Shown here: positions 1 to 64,000 of the stretch, piece after piece
Layout: each line of letters starts with the position of its first letter
Position numbering within the stretch: position 1 is the stretch's first letter
Source: Crocinitomicaceae bacterium
GTDB taxonomy: Bacteria > Bacteroidota > Bacteroidia > Flavobacteriales_D > Crocinitomicaceae
Length of the DNA: 64,000 nucleotides
Direction: 5' to 3'
NCBI GenBank assembly: GCA_018402525.1
Contig: JAGYIR010000010.1
Location: 434,001-498,000 of the forward strand
Notes under the pieces: generated by a model
What the model was told of the DNA's origin: nothing
The model's database searches: none
The model's input: the letters and a program-made list of their open reading frames with translations, nothing else
Translations under genes and position numbers: made by a program

Positions 1-1624
1 CGGCGAACTGAATTTAGCCTATGGTGGGAACACCCAGTTGGACACAAATTTCAGAGGAAATTTTATACATGGCTATACAAATCATATCAGTGGTATAAAT
101 AGCTTTCCCCATCTAACAGAAATGGATGTGCATGGCAACACCGTTAATTATTTCAACTATACTTTGTTTGAAGCGGACAGTTTGGTTTTTTTTGATTTTG
201 GTCGTTTTGTGGTGCACAATGCCGACAGCTCGTATTATGGATTTTTCACCTACAAGGATGAGCGCGTGCATAAAAACGGAGAGGGAGGGTCGCTACTTTT
301 TAAAGTAAATGCATCGGGAGATACATTGTGGACACAGCGTTTTCACCATGCCTCAACAGTAACAAACAAACCAAGCCATTTGGTCAAAGACTTGGATATT
401 TTGGACAATGGAACACTGTTGTTAACCATAGGTGAAGTAAAGCAGGCTGGCATGGCTATTAATGAATGGGCAAGAATCCACTTCATCACCACCGATTTGG
501 ACGGCAATGAACTTGGTAGGCACCTGTATCAAGACAATACATATACTTATGGTGGCTTTGAAACGCTACCCTTGGAAGATGGAGGGGTAATTTATTCTTA
601 TTTTGAGACCATTGAAGATGACAATGATTTGCTTTTCCGTGCTGTATTATGTCGGTTGGACAGTGATTTTGATTTAGTATGGAAGAGTCCTTTGAAACCG
701 AATTTTTCGAATGGAGCTTTTTATACAGTGCCTAACAAATTACGTTTTGTCAATGATTCGGTAGTCGCTGGTGTCTACACTTGGTCTGAGAAAATCATGT
801 ATGATACTACTGTTTGGAATTCCGCACGTTACCCAATGGCTGTCCGCGTATTCAATAGGCACCTCAATGGAGATCTTTTATGGGCAAGAAACCACTACTA
901 CTGGCCATTGACAGATAGCCTCAATGAACCAGAATACACCCTGAAGGATTTTGAGCTTACCCCCGATGGAGGCTTTATTATGTGTGGAGACGTTAAAAAC
1001 TTTGATTCGCTTGTGGCTGGCGTGCAAGGGCAATTCGCATACGTATTAAAAACCAATTGCCTCGGCTTTTTAGGAGACCCTGAGGCTGCTGCAGATTATA
1101 TAATAGAAGATGATTATGCCATTACGTTTATAAATACCAGTACCCAGGCAGGAAGTTATACGTGGCATTTTGGCCCTTCGTCGAGCTCAGGAACCGTTGA
1201 GACTCTTTACACGGATGAGTATACAGATACTGTTACTCACATCTTTCCTGGACCAGGTAGCTATGAGGTGCAGCTTATAGCCCATGGTTGCAACGCCGCC
1301 GCCGATACGCTTGCGTTTATTGTTGAACCTGAAAAAGTGGAAGATCCTACTGTCATTCCGAATGGCAATGGTTATTTTACCTTCTTTCCAAATCCTGTAT
1401 CAACGGGAGGTTACCTTTCGCTTTACCTGAATGCATTAAACCCACAAGATGGAGAGGTTTACGTGCTTTTCCATGCCATGAACGGAGATTTAGTACAACG
1501 GATTTCTTTGGGCTGGGAAGAAGGTAGTTACCTGATCCAAACAAACATGGCAAGCGGAATGTATCACGTATCTTTGTATCAGGGAGACAGCTTTTTACAA
1601 ACTCGGAAGTTGGTGGTGAGGTAG
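1..1624 (+). CDS. T9SS-secreted protein, C-terminal part (5' end outside window)
   Basis: The reading frame is open from base 2 to the TAG at 1622-1624 with no upstream stop, so this is the 3' part of a longer gene; the TTG at 38 is not a convincing start. The visible 540 residues begin with a long beta-rich region of the kind found in secreted repeat proteins (repeated motifs such as DGGVIYSYF and DGGFIMCGD). A PKD-like domain follows (about residues 355-440, with FINTSTQAGSYTWHFG and PGSYEVQL). The last 85 residues form a type A T9SS sorting domain (FFPNPVSTGG, SGMYHVSLYQ, ending KLVVR). Known biology: such proteins cross the outer membrane through the type IX system and are anchored or released. 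Substrate and function are not recognisable. Confidence 0.85.
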   Translation, partial: GELNLAYGGNTQLDTNFRGNFIHGYTNHISGINSFPHLTEMDVHGNTVNYFNYTLFEADSLVFFDFGRFVVHNADSSYYGFFTYKDERVHKNGEGGSLLFKVNASGDTLWTQRFHHASTVTNKPSHLVKDLDILDNGTLLLTIGEVKQAGMAINEWARIHFITTDLDGNELGRHLYQDNTYTYGGFETLPLEDGGVIYSYFETIEDDNDLLFRAVLCRLDSDFDLVWKSPLKPNFSNGAFYTVPNKLRFVNDSVVAGVYTWSEKIMYDTTVWNSARYPMAVRVFNRHLNGDLLWARNHYYWPLTDSLNEPEYTLKDFELTPDGGFIMCGDVKNFDSLVAGVQGQFAYVLKTNCLGFLGDPEAAADYIIEDDYAITFINTSTQAGSYTWHFGPSSSSGTVETLYTDEYTDTVTHIFPGPGSYEVQLIAHGCNAAADTLAFIVEPEKVEDPTVIPNGNGYFTFFPNPVSTGGYLSLYLNALNPQDGEVYVLFHAMNGDLVQRISLGWEEGSYLIQTNMASGMYHVSLYQGDSFLQTRKLVVR

Positions 1625-1652
1625 GGAGCTCGTTGTCATACTTTGACTTTTC

Positions 1653-1682
1653 TTGTTTAATTAGATTCCTTTTCTATCTTTG
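1653..1682 (+). promoter_or_regulatory. Bacteroidota-type promoter
   Basis: TTG at 1653-1655 and TATCTTTG at 1675-1682 are 19 bp apart, matching the -33/-7 consensus TTTG-N19-TAnnTTTG. It would drive the phosphatase gene at 1873 with a long leader. An ATG at 1688, only 5 nt after the box, opens a 36-codon frame ending at 1798 that I cannot recognise. Confidence 0.55.
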
Positions 1683-1872
1683 TGCTCATGGAATTGACGC
1701 AGAAATATACATTTCATTCTAATCATTGGCAGACCGCGAAGCAGCACCAACGGTCCATCTGTCATCGCTATTGCGTCATTCGTATGGCTTGTTGTTAAGC
1801 AAGTTCTGAGTTACTATATCTCTTCGAAAAATAGATCATTCAATTAATTACTTTACCGAAATTTTCCTTCTC

Positions 1873-2724
1873 ATGGAAACATTGACCATCAATGAGAATG
1901 GTGTATCAGCTCAACTGGACACCCAAGAAGCGCTCATAACGCGTTTGACAGAACTAGAAACAAAATCGCAAGAAATGCAGGAGAGCATTCGCTATGCGGG
2001 AAGTTTACAACAATCGATGCTGCCTAACGAGCGGGTGATCCAAAACGTGTTTCACGAAGCATTCGTTCTTTTTCAACCCAAGGACGTGGTAAGTGGCGAT
2101 TTTTACTGGATTTTTCAACACCACGATGATGTCTACTTTGCCGTGGGTGATTGCACAGGTCACGGTGTCCCTGGAGCATTGATAAATGTGGCTGGGAGCA
2201 CACTTTTGAGACAAATCATTCGCCTGGAAGGGGTTTCAGATCCTGCACAAATTATGCGTATTCTCGACGATGAGCTGATCAGTCTATTCAATGATAATCT
2301 CACAGAAGGAGCAAGATACGATGGGATGGACATTGTGTTTTGTAAATTCAATTTGCGTCAGAAAACCGGTTCTTTCTGTGGAGCAGGTCGACCGTTAGTT
2401 CTTATCAGAGAAGGTGAACTTGTCGAATTCAAAAAGGGAAGAGATGCCATTGGCTATTACTCTAACAGCGAAAAGGAATTTGAAACCGTACGATTCTCGT
2501 TGCAGGAAGGAGATCAATTCTACTTGTTTACCGATGGATACACCGATCAATTTGGAGGAGAAAACGTGAAAAAATTCAACCGCCAGCGATTTAGAAACTT
2601 GTTGCTTTCGTTGGACGGTTTTCCTTTTGGGAAGCAGAAAAAGGAGCTTGAATTGTCGTTTAATAATTGGAAGGGAAGTCAAGAACAGGTGGATGATGTG
2701 TGTGTGATGGTGGTTAGGATTTAG
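1873..2724 (+). CDS. PP2C-type SpoIIE family serine phosphatase, soluble
   Basis: A 283-residue protein. An N-terminal coiled-coil stretch (about 20-45) leads into the linker seen in this family (ESIRYAGSLQQSMLPNE), followed by a complete SpoIIE/PP2C domain. The metal-binding acidic residues are present: VSGDFYW, GDCTGHGVPGA, LFTDGYTDQFGG and the final QVDDVCVMV. Known family role: Mn/Mg-dependent dephosphorylation of serine/threonine on anti-sigma-antagonist or similar regulators. There is no sensor or membrane domain, so its input must come from partners through the coiled coil. It lies 275 bp upstream of a membrane-bound paralogue on the same strand. The target is not evident from the neighbourhood. 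Confidence 0.9.
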   Translation: METLTINENGVSAQLDTQEALITRLTELETKSQEMQESIRYAGSLQQSMLPNERVIQNVFHEAFVLFQPKDVVSGDFYWIFQHHDDVYFAVGDCTGHGVPGALINVAGSTLLRQIIRLEGVSDPAQIMRILDDELISLFNDNLTEGARYDGMDIVFCKFNLRQKTGSFCGAGRPLVLIREGELVEFKKGRDAIGYYSNSEKEFETVRFSLQEGDQFYLFTDGYTDQFGGENVKKFNRQRFRNLLLSLDGFPFGKQKKELELSFNNWKGSQEQVDDVCVMVVRI

Positions 2725-2735
2725 CGCTGATGCTA

Positions 2736-2890
2736 GTTCCCTGTCTGCTCCAGGCAGGAAAGTTGAAAAGTTGAAAGTTCCCAGTCTGACGCCTGGCAGG
2801 AAAGAGACTTAACAGGGGTTTACGTTAGGTGCTTTTTATTCCTCAAAACTTGGCGCCTTTACCTTCCCTGTCTATCGCCAGGTAGAGGTG
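2736..2890. repeat. three imperfect copies of a short palindromic element
   Basis: Three related units of about 20-25 bp start near 2738, 2779 and 2875 between the two phosphatase genes. Copy 1 can fold as CCTGTCTG-ctc-CAGGCAGG (2740-2758). Copy 2 carries CCAGTCTG and CCTGGCAGG, and copy 3 CCTGTCTA and CCAGGTAG. Copies 1 and 2 share the flanks GTTCCC and GGAAAG and are joined by a doubled AAGTTGAA. They resemble the small interspersed CTGCCTG/CAGGCAG repeats seen in many Bacteroidota genomes. No gene is visible in this gap. Confidence 0.55.
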
Positions 2891-2998
2891 CTACTTCGTG
2901 GTGCGGTAAAAACCTGTTCAGTTTATCGAATCAAAGCGACGCGTTTAATAGAAAAATCTGTAAATTAACATCGTGAACTTATTACTATTCGACAAAAC

Positions 2999-4390
2999 AT
3001 GTCAACCAACAGGAAGATAAATATACATGTAGACTGGCAAAGCGAAATGAACCGCATTGCGACGAAGCACCATGTGATTGTGTGTTGGGTGGCAATCATC
3101 TTGAATCCTATATGGTTTATTTCGGATTATTTTACTATTCCAGAGTATTGGAAAATATTCTTGCTGGTACGGTTGTCGGTAACCGCACTTATTCTTTTTG
3201 CTGTCCTTTTGCGAAAGGCGATAAATTTGAGCACGGAAATGCTAATGGTATTTCCTTTTTTGGGAATCTCCATTCAAAATGCGTATATGTGGAGCGTGAT
3301 GGACATTCCAACGCTTCAAAAACATGCTTTTGCCTATCTAGCACTTATTATTGGCGCGGGAATGTTGGTGCTTTGGAAACCCATTTGGACCATTGCAATT
3401 CTCATTTTGTCACTCATCGCGAATGGCATCTATTTTCATTTGAACAGTCAATTAACCATCGATGAAATATTAATTAACGGAGGCTTGCTTGTTTTAACAG
3501 TTGGAATTATTTGTGTGGTTCTGATTCAATCACGTTATGTGCTGACAAAGAAGGAAATCATCGCACGATTGGCATTGGCAGTGACCATTGATGAACTGGA
3601 AGTCCAAAAGGAATTGATCGAAGATAAAAACAAGGAAATCACTGACAGCATCAATTATGCACAGCGCATTCAACGGGCGATTTTGCCCAATTTGGATCAT
3701 GTCTCCTCAGCTTTTCCTCAGTCGTTCGTGCTTTACGAGCCCAAAGATATTGTCAGCGGAGATTTTTATTTCTACACGCAAAAACACAATCTGCATTTTA
3801 TTGCCGCGGTTGACTGCACAGGGCATGGAGTTCCTGGAGCGTTTATGAGTATGATTGGTGCAGAAAAATTGGACGAGGCGGTCGATCAAAGTGCGGATCC
3901 GTCTACGATTTTAAAATTGTTGAACACGGGAATTAAAACTTCATTGAAGCAGTCTGAGGTTAACGATGATTCCACACGAGATGGTATGGATTTGGCTTTT
4001 TGTTCAGTGGACATCAACAAACGAGTAGTCAATTACGCTGGTGCCAACCGTCCCATCTGGATTATCAGAAAGGGTACAGGAGAAGTGGAAGAAATCAAAG
4101 CGACAAAAAAGGCGATTGGTGGATTTACTGATTTCGCTCAAGAATTTGAAAGCCGTTCGATTCAGTTAAACGAAGGAGACACATTTTATCTGTGTACCGA
4201 TGGATATGCAGATACTTTCAACGGTGAGACTGGAAAGAAAATGAATACCAAGCGATTCAAGGAAATATTGTTAGAAATTCAACCACAATCCATGGACGAA
4301 CAAGAACGTTATTTGGCGAATTTTCTTGAAAAATGGAAAGGCGACGAAGAACAAGTGGATGATATTTTGGTGATTGGAATTAGACTTTAA
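2999..4390 (+). CDS. membrane-anchored PP2C-type SpoIIE family serine phosphatase
   Basis: A 463-residue protein. About six hydrophobic helices fill residues 25-180, followed by a coiled-coil linker (about 190-225, ending SINYAQRIQRAILPN) and a SpoIIE/PP2C domain to the C terminus. Catalytic acidic residues are intact: VSGDFYF, AVDCTGHGVPG, LCTDGYADTF and QVDDILVIG. The N-terminal module resembles the membrane sensor parts of other Bacteroidota SpoIIE proteins, but no defined ligand domain is visible. It is a paralogue of the soluble phosphatase upstream, with the same linker signature. Inference: a membrane-state-dependent phosphatase acting on a cytoplasmic serine/threonine switch that is not encoded nearby. 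Confidence is high for the enzyme class and low for the pathway. Confidence 0.9.
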   Translation: MSTNRKINIHVDWQSEMNRIATKHHVIVCWVAIILNPIWFISDYFTIPEYWKIFLLVRLSVTALILFAVLLRKAINLSTEMLMVFPFLGISIQNAYMWSVMDIPTLQKHAFAYLALIIGAGMLVLWKPIWTIAILILSLIANGIYFHLNSQLTIDEILINGGLLVLTVGIICVVLIQSRYVLTKKEIIARLALAVTIDELEVQKELIEDKNKEITDSINYAQRIQRAILPNLDHVSSAFPQSFVLYEPKDIVSGDFYFYTQKHNLHFIAAVDCTGHGVPGAFMSMIGAEKLDEAVDQSADPSTILKLLNTGIKTSLKQSEVNDDSTRDGMDLAFCSVDINKRVVNYAGANRPIWIIRKGTGEVEEIKATKKAIGGFTDFAQEFESRSIQLNEGDTFYLCTDGYADTFNGETGKKMNTKRFKEILLEIQPQSMDEQERYLANFLEKWKGDEEQVDDILVIGIRL

Positions 4391-4463
4391 GAACAAAAAT
4401 TATCTTCCTTTAGTACACGTGAATCACTATTTTACGTACATTCAGTCATTAATAAAACGTAAC

Positions 4464-4778
4464 ATGATACTATCAACAACAGAAACGATACCGAATCGAC
4501 AAGTGACAGAAGTACTTGGTATTTCAAGAGGCAGTACTGTGCGAGCACGAAATTTCGGACGTGATTTCATGGCAGGGTTGAAAAATTTGGTCGGAGGTGA
4601 AATCAACGAATACACCAAGTTACAAGCTCAATCACGTGAAGAAGCCATCCAGCGTATGAAAGACGATGCTGCAAGCTTAGGCGCCGATGCAATTGTTAAT
4701 GTCCGCTTTGCAACGAGCGTGATTATGCAAGGTGCTTCTGAGATTTTAGCTTATGGCACTGCTGTCAAGCTTTCTTAA
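4464..4778 (+). CDS. YbjQ/UPF0145 family heavy-metal-binding-domain protein
   Basis: A 104-residue protein. The ATG at 4464 is chosen because the sequence MILSTTETIPNRQVTEVLG matches the normal start of YbjQ proteins and gives the family length of about 105; the frame also extends 90 bp further upstream. Family hallmarks are GISRGSTVRARNFGRDFMAG, a helix with repeated acidic and arginine residues (SREEAIQRMKDDAASLGADAIVNVRF) and a final YGTAVKL. The family forms small oligomers of unresolved function and is often labelled heavy-metal-binding. The stop is followed after one base by the start of a tiny membrane protein, so the two are probably co-translated. Confidence 0.85.
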   Translation: MILSTTETIPNRQVTEVLGISRGSTVRARNFGRDFMAGLKNLVGGEINEYTKLQAQSREEAIQRMKDDAASLGADAIVNVRFATSVIMQGASEILAYGTAVKLS

Positions 4779-4779
4779 C

Positions 4780-4911
4780 ATGGCAGCTGTATTCACTGTA
4801 CTCGCGGTACAGATCACTATCGCTCTTGTCTGCTTGGTCGCATTGATTTACGTGATTGTCAAACGTGTAGAAAGCAAACGCAACGAAAACTTCGAAGACC
4901 GAGATAATTAA
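4780..4911 (+). CDS. 43-residue single-pass membrane protein downstream of YbjQ
   Basis: ATG at 4780 comes one base after the YbjQ stop, and TAA is at 4909-4911. The product begins MAAVFTVLAVQITIALVCLV, continues as hydrophobic residues to about residue 27, then ends in a charged tail (KRVESKRNENFEDRDN). This is a one-helix membrane protein with a positive-inside signature after the helix. The stop overlaps the convergent vWA-like gene by four bases (TTAA read on both strands). Tight coupling to the preceding gene and the clean hydrophobic/charged partition argue that it is real. I do not recognise a family. Confidence 0.6.
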   Translation: MAAVFTVLAVQITIALVCLVALIYVIVKRVESKRNENFEDRDN

Positions 4912-6077
4912 ATCATCTTAGGCGTTACTTCAACTATGCGATCGTCGTCTATTTTGTACAGTTTCTTTTGAAACGTAAAGGTTTTTCCATTGCTGAGTTT
5001 GAATAAATCATGCAAATCTTCTTCCATGGTGTGCACCGAACCTCCTGTTGCACGAGCAATGGTGAGGTATTGTGAGTTGATGCGGTAAGAAGTCCCACAG
5101 AGCACCACACGAACTGGAATTTTCAGTTCACCCAGCAAGACCAAGTCCTTTACGGGTGCAAGATTATCTGCTATGAGTATGATTTCTTTGGCATTGGGGT
5201 TTTCTTTCGTTGCTGCGATAAGTGCCTCAATATCGTTTTCGGGCCCATCACCGCCATTACCAGCGGTAATCGTTTTTATCGCTAATTCTCGGATTTCATC
5301 GTATGTGCTGACTTCCTTCATATAAATTCCGCCAGTTTGCCCAATCTTCTTGTCCATTTGAGATTTACCATCGCCATCGTTAAAGAAAGTCACTTGTTTC
5401 AAACGATTGTTTTTCATGTTCAGTTGAAACCAAATCACCAGTTGTGCCGTGTATGGCGACATCGAACCTGTTAAATCAGCAACCACATGCATTTGATTCC
5501 ATGATTTGTTGCGGTCGAAGACTTTAAAGATAGTTGAATCAGGCATTTTGGATTTTAACGCCTTCGCTGAGACAGCATCCATTTCTTTTGGCAGATAATT
5601 TTCCATGAATAACATATCACGCGCTGTGACTTCTTTCGATTGAGCGCTTCTGTAATGAATCACGATTCCGTGAAAGAGCGTTTTAGCTTCCGTTTCGTTT
5701 TTGCATGCCATTTGACGAATAAGGCGCCATTCAACGCTAGGATTAGTGACCAATTCTTTGCGCAGACGTTCAATGACACGAATACGATTTAAGTTCAAAT
5801 TCGTCATATCGCCACGTTTTGGATAATCAGAAAAAACCACATCTATTTGAACGACCTCAGCCGTTTTTAGTGCATTTCGATCGGAAGTGGAGATAACCTC
5901 TGATTCACCATATTGCATGTTGATGACGATCGCTTCCATTAATCCCGTTGTTAGGCGGTATTGGTGTTTTTTGATTTCAGGTTGATGCGCAATTTCTGGG
6001 CTGGTACGTGTTGCTGCGCTAAAGCTGAGCGAGGAAAAGGAAAGGATAGCGGAAAAAAAAAGAATGAATTGACGCAT
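4908..6077 (-). CDS. exported vWA-like domain protein
   Basis: A 389-residue protein from the ATG at 6077. This start is chosen because MRQFILFFSAILSFSSLSFS is a clear signal peptide; the frame runs 39 bp further upstream without signal-like features. From about residue 205 the fold looks like a von Willebrand A domain: HVVADLTGSMSPYTAQ is a metal-ion-dependent adhesion site with Thr in place of the second Ser of DxSxS. Later come GGDGPENDIEALIAA and KEIILIADNLAP, followed by PVRVVLCGTSYRINSQYL and GGSVHTMEEDL. Inference: a periplasmic or surface protein that binds a partner through a metal site. It stands alone, convergent with the YbjQ pair. Confidence 0.7.
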   Translation of the reverse strand: MRQFILFFSAILSFSSLSFSAATRTSPEIAHQPEIKKHQYRLTTGLMEAIVINMQYGESEVISTSDRNALKTAEVVQIDVVFSDYPKRGDMTNLNLNRIRVIERLRKELVTNPSVEWRLIRQMACKNETEAKTLFHGIVIHYRSAQSKEVTARDMLFMENYLPKEMDAVSAKALKSKMPDSTIFKVFDRNKSWNQMHVVADLTGSMSPYTAQLVIWFQLNMKNNRLKQVTFFNDGDGKSQMDKKIGQTGGIYMKEVSTYDEIRELAIKTITAGNGGDGPENDIEALIAATKENPNAKEIILIADNLAPVKDLVLLGELKIPVRVVLCGTSYRINSQYLTIARATGGSVHTMEEDLHDLFKLSNGKTFTFQKKLYKIDDDRIVEVTPKMI

Positions 6078-6139
6078 GACATTTAATTTAAGGGGTTTAT
6101 ATACTATAAATGTCAACTACTCAAAAAGGTAACAAAAAA

Positions 6140-6163
6140 GCCTGACTGGAAATCCAATCAGGC
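6140..6163 (-). terminator. rho-independent terminator of metK
   Basis: GCCTGACTGG (6140-6149) and CCAATCAGGC (6154-6163) form a 10-bp stem with one mismatch. On the minus strand it is followed by a run of six T. It lies 25 bp past the metK stop. Confidence 0.85.
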
Positions 6164-6188
6164 CATATTCGTATTTTTTTAAAGTGAA

Positions 6189-7445
6189 TTAAATACCGAA
6201 CGCGGATTTCACCTTATCAACGTAATCTAGTTTTTCCCATGTAAACAACTCAACTTCTTTTGTAATTGTTGTTCCATCTGGGGATTTAAACGTTTTCGAA
6301 ACGATTTCATTTTTTCTACCCATGTGACCATAAGCTGCAGTTTCAGAGTAGATTGGGTTTCTCAATTTCAAACGCTGCTCGATGAAGTAAGGCCGCATGT
6401 CGAAAATTTCAGAAATTTTCTTCGCAATCTCACCGTCTTTCATATCAATTTTAGATGTTCCATATGTATCAATGAACAAACCGCACGGTTCAGCGACACC
6501 AATTGCGTATGAAACTTGTACCAATACTTCGTCGCACAATCCAGCTGCCACCATGTTTTTAGCGATATGACGTGTTGCATATGCTGCCGATCGATCTACT
6601 TTTGAGGGATCTTTTCCAGAGAAAGCACCACCACCGTGCGCACCTTTTCCACCGTAGGTGTCAACAATGATTTTACGACCCGTCAAACCAGTATCACCGT
6701 GTGGACCTCCAATAACGAAGATACCTGTTGGGTTGATATGGTATTGAATGTTATCTGTAAACAATGCTTGAAGATTCGCTGGTAATTTTGCTTTAACACG
6801 CGGTATTACGATGTTAATGATATCCGATTTTATCTTCGCCAACATTTCAGCCTCTGTCGAGAAATCATCGTGTTGAGTAGAAACAACAATAGTATCGATA
6901 CGTTGTGGAACGTTGTCATCAGAGTATTCAATCGTTACTTGAGATTTTGCATCAGGTCTTAGGTAAGCAATTAACTCCGGTTGATTTTTTCTGATATCAG
7001 CTAATTCAATTAGAATATTGTGTGCTAAATCAAGTGCCAATGGCATATAATTCTCCGTTTCACGCGTAGCATAGCCGAACATCATTCCTTGATCACCAGC
7101 CCCTTGATCTTCTGGATTTGCTCTGTCAACTCCTTGGTTAATATCCGAAGATTGCTCGTGAATGGCAGAAAGAATCCCACAGGAATTAGCATCAAACATG
7201 TATGCCGACTTCGTATATCCAATTCTACGAATCGTTTCACGTGCGATGGATTGAACGTCCAAATAGGTGTTTGTGTTTACTTCACCAGCCAAAACAACTT
7301 GACCAGTGGTCACTAACGTTTCGCATGCTACTTTCGAAGTTGGATCAAAAGCCATGAAGTTATCAATCAAAGCGTCTGAAATCTGATCAGAAACCTTATC
7401 TGGGTGTCCTTCCGAAACCGATTCGGACGTAAACAAGTATGACAT
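6189..7445 (-). CDS. metK: S-adenosylmethionine synthetase
   Basis: A 418-residue protein making S-adenosylmethionine from methionine and ATP in the cytoplasm. N-terminal signature [20 protein letters not shown] carries the ATP/metal residues. Further signatures are [12 protein letters not shown], the glycine-rich phosphate loop [16 protein letters not shown] and the KPIYSET-like segment near the end ([16 protein letters not shown]). Length is slightly longer than the usual 385-400 because of insertions typical of Bacteroidota. It is a single-gene unit with its own terminator. I saw no SAM riboswitch in the roughly 280-bp upstream gap. Confidence 0.97.
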
Positions 7446-7726
7446 AATATTCTATTAAATAAATTAGATTAGCGAAATTAGTAAATTAATTGTAATGGCT
7501 TATTTCAAAGTCGATAAGAAAACGACATTTTGGAAGAAATCTTTTGAAGTGTTATCAATTTTGAAAGTACAAGTGGTGTGAGTGATAAAGTCGGAATAGT
7601 AGAATGTACCGATGCCGATTTTTTTTAACAAGAAACAGTGCACTGAATTGAATTTTAAGGGAATTTCACTTTAAAGCAACCTCTTCAAGATGCACAACGT
7701 CTTGACCTTAAATAAAACCAATTGCT

Positions 7727-8275
7727 ATGAGAATATTTATGCTATTCATTGTTACAGCACTCTTTTTTGGGTGTGAGAAAAACAATCCAACTCCAATGAA
7801 CGAACCAGCGCCAACTACTACAGGATCACAAAATAACAATCACCTTGGTGTCATTCAATTTGACATAGAAGTAGTAGGAACAGGAACCGTCACTCATTAT
7901 GAATATTATATCGATTCAGTTAAACAGGGGACTATTCTTGTTGACAATGGTCAAGGTGGGTCTGAATATGTCATGTATTATGTCGGTTCAAACACCAAAA
8001 GCATTGGATTTAGATACTTTGATAGCAATGGAGATGAGAATGTTTTATCTTTAACCGAGTCAATCAATGGGACGACCAATAGCGTATCTATTTCGCATTT
8101 AGGTGCTACTCCGTATGTTGCTCAAACCAATACGAGTGTTCCTTTGTGTAATACCGCAGATTTCGAAATTGATGTTATTTCAGACAAGGAAGCTACTTTT
8201 TCTGCAGACTATTTATATAACTTTTACACATCTGAAGAAGTTCACCTTACAAATGGATCGTATGTGATGTACTAA
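7727..8275 (+). CDS. small exported lipoprotein of unknown function
   Basis: A 182-residue protein. MRIFMLFIVTALFFGC is a lipoprotein signal with lipobox FFGC, so the mature protein starts at Cys16. A low-complexity linker rich in Pro, Thr and Asn follows, then a beta-rich domain with alternating polar and aromatic residues (THYEYYIDSVKQGT, YVMYYVGSNTKSIGFRYFDSNG). No family is recognised. It stands alone, divergent from metK and convergent with the large membrane protein at 8328-10967. It is probably exported to the outer membrane, but its role is unknown. Confidence 0.75.
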   Translation: MRIFMLFIVTALFFGCEKNNPTPMNEPAPTTTGSQNNNHLGVIQFDIEVVGTGTVTHYEYYIDSVKQGTILVDNGQGGSEYVMYYVGSNTKSIGFRYFDSNGDENVLSLTESINGTTNSVSISHLGATPYVAQTNTSVPLCNTADFEIDVISDKEATFSADYLYNFYTSEEVHLTNGSYVMY

Positions 8276-8327
8276 AAACCTCCCTGGCTTTATTCGAAGC
8301 CGAAAGAGCGAGATTTTGTGCGAAACA

Positions 8328-10967
8328 TTAGCGCTGTCTGATGTGTCCTTTTTCAGCCGTATCGATTTTAAAAATCCATGTGTAGTATCCAATGAAATGC
8401 GAATCGTAGAATCCCTTGATGGAATATTTTTCTTTGGGGATAAATATGCGGTGCTCAGGACTTAAACCAGCTACTTTTGTCTGTGGTGCAACGCCATCAA
8501 TTAAACACGGCGACTTTTCTTTTTCAGATTCGAAATCATCACCGTATTGCCAAACTTCTTGCCATTCAGCCTTGTTTACCTTGCCGGCCGAAGCATTTTC
8601 AGGTGCGATAATATAAAGTCCCCCAAAATTAATTTTACCCCTCAATTCTTCTATTATTCCAAGAGCGTAAGCGTATCCCATGCTGTGAGCTACAATATAA
8701 AGTGTGTCATTGGATGAAATATTTGGAAGTTCATTAAATATCTGATTCAAGTTCCTACCTGCAATTTTGCCATTGGTTGTGCGTTGCTTGAACCCGTGTT
8801 TATTCGATTTTAAGTTGAATAAATCGACTGTTTTTTTGTCCACTTTGAACCACAATGTCGACCAATTTTCGACTTGAGTAGTTTTACACACATGGTGGTT
8901 TTTGTCTTTGCACCTTTTAGGATAGATACTTGAAAGCGAGGTGAAATCGATCAAACTTCTATGATTGGAAGTTGAAACTGAAAAATGGCCATCGGCGTAA
9001 AACGTCTCAGCAGGATTGATACGGTTTTGAAATAATACGTCAATTTCATTCCATGGGCGCCAATAATCGTAACGGTCGAAATTGTAGATTTTATTTGTCG
9101 AATTCGGAAATTCCAACCCATTTTTTTGAATGTCCGCAAAATTATCTTCAAAGCTTTGACTCATGGAAGTCGGTCGATATCCGTTTACAAAAACTAGAAT
9201 TCTTTTGATAGGATCATTTAACTCCAGCTTTTGGGTGATGTCATTTCCTAGGTGATTGAAAACACGTTGATCTATTTTTTCTCCTTTTTCATTTAAATAA
9301 TCAAATACGAGGTAGTGACTTTTTGCTTTCTCGCGGTAGTTTTTTGAATCGACAGCCAGAAAATCAGAATCAGTGATGTATTTGCAATTTCTCCAACTGT
9401 CTCCATCTTGTGTCAACGAAAAATACAGAACTTGCTTGCGTTTTTTTAGGTACCAATCTTCGCCTTTTTTTACGACAATTTCGGAGCCCAAGGTTTGTTC
9501 TTCAAGCTTCGAACTGTAGTCATTAATTTTGATTTCATTCCGCGCTTGACTCAAGGTGAGCCCGTTTAAATTTTTCATAACGCCCTCGTTGACTTCAAAC
9601 ATGGGGTAAGCGGTATTGATTAAAAAGAACACAAGGAGGAACATTGCTAAAAACACTCCGAAATTTATTATTCTCACGAAGAAGCGAACCACTCTTATTT
9701 TGAGAAAACGATCTCTCCACCGTGCAAACAATTTCCTTCTGAATAGAATTGAAAGAAACAACAAAATCAAAAAGGCAAGGATATGTAGAATTGAAATAAT
9801 CCATCCAAATATCCTGAAAATGGGTTTAAACAAAAAGTTATCAATATCCAAATACACGGAATATTGATTTTTCTTAAAAGGTCGATTGATTGCGCCAAGT
9901 AGATTTTTGGAAAAATTGATATTTCCACGGTCATCTTCTTCCCAAAAATAATAGGCAATGATTCCATTATTGGTTTGTACGTCCTCATAATCGTCATAAT
10001 AGGACACGCTGGTGCAACCCAAGCGTATTGACTCCCACTGATGTTCGGTGAGATGAGTTCCAAAACCAATGTCCATTAAATTTTGCGTACTACCTTCTTC
10101 CGGACCTTCGTCTTTCCAAATGTCATTCAACGATCCTAAACCAAATCCTAGTTGTCGAGCAATGGTATGATGCATCTCATCGGCTTCTAGCTCTTTTACA
10201 AAACCAATCGATTTATTACGAACCATATAACCAGTGATTTCTGGATTTACAAAACCTGGGACAATGAACAGGTAGTGTGATTTTTTATCCGCGTTGGGAT
10301 GTGTTTCAAAATACAAATCTCGGATGGCGATCATTTGATTCGTATATCGATCATTGTCCTTGCTAGGGTTGCTCAGCAAGTCATAGTTGATTTCTTCAGA
10401 TGTGAAGATGGATGTTGTACTTACATTAAACTGTATTCCAGCCTGAATGTAAATAGCATTCAGATAATCTTCCAAACTATCTTTATTGACAGCAGAATTA
10501 ACCAGAGGAACGATGATGACGTTTTCAACCTTTTGTGAATAGATCCTTACATTTAATTTTCCAATCAACTTTTGGGAGTAAAACACTTCGAGAGAATAGT
10601 CCTTTTTTCGCTCAGGAAGGGTAAAGGAGATTGTATCCTTTCGAAATGTGGAAGTATCAACGTATAGTTTTTGTTTTCCGATTTTAAAATCAAGCGCACT
10701 AAAGTCAGCATTCTTTTTGTTTTTAATGACAAAACGAACTTCATCTCTTTGATTATATCCAACCGATTTATGAGCAACAAAATAAGGTTCGTTTCCTTCA
10801 AATTCTAATTGTTCATATTGCTCGTTGAACGCTTTAAACTCACGTTGGTCAAAACCATACTGCTGTTCAGGTGATGCAAAAAATTCGACACGCAATTTGC
10901 CAGTCGTTTGGCCGTAACTGGAAAAACAAATTAGGAAAATTGAAATAACTAGAAGGAACTGCTTCAC
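8328..10967 (-). CDS. large membrane protein: degenerate metallopeptidase-like region plus lipase-like alpha/beta-hydrolase region
   Basis: The GTG at 10967 is preferred as start because MKQFLLVISIFLICFSSYGQ then forms a signal peptide; the TTG at 10997 overlaps a promoter -7 box. The product is 879 residues. The exported N-terminal half has a zincin-like stretch near residue 262 (HHTIARQLGFGLGS, then LMDIGFGTHLTEHQW), but HExxH reads HTxxR, so it is probably inactive. Two transmembrane helices lie at about 380-402 and 425-449 with a basic loop between them. The C-terminal half starts ILVFVNGYRPTSMS and carries a nucleophile elbow AHSMGYAYALG (about 760) and a late DSH (about 854), as in serine lipases/esterases. 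It follows the metal-handling operon on the same strand. Substrate unknown. Confidence 0.65.
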   Translation of the reverse strand: MKQFLLVISIFLICFSSYGQTTGKLRVEFFASPEQQYGFDQREFKAFNEQYEQLEFEGNEPYFVAHKSVGYNQRDEVRFVIKNKKNADFSALDFKIGKQKLYVDTSTFRKDTISFTLPERKKDYSLEVFYSQKLIGKLNVRIYSQKVENVIIVPLVNSAVNKDSLEDYLNAIYIQAGIQFNVSTTSIFTSEEINYDLLSNPSKDNDRYTNQMIAIRDLYFETHPNADKKSHYLFIVPGFVNPEITGYMVRNKSIGFVKELEADEMHHTIARQLGFGLGSLNDIWKDEGPEEGSTQNLMDIGFGTHLTEHQWESIRLGCTSVSYYDDYEDVQTNNGIIAYYFWEEDDRGNINFSKNLLGAINRPFKKNQYSVYLDIDNFLFKPIFRIFGWIISILHILAFLILLFLSILFRRKLFARWRDRFLKIRVVRFFVRIINFGVFLAMFLLVFFLINTAYPMFEVNEGVMKNLNGLTLSQARNEIKINDYSSKLEEQTLGSEIVVKKGEDWYLKKRKQVLYFSLTQDGDSWRNCKYITDSDFLAVDSKNYREKAKSHYLVFDYLNEKGEKIDQRVFNHLGNDITQKLELNDPIKRILVFVNGYRPTSMSQSFEDNFADIQKNGLEFPNSTNKIYNFDRYDYWRPWNEIDVLFQNRINPAETFYADGHFSVSTSNHRSLIDFTSLSSIYPKRCKDKNHHVCKTTQVENWSTLWFKVDKKTVDLFNLKSNKHGFKQRTTNGKIAGRNLNQIFNELPNISSNDTLYIVAHSMGYAYALGIIEELRGKINFGGLYIIAPENASAGKVNKAEWQEVWQYGDDFESEKEKSPCLIDGVAPQTKVAGLSPEHRIFIPKEKYSIKGFYDSHFIGYYTWIFKIDTAEKGHIRQR

Positions 10968-10986
10968 ACGCGTATTTACTTTGGTG

Positions 10987-10994
10987 CAAAGATA
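10987..10994 (-). promoter_or_regulatory. -7 box upstream of the 879-residue membrane protein
   Basis: TATCTTTG on the minus strand, in the gap and close to the stop of the HMA gene. It places a transcription start about 15 nt before the GTG at 10967. No good -33 element was found. Confidence 0.4.
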
Positions 10995-11007
10995 CAACGA
11001 TTGTCGT

Positions 11008-11346
11008 TTATTTCATGCCACCAGGCTTACAACATGTGGGCAATTCATCCACAGATTTAGGATTTGCTTTCATGTCATCTGCATCGTAACCTGTATCTGA
11101 AATAATCGTTCGAATTTCATCCATGGAAATTTTCTTCGGGTTGAACTTTACAAAAAGTGTTTTATCAGCGAGGTTTAGCTCTGCAAATTTTACGCCTTTG
11201 GTGTAGTTTAAAACACCTTCTAGCCGATCTTTACACATACCACATTCAGCAAAGGTCTGAATCGTTACAGTGTCTTGTTGGTTTTCTGTTTGACTAAACG
11301 CTGTTCCGACAACGAATAGTGCGATAATTAAAATGATATTTTTCAT
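11008..11346 (-). CDS. exported heavy-metal-associated (HMA) domain protein
   Basis: A 112-residue protein. MKNIILIIALFVVGTAFSQ is a signal peptide, followed by an HMA fold with metal-site Cys pair ECGMCKDRLEG in the expected first loop. The C-terminal end adds a second thiol cluster (LPTCCKPGGMK). Periplasmic HMA proteins bind Cu(I), Hg(II) or similar soft metals. It lies 20 bp downstream of the TonB receptor and is in the same minus-strand operon. Inference: a periplasmic metal carrier that works with that receptor. Metal identity is not determined by the sequence. Confidence 0.85.
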   Translation of the reverse strand: MKNIILIIALFVVGTAFSQTENQQDTVTIQTFAECGMCKDRLEGVLNYTKGVKFAELNLADKTLFVKFNPKKISMDEIRTIISDTGYDADDMKANPKSVDELPTCCKPGGMK

Positions 11347-11366
11347 AATTTCTGAATTTTATTGAT

Positions 11367-13580
11367 TTATAATTCTGATTTCTTCTGTTGTAGTGCAAAT
11401 CTCACGCCAGCATACACATTCACTCCAATAATCGGTGCCCATGTACGTGTAGCGTTGAATGTTGGACTGAACGGATTTTCCGCATCTATAATTGGATTCT
11501 TTTGTGTGTAATTTGTTAAGTTTTCTCCGCCAAGGTAAAAATCCCAGCGCTTGTACACATGAGTGATTTGCGCATAGAGCAAGGGGTAGATTTCGCTGGT
11601 ATTGTTGGTGGTCAGAAGACCATCTTCAAGAACTACTTCTGGTAAACGTGCCTCTCCAAATAGGGAAGCAGTGACATCAAACTCCCAACGTTTGTTCCGC
11701 GTTTTATAAGCGACATTCATAAATCCACGGTGTTTTGGGATCATGACGTTTTGTTGCAATTTCCCACCATAGTTCGCACGAACGTCGAGGTATTTGTAGG
11801 CAATGCGCACATCGATGGTTTTTGTTGGTGAAAACGCAAATTCTGTTTGTAAACTATTGGAGAATGAGGTTCCACTCATGTTTTTAAACACGATGGCATT
11901 AAAATCCTCATCTCTGTCGACAATGAGCTGGTTTTCGAACAACGTATGGTAATAATCGACCGTGATTGAACTTATCTGACCAAATAACTTGAATTCCTGA
12001 ACTAAACTTCCGCCCATATTCCACGAAACTTCTGGCGCTGTTGTCAGTGGTGCAATCCATTGTTGTGAGGTCGCTAATAACGATACATTGTCGATCATGT
12101 AATTGGGGACACGCCATCCTCGTCCACCTGTGATCCTTAAGTCCAAGTGTTCAGTCAAAATATATTTCAAGTGCAAGCGCGGAGAAAACTGAAAGTTGTA
12201 GAGATTATGATAATCACCACGGACTCCAATCACCGATGACAAACGACTTCCAGTATAGGTGTACTCACCAAACACGCCAGGTACGATTTCTTCTCGATCG
12301 TCGTTGAGTGAATCCATTTGTTGCGTTAAATTGCTGTAGACGCCGCTCAATCCGACTTTGAAATTATGATCTGTCGTCCCAATAATTCCATCGTAAATGG
12401 CGTTGATGTATCCACGTTGCTCTTTACCATTGAACACACGCGGTCCGAATCGAGCATCGAAGGCTTGATATTTAACATTGTAGACAACACCGATGGTATG
12501 TCGTGGTCGTTTCAGGAAAAATCCTGTCTTTGCGAAAACATCAATGTGTTTAGAATCGATATTCACTGCATAAAAGCCGGCAGGATTATCACGCAAGGCA
12601 TTCACCTGTCCACCATATTTTTGATCGAGGTAAGTGTTGAAACCGAAAACCGCTTCCATTTTTTTGCCTTCGTATTGGTAACGATTCATCAGTGCAATAT
12701 TGTGACCGAGGGGAACATCTCTAAATCCATCTTTGTTGCGATCCATTTCGCCTTGTTGACGTGAACCATGCACCAAGATCCCAGAAGACCATTTGTCATT
12801 GAGACGGTATCCCGAATTCATGTTTACTTCAAATCTCCCCATGGCATTTCCATAGACATTGAAGTAAAAAGCTTCCATTTCTTCGGGTTTTTTCACTTCA
12901 AGATTGACCAATCCCGCCATGGATTCATAGCCGTTGACAACATTGCCCGTTCCTTTGGTGATTTGAATCGATTCGATCCAAGTTCCAGAAATTGAATTCA
13001 GTCCAAATGAACTCTCTAATCCTCTTAGATAAGGAATATTTTCAAACTGAATTTGTGTGTAGACACCATCCAATCCCATCATTTGGATTTTCTTCGCACC
13101 AGAGACAGCATCTGTGATGTTGACATCCACGGACGCATTGGTCTCGAAGGATTCGGACAAGTTACAACAAGCTGCCTTGCGCAATTCACCCGATGATAAC
13201 TCTTCGACGTGAAGTGTTTTTAGGCGCGAAATTGAATGCGTTCCTTTTTTGTGCGATACCACGACTTCCGGCAAGAGTTGATCCGAATACAAGATTACTT
13301 CAAACGAAATAAATCGATCTTTTTTATCTACGATAATGGTGTCCGGGTAATACCCCATTGCCGTAAATACCATGGTGTCTGGAAGTTCTTTTGGAAGAAT
13401 GATTTCGAATTTTCCTTCTTCGCAGGTGATCGCTCCGATATTTGCGTTAAGCAATTTAACGCGCGCTCCGTAAAGCGCGGTTTTAGTTTCTTTGTTGGAG
13501 CCAAAAACGACTCCTTTTACTTGTGCATTGACGGTGTACGTAAAAAGAAGACACAGCAACGCGAGGTTATATTTTTTCAT
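11367..13580 (-). CDS. TonB-dependent outer-membrane receptor, metal-operon type
   Basis: A 737-residue protein: signal peptide MKKYNLALLCLLFTYTVNAQ, a carboxypeptidase-regulatory-like beta-sandwich (20-105), a plug domain (about 125-235) and a 22-strand-type barrel ending in an aromatic-rich C terminus. The plug contains KAACCNLSESFETNASVDV, an unusual Cys-Cys pair at the start of the plug, and GLDGVYTQIQFENIPYLRGLE. It sits between a Cys-rich HYC_CC_PP-like protein and an HMA protein on the same strand with short gaps. The context suggests uptake or sensing of a soft metal (copper is the usual guess) or its chelate. That assignment is inference. Confidence 0.85.
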   Translation of the reverse strand: MKKYNLALLCLLFTYTVNAQVKGVVFGSNKETKTALYGARVKLLNANIGAITCEEGKFEIILPKELPDTMVFTAMGYYPDTIIVDKKDRFISFEVILYSDQLLPEVVVSHKKGTHSISRLKTLHVEELSSGELRKAACCNLSESFETNASVDVNITDAVSGAKKIQMMGLDGVYTQIQFENIPYLRGLESSFGLNSISGTWIESIQITKGTGNVVNGYESMAGLVNLEVKKPEEMEAFYFNVYGNAMGRFEVNMNSGYRLNDKWSSGILVHGSRQQGEMDRNKDGFRDVPLGHNIALMNRYQYEGKKMEAVFGFNTYLDQKYGGQVNALRDNPAGFYAVNIDSKHIDVFAKTGFFLKRPRHTIGVVYNVKYQAFDARFGPRVFNGKEQRGYINAIYDGIIGTTDHNFKVGLSGVYSNLTQQMDSLNDDREEIVPGVFGEYTYTGSRLSSVIGVRGDYHNLYNFQFSPRLHLKYILTEHLDLRITGGRGWRVPNYMIDNVSLLATSQQWIAPLTTAPEVSWNMGGSLVQEFKLFGQISSITVDYYHTLFENQLIVDRDEDFNAIVFKNMSGTSFSNSLQTEFAFSPTKTIDVRIAYKYLDVRANYGGKLQQNVMIPKHRGFMNVAYKTRNKRWEFDVTASLFGEARLPEVVLEDGLLTTNNTSEIYPLLYAQITHVYKRWDFYLGGENLTNYTQKNPIIDAENPFSPTFNATRTWAPIIGVNVYAGVRFALQQKKSEL

Positions 13581-13633
13581 GTGATTAATTATTCATTAGA
13601 CTTCCGTTTTTTCTACAGAAACATGAATAATTA

Positions 13634-14059
13634 TCAGATGATGAAGACTTGATTTTTTATACCGATTTCTCGCCCAGAAAGGAGGGGAGGAGGGTTGGCG
13701 TATTCGACGTTGTGAAAATGCTCGTCGATTGTCGTCGCGCAAAATACGTCTACCGGAAATAGAATTGCAGTTACTGGAACAGGATAAAAGTGGTAAGGCG
13801 CATTGTGGTAATCCAGTTTGATTTTAAAGTACTCTACTGAATCGTTGCAACAATCGTCTTTTTTTTTCTCCTCAGAACTTGAGCAACATATTTTTTTGGC
13901 GGGCTCCTCCCATTTGCAGTGATCATCTTCCGGAGGCAGGAGATATGCTGTTGAAATGCCTTCTTTCTTGCAGGTGTGTTTAAATACGTTGACACCAACG
14001 TTGCCAATGAACAACATCAGTAAGCCTGTGAGAACCAGTATGGACTTTATTTTCAACAT
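13634..14059 (-). CDS. HYC_CC_PP-like Cys-rich exported or membrane-anchored protein
   Basis: A 141-residue protein with an N-terminal hydrophobic helix (VLTGLLMLFIGNVGVNVF). It has the three motifs that name the HYC_CC_PP family of Bacteroidota: FKHTCKKEG near residue 27 (HTC rather than HYC), two CC pairs (KKICCSS and KDDCCND) and YANPPPLLSG near the C terminus. It is the first gene of the minus-strand operon that continues with the TonB receptor and the HMA protein. The thiols, His residues and context point to metal handling. No experimental role is known to me. Confidence 0.75.
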   Translation of the reverse strand: MLKIKSILVLTGLLMLFIGNVGVNVFKHTCKKEGISTAYLLPPEDDHCKWEEPAKKICCSSSEEKKKDDCCNDSVEYFKIKLDYHNAPYHFYPVPVTAILFPVDVFCATTIDEHFHNVEYANPPPLLSGREIGIKNQVFII

Positions 14060-14064
14060 TTCTA

Positions 14065-14072
14065 CAAATATA
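14065..14072 (-). promoter_or_regulatory. -7 box of the metal operon, 5 nt before the ATG
   Basis: TATATTTG on the minus strand; the start codon at 14059 follows after 5 nt, so the mRNA would begin at or next to the AUG. No -33 box at standard spacing. Confidence 0.45.
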
Positions 14073-14129
14073 CGGCAATCTAACGAAAAGATAAATCAAA
14101 TATTGGATGCATTCTTGGATTGTTTCCGT

Positions 14130-14137
14130 TAATTTTG
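14130..14137 (+). promoter_or_regulatory. -7 box of the Nfu gene
   Basis: TAATTTTG, 17 nt upstream of the ATG at 14155. It is divergent from the metal operon's box, with 57 bp between the two. Confidence 0.4.
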
Positions 14138-14154
14138 TCTAAAAATTAGAATCT

Positions 14155-14754
14155 ATGAATGTTCCAGTTACAGTTTATGCAGAAATGACACCAAATCCTT
14201 CCACGATGAAGTTTGTTGCTAACAAACATTTACTTGGAACAGGTGATTCTGCTGAGTTTCATTCCATGGCTTCGGCAAAAGGATATTCTCCACTTGCAGA
14301 AGAGTTGTTTAAACTGCCTTTCGTGAATGGGGTTTTTATTGCTTCGAACTTTGTCACGGTGACAAAAACAGATAATTTATCGTGGGATTTCATTACGATG
14401 GAATTGCGTGAGTTTATCCGTGAGTGGTTATCGAATGGAAAGGAAGTACTGATTCAAATGCCTTCAAAAAATGCACCTGCTGAAAGCAAAGACAATACCC
14501 CAACAAAAATATTTGAAGCATCTGAATACGATGATGCCATTTGTGATTTATTAGATGAATACGTGCGTCCAGCGGTTGAAAACGACGGTGGTGCAATTGA
14601 CTTCAGAGGATATGACGATGGTGTGGTGACTGTTGTTTTGAGAGGTTCTTGTTCGGGATGTCCATCAAGCACAGCAACGCTAAAAGGTGGAATTGAAACT
14701 CTTCTGATGCAGCATCTTCCAGAAGTAAAGGAAGTTGTGGCGGAGAATGGGTGA
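14155..14754 (+). CDS. Nfu-type iron-sulfur carrier protein
   Basis: A 199-residue protein. The N-terminal 90 residues form the Nfu N domain (AEMTPNPSTMKFVANKHLL, LFKLPFVNGVFIASNFVTVTK). After a linker of about 25 residues, the C-terminal NifU-like domain (about 120-197) carries the cluster-binding CSGCPSS pair. Such two-domain proteins receive an Fe-S cluster on the assembly scaffold and hand it to client enzymes. A second, single-domain NifU protein lies at 35622-35879 next to Mrp, so the window has two carriers. The stop codon lies inside a short interspersed repeat. Confidence 0.92.
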   Translation: MNVPVTVYAEMTPNPSTMKFVANKHLLGTGDSAEFHSMASAKGYSPLAEELFKLPFVNGVFIASNFVTVTKTDNLSWDFITMELREFIREWLSNGKEVLIQMPSKNAPAESKDNTPTKIFEASEYDDAICDLLDEYVRPAVENDGGAIDFRGYDDGVVTVVLRGSCSGCPSSTATLKGGIETLLMQHLPEVKEVVAENG

Positions 14755-14774
14755 CTTCGACAGGCTCAGCCACC
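14750..14774. repeat. short interspersed REP-like element at the Nfu stop
   Basis: GGTG-aCTTCGACAGGCTCAGC-CACC with complementary GGTG/CACC ends. The core CTTCGACAGGCTCAGCC is a widespread interspersed sequence in Bacteroidota genomes. The Nfu stop codon TGA (14752-14754) lies inside it. Confidence 0.5.
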
Positions 14775-14839
14775 GTTTCCTCAATCGTGATTGTACAGGC
14801 TTGTTCAATAGCTGTTTTAAACACAATATTTTTATTTGT

Positions 14840-14847
14840 TATATTTG
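14840..14847 (+). promoter_or_regulatory. -7 box of the 215-residue exported protein
   Basis: TATATTTG, 48 nt upstream of the ATG at 14896. No standard -33 box found. Confidence 0.4.
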
Positions 14848-14895
14848 AGATGCTTATGTAATAATTTAAGAGCAACTTAATATAAAAGATAAATT

Positions 14896-15543
14896 ATGAA
14901 ATTTTTTCTTACTCTTCTTGTGGTATTTTTTATTACCATTTGTTATACTCAGAGGAACTTCATTCTAGAAGAATATGATGCTGGAAGAAATAGAGTTATA
15001 ACGGCTGAAAATTTGACCTATTATGGGATGGATTTTTCGTTATTTAAAATTAATGAAACAAGAAAAATTGGAACTGAAGACAAAATCATAGATTATATCC
15101 CTGCATGGATTTCTGAATTCGAACAGGAGTGGATAAAAGATCCTTACAACTCGAAGATGCAGAAATCGATGAAAAAGAAAATTTCAGAACATAAAGTTGA
15201 AGTTCAAAATAGCTACAAATTGTTGAAGGAAAAAGAATGGGTTACATTTTCGAACAACAACCTTAAACTTGATTCTTTAGAAGCAAAAATCAATAATTAC
15301 CATAAACACTCGGATAGCGGAATCGGATTTGTAATTATCATGGAATTGTTCGATAAACCAAATGAAAAGGTGATAGCAAATTACACTTTTTTTGATGTTT
15401 CAACGGGTAAGATACTTTGGAACATGAAAGTTTCTGGCTTTGCAGGAAAGGCAGGTATGACGAGACATTGGGCACAAGGTATTAATAGTACTTTTTTGCA
15501 TTTCATTACGTATTATAGTAAAGTTAGACGTCGGAAGAGTTAA
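14896..15543 (+). CDS. exported protein of unknown function
   Basis: A 215-residue protein. MKFFLTLLVVFFITICYTQ is a signal peptide. The mature part is mixed alpha/beta, with a Lys-rich amphipathic region at about 90-115 (MQKSMKKKISEHKVEVQ) and a beta-rich end (FVIIMELFDKPNEKVIANYTFFDVSTGKILW). The phrase on change of state or activity (TGKILWNMKVSGFAGKAG) resembles lipoprotein-like proteins that follow variable gene expression in Bacteroidota, but I cannot name a family. AT content is higher than in its neighbours. It is a single gene between Nfu and a methyltransferase. Confidence 0.65.
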   Translation: MKFFLTLLVVFFITICYTQRNFILEEYDAGRNRVITAENLTYYGMDFSLFKINETRKIGTEDKIIDYIPAWISEFEQEWIKDPYNSKMQKSMKKKISEHKVEVQNSYKLLKEKEWVTFSNNNLKLDSLEAKINNYHKHSDSGIGFVIIMELFDKPNEKVIANYTFFDVSTGKILWNMKVSGFAGKAGMTRHWAQGINSTFLHFITYYSKVRRRKS

Positions 15544-15613
15544 TGAAATTGAACACAATATGTAGTCTGGTCAATACATCATACTTATTTTATATTCAAT
15601 AGACATCTAAAAT

Positions 15614-16303
15614 CTAGCGCAGAACTGTGAACCCTTCAAAAACCTCATACATCGTCGTCACAATAACTCCTTTGCCCTTATCTAAAGTAATAGAAGACAA
15701 CTCTTTTTCTTCTTTCACTTTAAAGTTAAATGGTGGAGCGAGCAAGTCGACGCCGCTTTGTTTTTTGAGTCGAATTCCTTGACCGGAAATAATGTCTTTG
15801 TTCGGTGTAAAATCTCCTTCGGGGATATGCTCCGTGACAATAACGTAGTTGAAGGCAGTTAGTTTATTGGCGATGCTTTGTATTTCGGCATTGGATAAAT
15901 GCTGGAGCACTTGTCGTAGGATAGCACAATCGCCAGAAGGTAAGTCCTCTGCTGCTATGTCTGCGCAATGAAATTCTAAGTTTTCTACTTTAAACTGTTC
16001 TTTGTTGTGTGCTATAAGCTCAGCGACAATATCTACTCCAATGTATTTTTGGGTATGTTTCACCAATTCTTTGCCTACATTAAAATCGCCACAGCCTAAA
16101 TCGCATACGACAAGAGGCTTTCTAAAAGAAGTTAAAAATGTTGTTAATGCAGTTATGTATGGACGTACTATTTCAGTAAGATGTGAACCATCACCGGAGT
16201 AAAAATCAGAATTATTCTCCCCCCAAAGCTTCAAGGCATACACCTGTTCCATTGCATTTTTGGTAGGCCAGGGTTTCTTTGGTGGTTTATCTTCTTTCGA
16301 CAT
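15614..16303 (-). CDS. class I SAM-dependent methyltransferase
   Basis: A 229-residue protein. Motif I VVCDLGCGDFNVG (about 64-76) is the SAM-binding glycine loop; the next beta strand is YIGVDIVAELI with the acidic ribose ligand; motif II/III region contains LEFHCADIAAEDLP and CAILRQVLQHLS. The N-terminal segment (AMEQVYALKLWGENNSDFYSGDGSH) is shared with uncharacterised methyltransferases of this size. The substrate cannot be inferred. It stands alone, divergent from the toxin-antitoxin pair. Confidence 0.85.
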   Translation of the reverse strand: MSKEDKPPKKPWPTKNAMEQVYALKLWGENNSDFYSGDGSHLTEIVRPYITALTTFLTSFRKPLVVCDLGCGDFNVGKELVKHTQKYIGVDIVAELIAHNKEQFKVENLEFHCADIAAEDLPSGDCAILRQVLQHLSNAEIQSIANKLTAFNYVIVTEHIPEGDFTPNKDIISGQGIRLKKQSGVDLLAPPFNFKVKEEKELSSITLDKGKGVIVTTMYEVFEGFTVLR

Positions 16304-16378
16304 TATAGGCTCATTATTGGTCTCTGAAAACTAAATTACTGAGAAAACAACTACGAAACATATTTAATTGAATATCGT

Positions 16379-16386
16379 TATATTTG
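16379..16386 (+). promoter_or_regulatory. -7 box of the MNT/HEPN operon, 4 nt before the ATG
   Basis: TATATTTG followed by TAGT and the ATG at 16391, implying a leaderless or nearly leaderless mRNA. A dense AT region lies upstream. Confidence 0.45.
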
Positions 16387-16390
16387 TAGT

Positions 16391-16690
16391 ATGTCATACA
16401 TCAATCAATATAAGGAACAAATTGCAGCACTTTGTGATAAACACAATGTTGAACAGTTGTATATATTTGGTTCTGCCTTGAAAAATACTATGACAAAAGA
16501 TAGTGATGTTGATTTATTGGTGAAGTTTAAGAAATTTAATCTTGCCAAGTATTTCCAGAACTACATGGAATTCAAAACGAGTCTTCAAAATCTTTTCAAA
16601 CGAAAGGTTGATCTTGTTGAAGAGCAAACGTTATCCAACCCATATTTGATTAAATCAATAGACAGGAATAAGGAATTGATTTATGGATGA
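16391..16690 (+). CDS. MNT-type minimal nucleotidyltransferase antitoxin (MntA-like)
   Basis: A 99-residue protein with the polymerase-beta-like motif YIFGSALKNTMTKDSDVDLLVKF: GS followed by the DxD metal pair. This matches minimal nucleotidyltransferases that act as antitoxins of HEPN RNases. In characterised pairs the antitoxin adds AMP to a tyrosine of the toxin. It overlaps the following HEPN gene by 8 bp, the usual arrangement. The third catalytic acidic residue may be in KRKVDLVEEQ. Function is confidently a HEPN partner; the mode of neutralisation is by analogy. Confidence 0.88.
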   Translation: MSYINQYKEQIAALCDKHNVEQLYIFGSALKNTMTKDSDVDLLVKFKKFNLAKYFQNYMEFKTSLQNLFKRKVDLVEEQTLSNPYLIKSIDRNKELIYG

Positions 16691-17030
16691 TAGAATTCAG
16701 AAATGGCTTTATGATATCAAGATTGCTATCGACGAAATAGACTCTTTCTTTGTCGGTCAACCAATGATTTTTAGCAATTACCAAGACAATAAAATGCTGA
16801 AAAGAGCAATTGAAAGAGAACTTGAAATAATTGGTGAAGCGATCAATAGGATAGTAAAAAGCGATGAATCCTATATTGAAAAGATTACCGATTCTCTAAA
16901 TATTATTGGTTTAAGAAATCAAGTAATTCATGGATATGACAACATTTCTGATGAGAATATTTGGGCAATTTTAATAAATCATTTACCTCCTTTAAAAGGA
17001 GATATTATTCAGTTATTGAATGAAAATTGA
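16683..17030 (+). CDS. HEPN-domain RNase toxin (HepT-like, DUF86)
   Basis: A 115-residue all-alpha protein with the HEPN active-site motif RxxxxHxY seen as RNQVIHGYDNI (about 78-88). This is the RNase signature of HepT toxins. The N-terminal part (WLYDIKIAIDEIDSFF and KRAIERELEIIGEAINR) matches DUF86. It starts inside the end of the nucleotidyltransferase gene. Known pairs block translation by cleaving or affecting RNA when the antitoxin is lost, with roles in plasmid or phage stability. All key residues are present. Confidence 0.88.
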   Translation: MDDRIQKWLYDIKIAIDEIDSFFVGQPMIFSNYQDNKMLKRAIERELEIIGEAINRIVKSDESYIEKITDSLNIIGLRNQVIHGYDNISDENIWAILINHLPPLKGDIIQLLNEN

Positions 17031-17063
17031 ACTCGATATTGAGCTGTGCCTGTCGCGGTAATA

Positions 17064-17095
17064 GAGCCTGAGGTCCCTGAGTTCATCGAAGGGTC
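17064..17095. repeat. short interspersed repeat between HEPN and GLPGLI genes
   Basis: Read on the minus strand it starts GACCCTTCGATGAACTCAGG and ends CTCAGGCTC; this is a well-known dispersed sequence of Bacteroidota genomes. It lies 4 bp beyond the GLPGLI stop. Confidence 0.5.
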
Positions 17096-17099
17096 GAGA

Positions 17100-17837
17100 T
17101 TACAACCAACTAAACATCGCGTCCAAATCTTCCTTTTTCACCCATTGCCCCATTTTTTCTAGAAGTTGGACTTTCAACGCTTCCACAGTGTAGACATCTT
17201 TTTCTTTCGCCGTAATCGTATAAGCTAATTTGGCAGGAGGTGGAGCCAAGACCTGTACTTCCTTAGCGAAGTAAATGATACTTCCGTCTTCTGTTGCAAG
17301 TCCTAGCACAGCCCCTGGGAGACCGCTAAATCCTTCTGGTCCAATCGATGGTACTAAATCTGTCGAGAACCAAGCATAAACACGTGTAGAATCGTTCATT
17401 TCCCACATTGCTTTTCGACATAAATATCCAGCAATATTTCGTTTGTTTTCTGTGATTTTCCACGTTCTTTTCGTCAGTGAATCTTTGACAATGGTCTCTG
17501 TTCCCCACAAATCGAGTACTGCAATTTTTTGATCTGCCGCTGTGTTACTGTAGATTTTATTGTGCGTCGTTAGAAACTTCATAAACCCTTGTTCGGGCTC
17601 GTCACTTTCAATTGGAGTAAATGCAGAAAGTGAGTCGTTGAAAAACAATTCAAACTGCTCAATCTTCCATTTCACGTCCTCCTTAAGAAAGCGTTTTATT
17701 CGGTCATTTTCCTTGTAAAGTTTGTGCAAATTGGTTTTGCGTTCGAATACAATTCTACCCGATGTAATCTGCGCCATTGAAATAGCAGGAAATGCTACCA
17801 ACGCAATAATTGTCAATAAGTTCTTAATGCCAGCCAT
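17100..17837 (-). CDS. GLPGLI family exported protein
   Basis: A 245-residue protein. MAGIKNLLTIIALVAFPAISMAQ is a signal peptide. The family motif appears as GFSGLPGAVLGLATEDGS (GLPGLI is the usual form), after the conserved WFSTDLVPSIGPEG. The segment before it, RNIAGYLCRKAMWEMN, is also typical. It overlaps the upstream receptor gene by 14 bp, giving translational coupling. GLPGLI proteins almost always pair with a TonB-receptor-like barrel, as here. The joint function of such pairs is unknown. Confidence 0.9.
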   Translation of the reverse strand: MAGIKNLLTIIALVAFPAISMAQITSGRIVFERKTNLHKLYKENDRIKRFLKEDVKWKIEQFELFFNDSLSAFTPIESDEPEQGFMKFLTTHNKIYSNTAADQKIAVLDLWGTETIVKDSLTKRTWKITENKRNIAGYLCRKAMWEMNDSTRVYAWFSTDLVPSIGPEGFSGLPGAVLGLATEDGSIIYFAKEVQVLAPPPAKLAYTITAKEKDVYTVEALKVQLLEKMGQWVKKEDLDAMFSWL

Positions 17838-20598
17838 TGAAGTCTTCCTCTTTAGTTTTTCTATTATTAAATCGATACGTCACTTTCAGCAGAAAGTAAC
17901 GTGAAATAATGGTTGTTCTATTATCGGTAATGATGTTTCCATTTACTTGTCGTGCAGCGTTGATGTTCTGATTGAAAATATCATTTCCTTGAATTCCAAC
18001 TACTAAATTGCTCGTTTTTAAGAATGCCTTACTGAACTCAGCATTTAAAATGAAATATTCAATATTAAAGAATCCTTGTCCTTGTTGTGCATTCTTATAA
18101 TAGGTTCCTTCAACACCGATTTTAAAACCTAACGGCAACCTCCAGACAACATCGGCTCCGTACGCTTGGCTCGTATAGGGACTGTTTGAAGCTACGCTCA
18201 ATGAGCTTTTGGGATTGTTGTACGTATAACTACCATTCAATGTAACTTCAAGTGAATCCCATCTAAATTCAAGATCTGCTTGACCTGTGATTGCAAAATT
18301 GTCAGTAGTATTTTTTTCAGAATTGATGAAATTGTTAAAGCGTGTAAACGATGAATTCAAGTTCGGCTTTACAGTTATAATTCTTTTATAAATAGGGATT
18401 CCTGTACCTGCATACAAAACGGCATACATATTTCCATCGGTATTGACTGTTTGAGAGAATGTTCTTCCAAATTGATCAAAAACCGTGGAGCTAGCGAAGC
18501 CATCGTCCGTAACGTTGAACAAAGTTCCAGCATAAATGTATCTTCCAGACATTGCTTGCCATGTATTGAAATTCAAGCGAATGTCATGCGTGTAATTTGG
18601 CGTCAAATCTGGATTTCCTATCGCAATTCTATTTGGATTGGAGTTGTCGGGAACAGGCTGTAAATCATTGATCGAAGGTTGCACCGAATTTGTTGTATAA
18701 TTCAGCGAAAAACGGGTGCTTACGCTTGGCTTATACTCGTAAGTAAATCTTGGCAACACATTCGTAAAGTTTTGCGGTGTTTGAACATTGGTGATTAAAT
18801 TGTTGTTCGCAATGTCAATGTTTCGAACACGGGCTCCACCTTGGATGGTGTGCTTACTGGTTTGAAAAACCAATTCGAGACCACCTCTGTGCTGTTGACG
18901 TGTGCTTTCAAAGATATTTGACAAGTCAGATCGAAAACTAGAATACGTATTGTTGGCGAAATCATACGTCTCTCTGTTTTGTTTACTCAACCCGTATTCG
19001 TATAAATACTGAAATTCAAGGTTTAATTTTTTGGCAATTGGTTCAATGTAGGTGATTGTGGCATAATGATTAGAACCACTGTTATCGTTTATTTTGGATT
19101 GATCTACAATCGAATCGTAGAGTGGTGTAAAAATTCGCGTGGTTGTGTTTAGGTTGCCATTCGTTTTATTGTCCTGTATATCAACATCATATCGGACTTC
19201 TAATTCCCTTTTTTTCTTTTTGAATTTCCGGTTTAGTCTAGCCATACCACTCAGACCAATACCTTCTGATTTTGTTTTGTTCCCAATGGTAGTTTCCAAC
19301 GATTTGATTTGATCACCTGTAATAAAGGAGGTCATATCAGAATTGTCTTGGTTTTGAAAATCAAACGAAAGTGAAGGTCTGATTTCTATTGTGGTCATTG
19401 AATCAAGAGGCGCCGTAAAGTTAAAATTGATGTTGTGGGATTCATTTCGGGTCATGCTACGTGTAGAATCGTCTGTATAATACGTAGTATCGGTTAAGAA
19501 GTACTGAGATCTACTTGCCGATATTGCCTCCAGTTGTGTGTTGTAATACGAATAATTGAATCCAATCTTAGCCCCTTTATTTTTACCAATTTTATCACTG
19601 AAGTACACACCAGCTTTAAATGTTTGCGGAATACCGCTTTGATTTGTGGTATTATCTTCCCAAGGCATTGAGTTCGCTCCTCGTTCATTGTTCAAACCAA
19701 ATTTATTTAAATCGCCCCTTCCAAAACTTGAACGCGGGGTGTTCGTTGTTAAGGCAAAGACAGAAATTTTTTGTGCACCATCAAAACGATTTAAAAGCAG
19801 CTCGCCTTCATAGAATGGATTGGTGCCAAAAGTTCCATTGATCGGGGTCAATGCAAAGTCCGAAGCACCTGATATCCGACCGAAATAGCCCTTTTTTGCA
19901 TCATCTTTGAGTCGTAAATCCAGGACCTTAATTTTATCTTCGCTGCCTCCAATTCCTTGATCGTTTTCCTTCTCGTAAACCTCCACTGTTGAGATACCAT
20001 CGGCTCCAAGATTTTTAGTCGCAATGGTGGGGTCCGTTCCGAAGAACTCATCGCCGTCCACTAAGACTTGATCAATTGCCTGACCTTGGGAAGTGATTTT
20101 ACCATCCTTATCTACGCTAAGACCTGGAAGTTTTTTCAATAAATCTTCGACTACAGCACCTTCGGCGACTTGAAACGAATCGGCGATGTACACCAATGTG
20201 TCTCCACGGTAATAAATGGGGTTTCTGTTGGCATAAATGACGACTTCTTCAATTTCTTGCGCTTTAGAATTTAACCGAACATTTGGAATATCAATTTCCT
20301 TGTTATCCGCATGTCCGAACATGTAGTAAATTTTCTCGTCCAGTCCTGGGTGATCTATGATGAGTGAAAACGTGTCTATCTCAAAGCCTTTCAGTTCAAA
20401 TCTACCATCTGAACTGGTTCGGTCGAAGCCAAGTAAAACTGAATCTTTCATTCTTACTGCCATGACCATGGCGTTCATTACAGGCTTTATACCTGTGGTA
20501 TCATAAACGGTACCAGTGACTTTCATTTCTTGCGAAAACCCGAAAGCAGTGAACGCTAAAAATAATACGGTAACAAAGTGCTTAATGCTAAATTTCAT
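17824..20598 (-). CDS. TonB-receptor-like outer-membrane beta-barrel protein paired with GLPGLI
   Basis: A 924-residue protein: signal peptide MKFSIKHFVTVLFLAFTAFG, a carboxypeptidase-regulatory-like domain (about 25-115), then a plug with EGAVVEDLLKKLPGLSVDKDG and DEFFGTDPTIATKNLGAD, and a long barrel of outer_membrane_beta-barrel type. Last strands are aromatic and end in FNGWH, so this is not a perfect C-terminal Phe signal. The plug text LLKKLPG is the standard signature. It forms an operon with the GLPGLI gene through a 14-bp overlap. Substrate unknown. Confidence 0.88.
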   Translation of the reverse strand: MKFSIKHFVTVLFLAFTAFGFSQEMKVTGTVYDTTGIKPVMNAMVMAVRMKDSVLLGFDRTSSDGRFELKGFEIDTFSLIIDHPGLDEKIYYMFGHADNKEIDIPNVRLNSKAQEIEEVVIYANRNPIYYRGDTLVYIADSFQVAEGAVVEDLLKKLPGLSVDKDGKITSQGQAIDQVLVDGDEFFGTDPTIATKNLGADGISTVEVYEKENDQGIGGSEDKIKVLDLRLKDDAKKGYFGRISGASDFALTPINGTFGTNPFYEGELLLNRFDGAQKISVFALTTNTPRSSFGRGDLNKFGLNNERGANSMPWEDNTTNQSGIPQTFKAGVYFSDKIGKNKGAKIGFNYSYYNTQLEAISASRSQYFLTDTTYYTDDSTRSMTRNESHNINFNFTAPLDSMTTIEIRPSLSFDFQNQDNSDMTSFITGDQIKSLETTIGNKTKSEGIGLSGMARLNRKFKKKKRELEVRYDVDIQDNKTNGNLNTTTRIFTPLYDSIVDQSKINDNSGSNHYATITYIEPIAKKLNLEFQYLYEYGLSKQNRETYDFANNTYSSFRSDLSNIFESTRQQHRGGLELVFQTSKHTIQGGARVRNIDIANNNLITNVQTPQNFTNVLPRFTYEYKPSVSTRFSLNYTTNSVQPSINDLQPVPDNSNPNRIAIGNPDLTPNYTHDIRLNFNTWQAMSGRYIYAGTLFNVTDDGFASSTVFDQFGRTFSQTVNTDGNMYAVLYAGTGIPIYKRIITVKPNLNSSFTRFNNFINSEKNTTDNFAITGQADLEFRWDSLEVTLNGSYTYNNPKSSLSVASNSPYTSQAYGADVVWRLPLGFKIGVEGTYYKNAQQGQGFFNIEYFILNAEFSKAFLKTSNLVVGIQGNDIFNQNINAARQVNGNIITDNRTTIISRYFLLKVTYRFNNRKTKEEDFNGWH

Positions 20599-20721
20599 GC
20601 GTATAGAGTGTTTGGACTATAATTGTATGCAATAGTACGTGCAATTCGAATGTGGAAGTATGATTATATGTTAAATGGTTAAAAAGGAATAACAATGGTT
20701 TTCAATCCACCTTGAAGTACA

Positions 20722-21519
20722 TTATCTAATTTCGGCGTCTAGTAGAATTTGATAGACAAAGCCTTGTTCGTCACCCAATGTTTCAAAATTCACATTCAAA
20801 GGTTTTCCAATCATTTGGAGTTCGTTTTCTTGAAGCCTTTTGATCGTACTGGTCATCATTTGAACGACAAGGGATGAGGTGTAACCATTTTTTTTATTTT
20901 CGCCTACAACGATGTAGAGGTACGGATCTTCTTTCGCAAAACCACGAAAAGTCGTTGTATATTCATCGGTTTGATTTAACACACTTATGGCGCGATCCAT
21001 GCTACAATTGTGTTTTTCGGTTATGGTGAACGCTTCAAATTCCAATCCGTCTTCGTAGGTTGCTGTGCGAATTTTTGTAGCGATTGGCTTCTCACTTTTG
21101 TTGTAGTAGGTAATTCGCTCTGAGAATGACGCCGAATCACCTTTAGAATATTCGAACAACTCACGTGATGCGAATTTCTTTCCTTCAACCAGATAGAACG
21201 TGTTAGAACAAATACTTTGGGTGGCACTTAACGTGTACCTTTCGACAATTTTCACTGCGACATTGGTTGTGTCAAAAAACATTTCTACGTCTACAGATGC
21301 CCCATCTGGCCGTGAGTAGAACAAGCTACTAGCCTTGCCTAAATTTTCTTGTTGATCAATTTTTAGCATTCTATCTTCAAAAGCGACTTCGTCCTTGTTT
21401 GGAACATACGCCTCTGGTGTTTTAACTGCATCATTTTGATTATTGACCGTTTCACCACACGATGTCACCAAAAATAAGGCGATAAGTACACTGCTGAAAA
21501 TTTGAACTGAGTATTTCAT
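20722..21519 (-). CDS. exported lipoprotein of unknown function
   Basis: A 265-residue protein. MKYSVQIFSSVLIALFLVTSC is a lipoprotein signal with lipobox VTSC. The mature part is beta-rich and highly polar with repeated charge-rich segments (EAYVPNKDEVAFEDRMLKID, FYLVEGKKFASRELFEYSKG). There is a Cys near residue 100 (TQSICSNTF) and another at 171 (HNCSMDRA) that might pair. No family recognised. It is monocistronic, with its own -7 box, between a receptor gene and the initiator tRNA. Confidence 0.75.
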   Translation of the reverse strand: MKYSVQIFSSVLIALFLVTSCGETVNNQNDAVKTPEAYVPNKDEVAFEDRMLKIDQQENLGKASSLFYSRPDGASVDVEMFFDTTNVAVKIVERYTLSATQSICSNTFYLVEGKKFASRELFEYSKGDSASFSERITYYNKSEKPIATKIRTATYEDGLEFEAFTITEKHNCSMDRAISVLNQTDEYTTTFRGFAKEDPYLYIVVGENKKNGYTSSLVVQMMTSTIKRLQENELQMIGKPLNVNFETLGDEQGFVYQILLDAEIR

Positions 21520-21553
21520 AAGATCTGATTTGTAGTTAAAACCATGTTTTTGA

Positions 21554-21561
21554 CAAAAGTA
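21554..21561 (-). promoter_or_regulatory. -7 box of the 265-residue lipoprotein
   Basis: TACTTTTG on the minus strand, 34 nt upstream of the ATG. No -33 match at 19-20 bp. Confidence 0.4.
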
Positions 21562-21613
21562 ACAAGATTTAAGTGCTTGTTTTTAATTTTTCCATGATTT
21601 CTACTGCATTTGC

Positions 21614-21644
21614 TTTGCGAATCAATAAAGAATCCCTATCTTTG
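21614..21644 (+). promoter_or_regulatory. perfect Bacteroidota promoter of the initiator tRNA
   Basis: TTTG at 21614-21617 and TATCTTTG at 21637-21644, 19 bp apart, exact consensus. The tRNA begins 30 bp downstream. It serves as the reference promoter for judging the weaker -7 boxes in this window. Confidence 0.85.
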
Positions 21645-21674
21645 CACCGCTGTTAGTCTATTAACAGAATATAT

Positions 21675-21746
<72 letters not shown>

Positions 21747-21753
21747 CAACGAG

Positions 21754-21785
21754 AACCGTTGGAATTTATTCCAACGGTTTTTTTT
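21754..21785 (+). terminator. terminator of the initiator tRNA
   Basis: AACCGTTGGAA (21754-21764), loop TTTA, TTCCAACGGTT (21769-21779): a perfect 11-bp stem followed by six T. Confidence 0.92.
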
Positions 21786-21787
21786 AT

Positions 21788-21850
21788 GCTCAGAAGTCTG
21801 AGCTCGCTCAAGGTTCTGAGCATAAAAAAACCGCGAAGGCACGCAAGTGC
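21788..21850. repeat. hairpin repeat unit, copy 1
   Basis: Nested hairpin GCTCAGAA (21788-21795) with TTCTGAGC (21814-21821), and an inner TGAGC/GCTCA pair. It is followed by a run of seven A and a small stem GCAC-gcaa-GTGC (21839-21850). The 31-bp core recurs at 21920 with one difference. Confidence 0.7.
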
Positions 21851-21919
21851 TGTGGTTCGAGTTGTAAAGCCTACTCAATTCCAGTCCATTTTAATAGTCT
21901 GGCTAGTTTTCTAATTGGC

Positions 21920-21976
21920 CAGAAGTCTGAGCTCACTCAAGGTTCTGAGCGAAAAAAATCGAAAAGCACTTAGTGC
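21920..21976. repeat. hairpin repeat unit, copy 2
   Basis: 30 of 31 bases match copy 1 (21791-21821); G becomes A in the inner loop region. It is followed by GA7 and GCAC-tta-GTGC (21966-21976), the same order of parts as copy 1. The 240-bp gap between the tRNA and the next gene holds only these units and the terminator. Confidence 0.7.
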
Positions 21977-21986
21977 GACCTATTCT

Positions 21987-22508
21987 TTAGTCAGCTTTTC
22001 TCTCCAACAAAACTGTTTGTTGCATCACCGGCTTATAACTATCCACCTTAAACGTATCATCTTCGCTATAGACGGATTGTGTCGCGTTTTGCTTTGGTGC
22101 AATCATTAGATCGTATAACAGTGCGTTTTCTTGAATGCGCAACGTAGAAATATAAAATTGACCTTGGACCTCGTACATACCATACAAACATTCGTTGAGA
22201 TAAGTCATTTCCATTACGATGCCGTTTTGTTCGTCTAGTAGAAAATGCATGGACTGTCCAGTTATTGTCTTTTTTAGGAGATAATCTTTGGTGATATCAC
22301 CATAACGAGAACTTCGAAAAACCATTGTGTAGGTCCAGGAGGAATCAGGAATGAGTTCCTTGAAGGTAAAATCGACTTCTACAGTGTCGCGTTGGCTTTG
22401 GAGAGAAGAAATAATCATCTTTCCAGTATAGTTTCCTGTATAATCTTCTGGAAATTGTTGACTAAAACTCAGACTTGATACAAGAAGGAAGAAAATTAAC
22501 TGTTTCAC
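21987..22508 (-). CDS. exported protein of unknown function
   Basis: A 173-residue protein with a GTG start and signal peptide MKQLIFFLLVSSLSFSQQ. The mature part is a small beta-rich domain (YTGNYTGKMIISSLQSQRDT, FTFKELIPDSSWTYTMVFRS), consistent with a small beta-barrel or lipocalin-like fold, but I cannot assign a family. It is downstream of a lipoprotein gene and an EF-hand gene on the same strand with short gaps (27 and 9 bp), so it may be the last gene of a three-gene unit. Confidence 0.7.
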   Translation of the reverse strand: MKQLIFFLLVSSLSFSQQFPEDYTGNYTGKMIISSLQSQRDTVEVDFTFKELIPDSSWTYTMVFRSSRYGDITKDYLLKKTITGQSMHFLLDEQNGIVMEMTYLNECLYGMYEVQGQFYISTLRIQENALLYDLMIAPKQNATQSVYSEDDTFKVDSYKPVMQQTVLLERKAD

Positions 22509-22535
22509 GAAGAGTTGTTTAGTGAGTTATTATGT

Positions 22536-23165
22536 CTATTCTTCAATTATCAAAATGGAAGCAGAGCGGACAGTTGAATAGGATTCAATAATAGTTGTTG
22601 GCATCCCGATTTTGATTTTAATCCAATGTACTCCCGTAGGGGTTTTTACAGCGAAGAATCTAAAAGCGTCATCTAGTAATTCAGTTCGATTAATATCACT
22701 AGAAGGAATACCCATCGTTCCTTTATTGTGTTTGTGAAAAACAATCAATAGAGTATCACTGTAATTTAGCTGGTCATTTATTTCATCACCTAAGTTAAAC
22801 ACAGCGGGTTGTTTATACGAATTGTACAAGATGAGCGTATCATAAGTACCAGTAAAAACATCTACTATCCACGAAGTATCATGTTTTGTTTGAAAACATA
22901 CACTTGTGCCGTTGACACCTTGAATATATAACTCACTTTTTGACCCACTGGAACCAGAAACAGTGCCATCACCTGTAATTTCTACATCGGAGACGCCGTC
23001 TCCATTTAAGTCCATTGTATAGGGTAAACCAATATCCTGACTATATGCATCAACAACGATGTATTTGTTGATCACTTTTTTCTGTTCCTGCACTTGATCT
23101 TTGGAACAGGCTGTAAAAGCAAACACAATCAGCAGCGCTACTGCATATTTTATTAAATGGGACAT
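22536..23165 (-). CDS. exported lipoprotein of unknown function
   Basis: A 209-residue protein from the ATG at 23165; a TTG two codons upstream is less likely. MSHLIKYAVALLIVFAFTAC is a lipoprotein signal with lipobox FTAC. The first mature segment, IGLPYTMDLNGDGVSDVEITGDG, contains DLNGDGVSD, a calcium-type loop like those in FG-GAP or dockerin repeats. The remainder is beta-rich (YIQGVNGTSVCFQTKHDTSW). It follows the EF-hand gene by 9 bp, so both genes of this unit show calcium-loop-like motifs. Function unknown. Confidence 0.72.
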   Translation of the reverse strand: MSHLIKYAVALLIVFAFTACSKDQVQEQKKVINKYIVVDAYSQDIGLPYTMDLNGDGVSDVEITGDGTVSGSSGSKSELYIQGVNGTSVCFQTKHDTSWIVDVFTGTYDTLILYNSYKQPAVFNLGDEINDQLNYSDTLLIVFHKHNKGTMGIPSSDINRTELLDDAFRFFAVKTPTGVHWIKIKIGMPTTIIESYSTVRSASILIIEE

Positions 23166-23174
23166 AAACAAAGT

Positions 23175-23504
23175 TTACTGTCTAACATTCAGTTTCCCTG
23201 GTCTTTTTCGCAATGCTTCTGTGCTCCCTTGAAATTCTTCAGCGCTTATAAATCCGTTGCCGTCTTTGTCTAAAAGTTTGAACGTTTTTTCTACATCAAA
23301 TTCTTCGTAGTTTTCTTTCATACCCTCTAATTCAGCAAGAGAAATTCCGCCGTCTGAATTTAAATCTGCTGCTATAAAATCTTGTTCTAGACTGACAACT
23401 TCTACCTTACTTGGTGCGGCTGATCTGCTTTCTGCTTTCTTTTTTTCTTGAGCCATTGTTTGACTTGCAAACAATAAACTGACAGTAATCAATAGGTATT
23501 TCAT
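23175..23504 (-). CDS. exported EF-hand protein
   Basis: A 109-residue protein from the ATG at 23504, chosen because MKYLLITVSLLFASQTMAQ is a signal peptide; the upstream extension is not signal-like. Two EF-hand calcium loops follow: ADLNSDGGISLAELEG and LDKDGNGFISAEEFQG, both with D-x-[DN]-x-[DG]-G-x-I-x-x-x-E spacing. Between them is a charged helix. Such small periplasmic EF-hand proteins are common in Bacteroidota and presumably buffer or sense calcium. Next gene downstream is a lipoprotein with a DxNxDG loop. Confidence 0.82.
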   Translation of the reverse strand: MKYLLITVSLLFASQTMAQEKKKAESRSAAPSKVEVVSLEQDFIAADLNSDGGISLAELEGMKENYEEFDVEKTFKLLDKDGNGFISAEEFQGSTEALRKRPGKLNVRQ

Positions 23505-23541
23505 AATAGATATATTTGGTTTATTAGCAGCAAGATACAAA

Positions 23542-23576
23542 AAAAGCGCTATCCGACTTGGGCAGATAGCGCTTTT
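23542..23576 (-). terminator. terminator of the pyrophosphatase gene
   Basis: AAAAGCGCTATC (23542-23553) and GATAGCGCTTTT (23565-23576), a perfect 12-bp stem with an 11-nt loop. On the minus strand it is followed by T. It ends the gene at 23594. Confidence 0.88.
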
Positions 23577-23593
23577 CTCAATAGTAAATATAT

Positions 23594-26116
23594 TTAATGC
23601 ATTTGTGCACCGTGGTGTTCACCACATTCATTGTCTTTTTTGCTTGCACAACATTCTTTTCCAACAAACTTTCCATTTTCATCATAGTTTGCTAGGCATG
23701 CTGCCTTTTCCTCAGCTGAACAACCTTTCTCATCGCACATTGCTTCACATTCTTCTTTGGTCATTTCAGCACATTTTGACATGTCGCATTTACCGTTCTT
23801 TGAACAAGCAGATTTATCGCCTGCGCATTCTTTTTTAGAACCACATTTTGATTTATCGCCCGAACATTGTTTTTTGTCAGAACATTTTGTAGCACATGAT
23901 TTTTTGTCACCACACTCTTTCTTGCTTGAACATTCGGTTTTCGTTCCACACATTCCAGCGTGTGCTTCAGAACCATGGTGTCCATTCCCCAAAATTGGAG
24001 CGATAACCAAACCAACCAAACATGTTAATTTAATTAAGATGTTCATAGAAGGACCTGAAGTATCTTTAAATGGATCTCCAACAGTATCTCCAGTTACAGC
24101 TGCTTTATGGGCATCCGAACCTTTATAGGTCATTTCTCCATCGATCATAACACCAGCCTCGAATGATTTCTTAGCGTTGTCCCATGCACCACCAGCATTG
24201 TTCTGGAAGATAGCCCAAAGAACACCAGAAACAGTTACACCAGCCATGTAAGCACCTAATGCTTCAGCTCCCATTGCGAATCCAATGATGATTGGAGAAA
24301 CAATGGTGATGATTCCCGGCAACATCATTTCTTTCAATGCTGCTTTTGTCGAAATGTCTACACATTTTTCGTATTCTGGTTCAGCAGTACCTTCCATAAT
24401 TCCTGGAATTTCTTTGAACTGACGACGTACTTCTTTCACCATCGCCATGGCTGCTTTACCTACAGAACTCATCGCCATTGCTGAGAAAACAACTGGAATC
24501 ATACCACCTACGAAAAGCGCTGCCAATACTTTCGCTTTGAAAATATTAATTCCATCAATTCCTGTAAATGTTACGTAAGCCGCAAACAATGCCAATGCTG
24601 TTAATGCTGCAGAAGCAATTGCAAATCCTTTTCCAACGGCCGCTGTTGTGTTACCAACTGCATCCAAAATATCTGTTCTTTCGCGCACTTCAGGTTCTAA
24701 TTCTGACATTTCAGCAATACCACCTGCGTTATCTGCAATCGGTCCGAATGCATCAATTGCCAATTGCAAAGCGGTTGTCGCCATCATTGCCGAGGCAGCG
24801 ATAGAAACTCCGTAGAAACCTGCGCATGCATAAGCTCCCCAAATTGCTCCAGCGAACAAGATGATGGGTGCAAATGTCGACATCATCCCTAGAGACAATC
24901 CTGCGATAATATTTGTTGCTGCCCCAGTTGAAGAGTTTTTAATAATTCCCATCACAGGACGTTTACCCATTGCAGTATAATATTCCGTCAACATGGAGAT
25001 CAATCCACCTACAGCGAGACCAATCAATACAGCGTAAAATACACGAATATTTGTCACCATTTGATCACTTTCACCGAAAAATGACATGTTCATTTCTGTT
25101 GGCAACATCCATTGGATAATGAAGAAAGATGCAATTGCTGTTAAAATCAACGATCCCCAGTTACCAAGGTTAAACGCTCCTTGAACTTGCTTTTCTTTTG
25201 CGTCGTTGCTTTTGATTTTAATTACAAATGTTCCAACGATGGAGAATATCAATCCTACACCTGCAATCAATACAGGCAATAAAATTGGACCTAAACCACC
25301 AAATGCATCTGTGAAGGCTCCATCGCCTGACATATCTTTAATCAAATAATTTCCAAGTACCATTGCTGCAAGCATTGTTGCGACATACGAACCGAACAAA
25401 TCGGCACCCATACCAGCAACGTCACCTACGTTATCACCTACGTTATCTGCAATTGTCGCTGGATTACGCGGATCATCTTCTGGAATTCCAGCTTCAACTT
25501 TTCCAACAAGGTCAGCACCAACGTCAGCAGCTTTGGTATAAATACCACCACCTACACGTGCAAACAATGCGATACATTCAGCACCTAATGAGAAACCAGC
25601 CAATGTTTCAAGGATAACCTCCATTGATCCACCTTCTCCATTATTCAATAATAAAAAGATGAAAATTGAAGACAGACCGAACACAGCTAAACCTGCAACA
25701 CCAAGTCCCATGACAGTTCCACCTCTAAATGCCACTTTCATTGCTTGAGGTAAACTTGTTTTCGCTGCTTCAGCTGTACGAACGTTTGCTTTAGTGGCAA
25801 TGCGCATACCAATGTTTCCAGCAACTGCTGAAAATACTGCACCGATGACAAATGATACTACGATAAACATTCCAGCTGGTATCAATCCCGTTGCAGATAA
25901 AATTCCAAGTGCTGTCCCTGCAATAACAACGAACACTGCAAGCATTCGGTATTCCGCTTTCAAAAATGCCATTGCACCACTTGCAATGTATCCTGATAGC
26001 TTTTTCATTTTATCACTACCTACAGGTTGTTTCTTTACCCATGCCGAAAGAAAAAGCATATAGATTAATCCAATCAATCCAAAGATTGGTAATATATAAA
26101 TCAGATTTTGTTCCAT
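23594..26116 (-). CDS. hppA: K+-dependent membrane-bound pyrophosphatase with cysteine-rich tail
   Basis: An 840-residue integral membrane protein of about 16 helices that couples pyrophosphate hydrolysis to H+ or Na+ pumping. The substrate loops are intact: [20 protein letters not shown] and [18 protein letters not shown] (about 195-240). [10 protein letters not shown] near 488 has Ala where K+-independent enzymes have Lys, so the enzyme is K+-dependent. The core ends near residue 712 ([14 protein letters not shown]). A 128-residue extension follows with 18 Cys, many Lys and repeated KKxC/DKxxC spacing, and His at both ends; normal enzymes stop near residue 700-730. The ion pumped is not decided by what I can see. 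Own promoter and terminator. Confidence 0.93.
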
Positions 26117-26143
26117 AATTCTTAGTTAAGTAATTTGAGGGTG

Positions 26144-26174
26144 CAAAAGTAGATTTTTATCGGAAATACTGCAA
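26144..26174 (-). promoter_or_regulatory. promoter of the pyrophosphatase gene
   Basis: On the minus strand TTG (26174-26172), 20 bp spacer and TACTTTTG (26151-26144), followed by a 27-nt leader. Confidence 0.65.
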
Positions 26175-26260
26175 GTTTGACAGTAATTTTATCAAAACCG
26201 ATGACTTGACCAATACACAAGCACCTAAGAATACTACTACTTAACCGATTATGGGGTGGT

Positions 26261-26557
26261 TTAAATACTAGATTTTATTTTGGAAATAAGTGTGTTTATA
26301 TCCATTCCACCACTCTGTCGCCAAACGACATTGCCCGATTTATACAAAACAAAGGTGGGAACACCTCGAACGTTCAACTTGGTTGCGATGGCGGGATTTT
26401 TATCCACGTCAATTTTTAAAACACGCACAGAATCACCCATTTTTGATTTCAGTTGATCTAACACAGGTGACATAGCCTTGCAAGGCCCACACCACGTTGC
26501 ATAGAAATCGACCAAGGTCGGCGTATCTGATTTAATTATTTCACTGAATGAACTCAT
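26261..26557 (-). CDS. trxA: thioredoxin
   Basis: A 98-residue cytoplasmic thioredoxin-fold protein. ATG 26557 is chosen because the TTG at 26566 belongs to the promoter box. Active site WCGPCKAMSP near residue 27, cis-proline segment VRGVPTFVLY near 69, and FYATW before the active site, all standard. It reduces protein disulfides using thioredoxin reductase. It is monocistronic and divergent from the LTA-synthase-like gene. Symbol given by family; other thioredoxins may exist in the genome. Confidence 0.9.
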   Translation of the reverse strand: MSSFSEIIKSDTPTLVDFYATWCGPCKAMSPVLDQLKSKMGDSVRVLKIDVDKNPAIATKLNVRGVPTFVLYKSGNVVWRQSGGMDINTLISKIKSSI

Positions 26558-26563
26558 AACATT

Positions 26564-26571
26564 CAAATATA
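26564..26571 (-). promoter_or_regulatory. -7 box of thioredoxin, 6 nt before the ATG
   Basis: TATATTTG on the minus strand; the ATG at 26557 follows after 6 nt. Confidence 0.45.
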
Positions 26572-26643
26572 CAAAGACGTATTTGAGTTCTATGTGACAA
26601 CAGTTACATTGTTCCTCACGAGCTCTTGATGTGAATAATTCAC

Positions 26644-26651
26644 TAACTTTG
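26644..26651 (+). promoter_or_regulatory. -7 box of the LTA-synthase-like gene, 4 nt before the ATG
   Basis: TAACTTTG followed by CCCT and the ATG at 26656. A TTG at 26626 is only 15 bp upstream, shorter than consensus. Confidence 0.45.
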
Positions 26652-26655
26652 CCCT

Positions 26656-28530
26656 ATGAGAAGTGTAAAACAACTTTTTATTCAACTGTTAAAGTTAGTG
26701 CTGTTTTGGGTGTTGTTGTTTGACTTCCAACGGATCATGTTCTCTATCCATAACTGGGATAAATTTGCAAACGTTTCTTGGGGAGAATGGTTTTTGACAT
26801 TTTTCTATTCGTTGCGTTTGGATATTGCCACAGCTGGATTCTTAAGTATTATTCCTCTTTTCTTTTTACTGCTTTTTTTCATTCATCCTGTCAAATGGTT
26901 CAAACGCTTGTTTGTTGGAATTCTCCTATTCGAAGCACTGTTGGTGATTTTTATTCACGCTGGAGAAATAAATGCATACCCCGAATGGAATCACAAATTA
27001 ACGTCACGTGTGTTCATGCACTTGTCAAATCCAGACGAGGTATTTAGAACGGCGGATTATAGCATGACGATTTGGTTCATCATTTATAGCATACTAGAAT
27101 TTGTCTTTGCATGGAGAATCCAGCGCTTCTTGTTTAAGAACCTTTCGTTTGATTGGCCCTGGAAAAAGCTAGTGAAGATTCCCGTAGCGATCGTTTTTTT
27201 CGCTGTTGGATCTGTTGGATTTTTACTCTTGGCACGCGGTGGATGGCAACAAATTCCAATTAACATCAATGCGGCATTTTTCTCCAATCACCCGGTAGCG
27301 AATGATTTATCTACAAATTCGACCTATTATTTCGGAAAAAGTTATTTGCTCTACAACCGTAGTGAGATTGATGATTTGATGCCAGAAATTGATATGGAAG
27401 AAGCGCAAAAAATTGTGGCAGAAATGTACAATTATCCCAAAGAGCACGATGTTCGAATTCTGGACAACGAGCGTCCGAATGTGGTGTTTGTGATTTTGGA
27501 AAGCTGGGCTGCAGAGGCAGTTGGCTGTTTGAGTGAGACGAAAGGAGCGACACCAAACTTTGATGCGTTGGCAAAAGAAGGATTGCTGTTCACCAATGTG
27601 TATTCGACAAGCAGCACTTCCGAAATTGGCAACTCAAGTATTTTTAGTGGAAACCCAGGAATTCCAGAAATATCAATCTCCTTGCAACCAGAAAAGTCGC
27701 GGAAATTGCGCTCGATAAATCAGGACATGCAAGAATGGGGCTATTCATCCAATTATTTGTTCAGCGGCGACTTAAAATATGGAAACATCGGCGGTTATTT
27801 TATGGATCACGGATTTCAAGACGTGAAGGATGAGTCCGATTTTCCTGATGGCCTAGGTCGTGGTAAGCTGAATTATTTCGATGAAGATTTGTACACCTTT
27901 TTCCTTCAACGGATCAATAAGACGAAAGAACCGTTTTTGCAATGTGCGTTTACTGGCAGTACACATTCACCTTACGATTACCCAAAAACAGGCAACGTAA
28001 AATTTACAGGTGTTGAAGCTGATTTCATGAATTCTGTCGTTTATGCTGATAAATGCATCAAGACGTTCATAGAAAATTGCAAGAAAGAACCGTGGTATGA
28101 GAACACCTTGTTTGTGTTTGTGGCGGATCATGGTCACGGAACACCAACGGCACAAAGTCCCGTACAAAATGCATTTTACCGCATTCCTTTGTTATTCTGG
28201 GGAGAACCACTAAAAAAGGAGTTCCGAGGAAAAAGAATTGACAAAGTAGGTTCACAAATAGATATCGCAGCGACCTTATTAACACAAATGAATGGTGATC
28301 TTTCCAATTATCCGTGGAGCAAAGATTTATTGAATCCAAAAGTTCCTGAATTTGCACTGCACACCATTATTCGTGGTTATGGATGGGTGACACCAAAAGG
28401 CGCTATGACCTATCACATGGAAATGAAGGATTACATTGAAAACACCTTTCCAAAGGGAGTGGAAAAAGCAGAAATTAAAAAGGGACACGCATTTTTAGCA
28501 GCGATTTATGCTGATTACAAAGCGCTTTAA
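26656..28530 (+). CDS. LTA synthase family (sulfatase-fold) membrane transferase
   Basis: A 624-residue protein with five N-terminal transmembrane helices (within 1-200) and an exported alkaline-phosphatase/sulfatase-fold domain (about 270-560). Conserved pieces are NVVFVILESWAAEAVG (metal-binding Glu), the nucleophile region STSSTSEIGNSSIFSG, TGSTHSPYDYP and the metal ligands FVADHGHGTP. In Firmicutes such enzymes polymerise glycerol phosphate; in Bacteroidota relatives they are thought to add phosphate-linked groups to glycans or lipids. A GT9 gene follows 48 bp downstream, supporting an envelope-glycan role. Confidence 0.88.
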   Translation: MRSVKQLFIQLLKLVLFWVLLFDFQRIMFSIHNWDKFANVSWGEWFLTFFYSLRLDIATAGFLSIIPLFFLLLFFIHPVKWFKRLFVGILLFEALLVIFIHAGEINAYPEWNHKLTSRVFMHLSNPDEVFRTADYSMTIWFIIYSILEFVFAWRIQRFLFKNLSFDWPWKKLVKIPVAIVFFAVGSVGFLLLARGGWQQIPININAAFFSNHPVANDLSTNSTYYFGKSYLLYNRSEIDDLMPEIDMEEAQKIVAEMYNYPKEHDVRILDNERPNVVFVILESWAAEAVGCLSETKGATPNFDALAKEGLLFTNVYSTSSTSEIGNSSIFSGNPGIPEISISLQPEKSRKLRSINQDMQEWGYSSNYLFSGDLKYGNIGGYFMDHGFQDVKDESDFPDGLGRGKLNYFDEDLYTFFLQRINKTKEPFLQCAFTGSTHSPYDYPKTGNVKFTGVEADFMNSVVYADKCIKTFIENCKKEPWYENTLFVFVADHGHGTPTAQSPVQNAFYRIPLLFWGEPLKKEFRGKRIDKVGSQIDIAATLLTQMNGDLSNYPWSKDLLNPKVPEFALHTIIRGYGWVTPKGAMTYHMEMKDYIENTFPKGVEKAEIKKGHAFLAAIYADYKAL

Positions 28531-28578
28531 ATCCGTTCGGCATAAGAATGCAGTCGGTTAAAATATTATTTTTATCAC

Positions 28579-29571
28579 GTGAAAGTTTTAATTGTTCGGT
28601 TTAGTTCTATTGGTGACATTGTTTTGACTTCCTCGGTTGTTAGGGCGATGAAGCAACAATTGAACAATGTCGAAATTCACTACCTCACGAAAGCACAGTT
28701 TTCAGGAATTGTAGCATCCAACCCACACATTTCAAAAGTAGTGACCATTACCAAATCGATTGATGAAGTGCTGGACGTTCTAAAAAGTGAACACTACGAT
28801 TACGTTATAGATTTGCACAATAACGTGCGCACTGTTTCGCTGAAACGGAAATTGGGTGTCCCTTCGAAAACCTTCCGAAAGCTGAACGTAGCGAAATGGT
28901 TGTTGGTGCGATTTAAATGGAACAGACTTCCAAAAATGCACGTTGTAGAGCGCTATTTTGAAGCTGTGCAATCGCTGGGAGTTGTCAATGATTCCTTACC
29001 TGGAGAATATTTCATTCCATCGGAAGCCGTGGTAGATGTTCAACAAAAACTGGGAGTTGCACCGAAATCATATATTGCTATCGCGATAGGAGCTCAGTTC
29101 AAAACGAAGCAAATGCCCGTTTCTTTGGTGGTAGAAATTGTGCGAAAATCGACAAAACCTGTGGTTATTGTGGGTGGAGAAATGGACAAAGCATTCGCAG
29201 ACGCAGTTATAAATCAGGTCACGGAGCAAAAAGTCATCTCCGCTTGCGGTGATTTCAACTTGAACGGTTCAGCGAGCATCGTTGCACAAAGTGCTAAACT
29301 GATTACCAACGACACAGGAATGATGCACATTGCAGCGTGTTTGTCCATCCCAATAATCTCCGTTTGGGGAAATACGGTACCTGACTTTGGGATGTATCCG
29401 TATTATCCGAATCAACCTGAGTTATTTTCAATCCATGAGGTCAAAGGACTAAGCTGTCGTCCTTGCTCTAAAATTGGATTTCAAGAATGCCCGAAGAAGC
29501 ACTTTAACTGTATGAATCAACAAAACGCTTCTGAAATTATAAATGAAGTGAATAAATTAATTGGTAATTAG
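28579..29571 (+). CDS. glycosyltransferase family 9 (heptosyltransferase-like)
   Basis: A 330-residue protein with GTG start. GT9 N-terminal motif KVLIVRFSSIGDIVLTSSVVRAMK and C-terminal sugar-nucleotide site NDTGMMHIAACLSIPIISVWG are clear, along with a Cys-containing segment LSCRPCSKIGFQECP. It transfers a heptose or related sugar in lipopolysaccharide core assembly at the inner membrane's cytoplasmic face. It lies behind the LTA-synthase-like gene on the same strand, which fits a role in surface polysaccharide. Confidence 0.9.
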   Translation: MKVLIVRFSSIGDIVLTSSVVRAMKQQLNNVEIHYLTKAQFSGIVASNPHISKVVTITKSIDEVLDVLKSEHYDYVIDLHNNVRTVSLKRKLGVPSKTFRKLNVAKWLLVRFKWNRLPKMHVVERYFEAVQSLGVVNDSLPGEYFIPSEAVVDVQQKLGVAPKSYIAIAIGAQFKTKQMPVSLVVEIVRKSTKPVVIVGGEMDKAFADAVINQVTEQKVISACGDFNLNGSASIVAQSAKLITNDTGMMHIAACLSIPIISVWGNTVPDFGMYPYYPNQPELFSIHEVKGLSCRPCSKIGFQECPKKHFNCMNQQNASEIINEVNKLIGN

Positions 29572-29644
29572 GACTTTTAGAAAAAAATATTTGTAATCAA
29601 TTGAACAAGTCTTAAAATCCTAAAGTCTTAACATCTTTAAGTCC

Positions 29645-30154
29645 TTAAAGAAATAACTTCTTCAACTCATCCGCATCTTTTGGATCCATTTTTCCAGCAA
29701 GAATTAAACTCAATTGCTTACGGCGCAATGCTCCAGCGTAACGCTCTTTTTCTTCGTCTGTTTCGGGTATTAATTCAGGAACTTGGATTGGTCCACCGTT
29801 TTGATCTACCGCTACGAATGTGTAAATCGCTTCGTTGGATTTTATCTGCACTCCTGTAATTGGGTTCTCCACAAATACATCCACAAACACCTCCATAGAA
29901 GAATTGAATGCACGTGAAACTTTTGCCTCCAGCGTAATGATAGAAGAGTGATCAATCGGTTGTTGAAAAGAAACGTTGTTCACCGAGGCTGTCACCACCA
30001 CACGCTTGCAGTGACGGTGTGCTGCAACACTTGAAATCACGTCCATCCATGCGAGTAACTGTCCCCCGAACAAATTTCCTAAGGTATTGGTATCGTTGGG
30101 TAAAACGACTTTTGTAGTAATAGACAGTGATTCTTTGGCGGTTTTTGCTTTCAT
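29645..30154 (-). CDS. acyl-CoA thioesterase, hotdog fold
   Basis: A 169-residue protein of the YciA/BACH type. Hotdog core motif NTLGNLFGGQLLAWMDVISS (residues ~20-40) carries the catalytic Asp/Asn environment; HRHCKRVVVTASVNNVSFQQPI forms the central strand. The C-terminal tail (about 130-169) is charged and helical. It hydrolyses acyl-CoA thioesters in the cytoplasm. Monocistronic with its own -7 box. Precise chain-length preference cannot be read. Confidence 0.88.
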   Translation of the reverse strand: MKAKTAKESLSITTKVVLPNDTNTLGNLFGGQLLAWMDVISSVAAHRHCKRVVVTASVNNVSFQQPIDHSSIITLEAKVSRAFNSSMEVFVDVFVENPITGVQIKSNEAIYTFVAVDQNGGPIQVPELIPETDEEKERYAGALRRKQLSLILAGKMDPKDADELKKLFL

Positions 30155-30172
30155 GTGGATACTAATTTCTTA

Positions 30173-30180
30173 CAAAATTA
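30173..30180 (-). promoter_or_regulatory. -7 box of the thioesterase
   Basis: TAATTTTG on the minus strand, 18 nt upstream of the ATG at 30154. Confidence 0.4.
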
Positions 30181-30250
30181 GGCTTTCTTTGGTTTCATAG
30201 CATCATTATTTGAGAATACATGAGCTTTTTTGGAGGATTTGAATTATAGG

Positions 30251-30400
30251 TCCTCCCCCTGCACCCCTCCAAAGGGGGAGTTTAAATCCCACATCGAAAT
30301 GAGATGCATTCGGTTACTTTAATAATAATACTACATAGATAATTCAACAAAAATTAGTTTCGATTCCGTTTCCCCCTTTGGAGGGGGTGCAGGGGGAGGA
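30251..30400. repeat. inverted-repeat element, 29-30 bp arms (REPIN-like)
   Basis: Left arm at 30251-30279 starts TCCTCCCCCTGCACCCCTCC; right arm at 30371-30400 is its reverse complement except for one extra G. The 91 bp between the arms is AT-rich with no ORF. The arm sequence (CCTCCCCCTGCACCCC, AAAGGGGGA) is a familiar dispersed element of Flavobacteria. The 336-bp gap 30155-30490 holds otherwise only a possible -7 box for the downstream gene (TAACTTTA near 30469). Confidence 0.7.
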
Positions 30401-30490
30401 TTCTCCCAAAAACTAAAACAATTCAATCTATTTCTACGTTTACAACAGCGAGCTAAAAACTAAATCGTTAACTTTACCTTCTTTTTTACT

Positions 30491-31474
30491 ATGGAGAAAT
30501 TAATTAGTGCTTTTCCCGCAAATATTACAGAAGCCTTAGCAATTGCTAAAGCTGCAACATTTAAGCGACCAGAGAATGAGATCCGCAACATTGTCATTTG
30601 TGGCATGGGTGGCTCAGGCATTGGTGGGCGTTTGGTTGGCGCGTGGGTACGTGACGAAATAAAAGTTCCAATTTATTACGCACACGATTACACTTTGCCA
30701 GCGTTTGTGTCGGAAAACACCTTGGTGATTGGTTCGTCTTATTCTGGAAATACGGAAGAAACACTGAGTACAATTCATGAAGCTATTGCGAAAAAGGCTC
30801 ACATTGTTGGTGTTTGTTCAGGTGGTAAATTGCAAGAAATTTGTGCTTCAAATAATTTTGATTGTGTGATCGTGCCAGGAGGAAACCCTCCGCGAACAGC
30901 ATTGGCATTTTCGTTGGTGCAATTACTCCATATATTTAGCCAACTTGGATTGGTTAGTTCAGAACGTTTGAACGAGATGGAAGCAGGTCGCAAGTTAATT
31001 GTCGATAACCAAACATCAATAAAAACTGAAGCACGAGAAATAGCAGCGTTCCTAAAAGGAAATGTCGGCGTGATTTACGGAACCACAGCTTATGAACCAG
31101 TATTGATTCGAGCGCGTCAACAATTCAATGAAAACGGAAAGCTGTTGTGCTGGCACCATGTACTTCCTGAAATGAACCATAACGAACTCGTCGGTTGGGG
31201 AGGAGGAGATGAACGTTTCGCATCACTCTTTTTCGAGACAGAAGACATGCACCCAAGAAATGCCCGTCGTTTGGAAATCACCAAGGCGCGCATTGCGCAA
31301 ATGTCCTCAAAAAATTTAGTAGTAAAAGCGAAAGGAAATTCAAGAATAGAACGTTCCATCTATCTCATTAATCTAGTAGATTGGGCATCGCTCTATTTGG
31401 CTGAAATCAAAAGCGTCGATCCGATTGACATTGCCATTATTGATTATTTGAAATCTGAACTTGCTAAGTTTTAA
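30491..31474 (+). CDS. bifunctional phosphoglucose/phosphomannose isomerase
   Basis: A 327-residue SIS-domain enzyme. N-terminal CGMGGSGIGGRLVG, sugar-phosphate loop GSSYSGNTEETLS, then CSGGKLQE and PGGNPPRTALAFS, and the active-site segment PEMNHNELVGW that is diagnostic of the TIGR02128-type enzymes. It interconverts fructose-6-phosphate with glucose-6-phosphate or mannose-6-phosphate, feeding glycolysis and mannose-nucleotide synthesis. The stop overlaps the lipB start by one base (TAATG), so the two genes are coupled. Confidence 0.92.
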   Translation: MEKLISAFPANITEALAIAKAATFKRPENEIRNIVICGMGGSGIGGRLVGAWVRDEIKVPIYYAHDYTLPAFVSENTLVIGSSYSGNTEETLSTIHEAIAKKAHIVGVCSGGKLQEICASNNFDCVIVPGGNPPRTALAFSLVQLLHIFSQLGLVSSERLNEMEAGRKLIVDNQTSIKTEAREIAAFLKGNVGVIYGTTAYEPVLIRARQQFNENGKLLCWHHVLPEMNHNELVGWGGGDERFASLFFETEDMHPRNARRLEITKARIAQMSSKNLVVKAKGNSRIERSIYLINLVDWASLYLAEIKSVDPIDIAIIDYLKSELAKF

Positions 31475-32179
31475 TGGAAAGTAAACCTACTGTTCATTAT
31501 CAGCATTTGGGTTTAATCGACTACAAAGAGGCGTGGGACTACCAGGAAAAGCTGTTTCGTTCTACAGTTGATCAAAAAATCAAGGTGAGAAACGGGGATT
31601 CTGACGAAGCCACAAAAAATTACATCTTGTTTTGCGAGCATCCACACGTGTTTACGCTTGGGAAAAGCGGAGACAAGGAAAATTTACTGCTTAATGAACA
31701 AGCTCTGGCGAGACAATAATGCTACGTATTACGAAATAAATCGTGGTGGAGATATCACCTATCATGGACCTGGACAGCTGGTCGTTTATCCAATTTTTGA
31801 TTTAGATCATTTCTTTTCAGATATCCACAAGTACCTGCGCTTTTTAGAAGAAAGCGTCATAGAAACTTTGGCGCACTACGGCATTTCATCTGGTCGTGTA
31901 GACGGCATGACTGGCGTGTGGATCGATGGCGACAAACCGACGGCACGAAAGATTTGTGCGATTGGAGTAAAAAGCTCGCGTTGGGTCACAATGCACGGCA
32001 TAGGTTTTAATGTAAATTCAGATTTAAGTTATTTTTCACATATAATTCCTTGTGGAATTCAAGATAAAGCTGTAACTTCCTTGGAAAGAGAGTTGGGCAG
32101 AACATTGGACATGCAGGAAGTTTCCTCTGTACTCAAGAACAAAATTGCCGCTCAATTTGGGTTTACTTATGTGGATTAA
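31474..32179 (+). CDS. lipB: octanoyltransferase LipB, frameshifted in this sequence
   Basis: LipB transfers octanoyl groups from acyl carrier protein to lipoyl domains. The N-terminal 80 residues are in one frame (FCEHPHVFTLGKSGDKENLL) and end at a TAA at 31717; the rest is in the +1 frame with the active site intact: EINRGGDITYHGPGQLVVYP, Lys in KICAIGVKSSRW, and Cys in SHIIPCGIQDKAVTSL. One extra base between about 31705 and 31722 explains it; the corrected length is 234 residues, normal for LipB. Homologues need the full chain, so either the sequence is in error or the gene is dead. Confidence 0.85.
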
Positions 32180-33418
32180 ATGAGGAAAATTGCTGCAAAA
32201 ATAGTCAAGTACCTTCTTTTTACTGTGTTGGGCTTATTCATCACAGTCAATCTGTTTATTGTGCTTTCCGGACGATTTTATCTCTACAAGGGCGTAGCGA
32301 ATACTTACCTCGTTGGCAAAACAGGGCCCATCTATTTATGATTTGGAGATTTTTCCTTATTCAACATTGAAAGCTAAAGAAGTTCAATCCTTTATTCCCT
32401 ACCATAAAAATGTTAACACGTACTACATTTCAGACAAGCAGCGAGAGTTGTTGGAAAGTCTAGATACAAAAGCATTTCTGGTGTTCAAAGGGAAAACACT
32501 GATGTATGAAGAGTATTGGGGTGAACACGATGCCACCACGGTGTCAAATTCCTTTTCTGTCGCCAAAACAGTTGTCGCCATACTTATTGGAATTGCTATT
32601 GAAGATGGATACATCAAGGATTTAGATGAACCCGTGGCGAATTATCTACCGGAGTTCAAGCATAAAGGTCGAGAGACAATAACAATTCGAGATTTATTGG
32701 CAATGGCTTCCGGTTTAGATTGGTCAGAAAGCTCAAAAGATCCACTTTCAAATAACGCAGAGTCGTATTACGGATCTGATTTAAAGCGATTGGTAATGAA
32801 CCAAAAACGAATTACATGAACCAGGTAAAATGTTCATTTATCAGAGTGGAAACTCTCAACTCTTGGGCCTACTTATCGAAAAATCCACCGGAAAAGACTT
32901 AACGAAATACGCCGAAGAAAAAATTTGGAGAAAAGATAGGAGCAGAACACGATTCCTACTGGAGTCTGGACAGAGAAAATGGCGACGAAAAGGCGTTCTG
33001 TTGTCTTTATGCAGTTGCACGCGATTATGGTCGACTTGGACAATTATTCCTCAACAAAGGAAAATACAATGATGAGCAAGTTATTCCCGAGTGGTACTAC
33101 AACGAAATGGTTGCTGATTCTAAACTGACAACAGAAGACGGAATTCCAAACACACGTTATGGATTGCACATCTGGAAATACAATCATGGGGATGGACAAG
33201 TCAACTATTGTCGTGGAGTGAACGGTCAATACATTATTGCACAACCAGACCAAGACCTATTAATTATACGATTAGGTGAGAAGCGATTGCCGACTTTAAC
33301 CATGGAGGACCATAAATCGAATCCAAAAAGTGTTACCCTCGATAAAATTGGACATACTTTTGAGTTATTTGAATATCTTCGAATTGGAAAAGAAGTAAAT
33401 TTAAATACAAAGGAGTAA
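32180..33418 (+). CDS. beta-lactamase-fold serine hydrolase, three +1 frameshifts in this sequence
   Basis: ATG at 32180 directly follows the lipB stop. Frames 2, 0, 1 and 2 join into one protein of about 411 residues: an N-terminal membrane helix (KYLLFTVLGLFITVNLFIVL), then the class C beta-lactamase / penicillin-binding-protein-like domain. The SxxK motif is NSFSVAKTVV; the later YxN-type motif is YQSGNSQLLGLLIE; LLAMASGLDW is also typical. Each break is explained by one extra base: in GGGCCC (about 32324-32329), in an A5 run (32803-32807), and near 32927-32931. A membrane-anchored esterase, peptidase or related activity is likely; true beta-lactamase activity is not implied. Confidence 0.8.
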
Positions 33419-33423
33419 GGAAT

Positions 33424-33834
33424 ATGCGCGAAGAATTGAAGGGACCAGTGGTTGAAAACATTGGTGTGGCGGTTGTTCAACTTGAGAATGAGCTAAATGA
33501 AAAAATATACGAGGTATATCTTTTGAATTTGCGCGAGGACATCATTGAAGGAATTATTATTACGAGTAAGGGGTACGGAGAAAATCCAGAAACAGGTGAA
33601 AAAATAAAAACATCTACCTTGCGACACTCGTTGGAAGTTATGTTACCAAATGAAGCAGCAAAGATTGAACCGATCATGGAAGATGTTTTTGGGCTGGCAA
33701 ATGAGTATTGGGTAAGTTTTTGGATCAACGAAACCATGTACGACAAAAAATTCGTCTTCGTTCCAGAGTCAATTTCTGAGCAAAACATGTCCAAAATCCC
33801 CGTTTTGGGTGAGAAAGGTGTAATGATCATATAA
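33424..33834 (+). CDS. small cytoplasmic conserved protein of unknown function
   Basis: A 136-residue soluble protein with no signal peptide. Two conserved-looking blocks are visible: YEVYLLNLREDIIEGIIITSKGYG with a following basic/Thr segment (KIKTSTLRHSLEVMLPNEAAKIEPI) and WVSFWINETMYDKKFVFVPES. I have seen similar proteins of this size in Bacteroidota that are given misleading tRNA-synthetase names; I do not trust that label. It lies 5 bp after the serine hydrolase and may share its transcript. Confidence 0.7.
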   Translation: MREELKGPVVENIGVAVVQLENELNEKIYEVYLLNLREDIIEGIIITSKGYGENPETGEKIKTSTLRHSLEVMLPNEAAKIEPIMEDVFGLANEYWVSFWINETMYDKKFVFVPESISEQNMSKIPVLGEKGVMII

Positions 33835-33860
33835 TTTATGCATCAAATTGATGTGTTTTG

Positions 33861-33868
33861 TATATTTG
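33861..33868 (+). promoter_or_regulatory. -7 box of the 201-residue lipoprotein
   Basis: TATATTTG, 40 nt upstream of the ATG at 33909. The TTG at 33858 that opens a longer frame belongs to this region and is not a likely start. Confidence 0.45.
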
Positions 33869-33908
33869 TGCAACTCCCCGTGTGATAAACACGAAAAATA
33901 AAGTGGAT

Positions 33909-34514
33909 ATGGTGAAAAAAATGCTACGTGGTAAATTATCGATTGTCGGAATTCTTAGTCTGATGTTTTTTGCGTTTTCATGCGGAACAGATGATTCTAA
34001 TGCTAATGGTGAAATCGTGGTAGACGATGATTATTATGAATTCCAAGATTTTAACTTGGAACCATTTGGGATTCCTGCTCTTATTTCGCTTCCAGACGAA
34101 ACGGCAAATATTGGAGCGGCAACGAAACCAGAGGTTATTCACGTAGAAGACGACATCAAGTGGGACATCAGAGTAGGTCCGAATTACCAATTGATGATTG
34201 AGGACTATGGAGATTTGACTGACTTAATTGAGGTAGAAAAGAAAGAATTGGCTGAGCAGACCTTCTTTAAAATTAATTATATTATTGATGAAGAGGACAT
34301 GATTCTTTACGAACGTACATTGCTTGTAAAAGGTTCAGAAAAGGCTTCAGCTAAGGTGGGAATTGAGCATAAATCTTACCATGTTTATGGACAGAAAATC
34401 ATTGATGGGATAACTTACGAGTTGCAATCCAGAGAAGATGGTTATGAGAAGGTAATTATTGAGTTGATTGCAAAATCGATCAAATCAATGAAGCCTAAGA
34501 AGAGTACTAAATAA
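33909..34514 (+). CDS. exported lipoprotein of unknown function
   Basis: A 201-residue protein. ATG 33909 gives a good lipoprotein signal, MVKKMLRGKLSIVGILSLMF followed by FAFSC with Cys as the acylation site. An acidic linker follows (VVDDDYYEFQDFNLEP), then a mixed domain with IPALISLPDETANIGAA, HVEDDIKWDIRVGPNYQL and VKGSEKASAKVGIEHKSYHVYGQKI. It does not match a family I know. It lies directly upstream of the Mrp gene (33 bp gap) but no link to Fe-S biology is visible. Confidence 0.72.
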   Translation: MVKKMLRGKLSIVGILSLMFFAFSCGTDDSNANGEIVVDDDYYEFQDFNLEPFGIPALISLPDETANIGAATKPEVIHVEDDIKWDIRVGPNYQLMIEDYGDLTDLIEVEKKELAEQTFFKINYIIDEEDMILYERTLLVKGSEKASAKVGIEHKSYHVYGQKIIDGITYELQSREDGYEKVIIELIAKSIKSMKPKKSTK

Positions 34515-34546
34515 TTCAAATTCAACGGTCAATCGACCGTGTTTCC

Positions 34547-35617
34547 ATGGAAATAACACGTGAAAAAGTGCTTGATGCGCTTGGTTCTATTATGGAACCA
34601 GATCTTAAAAAGGACATTGTATCAGCAAATTTAGTAGAAGACATTCAAATTACGGATGGCGCAATAAAGCTAAAAGTATTTGTTTCCAATCCTGCATTGC
34701 ACGCCCGAAAAAGAATGTCCGAAGCGCTAGCATTTAATTTAAAAAAGGTATTCGGAAGTGAGTTAATCGTTGAAAGCGAAGTGAAAGGATTACCGTCCGA
34801 AGCAAAAGCTGCACAACGAAAAATTTTACCAGAAGTTAAGTACATCATTGCGATTTCATCAGGGAAAGGTGGTGTTGGTAAATCAACTGTGACAGCTAAC
34901 TTAGCAGGTGGATTGGCCAAAGCAGGTTACCGCGTAGGTGTTGTAGATGCGGATATTTATGGGCCTTCGATGCCAACAATGTTTGATGTCATCAACGAGC
35001 GTCCCACAATGATTGATGTTGATGGCGTTCCAAAAATCAATCCTGTGATTAGCTACGGAATTAAAATATTGTCCATTGGGTTTTTCACAGAGCAAGACAA
35101 TGCAGTCGTTTGGAGAGGTCCGATGGCTTCGAAAGCATTGACCCAGATGTTCACCGATGCTCATTGGGGCAAGTTGGACTACTTATTGGTCGATTTACCT
35201 CCGGGGACAGGTGATATTCATCTTTCGCTTGTTCAAACTGTTCCCCTAGACGGTGCAGTGATCGTTAGCACGCCGCAAGAAGTCGCTCTAGCAGATGCAC
35301 GTAAAGGAGTGAACATGTTTAAGCTGGATTCAATCAATGTCCCTGTTATCGGAATGATCGAAAATATGGCGTGGTTTACACCAGCTGAATTGCCTGACAA
35401 CAAATACTACATTTTCGGTCGCGATGGAGCTAAAAACTTGGCGCTTGGAATGAATGTTCCATTTCTTGGTCATATACCATTGGTTCAGAGCGTTCGTGAG
35501 GCTGGTGACATCGGTCGACCTGCTGTTTTTCAGGAAAATACACCGACTGCCAAGGCTTTTGACGATTTAGTTCGTACTTTTGTGGAACAAGTCGAAAAGA
35601 GTAACGACAAAAAATAG
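34547..35617 (+). CDS. Mrp/NBP35-type Fe-S cluster carrier ATPase
   Basis: A 356-residue protein. N-terminal MIP18/DUF59 domain (about 1-85; LGSIMEPDLKKDIVSANLV), then a P-loop NTPase with deviant Walker A SSGKGGVGKSTVTANL (about 103-118) and switch DADIYGPSMP; the second metal region is near DLPPGTGDIHLSL. It binds and transfers [4Fe-4S] clusters. The CxxC typical for Mrp is not obvious in the C-terminal part (Met, Ala and Trp instead), which I note but do not over-read. Followed after 4 bp by a NifU-domain protein: an Fe-S carrier operon. Confidence 0.92.
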   Translation: MEITREKVLDALGSIMEPDLKKDIVSANLVEDIQITDGAIKLKVFVSNPALHARKRMSEALAFNLKKVFGSELIVESEVKGLPSEAKAAQRKILPEVKYIIAISSGKGGVGKSTVTANLAGGLAKAGYRVGVVDADIYGPSMPTMFDVINERPTMIDVDGVPKINPVISYGIKILSIGFFTEQDNAVVWRGPMASKALTQMFTDAHWGKLDYLLVDLPPGTGDIHLSLVQTVPLDGAVIVSTPQEVALADARKGVNMFKLDSINVPVIGMIENMAWFTPAELPDNKYYIFGRDGAKNLALGMNVPFLGHIPLVQSVREAGDIGRPAVFQENTPTAKAFDDLVRTFVEQVEKSNDKK

Positions 35618-35621
35618 TACC

Positions 35622-35879
35622 ATGGCAATAGACAAAGAAGCGATTGAGATCAAAGTTTTAGAAGCACTTGCACAATTGCGTCCGTTTCTAAACGACGATG
35701 GTGGTGACATGGAACTTGTCGAAATCAGAGACGATGCAACGGTTGTTGTTCGATTGCTCGGAGCGTGTAAGGACTGCTCCATGTCACTTATGACGTTGAA
35801 GGCAGGACTCGAAGAAGCCGTTATCAAAGCAGCTCCTGAAGTCAGAGCAGTTATTGCTGAAGATGAAGCAATGGCTTAA
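35622..35879 (+). CDS. NifU-like Fe-S carrier, single-domain
   Basis: An 85-residue protein. The ATG at 35622 gives a clean NifU C-terminal-domain start (MAIDKEAIEIKVLEALAQLR); the frame extends 42 bp further into mrp but without likely coding value. Cluster ligands are in GACKDCSMSLMTL. It probably receives clusters from, or gives them to, the Mrp protein encoded 4 bp upstream. The stop overlaps the convergent secreted-protein gene by 4 bp (TTAA). Confidence 0.9.
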   Translation: MAIDKEAIEIKVLEALAQLRPFLNDDGGDMELVEIRDDATVVVRLLGACKDCSMSLMTLKAGLEEAVIKAAPEVRAVIAEDEAMA

Positions 35880-36754
35880 ACTTTAAAATCATACTTCGCA
35901 ATCTGATTTGTACCATCGTGCAGATTAATGTAGTAATCTCCTTTTTCCCATCCTTTCACTTGAATGTGAAACGTGTATCCAACATTTCCTGATCGGGCTT
36001 GCATGGTTTTATCACTTTTAAATATGATGTCTCCGTTCGCCTTGTGAATGTCTTGATGAACGTAAGCTCCTTTGGCACAAACAAATTCTAAATGTCCACG
36101 AATGTGTTTTGTCTCCAATTGAAAGTTGCCATTTTCATCAATTTGCACATTCTGTGGAGATGTAAACCAGGTGTCCTTTTGTCCTGTGAGTGTTGCGACA
36201 TGCTTTCTAAAGGCAATTGTATTCGGATCTTCCGCCGTGATATTTGAAACACTGTGACCGTCAGAAATGGCCCAAACGGCATCTTGAAAGGCAGTTTTTG
36301 CGATTGACTTTCCTCTAATGTAGGTCGTAAGCTCCGTTAATTTTTTATTTGTCGTGGGGACTATTTTCATTTCTGAAGAAGCCGTTGGACAGCGGTCGGA
36401 TGCTTCCATGCAAAACGCAGCAATATTGGTCGACTTGGTTTGCTTGGGCGATAACACAATTAGTTGATCTTCGAGTTGAATTAACGTTTGTTCATCATCG
36501 TTAGAAGGCTGATAAGTGGTACCTGCGGGTACTATTAAATGAATCGGCGTTGATGTAACGTTGGTTAGATTCATTACTACAGAATAGCCGCTGTGCTTTC
36601 CGTTGGACGTCACATGTGCAGCAACGGATTTACTTTTTACCGCCTCAAGAATGTTTGTCGTGGGAGGTGTCACATTTTCTGAAAATGACGAAAAAAGCGT
36701 GAAAACGGCTACAATTGAGCCGATTTTCAGAGATTTGGAGAGATTTGAGTTCAT
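35876..36754 (-). CDS. exported protein with thioester-domain-like Cys and Gln motifs
   Basis: A 292-residue protein with an N-terminal signal-like segment (SLKIGSIVAVFTLFSSFSE). A beta-rich region has the phrase LIVPAGTTYQPSNDDEQTLI, then AAFCMEASDRCP (Cys115) and, 42 residues later, AFQDAVWAISDGHSV (Gln157). FC-hydrophobic and QxAVW are the motifs that form Cys-Gln thioester bonds in the thioester domains of Gram-positive adhesins; spacing here is shorter than in those. A second beta domain (about 190-292) follows with a late Cys. Function unrecognised; it may be a cell-surface or periplasmic binding protein. Confidence 0.65.
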   Translation of the reverse strand: MNSNLSKSLKIGSIVAVFTLFSSFSENVTPPTTNILEAVKSKSVAAHVTSNGKHSGYSVVMNLTNVTSTPIHLIVPAGTTYQPSNDDEQTLIQLEDQLIVLSPKQTKSTNIAAFCMEASDRCPTASSEMKIVPTTNKKLTELTTYIRGKSIAKTAFQDAVWAISDGHSVSNITAEDPNTIAFRKHVATLTGQKDTWFTSPQNVQIDENGNFQLETKHIRGHLEFVCAKGAYVHQDIHKANGDIIFKSDKTMQARSGNVGYTFHIQVKGWEKGDYYINLHDGTNQIAKYDFKV

Positions 36755-36811
36755 AACAGTTGATTTTTACTGAATAACGACATGCTATAAAAAGGTTACT
36801 GTTTTCAAATT

Positions 36812-36852
36812 TTGAGCAAGAATTTTAAATCACAATCGTGATTATTGCTCAA
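36812..36852. promoter_or_regulatory. nested palindrome in the divergent promoter gap
   Basis: TTGAGCAA (36812-36819) pairs with TTGCTCAA (36845-36852), and an inner AATCAC-aatc-GTGATT (36828-36843) is also palindromic. It lies 58 bp upstream of the secreted-protein gene and 143 bp upstream of the MBOAT gene. Confidence 0.45.
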
Positions 36853-36903
36853 TTGTCTCGACAGTTTTTTCATGGGGTGATTAGGTTTTTTAAAATGGAA
36901 ACT

Positions 36904-36944
36904 TAACTTTGATTGACCTTGCCTAAAAATTTGAAGGTTCAAAT
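36904..36944 (+). promoter_or_regulatory. -7 box and inverted repeat upstream of the MBOAT gene
   Basis: TAACTTTG at 36904-36911 fits a -7 box. ATTTGAA-gg-TTCAAAT (36929-36944) is a perfect 7-2-7 palindrome about 12 bp past the predicted start of transcription, as an operator might be. Confidence 0.4.
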
Positions 36945-36994
36945 GACCTCTTGTAAAAGAATGTGTATTTTTTCAGAATTATTAAACTTGCTTC

Positions 36995-38416
36995 GTGGTT
37001 TTTAGCAGCAGCATCTTTTTACTCTATTTTTTACCAATTTTTTTATTGGTTTACCATGTTGTAGGTTCAAAATTTAAGAATTACGTCCTACTTGGAGCAA
37101 GTATCTTCTTTTACAGTTGGGGAGCACCGAAATTCATTTTTGTCATTCTAGCATCGACGATTATTGATTTTTATATCGTTAGGAAACTTCATGTTAGCAA
37201 TAGGGCAAGGGAACGAAAGCTCTTATTGATAGTATCGATTTTCATCAACTTAGGATTGCTGGCTTATTTCAAGTATGCTAACTTTTTTGTGGAGAACTTA
37301 AATGCGGGACTTGAAACATTAGGTTTTACTCAAGTAAGTTGGACTTCCGTGGTTTTACCTATTGGAATCTCGTTTTATACTTTTCAGACACTTACCTATT
37401 CGGTTGATGTCTATCGAAGGGTGCATGCGCCTCTTGAACGTGTCACGGATTACTTGGTTTACATCATGTCATTTCCGCAAATGATAGCAGGACCAATCAT
37501 TCGTTTCAACGCGATCGCAGATCAAATCACTCAGAGAAAGGACCTAATTGATGATAAACTCATTGGATTCTATCGCTTTTCCATCGGTCTTGCCAAAAAA
37601 GTGTTGATTGCAAACGTCATGGCAGAGCAGGCGGATCTCATCTTTAACAGTAATTTATCTGAAATGAGCACAGCCAATGCGTGGTTGGGAATGTTAGCCT
37701 ATACATTTCAGATTTATTTTGATTTTTCAGGTTACTCAGATATGGCAATTGGTTTAGGAAGAATGATGGGGTTCCGATTTCCTGAGAATTTTAACTCTCC
37801 GTACATCGCTCAGAGTATCAGTGAGTTCTGGAGGAGGTGGCACATCACTTTAGGTGATTTCATGCGTGACTATTTATACATTCCACTCGGTGGAAATAGA
37901 GTTGCTTCCAAGTACCGTCTTTTCTTTAATTTATGGATTGTTTTCTTATTGTCAGGCTTGTGGCATGGGGCATCATGGAATTTTGTAATTTGGGGTGCAT
38001 ATCACGGCCTTTTTCTGATTTTGGATCGTATTTTTCTAGCAAAGGTTTTGAAAGCAATTGGAAAAATACCCTCCATCATTCTAACATTTGTTGTCGTAAT
38101 GGTAGGTTGGGTTTTGTTTAGGCTCGAAACGATGGATGCTATTTCAATATATTTGAAGAAGTTGTTTTCATTTAGTTCGTCGTTCACGTTTGATATGATT
38201 CCCGCTTTTGGCTTTATAGCTTCGCTAGCGATTATATTCTCTTTTCTAACCGTATTTAAAGCTGGAAAGCAATTAGAAAAGTTCATCTTCTTCACAGATA
38301 ACTACTCGTTAAAACATCATTTCGGCTTCACTATTTTGACGGTTGTCTTATTTATGCTTTCGTTGAGTTCAATAACCTCTTCAGGTTTTAATCCATTTAT
38401 TTATTTCAGGTTTTAA
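36995..38416 (+). CDS. MBOAT family O-acyltransferase (AlgI/DltB-like)
   Basis: A 473-residue polytopic membrane protein (about 11 helices) with GTG start. MBOAT features: VVLPIGISFYTFQTLTYSVDVYR, IMSFPQMIAGPIIR, YFDFSGYSDMAIG, and the active-site His in LSGLWHGASWNFVIWGAYHG. It moves acyl (usually acetyl) groups across the inner membrane for exopolysaccharide or teichoic-acid-like O-acetylation. The gene for an AlgX/AlgJ-type partner begins 3 bp downstream. Substrate glycan unknown. Confidence 0.92.
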   Translation: MVFSSSIFLLYFLPIFLLVYHVVGSKFKNYVLLGASIFFYSWGAPKFIFVILASTIIDFYIVRKLHVSNRARERKLLLIVSIFINLGLLAYFKYANFFVENLNAGLETLGFTQVSWTSVVLPIGISFYTFQTLTYSVDVYRRVHAPLERVTDYLVYIMSFPQMIAGPIIRFNAIADQITQRKDLIDDKLIGFYRFSIGLAKKVLIANVMAEQADLIFNSNLSEMSTANAWLGMLAYTFQIYFDFSGYSDMAIGLGRMMGFRFPENFNSPYIAQSISEFWRRWHITLGDFMRDYLYIPLGGNRVASKYRLFFNLWIVFLLSGLWHGASWNFVIWGAYHGLFLILDRIFLAKVLKAIGKIPSIILTFVVVMVGWVLFRLETMDAISIYLKKLFSFSSSFTFDMIPAFGFIASLAIIFSFLTVFKAGKQLEKFIFFTDNYSLKHHFGFTILTVVLFMLSLSSITSSGFNPFIYFRF

Positions 38417-38418
38417 AT

Positions 38419-39591
38419 ATGAAACAGCGAAATATAAATACTACTATTAAGCGTATATTATTCATTGGAATGATGGTTTTGTTGTTTATTCCAATGTTTC
38501 AACACGTGACCAAGATCGTTCATGAAAAACCGTTGAATGGTGCGTTTCAAATCATTGAAAACCCAAGTTTTAACTTTTCAAACTGGTTCGATGGAGTGTA
38601 TCAGACGGAACAGCAAGATTATTTGAATCAAAATTTTGGATTTAGAAGTTTTTTTGTGAGAACGTATAATCAAATGCAGTATTCGCTGTTTAATTCACCG
38701 AGAGCCAATGGTGTTGTTCTTGGAAATGATGGTTACTTGTATGAAGAGAATTATATCAAAGCACATCTGGGTAGGGACTTTATAGGCGAAGAAAAAATAA
38801 TTGAGAAAATAGAAAAATTAAATAAAATTACTGATACGCTCAGTAAGAAGGGAATTGATCTAGTGATTGTTTTTGCTCCGGGAAAGGGAAGCTTTTATCC
38901 CGAGTTTATTCCTGAAAGCTACAATCCAAAGCATCGGACTACGACCAATTATGAGGTCTACCGCAAGCATATTTTGCAAAGTAAGAACCGCTTTCTGGAT
39001 TTCAATGACTGGTTTAGAAAAATGAAGACATCTTCCCCGCATCCCCTTTTCCCGAAAACGGGTATTCACTGGAGTAAGTATGGTGAGGTATTAGCTGCGG
39101 ATTCTATCATCAAATACATCAATACCATTCAAAAGGACAAGAAAATACCCGAACTGTCGATTGGTGAAGTAGAGGCTTCCAATTCAGTGCGAGATACCGA
39201 TGATGACATTGAAAAGGGGATGAACCTGTTGTTCAATATAAAAGATTTAACCATGGGATACCCACAATTTCAGGTGCCCATAAAGAAGAACAATCCAAAA
39301 GTGTTAACAATAGCTGATAGTTATTATTGGGGGATGTTTAATTGGGGATTGTCCCGAGATGCGTTTAATGAAGGACAATTTTGGTTCTATAATGTGCAAA
39401 TTTATCCAGACAGCTATGAAGCTCCGGTTAATGTAGCAGACATTAACATGATTGAAGAAGTTGAAAAGAACGATGTGGTAATTCTCATGTCTACAGATGC
39501 TAACTTGTACAAATTTGCTTTTGGATTCATCGATCAAATCTATGAAGCCTACTTTGGTTCAGAATTAAATGGTAAAGGTCAGAAGAAGTAA
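38419..39591 (+). CDS. AlgX/AlgJ-like SGNH O-acetyltransferase partner of MBOAT
   Basis: A 390-residue protein with an N-terminal membrane anchor (LFIGMMVLLFIPMF, about 14-27). AlgX/AlgJ-type SGNH features: DLVIVFAPGKGSFYPEFIPES, TGIHWSKYGEVLAADSIIKY (Asp/His pair would be H in GIHWS) and the Ser-bearing PKVLTIADSYYWGMFNWG. It would take acetyl groups from the MBOAT protein upstream and place them on a periplasmic polysaccharide. The two genes form an operon. Confidence is high for the pair and moderate for the exact acetyl acceptor. Confidence 0.85.
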   Translation: MKQRNINTTIKRILFIGMMVLLFIPMFQHVTKIVHEKPLNGAFQIIENPSFNFSNWFDGVYQTEQQDYLNQNFGFRSFFVRTYNQMQYSLFNSPRANGVVLGNDGYLYEENYIKAHLGRDFIGEEKIIEKIEKLNKITDTLSKKGIDLVIVFAPGKGSFYPEFIPESYNPKHRTTTNYEVYRKHILQSKNRFLDFNDWFRKMKTSSPHPLFPKTGIHWSKYGEVLAADSIIKYINTIQKDKKIPELSIGEVEASNSVRDTDDDIEKGMNLLFNIKDLTMGYPQFQVPIKKNNPKVLTIADSYYWGMFNWGLSRDAFNEGQFWFYNVQIYPDSYEAPVNVADINMIEEVEKNDVVILMSTDANLYKFAFGFIDQIYEAYFGSELNGKGQKK

Positions 39592-39624
39592 TACAATTTC
39601 CAACTTAAGATTGCAAACAAAAAA

Positions 39625-39656
39625 AAGCTCGACAACTTATTTAAGTTGTCGAGCTT
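39625..39656 (-). terminator. terminator of the superoxide dismutase gene
   Basis: AAGCTCGACAACTTA and TAAGTTGTCGAGCTT, a perfect 15-bp stem; on the minus strand it is followed by at least nine T or near-T bases. It may also end the acetyltransferase operon. Confidence 0.88.
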
Positions 39657-39682
39657 GAAATTTATAACGTTTCGGTAACCGA

Positions 39683-40283
39683 TTATTTTGCTGCCGCGAA
39701 CTTATCACTTACAACATTCCAATCAATTACATTAAAAAATGCATTGATGTAATCTGGTCTTCTGTTTTGGTAATTCAAATAATAAGCGTGCTCCCAAACA
39801 TCCAATCCTAAGATAGGTGTTCCACCACAATTAATTCCCATTAACGGGTTATCTTGGTTAGCTGTTGAACATACTTCTAATTTTCCATTTGCAACGCACA
39901 ACCAAGCCCAACCGGACCCAAAACGTGTTGCAGCTGCTTTAGAAAATTCTTCTTTGAAATTTTCAAAAGATCCAAATGCACTGTTGATTGCTTCGGCTAA
40001 ATCACCAGTTGGTTGACCACCACCGTTTGGCGACATTACTTCCCAAAACAAGCTATGGTTCCAAAACCCACCACCGTTATTGCGAACGGCAGCATTGTCT
40101 TTACATGAAGCTAAAATTTGTTCAATTGTTTTTCCTTCAAACTCAGTCCCAACAATAGCATTGTTTAAGGTTTGTAGTGTATCCATTGTGGTGTTTTGAA
40201 TGGTGGATTTCCATTGTTTTTGCGTCGATATGAGGTTCTAGGGCATCATACGCATATGATAATTTTGGTAATTCGAATGACAT
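39683..40283 (-). CDS. Fe/Mn superoxide dismutase, frameshifted in this sequence
   Basis: The obvious frame starts at 40186 ([13 protein letters not shown]) but lacks the N-terminal helix. Reading on from an ATG at 40283 gives [20 protein letters not shown] with the metal-ligand segment [16 protein letters not shown], then runs out of frame at TTT (plus-strand 40164-40166). Removing one base there restores [14 protein letters not shown] and a 199-residue protein of normal length. All four ligands are then present: His in MEIHHSKHH, His in [12 protein letters not shown], Asp and His in [11 protein letters not shown] single-base insertion in the sequence is more likely than a broken gene. Confidence 0.88.
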
Positions 40284-40424
40284 AGTTATTTATTTTAATT
40301 CTTAATAAGGTAAAGTTAACAAAATGTGTCGACTGAACGAATGAATCGTGTCAAGAAAATGTGAAGAAATCATAATTCAATCGTTTCAAAATAGAAATGA
40401 TTACATCAATTTTTGGTGAAGTTT

Positions 40425-41705
40425 TTATTCGTATTTTCCTTGATACTTCTCAAAAAGTTCTTTTTGTGTATTATTCAAGGTGACAAACTGTCCGTTGATT
40501 AAACCCAAAAATAGATTATTCGTCCGTATGTCGAGTGCGTTTCCATCAGAGACAAAAAGCGTTGCTGACTTACCCTTTTCAATACTTCCATACATTTTGT
40601 CGATTCCCATAATTTCACAGCTCCAAAGACTTACTGAACTTATCGCCTCTTCCTCGGTCAGACCATAAGCCTTAGCTGTACCAGCAAGAAATGGGATGTT
40701 TCGTGCGTTCATAGCCTCCATATCACCTTCGTTTTGTAAGCAGAATTTCACGTTTCCATCGCGCAGCAACTTCGGCAGCCTGTATGGCAGGTCAATTGGA
40801 TCTGCTTCATTTTCAGGTAAACTGTGCGTACGTGTTAACATCACTGGAATTTTTGCATCAGCTAGTTTTCTTGGAAGCAAATACGCATCGTACCCACCAA
40901 TAACAACAGGAAACGCTATTTTGAAGTCCTTGGCAAAATCTACGATGTCATTCAATTGTTGAATTTCATTGGCGTGAATGTAAACGCGTTTTTTTCCCGT
41001 AAAGCAATTGCGCATTGCTTCGAGACGAGGATCACTGACTTCATTTTTAGTGGTGTTTGAATACGCTTTAGCCGTTTCGAAAAAGGTATAAATTTCTCTT
41101 TTTTGCTGTTCGTAGTCTTTGTTTTTTTGAGTTTTAGAATCTTCTTTCCACCACTTTGCATGCTCGATACTTTCAGGCCAGTTTAGGTGGATTCCGTCGT
41201 CTTGAGAGACAGTGGCATCTTCCCAGTTCCAACCTTCCATTGCCATCACAGAAGAACTTCCAGAAATAACACCTCCTCTCGGAGTGGCTTGGGTAAGTAA
41301 AACGCCGTTGGTTTTTACAGTTGCAATAACCTTGGATTCCGTGTTAAAAGCTATTTGAGAACGTACATGTGGATTCAAAGCTCCAACTTCATCAAAATCA
41401 TTCGTAGCACGTATGGCATCAATCTCAGTCAGACCAAGCGTTGAGTTAGGGGCAACAAATCCTGGATAAATATGCCTTCCATTCAATTGTATGATCGTGT
41501 CCCAATCGCTCTTTTCAACCGTGTATGCCAGTGAATTTTTTATTAGAGAAATTTTCCCATCTTCGATTCCAATTAATGCGCTTTGCATTGTTTCTCCATT
41601 TCCAACATGCAAGTAACCGTTGACCAATAAAATCTTCGAAGGTTTCTGCCCATAGAGACAAGTAGAAAACAGAACTATAATAAGTATGGGGAACAGATTT
41701 TTCAT
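40425..41705 (-). CDS. exported amidohydrolase-like protein, probably without a binuclear metal site
   Basis: A 426-residue protein with signal peptide MKNLFPILIIVLFSTCLYGQ. It follows the imidazolonepropionase-like amidohydrolase layout (LNGRHIYPGFVAPNSTLGL, YGSIEKGKSATLFVSDGN), but the usual PGxIDxHxH metal motif reads PGFVAPNSTL, so the first His pair is missing. VYIHANEIQQL, VVIGGYDAYLLPRKL and HSLPENEADPIDLPYRLP are other family segments. In Bacteroidota it normally occurs behind a catalytic paralogue; none is seen here. It may be a structural or binding subunit. Its -7 box is at 41734. Confidence 0.78.
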   Translation of the reverse strand: MKNLFPILIIVLFSTCLYGQKPSKILLVNGYLHVGNGETMQSALIGIEDGKISLIKNSLAYTVEKSDWDTIIQLNGRHIYPGFVAPNSTLGLTEIDAIRATNDFDEVGALNPHVRSQIAFNTESKVIATVKTNGVLLTQATPRGGVISGSSSVMAMEGWNWEDATVSQDDGIHLNWPESIEHAKWWKEDSKTQKNKDYEQQKREIYTFFETAKAYSNTTKNEVSDPRLEAMRNCFTGKKRVYIHANEIQQLNDIVDFAKDFKIAFPVVIGGYDAYLLPRKLADAKIPVMLTRTHSLPENEADPIDLPYRLPKLLRDGNVKFCLQNEGDMEAMNARNIPFLAGTAKAYGLTEEEAISSVSLWSCEIMGIDKMYGSIEKGKSATLFVSDGNALDIRTNNLFLGLINGQFVTLNNTQKELFEKYQGKYE

Positions 41706-41733
41706 GAATATAATTTAGATGATTGCATCCCTA

Positions 41734-41741
41734 CAAATATA
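41734..41741 (-). promoter_or_regulatory. -7 box of the amidohydrolase-like gene
   Basis: TATATTTG on the minus strand, 28 nt upstream of the ATG at 41705. Confidence 0.4.
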
Positions 41742-41778
41742 GTAGAACAAAATAAACCAGCTAAAAAAGAATAAAAAA

Positions 41779-41837
41779 ACCTGAAAAGAGTTCAAATCAG
41801 TGGGTTTATGCACTGGAGGTAGGAACTCTCTTCAGGT
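41779..41837 (-). terminator. strong hairpin with T-run, possible end of a small RNA
   Basis: ACCTGAAAAGAGTTC (41779-41793) pairs with GAACTCTCTTCAGGT (41823-41837), 15 bp with one mismatch; an inner CAGTG/CACTG stem is nested in the loop. On the minus strand it is followed by a T-rich run (TTTTTTATTCTTTTTT). The gene upstream already has a terminator at 41960-41990, so this second one has no assigned transcript. It could end an uncharacterised RNA within 41838-41959, or act in cis. The 302-bp gap 41706-42008 holds only this, the -7 box and the terminator. Confidence 0.5.
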
Positions 41838-41959
41838 ACCTGCAAGGAAAATAAAACCTGTCTATTAATTAAAGTAGACCAAACATCAACAAACCAGAAT
41901 GTCAATATTTAATCAGTAGACGATAATGAAATAGAAATGGTTGGGTGCCACAAAAGAAA

Positions 41960-41990
41960 AAACCGCACTTTCAAGTAGAAGGTGCGGTTT
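41960..41990 (-). terminator. terminator of the 119-residue gene
   Basis: AAACCGCAC-TTTC and GAAG-GTGCGGTTT form a 14-bp stem with a 5-nt loop, followed by T6 on the minus strand. Confidence 0.88.
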
Positions 41991-42008
41991 CAATTAATTT
42001 AAATATAT

Positions 42009-42368
42009 TTAATAAAGCTCTTGCTTTAAAGCTGATCTGTAATCTTTAATTTCTTCACGATTTACTTTATGTTCTGCATTCATCAAAAGATTAAGCAAAT
42101 ACAAAAGATTTTCGTTGTCTTCAATTTCAATCGGGTATTCATTTTCTTCTTCGTCCTCTTCGTACTGTGCTTGAACACCAAATGAATTGTTTTCAAGTAA
42201 ATACTCGTAGGTAAGTCGTAATACTTTTGTCACCAATGGATCTTGCTCTTTCAAGGCATACGTACGTAATTCCTTTAAATCTTCAATTAGATTTTTTGCT
42301 TTAACTCCGTCTTTCTCGACGTTTTTAATAATGCTTTCTAGTTTTTTATTTGCCGCTGCAAGTTTCAT
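42009..42368 (-). CDS. conserved acidic protein of unknown function
   Basis: A 119-residue soluble protein. ATG at 42368 is preferred: the longer frame starts from a TTG at 42425 that lies in a promoter box. The protein is helical and highly charged, with a hyperacidic stretch (YEEDEEENEYPIEIEDNEN) in its middle and heptad-like spacing before it (ANKKLESIIKNVEKDG, IEDLKELRTYALKEQ). Proteins of this type are widespread in Bacteroidota and are given no function. It is monocistronic with strong transcription signals, which suggests real expression. Confidence 0.75.
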   Translation of the reverse strand: MKLAAANKKLESIIKNVEKDGVKAKNLIEDLKELRTYALKEQDPLVTKVLRLTYEYLLENNSFGVQAQYEEDEEENEYPIEIEDNENLLYLLNLLMNAEHKVNREEIKDYRSALKQELY

Positions 42369-42422
42369 AAGTAACTTAATATTTTCAATTGATTGGGTTA
42401 TCAATTTTACTACCCATGTGTG

Positions 42423-42430
42423 CAAAGGTA
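42423..42430 (-). promoter_or_regulatory. -7 box of the 119-residue gene
   Basis: TACCTTTG on the minus strand, 54 nt upstream of the chosen ATG. Its last base pairs form the TTG that opens the longer frame. Confidence 0.45.
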
Positions 42431-42574
42431 ATCAACTTCAATTAATATTGAATGTATCTTTTCGATAAAAATAGTTATTCAGGTTATTTCTGTAATTATT
42501 TCTAATTTTTCCTTTCTCAAGAGGCTGATGATAAAACTATCCAAAATTATTTCTTCAAAAGAAAAAGGAAAGAT

Positions 42575-42582
42575 TAAATTTG
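42575..42582 (+). promoter_or_regulatory. -7 box of the LysE gene
   Basis: TAAATTTG, 21 nt upstream of the ATG at 42604. Confidence 0.4.
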
Positions 42583-42603
42583 TAAAAAGTCGAATTGAGC
42601 TAA

Positions 42604-43251
42604 ATGGATTTAATTTCAAAAGGTATTGTAACAGGATTTATACTGAGTATCATGATTGGTCCAGTATTCTTCGTACTCCTCGAAACAAGTATAAGAAAGG
42701 GAATTAGAGCAGCTATCGCTTTTGATCTAGGCGTGATTATAAACGACATTGTGTACATCGCCATTGCTTTCTTTTTTTACAATCAAGTAGAAGCATTATC
42801 CAAAGGGAATGATAATTCTATTTTACGTCTTATTGGAGGAACATTATTTATCGCTTACGGGTTGTATAATTTCTTTAAGGAGACAAAGGAGATTAGTGTC
42901 GAAACGGATGGATTGGAGGTACAGAATTCAAGAGGTTACTTGTTGTTAGCGCTAAAGGGGTTTTTGCTCAACTTAGCAAATCCAATGATCGTTTTTTACT
43001 GGTTCAGTGTCATGACTTTAGGAGCAAAGGATGCCGCCGAAGGAGGGTCGGGACATTCAATGATTGTTTTTATTTCGTCCATCTTGATTACGTTTTTTAC
43101 CATTGATTTACTAAAAATTGTCGGGGCAAAGAGTTTAAGACCACTTGTAACACATAAATTACTGAAAGGATTGAACAGTTTAATTGGAATTGTTTTTGTT
43201 GGGTTTGGAATTGTATTGATTACCCAAGGAATAATTGGAGTTTTCAAGTAA
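42604..43251 (+). CDS. LysE/RhtB family exporter
   Basis: A 215-residue inner-membrane protein with six predicted helices. The N terminus has GIVTGFILSIMIGPVFFVLLETSI, the conserved LysE opening with Pro in the first helix, and ALKGFLLNLANPMIVFYWFSV is the mid-protein signature. The family exports amino acids or small metabolites. It is 35 bp upstream of the MORN-repeat gene on the same strand; a functional link is not evident. Confidence 0.9.
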   Translation: MDLISKGIVTGFILSIMIGPVFFVLLETSIRKGIRAAIAFDLGVIINDIVYIAIAFFFYNQVEALSKGNDNSILRLIGGTLFIAYGLYNFFKETKEISVETDGLEVQNSRGYLLLALKGFLLNLANPMIVFYWFSVMTLGAKDAAEGGSGHSMIVFISSILITFFTIDLLKIVGAKSLRPLVTHKLLKGLNSLIGIVFVGFGIVLITQGIIGVFK

Positions 43252-43286
43252 CAAAGTTGCCCCAATTCAGTTATACTAAAAATTTT

Positions 43287-45005
43287 ATGATGCTAAGAAT
43301 AATCACTTGTCTTGTAATTCTATTTCTTGGAGTGAATGCCAATGCTCAAAAAATAGAAAAGGAAAACCTCTCTAAACAAAAACAAACCTATTGGGATTTC
43401 AATCATGTCCAGGTTCAATCGGCTGGTAAATACTATACTGATGCGCTTGGCGAAACGACCAATGAACATGGAAAATGGAAATATTTTAATCGTTTAGGTG
43501 AGCTTGAAGAAGAAAGAAACTATTACAATGGATTACTTCATGGCGAGTCTGTTCGGTTTTTCCCAAATGAAAGTAAGGAGCAACAAGGATTTTTTAAATG
43601 GGGAAGACAAGACAGTGTATATCGTGAATGGTACGAAACTGGAACCCTAAAAACAGAAGGGTATTACAAATTGGATGTGCCAGTAAATGAGTGGAAGTAT
43701 TATTATCGAGATGGTCGATTGAAATCGGTAGAAGAAATCAAAGGGAGTGACAATTATTTGTGGGCGTTTTACTTGCCAGATTCGTTGCACACACAGACAG
43801 TAATTGACGGTGAAGGAGAAATGACGACGTATTACACGACAGGCACTGTAAAGGAATGGTACAACTATAAAAAGGGGCTAAAAAACGGACCATTTGAGGA
43901 AATTAGTATTTACGGATACGTTACGCTAAAGGGTGCCTTTAAGGATGGTGAAAAAGATGGTACCTGGGAGTATTTCTATTATTCAGGTGAAAAGGAAAAA
44001 ATCACAAATTATGTGAACGGTGCCCTCAATGGAAAGTATGAATACTACTACGACAATGGGCAGTTAAACGTAGAAGGATACTATAAAAATGGTAACAAGG
44101 ATGGGGTGTGGTCATGGTATACGAACACAGGGAGCAGAGACATGTCAGGAACGTTTAAGGATGATCTGCAACATGGCGACTGGACATATTGGCACCCAAC
44201 CGGTGAACTTTCTTATACAGCGAAATACTCCAACGGACTGAAGGATGGTCAATGGTCTTATTTTTATAAAAACGGTAAGAAATTTAAAGATGGAACCTTT
44301 AAAGACGACGAGAAAAACGGCACATGGAAAACCTGGTACGAAGACGAAACCTTACTCATGGAAGGAGATTATGTCAACGGGAAAGAAGAAGGGAAGTGGG
44401 ACAACTACTGGGAGAACGGTGAGCTTAAAAATTCAGCAACTTTCAAGTCTGGTGCATTAGAAGGAGAGTGGCAATCGTATTACCCGAATGGTAAACCAAA
44501 GTTGACTGGGAAGTACAGCGACAACATGAAGGTCGGGGAATGGATAGAGTATTTCGAGAATGGTAAAATAAAGGATGTTCAGAATTACAAGTTATTCAAA
44601 AAGAAGTCAAAGGTCGATTACGGAATCATGAAGAATCGCGTGGTCATGGAAAGTCTGCTGAACGGCACGTCAATTTCGTATTCTTCCAAGGACTATAAAA
44701 AAACCGAAGAAGGAAATTATAAAGAAGGATTGAAAGATGGTGAGTGGATTGCCTACCATCCCGGTGGAAAAAATCCTGCAGTGGTTTCTAATTATAAGGC
44801 AGGAAAGTTAAATGGTTCGATGAAACAGTACGATCGGCGTGGCAACTTAATGTCAGAAATAGAATACAAGGAGGGTTTGAAACACGGTTCATTTATCGTC
44901 TATGACAAACGAGGTAGGGTACTGAACGAAAGAAAATTTTCGCACGGAATGCAAATCATCGAAGGTCAGAACAATACACCAGGTTCATTCACTCCTGGAA
45001 AGTAA
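43287..45005 (+). CDS. secreted MORN-repeat protein (YwqK-like)
   Basis: A 572-residue protein. ATG 43287 gives a signal peptide (MMLRIITCLVILFLGVNANA) that the longer frame would bury. The rest is a tandem array of about 20 repeats of 22-24 residues with the pattern GxxxDGxWxYYYxxGxxxxxxxY (NGKYEYYYDNGQLN, KDGEKDGTWEYFYYSGEKE), i.e. MORN_2-type repeats as in YwqK. Related proteins are annotated as antitoxins of a YwqK type in some databases, but the secretion signal speaks against a cytoplasmic antitoxin here. Likely a surface or periplasmic repeat scaffold. Codon usage is uniform. Confidence 0.82.
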   Translation: MMLRIITCLVILFLGVNANAQKIEKENLSKQKQTYWDFNHVQVQSAGKYYTDALGETTNEHGKWKYFNRLGELEEERNYYNGLLHGESVRFFPNESKEQQGFFKWGRQDSVYREWYETGTLKTEGYYKLDVPVNEWKYYYRDGRLKSVEEIKGSDNYLWAFYLPDSLHTQTVIDGEGEMTTYYTTGTVKEWYNYKKGLKNGPFEEISIYGYVTLKGAFKDGEKDGTWEYFYYSGEKEKITNYVNGALNGKYEYYYDNGQLNVEGYYKNGNKDGVWSWYTNTGSRDMSGTFKDDLQHGDWTYWHPTGELSYTAKYSNGLKDGQWSYFYKNGKKFKDGTFKDDEKNGTWKTWYEDETLLMEGDYVNGKEEGKWDNYWENGELKNSATFKSGALEGEWQSYYPNGKPKLTGKYSDNMKVGEWIEYFENGKIKDVQNYKLFKKKSKVDYGIMKNRVVMESLLNGTSISYSSKDYKKTEEGNYKEGLKDGEWIAYHPGGKNPAVVSNYKAGKLNGSMKQYDRRGNLMSEIEYKEGLKHGSFIVYDKRGRVLNERKFSHGMQIIEGQNNTPGSFTPGK

Positions 45006-45602
45006 TTAAGCAAATAGACCTTTCACGTTTGCAGTAAACAATTTCACAGCGATCGCAAGTAGGATGATTCCAAACACCTTTTTTAGGATAGCAATTCCTC
45101 CTTCACCCAATACACGTTCTATCACACGCGTGAGTTTTAGTACGACATAAACAATGATGATGTTGATGAAAATTGCAATGACAATATTGATTTCCTGATA
45201 CTCTGCGCGCAAGGAGATAATCGAAGTCATCGTTCCAGCACCTGCTATGATTGGGAACGCTAGCGGAACAATACTTGCCGTTTTACCAGATACCTCGTCT
45301 CTAAAAAGGCGCACACCTAAAATCATTTCAAGCGACATTGCAAAAAGAATCAATGAACCAGCAACCGCAAACGATTTAACGTCGACGCCGAATAAATTCA
45401 AAAGACTTTCTCCAAGGATTAAAAAAGTCAGCATGATGACAAGAGAAACCAAACTTGCTCTGAGCGCCTGAATATCTTCTCCTGATTGCTCCTTCAACTT
45501 AATAATAATCGGAATAGAACCTACAATATCAACCACAGCAAACAAAACCATCGAAGCTTTAAAAATCTCTAACCAACCAAACCCTGTAAAAAATTCACTC
45601 AT
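45006..45602 (-). CDS. MarC family inner-membrane protein
   Basis: A 198-residue protein with six predicted helices. Conserved pieces are FAVVDIVGSIPIIIKL, SLVIMLTFLILGESLLNLFGVD, ALPLAFPIIAGAG-like VPLAFPIIAGAGTMTSII. The family has no proven transport role; it was once linked to multidrug resistance and later separated from it. The start overlaps the purN stop by 4 bp (ATGA), so the two genes are translationally coupled, purN being upstream. Confidence 0.9.
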   Translation of the reverse strand: MSEFFTGFGWLEIFKASMVLFAVVDIVGSIPIIIKLKEQSGEDIQALRASLVSLVIMLTFLILGESLLNLFGVDVKSFAVAGSLILFAMSLEMILGVRLFRDEVSGKTASIVPLAFPIIAGAGTMTSIISLRAEYQEINIVIAIFINIIIVYVVLKLTRVIERVLGEGGIAILKKVFGIILLAIAVKLFTANVKGLFA

Positions 45603-46180
45603 AGCGTATTATTTAAGATGGTTTTTTCAATCACAGCTGGTAAATGATCCTGTTCGAGGCGATGAATTTTAGCGGCAAGATCTTCTGCACTGTCACTTGG
45701 AGCAACAGGACAACTGAACTGCGCAATAATTTCACCTTTGTCGAATTCTTCATTTACGAAGTGAATCGTAATTCCAGAAGTAGTTTCTTTATTTTCAATC
45801 ACCGTTTTGTGCACGTGAATTCCATGCATTCCTTTACCGCCATATTTGGGCAGCAGTGCTGGGTGAAGATTAATTATACGTCCTTCAAAAGCGTGAATAA
45901 AGGATGCTGGAACTAATCGTAAATAACCCGCAAGCACAATCCAGTCGATGCTATGCTCTTTGCAAATTTCAGTAAGTAAATCGCCATCTGCCACCTCTTG
46001 ATTAGAGAAATTTAGTACTCGAACCCCAAGGTCACTCGCCGAATTTAAAACAGGCGCTTCTGATTTGTTACTCAACACAAAACCGACCTCAATCACTTTA
46101 TGCGCTTTGAAAGATTGGATGAGGTTGATAGCGTTTGTTCCTGTTCCTGAAGCAAATATGGCAATTCGAATTTTATTCAT
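45599..46180 (-). CDS. purN: phosphoribosylglycinamide formyltransferase
   Basis: A 193-residue purine biosynthesis enzyme using formyl-tetrahydrofolate. Motifs: IAIFASGTGTNAINLI near the N terminus, the catalytic block NLHPALLPKYGGKGMHG with Asn/His, and SGITIHFVNEEFDKGEII with the catalytic Asp. The length is normal. The -7 box TAACTTTG lies only 4 nt before the ATG. Coupled with marC downstream. Confidence 0.93.
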   Translation of the reverse strand: MNKIRIAIFASGTGTNAINLIQSFKAHKVIEVGFVLSNKSEAPVLNSASDLGVRVLNFSNQEVADGDLLTEICKEHSIDWIVLAGYLRLVPASFIHAFEGRIINLHPALLPKYGGKGMHGIHVHKTVIENKETTSGITIHFVNEEFDKGEIIAQFSCPVAPSDSAEDLAAKIHRLEQDHLPAVIEKTILNNTL

Positions 46181-46184
46181 GCCG

Positions 46185-46192
46185 CAAAGTTA
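46185..46192 (-). promoter_or_regulatory. -7 box of purN, 4 nt before the ATG
   Basis: TAACTTTG on the minus strand, with CGGC between it and the ATG at 46180, implying a leaderless mRNA. Confidence 0.45.
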
Positions 46193-46236
46193 GGAAGTAT
46201 GATTATATTTAATCTCAAACTATAAATATTTCTTTC

Positions 46237-46911
46237 ATGCAGACTAAGAACCACTTGTTCATTACTTACGAAGGTGAAACATTTTCGAGCGACGAAATGA
46301 AAAAGCGCGCGTCTAGCTTTTATGCTTGGGCGGACAAAAGAAGATCCGTACGTGATTTTTCGGATAAACCCGTCCCAAAAGAAGTGATGGAAGACCTTAT
46401 CATGACAGCTTCATCGGCACCATCGGGAGCGCATAAGCAGCCCTGGACCTTTTGTTTAATTTCCAATGCTTCATTAAAATCTAAATTAAGGGAGCTTGCC
46501 GAAGAAGAGGAGAAAAAATCCTACGAAGGAAGAATGAGTGAGGAATGGTTAGAAGATTTGGAACCGTTGGGCACAAATTGGGTCAAGGAATTCATTGATA
46601 TAGCACCATGGATTGTAGTCGTTATGAAACGCGCCTATGAACTAAATGAAGATGGAACCAAGCACAACAACTATTATGTAGCAGAATCTGTAGGATTAGC
46701 AGCAGGCTTTTTTTTGATGGCGGTACATAATGCTGGGTTAGTCGCCCTGACACATACGCCAAGTCCCATGAATTTCATCTCAAAAGCCTTAAATCGCCCT
46801 GAAAACGAGCGCCCATTTTTATTAATCCCAGTAGGTTATCCTGCTGAGAACGCACAAGTGCCTGCATTGAAGCGAAAAGTAAAAGAAGAAGTAATACATT
46901 ATTATGAATAA
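46237..46911 (+). CDS. iodotyrosine-deiodinase-like nitroreductase-fold flavoprotein
   Basis: A 224-residue FMN protein. FMN-phosphate motif DKRRSVRDFSDKPVP and SAPSGAHKQPWTF are nearly the same as in vertebrate iodotyrosine deiodinase. The substrate-lid motif that distinguishes deiodinases from other nitroreductases is present: EEEEKKSYEGRM for the Glu and Tyr, and NWVKEFIDIAPW for the Lys. HNAGLVALTHTP and LLIPVGYPAENAQVP are also shared. Known bacterial homologues dehalogenate iodo- and bromotyrosine. The three lid residues make the assignment good; the in vivo substrate is not known. Confidence 0.85.
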   Translation: MQTKNHLFITYEGETFSSDEMKKRASSFYAWADKRRSVRDFSDKPVPKEVMEDLIMTASSAPSGAHKQPWTFCLISNASLKSKLRELAEEEEKKSYEGRMSEEWLEDLEPLGTNWVKEFIDIAPWIVVVMKRAYELNEDGTKHNNYYVAESVGLAAGFFLMAVHNAGLVALTHTPSPMNFISKALNRPENERPFLLIPVGYPAENAQVPALKRKVKEEVIHYYE

Positions 46912-46976
46912 TAATTTTGTTTTTTGATAGTTTGTGGTTTTCTTTGCGGCTGAATTAACCATAAAAAAAGGAACAA

Positions 46977-47213
46977 ATGTCTGATGTTAAATCAAAAGTA
47001 GTATCTATTATCGTAGATAAGTTAGGTGTTGAAGAAAGCGAAGTATCTAACGAAGCAAGCTTCACAAATGATCTAGGAGCTGACTCTCTAGACACTGTTG
47101 AGCTAATCATGGAATTTGAAAAAGAATTCAACATTGCAATTCCAGATGATCAAGCAGAGAACATCCAAACAGTTGGAGACGCTATTTCTTACATCGAAGA
47201 AAACGCAAAGTAA
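46977..47213 (+). CDS. acpP: acyl carrier protein
   Basis: A 78-residue acidic four-helix protein with the phosphopantetheine attachment site [18 protein letters not shown] (Ser about residue 38). It carries growing acyl chains in type II fatty acid synthesis. Placed 36 bp upstream of fabF, the standard pairing. Confidence 0.97.
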
Positions 47214-47249
47214 GAGTTTGAGTGATATTAGTTGAATGAACGTTCGTGT

Positions 47250-48503
47250 ATGGAATTAAAAAGAGTTGTTGTCACAGGTTTAGGAGCCCTCACGCCAATT
47301 GGAAATAACCTTTCTGATTATTGGGATGCGCTAAAAAATGGTAAAAGTGGCGCTGCTCCAATTACTCAGTTCGACGCGACGTTATTCAAAACTCAGTTTG
47401 CTTGCGAGTTAAAAAACTTTGATATCCATGAACACATGGATAGAAAAGAAGCAAGGAAATTGGATCAATTTTCGCAGTATGCCATGGTTTCAGCAGCTGA
47501 AGCTATGGCAGACGCTGCGCTGTTGGATGCTAATCCCAACTTAGACAGAATTGGTGTTATTTGGGGATCAGGAATTGGAGGACTAAAAACCTTTCAAGAC
47601 GAATCTCAAAATTTCTTCGCCGGAGACGGAACACCAAGATTCAACCCCTTCTTTATCCCAAAAATGATCGCTGATATCGCAGCAGGTCATATTTCTATTC
47701 AATATGGACTTCGCGGACCGAATTACGTTACTGTTTCGGCGTGTGCTTCATCTACTAACGCGATCATTGATGCATTCAATTATATTCGCCTAGGTAAAGC
47801 AGACGCTATTGTTACTGGTGGTTCTGAAGCGTGTGTCAATGAAATGGGAATGGGTGGGTTTAATGCTCTAAAGGCACTTTCCACCCGAAATGATTCACCT
47901 GAAACTGCTTCTCGTCCCTTTGATTTGGACCGTGAAGGTTTCGTGCTTGGTGAAGGAAGTGGAGCGTTGATTCTCGAAGAATATGAGCATGCTAAAAGGC
48001 GTGGCGCTAAAATTTATGCCGAAGTAGTAGGTGGTGGAATGTCTGGTGATGCTTATCATATGACTGCCCCACATCCAGAAGGAATTGGTGCGCGTAATAC
48101 AATGCTTGCTGCTTTAGATGATGCAGGATTGTCACCTGAGGACATCGACTATGTAAATGTTCATGGAACTTCTACACCTTTAGGTGACGTAGCCGAGGTA
48201 AAGGCAATTCATGACGTATTTGGTGAGCATGCATATAAATTAAATATCAGCTCAACGAAGTCAATGACCGGCCACTTACTTGGTGCTGCTGGAGCCATTG
48301 AAGCCATTGCTTGTGTGAAAGCTGTTCAAGAGGATACTGTTCCTCCTACGATTAATCATTTTACCGATGATCCAGCCTTGGATAACAAATTGAATTTTAC
48401 ATTCAATAAAATGCAAGAAAGAACCGTAAAGTATGCGATGTCTAACACGTTCGGTTTCGGTGGACACAATACAACCGTAATCGTTAAAAAATATCAAGGG
48501 TAA
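47250..48503 (+). CDS. fabF: beta-ketoacyl-ACP synthase II
   Basis: A 417-residue condensing enzyme. The ATG at 47250 (MELKRVVVTGLGALTPIG) is the usual start; an upstream TTG adds six residues of no family similarity. Catalytic Cys in VSACASSTNAI, His in VHGTSTPLGD and Lys/His in STKSMTGHLLGAAGAIEA are intact. Ends GGHNTTVIVKKYQG. In the operon acpP-fabF-rnc, which is the usual order in Bacteroidota. Confidence 0.97.
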   Translation: MELKRVVVTGLGALTPIGNNLSDYWDALKNGKSGAAPITQFDATLFKTQFACELKNFDIHEHMDRKEARKLDQFSQYAMVSAAEAMADAALLDANPNLDRIGVIWGSGIGGLKTFQDESQNFFAGDGTPRFNPFFIPKMIADIAAGHISIQYGLRGPNYVTVSACASSTNAIIDAFNYIRLGKADAIVTGGSEACVNEMGMGGFNALKALSTRNDSPETASRPFDLDREGFVLGEGSGALILEEYEHAKRRGAKIYAEVVGGGMSGDAYHMTAPHPEGIGARNTMLAALDDAGLSPEDIDYVNVHGTSTPLGDVAEVKAIHDVFGEHAYKLNISSTKSMTGHLLGAAGAIEAIACVKAVQEDTVPPTINHFTDDPALDNKLNFTFNKMQERTVKYAMSNTFGFGGHNTTVIVKKYQG

Positions 48504-49220
48504 GTGTTGACTTTGTTTCAATTCTTGTTCAAGAAAAAATCACAACGAGAGGTAGAAATCACCCAATTTATTTCAAAATCCTTTGGTTATCAACCAAAAT
48601 CCATTCATTATTTTGAAAGAGCGTTAACGCACAAATCAATTGCCAATGAGGTAATCGAGTCCAATGAGCGACTCGAATTCCTTGGGGACGCCATTCTTGA
48701 TTCGATTATTGCAGAGTATTTATACACAAAGTTCCCAAATGAAGACGAGGGCTATTTAACAAAAATAAAATCCAAAATTGTCAATCGAAAAACTCTCGGC
48801 GATATGGGGCATGAGATGGGATTGAGCAAAATAATGAAGTACGACAATAGTCGCTCGATTAAATTACAAACCATTGAGGGAAATGCCTTCGAAGCACTGA
48901 TCGGTGCCATTTATCTAGATGGTGGTTATCGAAAGGCACAATATGCTATTGAGCAACACATCTTTAGGAAATACCTCGACTTGAATCAATTGTTGGTAGA
49001 AGAGTTAGACTTTAAGTCAAAGCTCTATATCTGGTGCCAAAAAAACAAATTGCAGCTTTCATTTGAACTCGTTTCTGAGGAGAATCTTGGGCATGAATGG
49101 AAGTATACCGTGGAAGTAATAATCAACGAGCAACCGTTCGGAATAGGGATAGGAACTTCTAAGAAAAAAGCAGAGCAAGTAGCTTCAAAAGAAACACTTG
49201 AGTTAATCGGAGAACTATAG
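48504..49220 (+). CDS. rnc: ribonuclease III
   Basis: A 238-residue dsRNA endonuclease with GTG start directly after the fabF stop. RNase III signature ERLEFLGDAILDSIIAEY has the catalytic Glu and Asp; the second catalytic set is in NAFEALIGAIYLDGGY. The C-terminal dsRNA-binding domain (about 165-235) ends GTSKKKAEQVASKETLELIG. It processes rRNA precursors and other RNAs. Translational coupling with fabF is likely. Confidence 0.95.
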   Translation: MLTLFQFLFKKKSQREVEITQFISKSFGYQPKSIHYFERALTHKSIANEVIESNERLEFLGDAILDSIIAEYLYTKFPNEDEGYLTKIKSKIVNRKTLGDMGHEMGLSKIMKYDNSRSIKLQTIEGNAFEALIGAIYLDGGYRKAQYAIEQHIFRKYLDLNQLLVEELDFKSKLYIWCQKNKLQLSFELVSEENLGHEWKYTVEVIINEQPFGIGIGTSKKKAEQVASKETLELIGEL

Positions 49221-49268
49221 ATCAAGTGATAGTCCTTTCAGAATGACTTCAGTTTAACAAATTTGCCT

Positions 49269-49276
49269 TATTTTTG
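49269..49276 (+). promoter_or_regulatory. -7 box of the M48 protease gene
   Basis: TATTTTTG, 60 nt upstream of the ATG at 49337. Confidence 0.35.
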
Positions 49277-49336
49277 ATTTTCATCAATACTCCATTTTCG
49301 AAGCTTTTATTCGAAGTTATTTATTTTAATCTGCGT

Positions 49337-51598
49337 ATGAATTTTCTGTTCTCAAAGCTGTGTAAGGCATTCACATTAGTATACATAGTGTCGTTCTCTT
49401 TTGCTTTTACTCAGCAGTTGGATTTTGATAACTATAAGCCCCTAAGAGCACAAGGAAAAATTCCTCCTTTTTTTAGCGCAACGTCGCAAGAAAAAGTCGA
49501 CCAAGCAGCTGTTGAAAGTCGAGAAAACATGGATGAGAACTTAAAGACGGAGTTTTTGGAGTACATTCATTACGGTATTGACGAATTGATTCACTCAGGA
49601 CTAATTGTGTACGGTGATCCAGCGACTAAGTACGTAGAAAAGGTAGCGGCAAAACTGTTGGCAAAGCATCCAAAACTTAAAAAGGAACTTCAATTCTACA
49701 CGATAAAATCAAATGTTACGAATGCGCTTTCGACAGATCAAGGAGTGATTTTTGTCACGCTGGGATTATTGAGTCAAATTGAAAATGAAGCGCAATTAGC
49801 ATATGTATTAGCCCATGAAATTGCACATTTTCAGGAAGGCCATGTTGAAAAGTCGTATGCTGAGCGAGTGACAAGTACTGATGAGATAGGGTACGATGAG
49901 CGAATTGAACAATTGAGTAACCACTCCAAAGAACAGGAGCTGGATGCAGATAAACTAGGTATAAAGCTCTACAATGAAGCTGGTTACAAACGGAGTGAAT
50001 TGATTGCAGCCTTCGATGTCATGATGTATTCCTATTTACCCTTCGATGAGGTGCCATTGCCTAAAACGTACTTCAATTCACAGTATTTGTTTGTTCCAGA
50101 GAATCTATTCCCAGAGGAAATAAATAAAATACAAGTGGATGAAGACTACGACGACTCAAAGAGTAGTCACCCTAACATCCGTAAGCGTAAACAAGCTGTG
50201 ATTAGTGCATTGGCCGCATACCCGAAATGGGGCGACGATGTTTTTTTAGTCGATGAAAATGAATTTAAAGACGTCCGAAATATTGCGCGTTTTGAAAGTT
50301 TACGTTTGGACCTATTGAATGTCAATTTTGGAGATGCGCTTTACAGTATTTTTCTTCTTGAAAGAGAATTTCCAAATAATCTCTATTTACAACGTTGTAA
50401 GGCCCAAGCTTGGCTTGGGTTAGTTTCATTTAAGGAAATTGGAAAATACACGTCTACCATTCAAAAACCAAGTAAAGTGGAAGGGGAAAGCCATGCGATG
50501 CACCATTTTCTCTACAATTTATCCAAGATTGAACTGATGACATTGGCAATCAGAGCAACTCATGATGGCAAGATGGCATTTCCGAACGATGAAGAAATTG
50601 CAGCGATTTACGATAAAGTTGTTGAGTTTGCTGTGGATTATAAAAAGTTTAAATTGGAAGATTATTCCGACGTTCCCTACCTCGAAGCATTGGAGGAATT
50701 TGAAAATAGCAAGTTAGCGTTGGAACTGCAAATTGAGCAAGCAGAATCGGATACATTAATAATTAATGGTGAACAGCTCAGTAAATACGAAAGAATAAAA
50801 CTCAAAAGGGAAGGAAAATTAGCACTTGACGTCAACCAAGAGTTTAAAAGCGATACGTATTATATCTATGCGTTATCTGATTTGAAAAAGGACGAAGCTT
50901 TCGCAGCAACCTACGCCAAACACAAAGCACTTCTGGAAGAAGAGCGAAAAGAAGAGGACGAATACTATGCGCTTACACGAAGTGAGCGTGCAAAACTGGA
51001 TAGGGAAAAGCGAAAAATGCAGGTCAAAGAAGTCGTCCTACTTGACCCTTCCTTTACGAAGTTTGACAATCGCAAGGAACAACCTAAACAAGGGAAGGAA
51101 CTTGAGGTGGAAATTGTTTCAAATCTCAAAATGCAAGGTGAACGATTTGGAATATCGATTTATGATTTGACTGATATAGAACGGAATAGAATGGACACAG
51201 ATGGCTACAATGAACGAGCGATTTTGAGCGACTATCTCCGTCAAAAATCTGAATACCTTGATGGGGAAATGTTCCCAGTTGATTTTTCTGCGCTAAAGGA
51301 AATTAAAAATCATTACGGTGAGGTAGACATCATGTTCGTATATGGCGAGCACAATCGAAACATGAAAATTCCCCCAGGTGCAATTGTAGCAGGGATATTG
51401 CTGCCTCCATTTGGAATTCCATATTTCACCTATCGACTGATAACAGGTAACCGGTTTATTTTTGATGCAGTATTGATAAATATTGAATCGGGTGAAATTC
51501 GAACGATTGAAACCTTTAGGGCGAATCAAAAACCAAACAAGACAGTACTGAAGGCGTCAGCTTACCACACAATGACGCAATTAAAGGGTTCTAAATAA
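49337..51598 (+). CDS. exported M48 family metalloprotease with a large C-terminal region
   Basis: A 753-residue protein. The ATG at 49337 gives a signal peptide (MNFLFSKLCKAFTLVYIVSF); an earlier start in the same frame would place 21 unlikely residues before it. The zinc site LAHEIAHFQEGH (about 155) and the third ligand in KEQELDADKLGIKLYNEAGY are intact, so a working peptidase is likely. A long helical/charged region (320-600) and a beta-rich end with hydrophobic IVAGILLPPFGIPYFTYRL near 700 follow; these are not in BepA-type enzymes. No TPR motif is obvious. Its partner proteins are unknown. Confidence 0.85.
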   Translation: MNFLFSKLCKAFTLVYIVSFSFAFTQQLDFDNYKPLRAQGKIPPFFSATSQEKVDQAAVESRENMDENLKTEFLEYIHYGIDELIHSGLIVYGDPATKYVEKVAAKLLAKHPKLKKELQFYTIKSNVTNALSTDQGVIFVTLGLLSQIENEAQLAYVLAHEIAHFQEGHVEKSYAERVTSTDEIGYDERIEQLSNHSKEQELDADKLGIKLYNEAGYKRSELIAAFDVMMYSYLPFDEVPLPKTYFNSQYLFVPENLFPEEINKIQVDEDYDDSKSSHPNIRKRKQAVISALAAYPKWGDDVFLVDENEFKDVRNIARFESLRLDLLNVNFGDALYSIFLLEREFPNNLYLQRCKAQAWLGLVSFKEIGKYTSTIQKPSKVEGESHAMHHFLYNLSKIELMTLAIRATHDGKMAFPNDEEIAAIYDKVVEFAVDYKKFKLEDYSDVPYLEALEEFENSKLALELQIEQAESDTLIINGEQLSKYERIKLKREGKLALDVNQEFKSDTYYIYALSDLKKDEAFAATYAKHKALLEEERKEEDEYYALTRSERAKLDREKRKMQVKEVVLLDPSFTKFDNRKEQPKQGKELEVEIVSNLKMQGERFGISIYDLTDIERNRMDTDGYNERAILSDYLRQKSEYLDGEMFPVDFSALKEIKNHYGEVDIMFVYGEHNRNMKIPPGAIVAGILLPPFGIPYFTYRLITGNRFIFDAVLINIESGEIRTIETFRANQKPNKTVLKASAYHTMTQLKGSK

Positions 51599-51713
51599 TT
51601 TTACGGCACTTAATATTGTTGGTTATACAGAACTCGACAATACGAACGACATTTTTCAGGAGAACGATATCAGTCTTATTTCTTTGAAAGTAGGATTGGC
51701 TTTTATGCCCTAA
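51585..51713 (+). pseudogene. possible 3' remnant of an outer-membrane barrel gene
   Basis: An open frame with no start codon runs 51585-51713 between the M48 gene and the minus-strand gene. Its translation, from NIVGYTELDNTNDIFQEN to SLISLKVGLAFMP, looks like the last strands of a beta-barrel protein. No matching upstream part is present. It overlaps the M48 stop by 14 bp. Chance is possible for so short a frame. Confidence 0.3.
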
Positions 51714-51715
51714 TT

Positions 51716-52321
51716 CTATTCTTCCATAAGAAACTTTAAGAAATAGGTAAATAGTAATTTGCTTTCGGTCGTCATGTTTTCGCAGTAAAATCGCGAATAA
51801 CCACCATCAACAATAACGCGTCCTTTTTCAATATAACCAGATAGAATTAGAGGTTGATCTTCGATCCAAGCTTCTACAGTCAGACGATAATCCATTGGAA
51901 AGGCGACTGTACTTTCCCCAGCTGGAATGTAGTTGAGGTCCTTTAAGTTCAAGTTTCCTCGCTCCGCAGAATCAGCATTTTTCTCTTTGAAATTACCATA
52001 ACTTTCCCTGGTATATAAACGCTGCGTCATTTGATGTGCTTCTTCCTGAAGCGGCCAGTTTTCAGATCCGATGTACAATCCACCCCCTTGCTCAATAAAT
52101 TGAATTAATTGCTCAATTTCATGTGTGGTGAAACGACTTGAGGCGCTCGAAAATAGGAAGATGGTGCGAAAAGAAGTTAAATCATCAGGTAAAGCGTCAG
52201 CAAGTTGACTTGACGGGAGTGCAGCGCTACAGATGTTGGTGTAATTCCCAATAATCAGGATGTCCTGCTGTGAATGAGATTTAAAGGCGATAAACAGCAA
52301 TGTAAGAAGGATGAATTTCAT
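51716..52321 (-). CDS. exported protein, Gatase/ThuA-like domain
   Basis: A 201-residue protein with a signal peptide (MKFILLTLLFIAFKSHS). The layout of beta strands (QDILIIGNYTNICSAA, FRTIFLFSSASSRFTTHE, LIQFIEQGGGLYIGSENWP, GRVIVDGGYSRFYCEN) is that of class I glutamine-amidotransferase-like or DUF4350-type domains, which often bind or sense sugar or serve as structural units. No catalytic Cys is at the nucleophile-elbow position (SENWP). It could be a ThuA-like domain. Assignment is tentative. Confidence 0.6.
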   Translation of the reverse strand: MKFILLTLLFIAFKSHSQQDILIIGNYTNICSAALPSSQLADALPDDLTSFRTIFLFSSASSRFTTHEIEQLIQFIEQGGGLYIGSENWPLQEEAHQMTQRLYTRESYGNFKEKNADSAERGNLNLKDLNYIPAGESTVAFPMDYRLTVEAWIEDQPLILSGYIEKGRVIVDGGYSRFYCENMTTESKLLFTYFLKFLMEE

Positions 52322-52492
52322 GAAAAGGAGTACAACGAAGTTTGAATTCTGTTCAATGTGAAATTGAATTTACAACCGTTATTTGGAATTGTTAGACGGA
52401 AAATCTGATTGTTAATTCCGACATGTTGACATCATCCATTTTCTGTTGCAGTAACCAAATTATTTTCTTAACTTCAATAGAAACTTAACTAT

Positions 52493-52852
52493 ATGAATCA
52501 CATTGAACTTGGACAAAGAGGCGAAGTAATAGCTCTAAATCATTTGCTGACTAAAGGTCACCAGCTTGTTGAAACAAATTTTAAATTCAAAAAATCGGAA
52601 ATCGACATCATTACGAAGAAAAACGATTTGTTGATTGTCACTGAAGTTAAAACACGCAACTCAACTGCATTGGGAGCTCCGCATTTATCTATAACGCGCT
52701 CTAAACAGCGTCAAATTATTAAAGTGGCCAATCATTTTATCGAAACAAGAGGTATTGAAGAGGAAGTGCGCTTTGATGTCATATCAATTATTCTGAATAA
52801 AAATGAAATGCATTTGGAGCATATTGAAGACGCATTTTATCCGTTGGCATAG
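52493..52852 (+). CDS. YraN family putative nuclease (UPF0102)
   Basis: A 119-residue protein with a restriction-endonuclease-like fold. The motif GQRGEVIALNHLLTKGHQLVETN at the start, KKSEIDIITKKNDLLIVTEVKTR (Asp and ExK) and VRFDVISIIL are the family features. It is probably a Holliday-junction or DNA nuclease, but the substrate is not proven. 60 bp upstream of the pseudouridine synthase. Confidence 0.92.
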   Translation: MNHIELGQRGEVIALNHLLTKGHQLVETNFKFKKSEIDIITKKNDLLIVTEVKTRNSTALGAPHLSITRSKQRQIIKVANHFIETRGIEEEVRFDVISIILNKNEMHLEHIEDAFYPLA

Positions 52853-52892
52853 GCATCCGTTGTAGAGGGGTTATTTTTCAAGTTGATTGTTG

Positions 52893-52900
52893 TACCTTTG
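52893..52900 (+). promoter_or_regulatory. -7 box of the pseudouridine synthase gene
   Basis: TACCTTTG, 11 nt upstream of the ATG at 52912. Confidence 0.4.
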
Positions 52901-52911
52901 CCGAAATTAAT

Positions 52912-53832
52912 ATGCTCGTGATGAACACAAGAAAACCAACGAATCGTCGTAACGATTCTAAAAGCAAACCGTTAAAGGGAAGAAGCACTGGAACGAAAGG
53001 TGCACCAAAAGTTAACAAAACCGCTCCTTCGAAAGAAGAGAAATCAAAAGGTAAGTACATCGATTATAAATCGAAAATGAAGAAGGGCGATCCCCTACCT
53101 AGTTTTAACGATGATGCCATTCGATTGAATAAGTATTTGTCCAATGCCGGGATTTGTTCCAGACGTGAGGCAGACGTTTTGATTTCAACGGGTGTTGTCT
53201 CGGTGAATGACGAAATCATCCTAGAGATGGGATACAAGGTGAAACCCGGAGATGTTGTAAAATACGATGGTGGATCGATTAAGGCAGAAACAAAGCGCTA
53301 TGTATTGCTCAACAAACCAAAGGGATTTATCACGACAATGGACGATCCGATGGGAAGAAAAACGGTAATGTCGCTCGTGAAAAAGGCATGCAAGGAACGC
53401 GTTTACCCTGTGGGAAGGCTGGACAAAGAGACGACTGGATTACTGTTATTCACTAACGATGGAGATTTAGCCAAAAAGCTCACACATCCGTTACACAAAG
53501 CGGGAAAGATTTACCATGTAGAGTTAAATCGGAAAGTGAGTATCGAGGACTTGAAGAAAATGACGACTGGAATCGATTTGGAAGATGGAAAGATTATTTT
53601 TGACAAGGCGGAGTTTGTAAATGAAACGGACGCCAAAGAAGTCGGAGTTGAGCTGCATTCAGGAAAGAATAGAATCGTAAGAAGAACATTTGAAGCATTG
53701 GGATACAAAGTCGTTAAACTTGATCGTGTTACCTTTGCTGGTTTAAATAAAAAGGATTTACCGCGTGGAATGTATCGTCATTTGACTGAACAAGAGGTTG
53801 CGTTCTTGAAAATGAGGAAAAATGATAAATAG
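52912..53832 (+). CDS. RsuA/RluB/RluE-type pseudouridine synthase
   Basis: A 306-residue protein. A basic, disordered N-terminal tail (1-65; rich in Lys, Arg and Ser) precedes an S4 RNA-binding domain (IRLNKYLSNAGICSRREADVLI, about 70-130) and the catalytic domain with YPVGRLDKETTGLLLFTNDG (catalytic Asp). HSGKNRIVRRTFEALGYKVVKL and LPRGMYRHLTEQE finish it. It isomerises a uridine in 16S or 23S rRNA; which one cannot be read. ATG 52921 is an alternative start. Confidence 0.92.
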   Translation: MLVMNTRKPTNRRNDSKSKPLKGRSTGTKGAPKVNKTAPSKEEKSKGKYIDYKSKMKKGDPLPSFNDDAIRLNKYLSNAGICSRREADVLISTGVVSVNDEIILEMGYKVKPGDVVKYDGGSIKAETKRYVLLNKPKGFITTMDDPMGRKTVMSLVKKACKERVYPVGRLDKETTGLLLFTNDGDLAKKLTHPLHKAGKIYHVELNRKVSIEDLKKMTTGIDLEDGKIIFDKAEFVNETDAKEVGVELHSGKNRIVRRTFEALGYKVVKLDRVTFAGLNKKDLPRGMYRHLTEQEVAFLKMRKNDK

Positions 53833-53875
53833 CAAGTAAGGCGCATAATTTCGCCAATAATTTGAATTTTTGAGC

Positions 53876-54742
53876 ATGAAGAGAGTCATAGTAATAGTAC
53901 TTATATTGGCGCCGTTCTTGGTAGAAGCACAGTCAAAAAAGAAAGTGTCTTATGCTAAAGGAACAGTTTTTGGCTTTTGGGGGTATAATCGAACTGGTTA
54001 TACCAAAAGTAACATGCGCTTCGTAGGTGCCGGATATGATTTTACATTACAGGGGGCACAGGCAAGCGATAACCCAGAAAAATTCTCGTTCGATTCGTAT
54101 TTTAACATTAGTAAAATCACCATTCCACAGTTTAATGCCCGCGTGGGTTATTATTTTAAAGACCATTGGGCACTCTCAATTGGTTATGATCACATGAAAT
54201 ATATTTTCAAGGATGGAAATCAAGTAAAATTGAGTGGAACGATTAATCCCGGAATAGACACTGTTACGAATCTGTCAGGCACGTATAGCGGAGCAGATTT
54301 CACAACCGATCGTGAGACGTTTCATTATGAAAATTCTGACGGACTCAATTACTTGCGTATCGAACTTACACGCACTGATCAATGGGTGAAACTTGGTAGA
54401 AAAGATTGGTTTGCAATTTCGTCAAATGTCGGAGTTTCAGCAGGAGGGTTGCTCACATTCAACGATTTTACATTTGCGGGCCAGAAAGATGTACGTACGA
54501 TTTCCATGTCTGGATACGGACTTTCGCTGCATACAGGAGTGCGTTTCGAATTCTTTAAGCATGTGTTCCTTCAGTCAAATTTAAATGGTGGATTACAGCA
54601 CGTGCTAAAAGCTAAAAACAGACCTAATGATCCAACAGCATACACACGACATGCCTACGGTTACTTTGAATTCAACACAGTCCTCGGTTTTCTGTTCTAC
54701 ATTAGAGGAAAAAATGCCTGTGACTCTTGTCCAGTATGGTAA
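53876..54742 (+). CDS. exported outer-membrane beta-barrel-like protein
   Basis: An 288-residue protein from the ATG at 53876 (signal peptide MKRVIVIVLILAPFLVEAQ); two TTG/AGC codons upstream are ignored. The mature part is a run of amphipathic strands with aromatic girdle residues (FNARVGYYFKDHWALSIGYDHMKYIF, SGYGLSLHTGVRFEFFKHVFLQSNL), compatible with an 8-12-strand porin-like barrel. A Cys pair near the end (KNACDSCPVW) may be structural. Function unknown; next gene converges 2 bp away. Confidence 0.7.
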   Translation: MKRVIVIVLILAPFLVEAQSKKKVSYAKGTVFGFWGYNRTGYTKSNMRFVGAGYDFTLQGAQASDNPEKFSFDSYFNISKITIPQFNARVGYYFKDHWALSIGYDHMKYIFKDGNQVKLSGTINPGIDTVTNLSGTYSGADFTTDRETFHYENSDGLNYLRIELTRTDQWVKLGRKDWFAISSNVGVSAGGLLTFNDFTFAGQKDVRTISMSGYGLSLHTGVRFEFFKHVFLQSNLNGGLQHVLKAKNRPNDPTAYTRHAYGYFEFNTVLGFLFYIRGKNACDSCPVW

Positions 54743-54744
54743 TC

Positions 54745-57189
54745 TTACTCTTTATTTTTACGATCTAAGCGTAAATCAATTTTGTAATAAAAAATTGGCA
54801 GAAAGCCCAATTGATTTCTAGCGGCAATCGGTTCAGCCGAAGGATCACCAATGTTTGGAGCATATGCTAAACTGAGCAAGTTCTTCGAATTAAACACATT
54901 CACTAAGTCAAGTCCTATTTCATGCGTTGTTTTTTTCGCATTGTACTTCCAGTTGATTTTTAAATCAGCCCGGAAATAGTCATAAAATTGACGCGAATTG
55001 AAGCCATCATCTAAGTAGATAAGTTCATTCAGCGCTGCGGATTGAGCTACGTCTACATACCCATAACGTTTTCCTCCTGCAGCCGTCACCTTCACACCAA
55101 TGGATATAGATTGCTTCACACCAATCTTAAATTCTTTTCCGCCAAGCACGTTCACAATGTAAAGTCCATTGTAGGAAGTGTTTCTTAAAACACCATCACT
55201 TCCTTCGTATTTGGAATCATAAATAGTTCCCGAAAACATAAAGAAAAATGACTTGTCAAAGAACTTTTGCACCGTTAACTCAATTCCATAGTTATAACCA
55301 GTACCTGTATTTTTAAGAGGTTCAGGAAAAAAGCGCTGAAACCCACTACCCATGTTGATCAATGAGAAGGATGACGGTGCAACGGTTACTGGAATGTTGT
55401 AAAGGTATTGGTAATAAGCTTCAGACTTCACGTTAAACCCCTTCTTAAAGGCTTTTTCATAACCCAACGCAGAATGGATGCTACGCGAGAAATCCATGTC
55501 CATGTTGTGGTAAATACGTTCTCCACTTATTGGATCGGTTTGGTGATACAAATACGTATATTGTGGTTGCGTTTGACTGTGCATTCCACCCCCTAAACTA
55601 ATGGCCTGTCCCTTTTTCATATTGAGCTTCCAACCGATTCTAGGTTCCACGTAGCTAAAACTATTGCTCAAACTGTAATACTGACTGTGAAGCCCAGCCG
55701 TGAAGTTCATGTTTTCTGTCATCCTCCATTTCCATTGAACAAAGGGTTGAATAAGCGCAGCACCTCCCGTATAGTCCCAACGTAGATCGAAATTGCTATG
55801 ATTGGCAGCGTTGTGACCTGGAGCAAGTACAGAATCTATCATGTCGAACAAATAATAATCAACGTTGATTCCCGCTTGAATGAGGTGTCTAATGTTGACT
55901 TTGTGCTTTAAACTAAAGTATGCAGATGCTTTGGAAATAGTAAATCTATAATCCAACAATGGATACATGGCGTCAACAGATATGTTGTTTTGTGCGTCTA
56001 CTGATCGAATGAGAAAATCGTGATGTGAGCGCTGATCTTCTTGAGAGTACGCAATGCTTGTTGCGATAAATGTTTTTTCGTTGATAGGTTTTTTGTAGGT
56101 CAAACCTCCAACATACATGGATGTATTGAAATATTGGTCACGATCACCTTCGCCATAGACCTCTTCAGTAAGTTTAGTTTGCTCTGAAATAATGATTGAA
56201 ATCTTACTTGCACCTCCGATACCAAAAAGAGATAAATTCCCTCCATTTTTGAGTTGCCAATTGAATTTAAAGGCTCCGTCCCCATAAATGGGAACAGCAT
56301 CTGTACCAATTTGAATCCCTAAAGCTTGAAACATGCTCAAGGTTGAATAGCGACCCATTACCAAATAATTTGATTTTCCAGATTTACTCAAAGGACCTTC
56401 CGCCATTAACTCGGTTCCCAGAAAACCAAACTGTCCTGTAAGCTCGTGTTTTTCATTGTTACCATTTCGCAGCTTTAAATCGAAAACTCCAGAAGTTGAA
56501 TTTCCATACTCTGCAGGAAACGCACTCATAAAGAAATCCGAATTGGCTAAAATTTTATTATTCAGGATTGCCACAGGACCTCCAGTACTTCCTGAAATAG
56601 CAAAGTGAGAGGGGTTTGGAATATCGATGCCTTCAACACGCCAGACCACGCCTAGTGGTGAATTACCACGAATCACGATGTCGTTTCTTGAGTCATCTGC
56701 CCCTCCAACGCCAGCAAAATTAGATGCCATTCGGGCAGGATCTGAACGCGAACCAGGATACCGGTCTGTTTCTTCTACAGAAAATTGTTGTGCTGAGAGC
56801 AAAGCCATTTCGTTAATAACGGTTCCCTTTTTTCTGGCGGTGACTGTTACTTCTTCTTGTTCTTGAAAACTTTCATTCATCGGAAGGTTTACAATAGTTT
56901 GTTTTCCAGAGGTCACGTCAACCGTAATGGTTTTGTTATCGTACGTCATGTACTTTGCGATTAACGAGTGTTTACCGACAGGGACATTATCAATACTAAA
57001 TTCCCCATCTAAATTTGTAATTGCTCTGTAATTCGATATAGTATCTGTAGTGAAAATTTCAATCCGTACGCCTGAAAGTGGAAATTGTGTTTCAGAATCT
57101 ACCACCTTTCCACGCACGGTTTGGGTAGGTTGAGCAAAGCCATTGAAACTTATTAGTCCAAGCAATAGCAGTAATAAAAAAAATTTCAT
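54745..57189 (-). CDS. TonB-dependent receptor with carboxypeptidase-like N-terminal domain
   Basis: An 814-residue protein with signal peptide MKFFLLLLLLGLISFNGFAQ. The 20-110 region is a carboxypeptidase-regulatory-like beta-sandwich (VRGKVVDSETQFPLSGVRIEIF, VPVGKHSLIAKYM). Then a plug (VNLPMNESFQEQEEVTVTARKKG, MASNFAGVGGADDSRNDIVIRGNSPLGVVWRVEGIDIPNP) and a large barrel end in ..IDLRLDRKNKE. It is probably co-transcribed with the peptide-binding lipoprotein upstream (3-bp gap). Ligand unknown; peptide is an obvious guess. Confidence 0.9.
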   Translation of the reverse strand: MKFFLLLLLLGLISFNGFAQPTQTVRGKVVDSETQFPLSGVRIEIFTTDTISNYRAITNLDGEFSIDNVPVGKHSLIAKYMTYDNKTITVDVTSGKQTIVNLPMNESFQEQEEVTVTARKKGTVINEMALLSAQQFSVEETDRYPGSRSDPARMASNFAGVGGADDSRNDIVIRGNSPLGVVWRVEGIDIPNPSHFAISGSTGGPVAILNNKILANSDFFMSAFPAEYGNSTSGVFDLKLRNGNNEKHELTGQFGFLGTELMAEGPLSKSGKSNYLVMGRYSTLSMFQALGIQIGTDAVPIYGDGAFKFNWQLKNGGNLSLFGIGGASKISIIISEQTKLTEEVYGEGDRDQYFNTSMYVGGLTYKKPINEKTFIATSIAYSQEDQRSHHDFLIRSVDAQNNISVDAMYPLLDYRFTISKASAYFSLKHKVNIRHLIQAGINVDYYLFDMIDSVLAPGHNAANHSNFDLRWDYTGGAALIQPFVQWKWRMTENMNFTAGLHSQYYSLSNSFSYVEPRIGWKLNMKKGQAISLGGGMHSQTQPQYTYLYHQTDPISGERIYHNMDMDFSRSIHSALGYEKAFKKGFNVKSEAYYQYLYNIPVTVAPSSFSLINMGSGFQRFFPEPLKNTGTGYNYGIELTVQKFFDKSFFFMFSGTIYDSKYEGSDGVLRNTSYNGLYIVNVLGGKEFKIGVKQSISIGVKVTAAGGKRYGYVDVAQSAALNELIYLDDGFNSRQFYDYFRADLKINWKYNAKKTTHEIGLDLVNVFNSKNLLSLAYAPNIGDPSAEPIAARNQLGFLPIFYYKIDLRLDRKNKE

Positions 57190-57192
57190 TTT

Positions 57193-58935
57193 TTAGTTTT
57201 TGGTTGTATGCGCTTTTTGATATTCTTCAGCCGTCCACGGTTTAATATAGACGCGTTTAAAATCGAAATAATTCAGAGCATTGAAATGAAAATCCCTCAC
57301 ATAGGACTGAGTAATAGCTATGTCACCAACGTACCAAAGTGGAATGATAGGTGGGTTTTTCATCAGCTCAACTTCGGCTTGTGAGAACAACTTCATCTGC
57401 TCAGAAATTTTTGTCGCATTTTGTGCTTGCTCGTAATACTCGTTAAATAAGTGATTGTTATAGCGCGATTGATTCATTGGAGATGCCTCATTGGCATTCT
57501 CTGGAATCAACTTACCATAAAAATTAATTAAAAACGTTTCAGGACTTGGGTAATCAGCTGACCAGCCACTTCTAAAAATATCTCCGTTGCCATTGGCTTG
57601 ATCAAGTGAGAGTTGTTCAAAACTCGACCCGTCAATATTTACATTGATTCCCAGAACTTTAAAGATTTGCTTTGCAAACTCATCTGCAACTGCTGAATGT
57701 GTATCGCTAATGTTGTAGCGCAATTCTACCGATCCAAACCCCTCACCATTTGGATAACCCGCTTGAGCAAGAAGTTTTTTCGCTTTTTCAGGATCATAAG
57801 AGTAGCCATGTTCCTTAATGCTATTGAATTCATAGCCACGCAAAGCTTTAGGTATGGGTGGTATAATTCCGTATTCGCCTAATTCATAGTATTGACCACG
57901 AATGATATCACGTCCAATCGCTTCTCTGTCAATCGCATAGTTAAAAGCCTTTCTAACAAGAGGATTTTGAAAGCGTTCATCTTGCATGTTGAAGAAATAA
58001 AAATGCGAAATAAGTAACGGATTATTAGAAAGAATGAGCTTTGGTGGTTTCGAATTGAAGTCCTCAATTTTACTTTCCAACATTTGTGTAATTCGACTTG
58101 TAGGCAACTCGATAATAAGATCCAATTCATTGTTCTCGAACATATCTAATTGTTCGAGTTTTCGACTTTGAAAAACAAACACTAAACTATCTAAATAGGG
58201 AAGGGCATTACCAGATTCATCCACCAAGTAATAATCGGTGTTTTTGGTCAAAACAAGTTGTGGTTGTTCACCTTTTTTGTATTCAGAATACATGAACGGA
58301 CCTGTGCCAATGATATCGGTTTCTAGGCCACTTTCAATGATTTTTTTTGACATAATGGAGGTCGTCACACTGGTCAATTTATTCAAGAAATTATGGTCTT
58401 CATGCGACAGTTCCAAGGTGATCTCCTGTCCGTTGACCTTTATACCACTGATAGATTTCGCTTTCCCCTCAAAGAACTCATCGGCTCCCTTCAGTACAGA
58501 CTTGAAAATTCCAGAATAGGAAGGTGGAGCAATTCCGTCTTCTTTTTTGGTGCAGGCCATTTCAAATGATTTAACGACATCTGCGGTCGTCAATTTTCGG
58601 TCTTCTTTATTTTTAAATACCTCATGCGGGTGAAAGTAGACATCGTCACGCAATGTAAAGGTGTATTTTTTCCCGTCGTCACTTTTTGTCCATCCTGTCA
58701 CAAGACGAGGCTCAATCTTAAGTGTTTTAGGTTCAAAGCCAACTAATCCTTCAGCAATTTGATCTAAGACCTTGGCGGAGTAATAATCAAGCACATTTCT
58801 AGGGATATAGGTCGTTGGTTCATAGTCAAGAGCCATTGTAATAGAACCACCACTAAATTCAAATTCTTGTCTTTTTTCTTCTGTACACGAAACCGCAACG
58901 ATCAACGACAGTAAAATAAAGATGGCTTTTTTCAT
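57193..58935 (-). CDS. ABC-type peptide-binding lipoprotein (SBP family 5)
   Basis: A 580-residue lipoprotein; MKKAIFILLSLIVAVSC has a lipobox AVSC. The SBP_bac_5 domain fills the rest: LDYEPTTYIPRNVLDYYSAKVLDQIAEGL, KKYTFTLRDDVYFHPHEVF, PLVRKAFNYAIDREAI and DIFRSGWSADYPSPETF. It binds short peptides or similar ligands. No ABC permease or ATPase is adjacent; a TonB receptor follows instead, suggesting outer-membrane import of the same ligand. The promoter is not clear. Confidence 0.9.
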   Translation of the reverse strand: MKKAIFILLSLIVAVSCTEEKRQEFEFSGGSITMALDYEPTTYIPRNVLDYYSAKVLDQIAEGLVGFEPKTLKIEPRLVTGWTKSDDGKKYTFTLRDDVYFHPHEVFKNKEDRKLTTADVVKSFEMACTKKEDGIAPPSYSGIFKSVLKGADEFFEGKAKSISGIKVNGQEITLELSHEDHNFLNKLTSVTTSIMSKKIIESGLETDIIGTGPFMYSEYKKGEQPQLVLTKNTDYYLVDESGNALPYLDSLVFVFQSRKLEQLDMFENNELDLIIELPTSRITQMLESKIEDFNSKPPKLILSNNPLLISHFYFFNMQDERFQNPLVRKAFNYAIDREAIGRDIIRGQYYELGEYGIIPPIPKALRGYEFNSIKEHGYSYDPEKAKKLLAQAGYPNGEGFGSVELRYNISDTHSAVADEFAKQIFKVLGINVNIDGSSFEQLSLDQANGNGDIFRSGWSADYPSPETFLINFYGKLIPENANEASPMNQSRYNNHLFNEYYEQAQNATKISEQMKLFSQAEVELMKNPPIIPLWYVGDIAITQSYVRDFHFNALNYFDFKRVYIKPWTAEEYQKAHTTKN

Positions 58936-59127
58936 AAAATACTAGTTTGTAGTGTATACAAGGATAATAAATTATATGGAATAACAATGGATAAAAATGT
59001 GCTTTTCTTGTTTTATTACAAGGCTTCGTGACTTGAAATGCTGAGTTTCATTCTATGAACAGTAAAATAAAGTGCTATTTTTTTGAATTTATCTTTAAGA
59101 ATTGATGGAAAGATAATTAAAAGCTAT

Positions 59128-59135
59128 TATATTTG
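59128..59135 (+). promoter_or_regulatory. -7 box of the 265-residue T9SS-type protein gene
   Basis: TATATTTG, 80 nt upstream of the ATG at 59216. TTG at 59102 is 23 bp away, a weak -33 match. Confidence 0.4.
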
Positions 59136-59215
59136 TGAGTTGATAATTAAAAATGTGGAAGAATACAATTGGTATTTGACTACGTTGCACTTGCACTACT
59201 GACATTAATAATTAG

Positions 59216-60013
59216 ATGAGAAATTTAATAGTATTCGTTTTATTTACGTTTGTTAGCGTAGCTTCATTTGCCGCGCTTTCAGTTGAAGGTACGTACCAAG
59301 GTAAAAACATTTACGTTCAGAATCCAATGGATGATGAAGGTTTCGGATATTGTGCTACTAAGGTGACAGTTAATGGTGACATTATGCCTGGTGGAACAAG
59401 TATGGGAGCGTTTGAGATTGATTTTTCAATGTTCAATATCGAAATTGGTGAGCCAGTTTTTATTGTAATTGAACACAACGACGGTTGTAAACCTAAAATT
59501 TTGAATCCGGAAGTTTTATTGCCAAGATCAACTTTCGTTGTTTCTGAAATGAGTATTTCTGATGATGGTAAATTTGTTTGGAAAACTAAAAATGAAGAAG
59601 GTAAACTTCCTTTTGTAATCGAACAGTACCGTTGGAACAAGTGGGTTGTCATAGGTGAAGTTCAAGGAAAAGGTGGAGGAAGTGAAAATTCATACGAGTT
59701 TTTGGTAACTCCTCATTCTGGAGAAAACATGGTGCGTGTTGTTCAAGTAGATCATTCTGGAACAAAAAGACCTTCGAAAGAAGTTAAATTTATGTCTAAG
59801 ACAGCACCTGTTTCTAAAACACCTGCAAAAGTTAAAAACGAAATCCGATTTGTAACAGGAGAAACACCAGTTGAAACACGTTATGAAATTTATGATGCAT
59901 ATGGAAACATTGTGAAGAAAGGTGTAGGTTCATCAGTGAACTGTACTAATCTTTTGCGCGGAGTTTACTACATCAACTTTGATAATGTAAACGAGAAGTT
60001 TATCAAAAATTAG
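59216..60013 (+). CDS. exported protein with possible degenerate T9SS C-terminal domain
   Basis: A 265-residue protein with signal peptide MRNLIVFVLFTFVSVASFA. A beta-sandwich (SVEGTYQGKNIYVQNPMDDEGFGYC; VNGDIMPGGTSMGAFEIDFS) is followed by a flexible segment. The last 65 residues have the shape of a sorting domain (VETRYEIYDAYGNIVKKGVGSS, LRGVYYINFDNVNEKFIKN) but lack the usual FYPNP motif. It may be a T9SS-dependent or a periplasmic component. Own -7 box upstream and terminator downstream. Confidence 0.7.
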   Translation: MRNLIVFVLFTFVSVASFAALSVEGTYQGKNIYVQNPMDDEGFGYCATKVTVNGDIMPGGTSMGAFEIDFSMFNIEIGEPVFIVIEHNDGCKPKILNPEVLLPRSTFVVSEMSISDDGKFVWKTKNEEGKLPFVIEQYRWNKWVVIGEVQGKGGGSENSYEFLVTPHSGENMVRVVQVDHSGTKRPSKEVKFMSKTAPVSKTPAKVKNEIRFVTGETPVETRYEIYDAYGNIVKKGVGSSVNCTNLLRGVYYINFDNVNEKFIKN

Positions 60014-60033
60014 AAATAACATTATATTTTAAG

Positions 60034-60064
60034 CCCTGTTTACCCCTGGTGGACAGGGTTTTTT
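60034..60064 (+). terminator. terminator after the 265-residue gene
   Basis: CCCTGTTTACC and GGTGGACAGGG, an 11-bp stem with two G-T pairs and a 3-nt loop, then six T. The next gene's ATG is only 5 bp past the T-run. Confidence 0.8.
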
Positions 60065-60068
60065 ATGA

Positions 60069-60476
60069 ATGATAAAGAAGATTGAACATATCGGTATTGC
60101 TGTTGAAAGTATTTCGGAATCATTAAAGATGTACGAAACTCTGTTTCAAGTCAAGTGCTACAAGCAAGAACTTGTAGCCTCAGAGAGCGTTAAAACAGCA
60201 TTTCTTTTGGTCGGTGATACTAAAATTGAATTACTTGAAGCGACTGATCCAAATTCACCCATTGCTAAATTTCTAGAAAAGGGAAAACAGGGGTTTCACC
60301 ACATTGCGTTTGAAGTCGATAACATTGAAGAGGAAATAAAACGACTAATGACCGAAGGATTTGTGCTGATACACGAAACGCCGAAAGATGGAGCTGATAA
60401 TAAACGCATCGCGTTTTTACACCCCAAATCAACGGCTGGAATGCTCATCGAGTTGTGTCAGGAGAAAAGTGCATGA
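60069..60476 (+). CDS. mce: methylmalonyl-CoA epimerase
   Basis: A 135-residue glyoxalase-fold protein interconverting methylmalonyl-CoA epimers in propionate or odd-chain acid metabolism. Metal-binding positions: His in KIEHIGIAVESI, Gln or Glu in TKIELLEAT, His in GFHHIAFEVDN and Glu in MLIELCQEK. Length normal. The start is only 5 bp after a terminator, so it may depend on readthrough or on a promoter inside the previous gene. Converges with a HAD gene, overlapping it by 19 bp. Confidence 0.92.
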   Translation: MIKKIEHIGIAVESISESLKMYETLFQVKCYKQELVASESVKTAFLLVGDTKIELLEATDPNSPIAKFLEKGKQGFHHIAFEVDNIEEEIKRLMTEGFVLIHETPKDGADNKRIAFLHPKSTAGMLIELCQEKSA

Positions 60477-61075
60477 AGCGGTGCATTGGTGGCATGATGA
60501 TACGTTTGTAATCCAATTTTTTCAGCCCCACGAATATGTTGCTCCGTATCATCAATAAAAAGTGTGCGTGATGGGTTCAAATCGTTTTCCGTACAAACGA
60601 GTTCAAATATTTCCTTGTTGGGCTTTCGTATTCCAACTTCATGTGATAAGTAAATCTTATTAAAATAATTGTGAATAGGTTGTCCCATTGTCTTTTCCCA
60701 TCTCCGATAAGCTACACCGATGTGAATTTCATTGGTGTTGCTCAATAGATAGACGGGATACTTTTTTCGGAGCTCCGTAAGTTGTTCAACCTTTTTTGGG
60801 TCAATTTGTAGCAGCATTGCATTCCACGCCGTTACTACTTGATTTGGAGTCACCGTATGCGGCAAATAATTCAGTAAGCCATTGATAAATCGTTGCGATG
60901 ATATTTTTCCGGTTTCAAAATCGTCAAATAAGTGCGATTGTTGAGCTTGGGTGTACATCGTATCAAAATCGGAAATACCTAAATTCTTAAAAGCATCAAT
61001 GGTGGCGTTGTAATCTAAGTCGATAAGCACCCCTCCAAAGTCAAAAATTAGCGCTTCAATGTTTTTGTCAATCAT
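60458..61075 (-). CDS. HAD-superfamily phosphatase-like hydrolase
   Basis: A 205-residue protein. HAD motif I as ALIFDFGGVLIDLDYN (nucleophile Asp with the second Asp replaced by Gly, as in many subfamily-I enzymes), motif II NTNEIHIGVAYRR, motif III KPNKEIF, motif IV FIDDTEQHIRGA. The cap is helical (FGNLGISDFDTMYTQ). It may act on sugar phosphates or nucleotides; the substrate cannot be read. Ends inside the convergent mce gene. Confidence 0.88.
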   Translation of the reverse strand: MIDKNIEALIFDFGGVLIDLDYNATIDAFKNLGISDFDTMYTQAQQSHLFDDFETGKISSQRFINGLLNYLPHTVTPNQVVTAWNAMLLQIDPKKVEQLTELRKKYPVYLLSNTNEIHIGVAYRRWEKTMGQPIHNYFNKIYLSHEVGIRKPNKEIFELVCTENDLNPSRTLFIDDTEQHIRGAEKIGLQTYHHATNAPLHALFS

Positions 61076-61093
61076 ACTTCAAAGAAAATAAAA

Positions 61094-61115
61094 AAGGGCG
61101 ACAATCGTCGCCCTT
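61094..61115 (-). terminator. terminator of the YceI gene
   Basis: AAGGGCGAC (61094-61102), loop AATC, GTCGCCCTT (61107-61115), followed by T6 on the minus strand, 22 bp past the YceI stop. Confidence 0.88.
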
Positions 61116-61136
61116 CAAGTTAAATCTATGAGGGAA

Positions 61137-61754
61137 TTACTTGTTCAAAGCTGCCTTCAATTTAAAGTCGATTACTGGATTAATTTGTGATCCGTCTTCA
61201 GGGTTTGGCTGAAGACCTGGAATTTCAAGTGATGTCATATCCAATGAAAAGTCACCTTTAATCCATGCTCCATTTTCATCGGATGTTAATTCAACAGGAA
61301 CATCTTGCGTCAATTCCTTTCCTAAAATTGAAAGGGTCAATCCCAATTTCCCGTCTTTGTAATCACCAAGTGTTACATCAACTGTAGGGTATTTTGGTGT
61401 GTTGAAGAACAAATCAACCGGGTGAGCTTCGTCTGGCGCTGTACCCATTAAGTGAGCAGCTAAATATCCTGCTTTTGGCTCTTCCAAATCAGTACTTTTA
61501 ATTGTATTCATGTCAATTACGAAAGATCCTGACATCAAATCATCTCCTTCCATAACAAGGGTTCCTTCAGTAATTTCTACGACACCTGTATGACCGTATT
61601 CAGGACTCATACTTCCCGCCCATTCTAACGATGAAGCTTCCTTATCAAGTGTATAGGTAATAGGTTCAACGGCAACTTCTTCAGTTGATGTCGTGGAACA
61701 AGATGTAGCGATAACTGCTAACGATGCAAATAATAAAATTCCAGTTGTTTTCAT
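61137..61754 (-). CDS. YceI-like exported lipoprotein
   Basis: A 205-residue protein. MKTTGILLFASLAVIATSC is a lipoprotein signal with lipobox ATSC. The rest is a YceI lipocalin-like beta-barrel: DKEASSLEWAGSMSPEYGHTGVVEITEG, SGSFVIDMNTIKSTDL and ending PVIDFKLKAALN. YceI proteins bind isoprenoid quinones or other amphiphiles in the periplasm. Monocistronic with a -7 box at 61776. Confidence 0.9.
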   Translation of the reverse strand: MKTTGILLFASLAVIATSCSTTSTEEVAVEPITYTLDKEASSLEWAGSMSPEYGHTGVVEITEGTLVMEGDDLMSGSFVIDMNTIKSTDLEEPKAGYLAAHLMGTAPDEAHPVDLFFNTPKYPTVDVTLGDYKDGKLGLTLSILGKELTQDVPVELTSDENGAWIKGDFSLDMTSLEIPGLQPNPEDGSQINPVIDFKLKAALNK

Positions 61755-61775
61755 GTTTTTTTCTTAAAGTTTAGG

Positions 61776-61783
61776 CAAATATA
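61776..61783 (-). promoter_or_regulatory. -7 box of the YceI gene
   Basis: TATATTTG on the minus strand, 21 nt upstream of the ATG at 61754. Confidence 0.45.
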
Positions 61784-61867
61784 ACTAAATATTTACCATG
61801 GTAATTAATATTTTATTTTTTTAACAAAAAATATCAATTCTACTGGATATTACTAATTTAGTTGACT

Positions 61868-62626
61868 ATGAAGCTATACATCAATTCGAACGAATACATT
61901 GATACCCAATTTCCATTGGATCTTTCCATTCCTCTATCAAACACGCCTAAAAATCCAAGGGCATGGTACGTGGATACACCTGTATTTGAACCTGTACGAA
62001 CTGAACATTACACTGGTTCGGTAGAAGAGGGAGGAAGTGTAAACTTTAGAAATATTTTCTTTAATCCGCATGGACATGGGACACATACAGAATGCTTGGG
62101 ACATATAACACGAGAAGTGCACTCAGTGAATGCGACGCTCAAGGAATATTGGTTTAAAGCGAAACTGGTGACCATAGAACCTGATAAAATCAGGAATAAT
62201 GAAGGAGGTATTGACGATGTTATCACTGCGAATCAAATTTTAGCACTTGGCAGTTTAGAAGGATATGAAGCACTTGTTGTAAGAACACAACCAAATTTGG
62301 AAAATAAGAAGTCACTCAATTACTCGAATTCAAATCCTCCCTATTTTGATGTGAACTGCGCGAAAATTATAACGAAAGCAGGAATTCAGCACTTGCTAGT
62401 AGACCTTCCTTCTGTTGATCGGGAAAGTGATGGAGGAAGTTTAGCGTTTCATCATGCTTTTTGGGAAGTGCCTTCTAACCCAAACTTCATGCGGACAATT
62501 ACTGAACTCGTTTTTGTTGACGATTCAGTTGAGGATGGAACCTATATATTAAACCTGCAGGTGGCTCCTTTTGAAAATGACGCAGCTCCAAGTCGACCAG
62601 TACTCTATGAAATAAAAAAGGCTTGA
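61868..62626 (+). CDS. cyclase family hydrolase (kynurenine-formamidase-like)
   Basis: A 252-residue protein; ATG 61868 chosen over the TTG two codons upstream. The cyclase/metal-dependent hydrolase motif is HGHGTHTECLGH (HxGTHxDxP is the usual form, with Glu instead of Asp). FDVNCAKIITKAGIQHLLVDLPSVDRESDGG and AFHHAFWEVPSN are other conserved blocks. The family splits formyl or amide bonds, as in tryptophan degradation; no other kynurenine gene is nearby. Two neighbouring genes are unrelated. Confidence 0.88.
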   Translation: MKLYINSNEYIDTQFPLDLSIPLSNTPKNPRAWYVDTPVFEPVRTEHYTGSVEEGGSVNFRNIFFNPHGHGTHTECLGHITREVHSVNATLKEYWFKAKLVTIEPDKIRNNEGGIDDVITANQILALGSLEGYEALVVRTQPNLENKKSLNYSNSNPPYFDVNCAKIITKAGIQHLLVDLPSVDRESDGGSLAFHHAFWEVPSNPNFMRTITELVFVDDSVEDGTYILNLQVAPFENDAAPSRPVLYEIKKA

Positions 62627-62647
62627 ACCAAAATTCAAGCCTTTTTT
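62620..62647 (+). terminator. terminator of the cyclase-family gene
   Basis: GGCTTGAA (62620-62627), 6-nt loop, TTCAAGCC (62634-62641), then T6. The stem contains the TGA stop codon. Confidence 0.85.
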
Positions 62648-62998
62648 AGTAATAAGTTAATTTTTAAGTAGTATTAACAACAAACATTCTCTTCCGAGAA
62701 ACTAAACTTTTAAACTAGAAACAAAAAATCAGGAATTTTCTTCAAGCTTGCCGAAGCAGCCTTGAAAAAATGAAGGATTAAGAACTGTTATACTCTTTAA
62801 TCAAACTAGAAAATGAAACTGCCTCTCCAAGCAGTGTAAAACCTTCATTGTATTTCAAAGCGAAACTTAAAGAAAATTTCCTGACATTTCTCCTTATTTC
62901 TTATATCAAGTATACAAACTTAATTTCGACTGAAAGTTGTCAAATGAATATTCTCCAAGTACGGATGAATATTAAGGCAATTTGGTTTATTTTTGAAT
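62648..62998. other. 351-bp gap without a recognisable gene
   Basis: AT-rich. I see no ORF with plausible coding character, no tRNA and no strong hairpin. A weak pair AATGAAGG and CCTTCATT lies about 80 bp apart (62769 and 62855), and several -7-like strings occur by chance. It separates a convergent gene pair, so no promoter is required here. Confidence 0.6.
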
Positions 62999-63742
62999 TT
63001 AGATATTCTCTAAACGCTTGAAGAATAGATCTCTTTTAGCTGGAGACAAAGGAACTTCGGACCCATCTTTCATCACCACAGCGCCACCATTCTTTTTATC
63101 ATAGCGGTCAACATAGTCTATATTGATAAGGTGTGATTGTTGCACGCGCAAGAAGTTATGCGCCGACAATAGTGTTTCGTACTCCTTCAAGGTTTTAGAA
63201 ACAAGTATTTTCTTATTGTCCTTCAAAAAGAACGATGTATAATTTCTGTCAGCTTCGCAACGAATGATCTGGTCCAATTCCACTACGTGCACGCTTTCTT
63301 GAGTTTTCAGAACCAAACGTCTTTTTTCGGTAGGCTGAATATTGCTCTGCAATGCTTCAAATTGACTTGGTTCTTTCTTATCGTCTACTGTTTCAATGGC
63401 TTTTTCCAAGGCGGCTTTTAACTCAGCTGTATCAACTGGTTTAAGTAAATAATCTAGTGCACTAAACTTAATCGCTTTGATAGCAAATTCTTCATGTGCA
63501 GTAATAAAAATCACTTCAAAAGTCTTGTTTTCTATTGATCGAATCACATCGAACCCTGTTCCATCAGGCATCTGAATGTCAATGAAAACAATGTCCGGCT
63601 GATGTTTTTCAATCGCCTCAATTCCAGATTGCACGTTTTCACCTTCAGGAATTGTTTGGACATCAAACCCAAATGAATCAATCATACGAGCGATGAGTTC
63701 TCGCGTTCTATTTTCATCGTCAATGATTAAGACTTTCTTCAT
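62999..63742 (-). CDS. LytTR-type response regulator
   Basis: A 247-residue protein. N-terminal receiver domain with phosphoacceptor Asp in DIVFIDIQMPDGTGF and Lys in YLLKPVDTAEL. The C-terminal LytTR DNA-binding domain (about 150-247) has the usual RCEADRNYTSFFLKDNKKIL and FLRVQQSHLINIDYV. It binds DNA as a transcription regulator downstream of the sensor kinase encoded 4 bp upstream. Targets not seen in the window. Confidence 0.95.
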   Translation of the reverse strand: MKKVLIIDDENRTRELIARMIDSFGFDVQTIPEGENVQSGIEAIEKHQPDIVFIDIQMPDGTGFDVIRSIENKTFEVIFITAHEEFAIKAIKFSALDYLLKPVDTAELKAALEKAIETVDDKKEPSQFEALQSNIQPTEKRRLVLKTQESVHVVELDQIIRCEADRNYTSFFLKDNKKILVSKTLKEYETLLSAHNFLRVQQSHLINIDYVDRYDKKNGGAVVMKDGSEVPLSPAKRDLFFKRLENI

Positions 63743-63746
63743 ACGG

Positions 63747-64000
63747 TTAACTTAGTTGTTTGTGATCAATAGTGTAAGGTAACGAAATTAATACTTTTGT
63801 TCCAGTTTCCAATGCTTTATTGTAATCTTCAACCAACAATTTACCATCGGTTTTGTTCTTTTTATTCAAATTTTTGATACGCTCACTGGTAATGTCCATC
63901 GCCATGCTTTTGTGCGCAGACCCCTTTTTATTGGCTCTAGCATTCTTTCGACCTATCCCGTTATCTTCAATGCTGATACAGAGCATGTTGCTTTCTTTCG
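63747..64000 (-). CDS. LytS-type sensor histidine kinase, C-terminal fragment (cut by window end)
   Basis: The frame stays open to the window edge at 64000. Only the end of the ATPase domain is visible: SIEDNGIGRKNARANK (G1 box) and SMAMDITSERIKNLNKKNKTDG, then a last strand TGTKVLISLPYTID. This is the typical pattern of the two-component kinase paired with LytTR regulators. The stop lies 4 bp before the regulator start, so the pair is one operon. The sensor part is outside the window. Confidence 0.88.
   Translation of the reverse strand, partial: KESNMLCISIEDNGIGRKNARANKKGSAHKSMAMDITSERIKNLNKKNKTDGKLLVEDYNKALETGTKVLISLPYTIDHKQLS

Follow-up and report, generated by a model that had tools for sequence, protein, structure and literature searches.

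The locus raises the question whether a protein encoded in the 64,000-nucleotide stretch of Crocinitomicaceae bacterium DNA analysed here (the window) is a true iodotyrosine deiodinase (IYD) or another flavin enzyme of the nitroreductase superfamily, and, if it is an IYD, what role such an enzyme plays upstream of acpP, fabF and rnc. An earlier note on this DNA had called the product a bacterial deiodinase-like enzyme. The gene is a single unbroken frame running from ATG to TAA (Table 1) and the only IYD copy of its genome (G000; 3.16 Mb, 98% complete), in which no further match occurred at E ≤ 0.001. The nearest named relatives, with 75-79% identity, come from MAGs labelled Flavobacteriales, Fluviicola sp. 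and Crocinitomicaceae.

Using phmmer against solved structures, we found the IYD of Haliscomenobacter hydrossis as the top match (5ko7, 5ko8 and 5krd; E 6.8e-90), followed by a second tier made of the mouse and human IYDs (E about 5e-55 to 1.5e-53), then by the 6pz0 IYD (1.1e-23) and the remaining nitroreductases (1.5e-13 or weaker). As measured by phmmer, the likeness of the query sequence to IYD far exceeds chance. In a MAFFT alignment, the identities are 58.7% to the H. hydrossis IYD (218 columns), 41.9% to the mouse IYD, 42.0% to the human IYD and 22-28% to three rows of BluB (5,6-dimethylbenzimidazole synthase). Since the alignment, the tree, the fold and the family models agree, we place the query inside the IYD family and outside BluB, FbiB and the nitroreductases, which upholds the deiodinase-like assignment of the earlier note. 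The product is a genuine IYD orthologue and an ordinary member of an already known, structurally characterised bacterial family.

The residues that we take to be the substrate-reading lid of IYD are all present. The strings EEEEKKSYEGRM, NWVKEF and SAPSGAHKQPWTF occur in the query protein, and the full Glu/Tyr/Lys lid triad that had been claimed from them stands, as E92, Y96 and K117 align with their counterparts in the H. hydrossis, mouse and human IYDs; the lid residues did not align elsewhere, an outcome that the earlier note had named as speaking against its reading. Computed from structural-alignment ranges, the triad equivalents are residues 157/161/182 in human, 153/157/178 in mouse and 91/95/116 in H. 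hydrossis IYD, and human residue 239 likewise corresponds to Thr174 of the query. All four residues are invariant among 135 non-redundant homologues, which a tblastn search with the query had collected (E ≤ 1e-20), five of 179 loci having been excluded from the alignment for in-frame stops and proteins under 185 aa (L007, L026, L032, L056 and L120). The lid triad has no counterpart in the three BluB outgroup rows, so that a triad rule cleanly separates the IYD family from BluB. The Glu-x3-Tyr pair and the Lys are also visible by eye in eight homologues carried by Bacteroidota, Streptomyces, Nonomuraea, Paraburkholderia and Deinococcus replicons. What the lid does is described in PMC5499721.

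The remaining motifs are of the same kind. SAPSGAHKQPWTF, claimed earlier to be nearly vertebrate-like, indeed matches TAPSGAHTEPWTF of the mouse and human IYDs at 10 of 13 positions; its P62 (PSGA motif) is invariant in the 135 homologues, and its A65 presumably binds the substrate phenolate through the backbone. We assume that RRSVR binds FMN as in IYD structures, and likewise PSGA and the arginine of the C-terminal KRK (R213), which is R in 123 of the 135 homologues and K in the other 12. Thr174 (human Thr239) presumably lies near the flavin N5 and controls one-electron dehalogenation; the title of PDB entry 5yak reads 'human IYD Thr239 mutant'.

Table 1. Features of the IYD locus and of two actinomycete IYD loci (L193, L198); coordinates without a locus prefix are positions in the window, and homologue counts refer to the 135 aligned homologues.
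Feature	Position	Strand	Remarks
IYD orthologue, FMN nitroreductase fold	46237..46911	+	224 aa; sequence, tree, model and structure matches
RRSVR, residues 35-39	46339..46353	+	R35 and R39 in 135/135, R36 in 134/135 homologues
SAPSGAHKQPWTF, residues 60-72, holds A65	46414..46452	+	A65 in 135/135 homologues; G in BluB
Lid residue Glu92 (human 157)	46510..46512	+	E in 135/135 homologues; N in BluB
Lid residue Tyr96 (human 161)	46522..46524	+	Y in 135/135 homologues; gap in BluB
Lid residue Lys117 (human 182)	46585..46587	+	K in 135/135 homologues; L in BluB
Thr174 (human Thr239)	46756..46758	+	T in 135/135 homologues; differs in the three BluB rows
purN (formyltransferase), divergent neighbour	45599..46180	-	PF00551
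acpP, 65-bp spacer after IYD	46977..47213	+	PF00550
fabF	47232..48503	+	PF00109/PF02801
rnc	48504..49220	+	PF14622/PF00035
Lrp/AsnC regulator, divergent from IYD, Streptomyces sp. NBC_00525	L193:5318-5848	-	AsnC ligand-binding domain
Lrp/AsnC regulator, divergent from IYD, Nonomuraea gerenzanensis	L198:3439-3981	-	AsnC ligand-binding domain

The predicted fold points in the same direction. An AlphaFold2 monomer model, built from 25 aligned sequences (pLDDT 89.1, pTM 0.86), retrieved only IYD chains at Foldseek ranks 1-25, the top one being the iodotyrosine-bound 5ko8_B (E 9.1e-31). With VIA-align, 5ko8_B gave a Z score of 26.7 (218 residues superposed, 2.1 A), the mouse and human IYDs scored 26.3 and 6pz0 scored 22.7, so that the IYD entries span Z 22.7-26.7; the first entry outside IYD reached 18.9 and the BluB structure 2isj 18.0. 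The earlier note had proposed a phylogeny with characterised deiodinases, and in a maximum-likelihood tree of 118 rows (those more than 82% identical to a retained row having been removed), rooted on BluB, the query groups with the IYDs and apart from BluB, the vertebrate and BluB branches being long. The query falls within a clade of 21 rows from its own family (support 100/96), and the H. hydrossis IYD branches with two Saprospiraceae-type rows (88/68), while the position of the vertebrate IYDs is unsure because long branches meet there.

The query can thus be compared with four known proteins. The H. hydrossis IYD, its top match by sequence and by fold, comes from the same phylum and shares the lid triad and the Thr, but it groups with Saprospiraceae rows rather than with the query's family, and it has been crystallised with FMN, iodotyrosine or 2-iodophenol (PDB titles), whereas the query is known from its sequence and a model. 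The mammalian IYD/DEHAL1 (3gfd, 3tnz and 4ttc) has the triad, the Thr and the motifs in common with the query over a catalytic domain of about 42% identity. The 6pz0 protein, which we take to be the IYD of Thermotoga neapolitana, has the IYD fold but is more distant (32% structural-alignment identity) and shorter (192 aa). BluB shares the superfamily and the FMN fold, but neither the lid triad nor a comparable identity. In mammals, IYD recovers iodide in the thyroid (PMC5499721), and the title of a reference in PMC4708624 describes the protein as transmembrane. Because the alignment to mammalian IYD starts at about residue 5-11 of the query, the latter has no room for a transmembrane anchor.

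From these data, the protein is very probably a competent halotyrosine dehalogenase. We propose that a free halotyrosine (iodo-, bromo- or perhaps chlorotyrosine) would be held beneath the helical lid by Glu92, Tyr96 and Lys117, that reduced FMN would donate electrons to the halotyrosine phenolate with the lid closed, and that the halide would then leave and tyrosine be released, the enzyme acting, like the activity itself a prediction, as a homodimer with the active site at its interface and supplied by an electron donor. This reductive scheme is drawn from the account of mammalian IYD in PMC5499721. Human IYD removes bromine from bromotyrosine and dibromotyrosine in vitro, and its authors mention having seen earlier no significant dechlorination of chlorotyrosine (PMC4708624), so that iodo- and bromotyrosine are the safest substrate predictions.

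Two other views of the catalytic activity have to be weighed. The first takes the protein for a general FMN-dependent nitro/quinone reductase of the nitroreductase superfamily, misread as a deiodinase; it can point to PF00881 Nitroreductase, which heads the Pfam matches of the query (83.5 bits, a superfamily-level assignment), and to the public annotation of homologues as 'nitroreductase family protein'. We consider it very improbable, because the lid triad and Thr174 are both present, the IYD structures rank above every other nitroreductase and the oxygen-insensitive nitroreductase models score far below their cut-offs (29.9 versus 223 bits for PRK10765 and 20.4 versus 227 for PRK11053; 20-40 versus 152-227 bits when PRK05365 is included). 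No NCBIfam model passed its own cut-off for the query, the best match being the BluB model TIGR02476 (59.4 bits versus 150), and the FbiB C-terminal domain/F420 ligase model TIGR03553 reached 48 bits versus 249.55. The label 'nitroreductase family protein' on the public homologue records that were examined appears to hide a well-defined dehalogenase. Another possibility is that the IYD pocket has been kept for a different native substrate, some other ortho-substituted phenolic amino acid or tyrosine derivative, dehalogenation being a side activity. Bacteria do not make thyroid hormone, no halogen-related gene lies near the query and the neighbourhoods of IYD loci are varied, and 6pz0, taken to be the Thermotoga enzyme, was crystallised with plain L-tyrosine according to its PDB title. 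Against this, the residues that we take to recognise the zwitterion and the phenolate of halotyrosine do not vary in homologues with as little as about 43% identity, and we regard a different native substrate as unlikely but worth keeping in mind.

As for the physiological role of the proposed halotyrosine dehalogenase, we lean slightly towards a job in which halotyrosines left by protein breakdown or by oxidative halogenation of protein are returned to tyrosine for reuse and kept out of the tyrosine pool; for the Crocinitomicaceae bacterium, we infer a role in salvage or detoxification. The remark of the earlier note that no halotyrosine pathway accompanies the gene was borne out, since neither halotyrosine pathway genes nor halogen-related genes were seen near it, and our literature searches found no paper on the native role of bacterial IYD. 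Tyrosine catabolism is plausible in this organism given a homologue of 4-hydroxyphenylpyruvate dioxygenase (HPD) above the family cut-off in its genome (G000:C1:109708-110787). It was considered as a co-occurring pathway and rejected: HPD is above its cut-off in 146 of 150 family genomes and full-length IYD occurs in 50, without co-variation, and HPD, being near-universal in the family with or without IYD, is uninformative for the role of IYD.

The statement that the gene lies upstream of acpP-fabF-rnc was confirmed by Pfam, which also identified purN and marC divergently upstream. Of 144 unique loci with enough flanking sequence, 37 carry a co-directional acpP no more than 200 bp downstream of IYD, at gaps of 66-122 bp; 26 of the 37 also have a divergent purN within 300 bp. 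Every locus with more than 66% identity belongs to this acpP-linked set apart from L049, whose acpP lies 1419 bp away. In three same-genus genomes whose whole sequence is without IYD (G018, G083 and G126), purN directly adjoins acpP, and the two are adjacent also in G541, where IYD was checked at the locus. As IYD-less genomes have purN and acpP side by side, IYD sits at an old junction from which it was probably lost cleanly several times. A scan of 45600-49300 for sigma-70-type promoters returned fewer sites than shuffled sequences, Bacteroidota promoters being different from the sigma-70 type.

Near full-length IYD matches (E ≤ 1e-80) occur in 50 of the 150 family genomes, two of these copies carrying one in-frame TGA, and one further family genome retains a remnant covering residues 144-223 only. 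IYD is present in 16 of 19 same-genus genomes and, phylum-wide, in 123 of 392 genomes at E ≤ 1e-20. Copies with in-frame stops and remnants were noted in draft genomes (L007/L032, L026/L056 and L120; G072:C75:9828-10067 and G299:C12:246645-247265) and may reflect either decay or assembly error.

With this distribution in hand, two views of why the gene lies where it does can be judged together. One is that IYD works with the acpP-fabF operon, for instance in fatty-acid or acyl-carrier metabolism, as might be thought from the 37 close linkages, two of which (L069 and L167) are outside the query's tree clade. We find it very improbable, because the linkage is missing in 107 of the 144 loci, purN-acpP is intact in the three same-genus genomes without any IYD and the active site is of the halotyrosine-enzyme type; the acpP-fabF-rnc context is a lineage-specific gene order and no evidence of function. 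The other view, that IYD is an accessory gene gained recently by mobile elements or horizontal transfer, draws on its patchy presence in the family and on a plasmid collection in which large replicons of Bacteroidota, actinomycetes, Paraburkholderia and Deinococcus carry homologues. We judge it improbable, since many family loci share one junction and form one clade, no phage match was found and the in-frame stops or remnants of some genomes make the patchiness fit loss.

Several other genes of the window are worth recording. A LysE-type translocator of the amino-acid exporter family (42604-43251, plus strand) lies about 3 kb upstream of IYD, and a similar gene is present in eight other loci. 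It is followed by a MORN-type repeat protein of 582 aa (43257-45005, plus strand). For the Fe/Mn superoxide dismutase frame (39683-40186, minus strand), the match to the N-terminal domain begins only at profile position 36, so that its start may have been called too far in, or the gene may lack its beginning.

The neighbours of IYD differ in other lineages. They are methyltransferase and BrkB-family genes in Pontibacter, his genes in Fulvivirga and its relatives and, in Saprospiraceae, genes for an SDR and a TANGO2-family protein, and an amino-acid permease lies by IYD in three of the five fetched loci of one group (f17); no partner gene conserved across Bacteroidota was found among the IYD loci compared. 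Linkage to peptidases was considered because several close same-strand neighbours in the wider phylum were peptidases, which would suit halotyrosine salvage. It was rejected, as 30 scanned neighbours (of 44 rows) held five peptidases (M24, M14, S9, M1 and M16) versus four (S46, M28, S8 and S41) among 30 genes drawn at random from non-adjacent positions in these loci. A dedicated reductase partner was rejected too: a flavoprotein oxidoreductase follows IYD directly in both Deinococcus loci, but the two look to be of different types because they share 27% identity over a 195-column stretch and differ in their Pfam top matches.

The annotated records from outside Bacteroidota, nine in number, come from the plasmid collection, and in two of their three actinomycete loci a gene for an Lrp/AsnC regulator is divergent from IYD (Table 1). 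The Streptomyces sp. NBC_00525 and Nonomuraea regulators are 63-65% identical to each other; no similar AsnC regulator was present in the other loci of the 200 searched, including every Bacteroidota locus, and Streptomyces sp. Caat 7-52, whose IYD is 93% identical to that of NBC_00525, has none alongside. Members of the Lrp/AsnC family usually respond to amino acids, and the adjacent gene is often their target, so that the pairing in these two loci points to an amino-acid substrate for IYD in those actinomycetes; to our knowledge, no halogenated-amino-acid sensor of the AsnC type has been described. We offer as a tentative proposal, with the odds against it, that bacterial IYD is a housekeeping amino-acid quality control which removes halotyrosines formed by environmental or oxidative halogenation before they can be built into protein or pass into tyrosine catabolism, and that the actinomycete iyd is switched by a halotyrosine-sensing divergent AsnC. 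Together, the triad rule and the actinomycete AsnC pairing open a direct experimental route to the purpose that IYD serves in bacteria.

Two further loci may be mentioned. One IMG/VR contig has a partial IYD (48% identity, residues 9-90) at its end (L192:3001-3246), possibly in bacterial flank. In one genome (G372; L161:1818-5824), the gene 119 bp upstream of IYD encodes an amino-acid permease homologue and the gene 135 bp downstream a member of the ornithine cyclodeaminase/mu-crystallin family. Thyroid hormone is a ligand of mammalian mu-crystallin, and this neighbourhood may be a coincidence.
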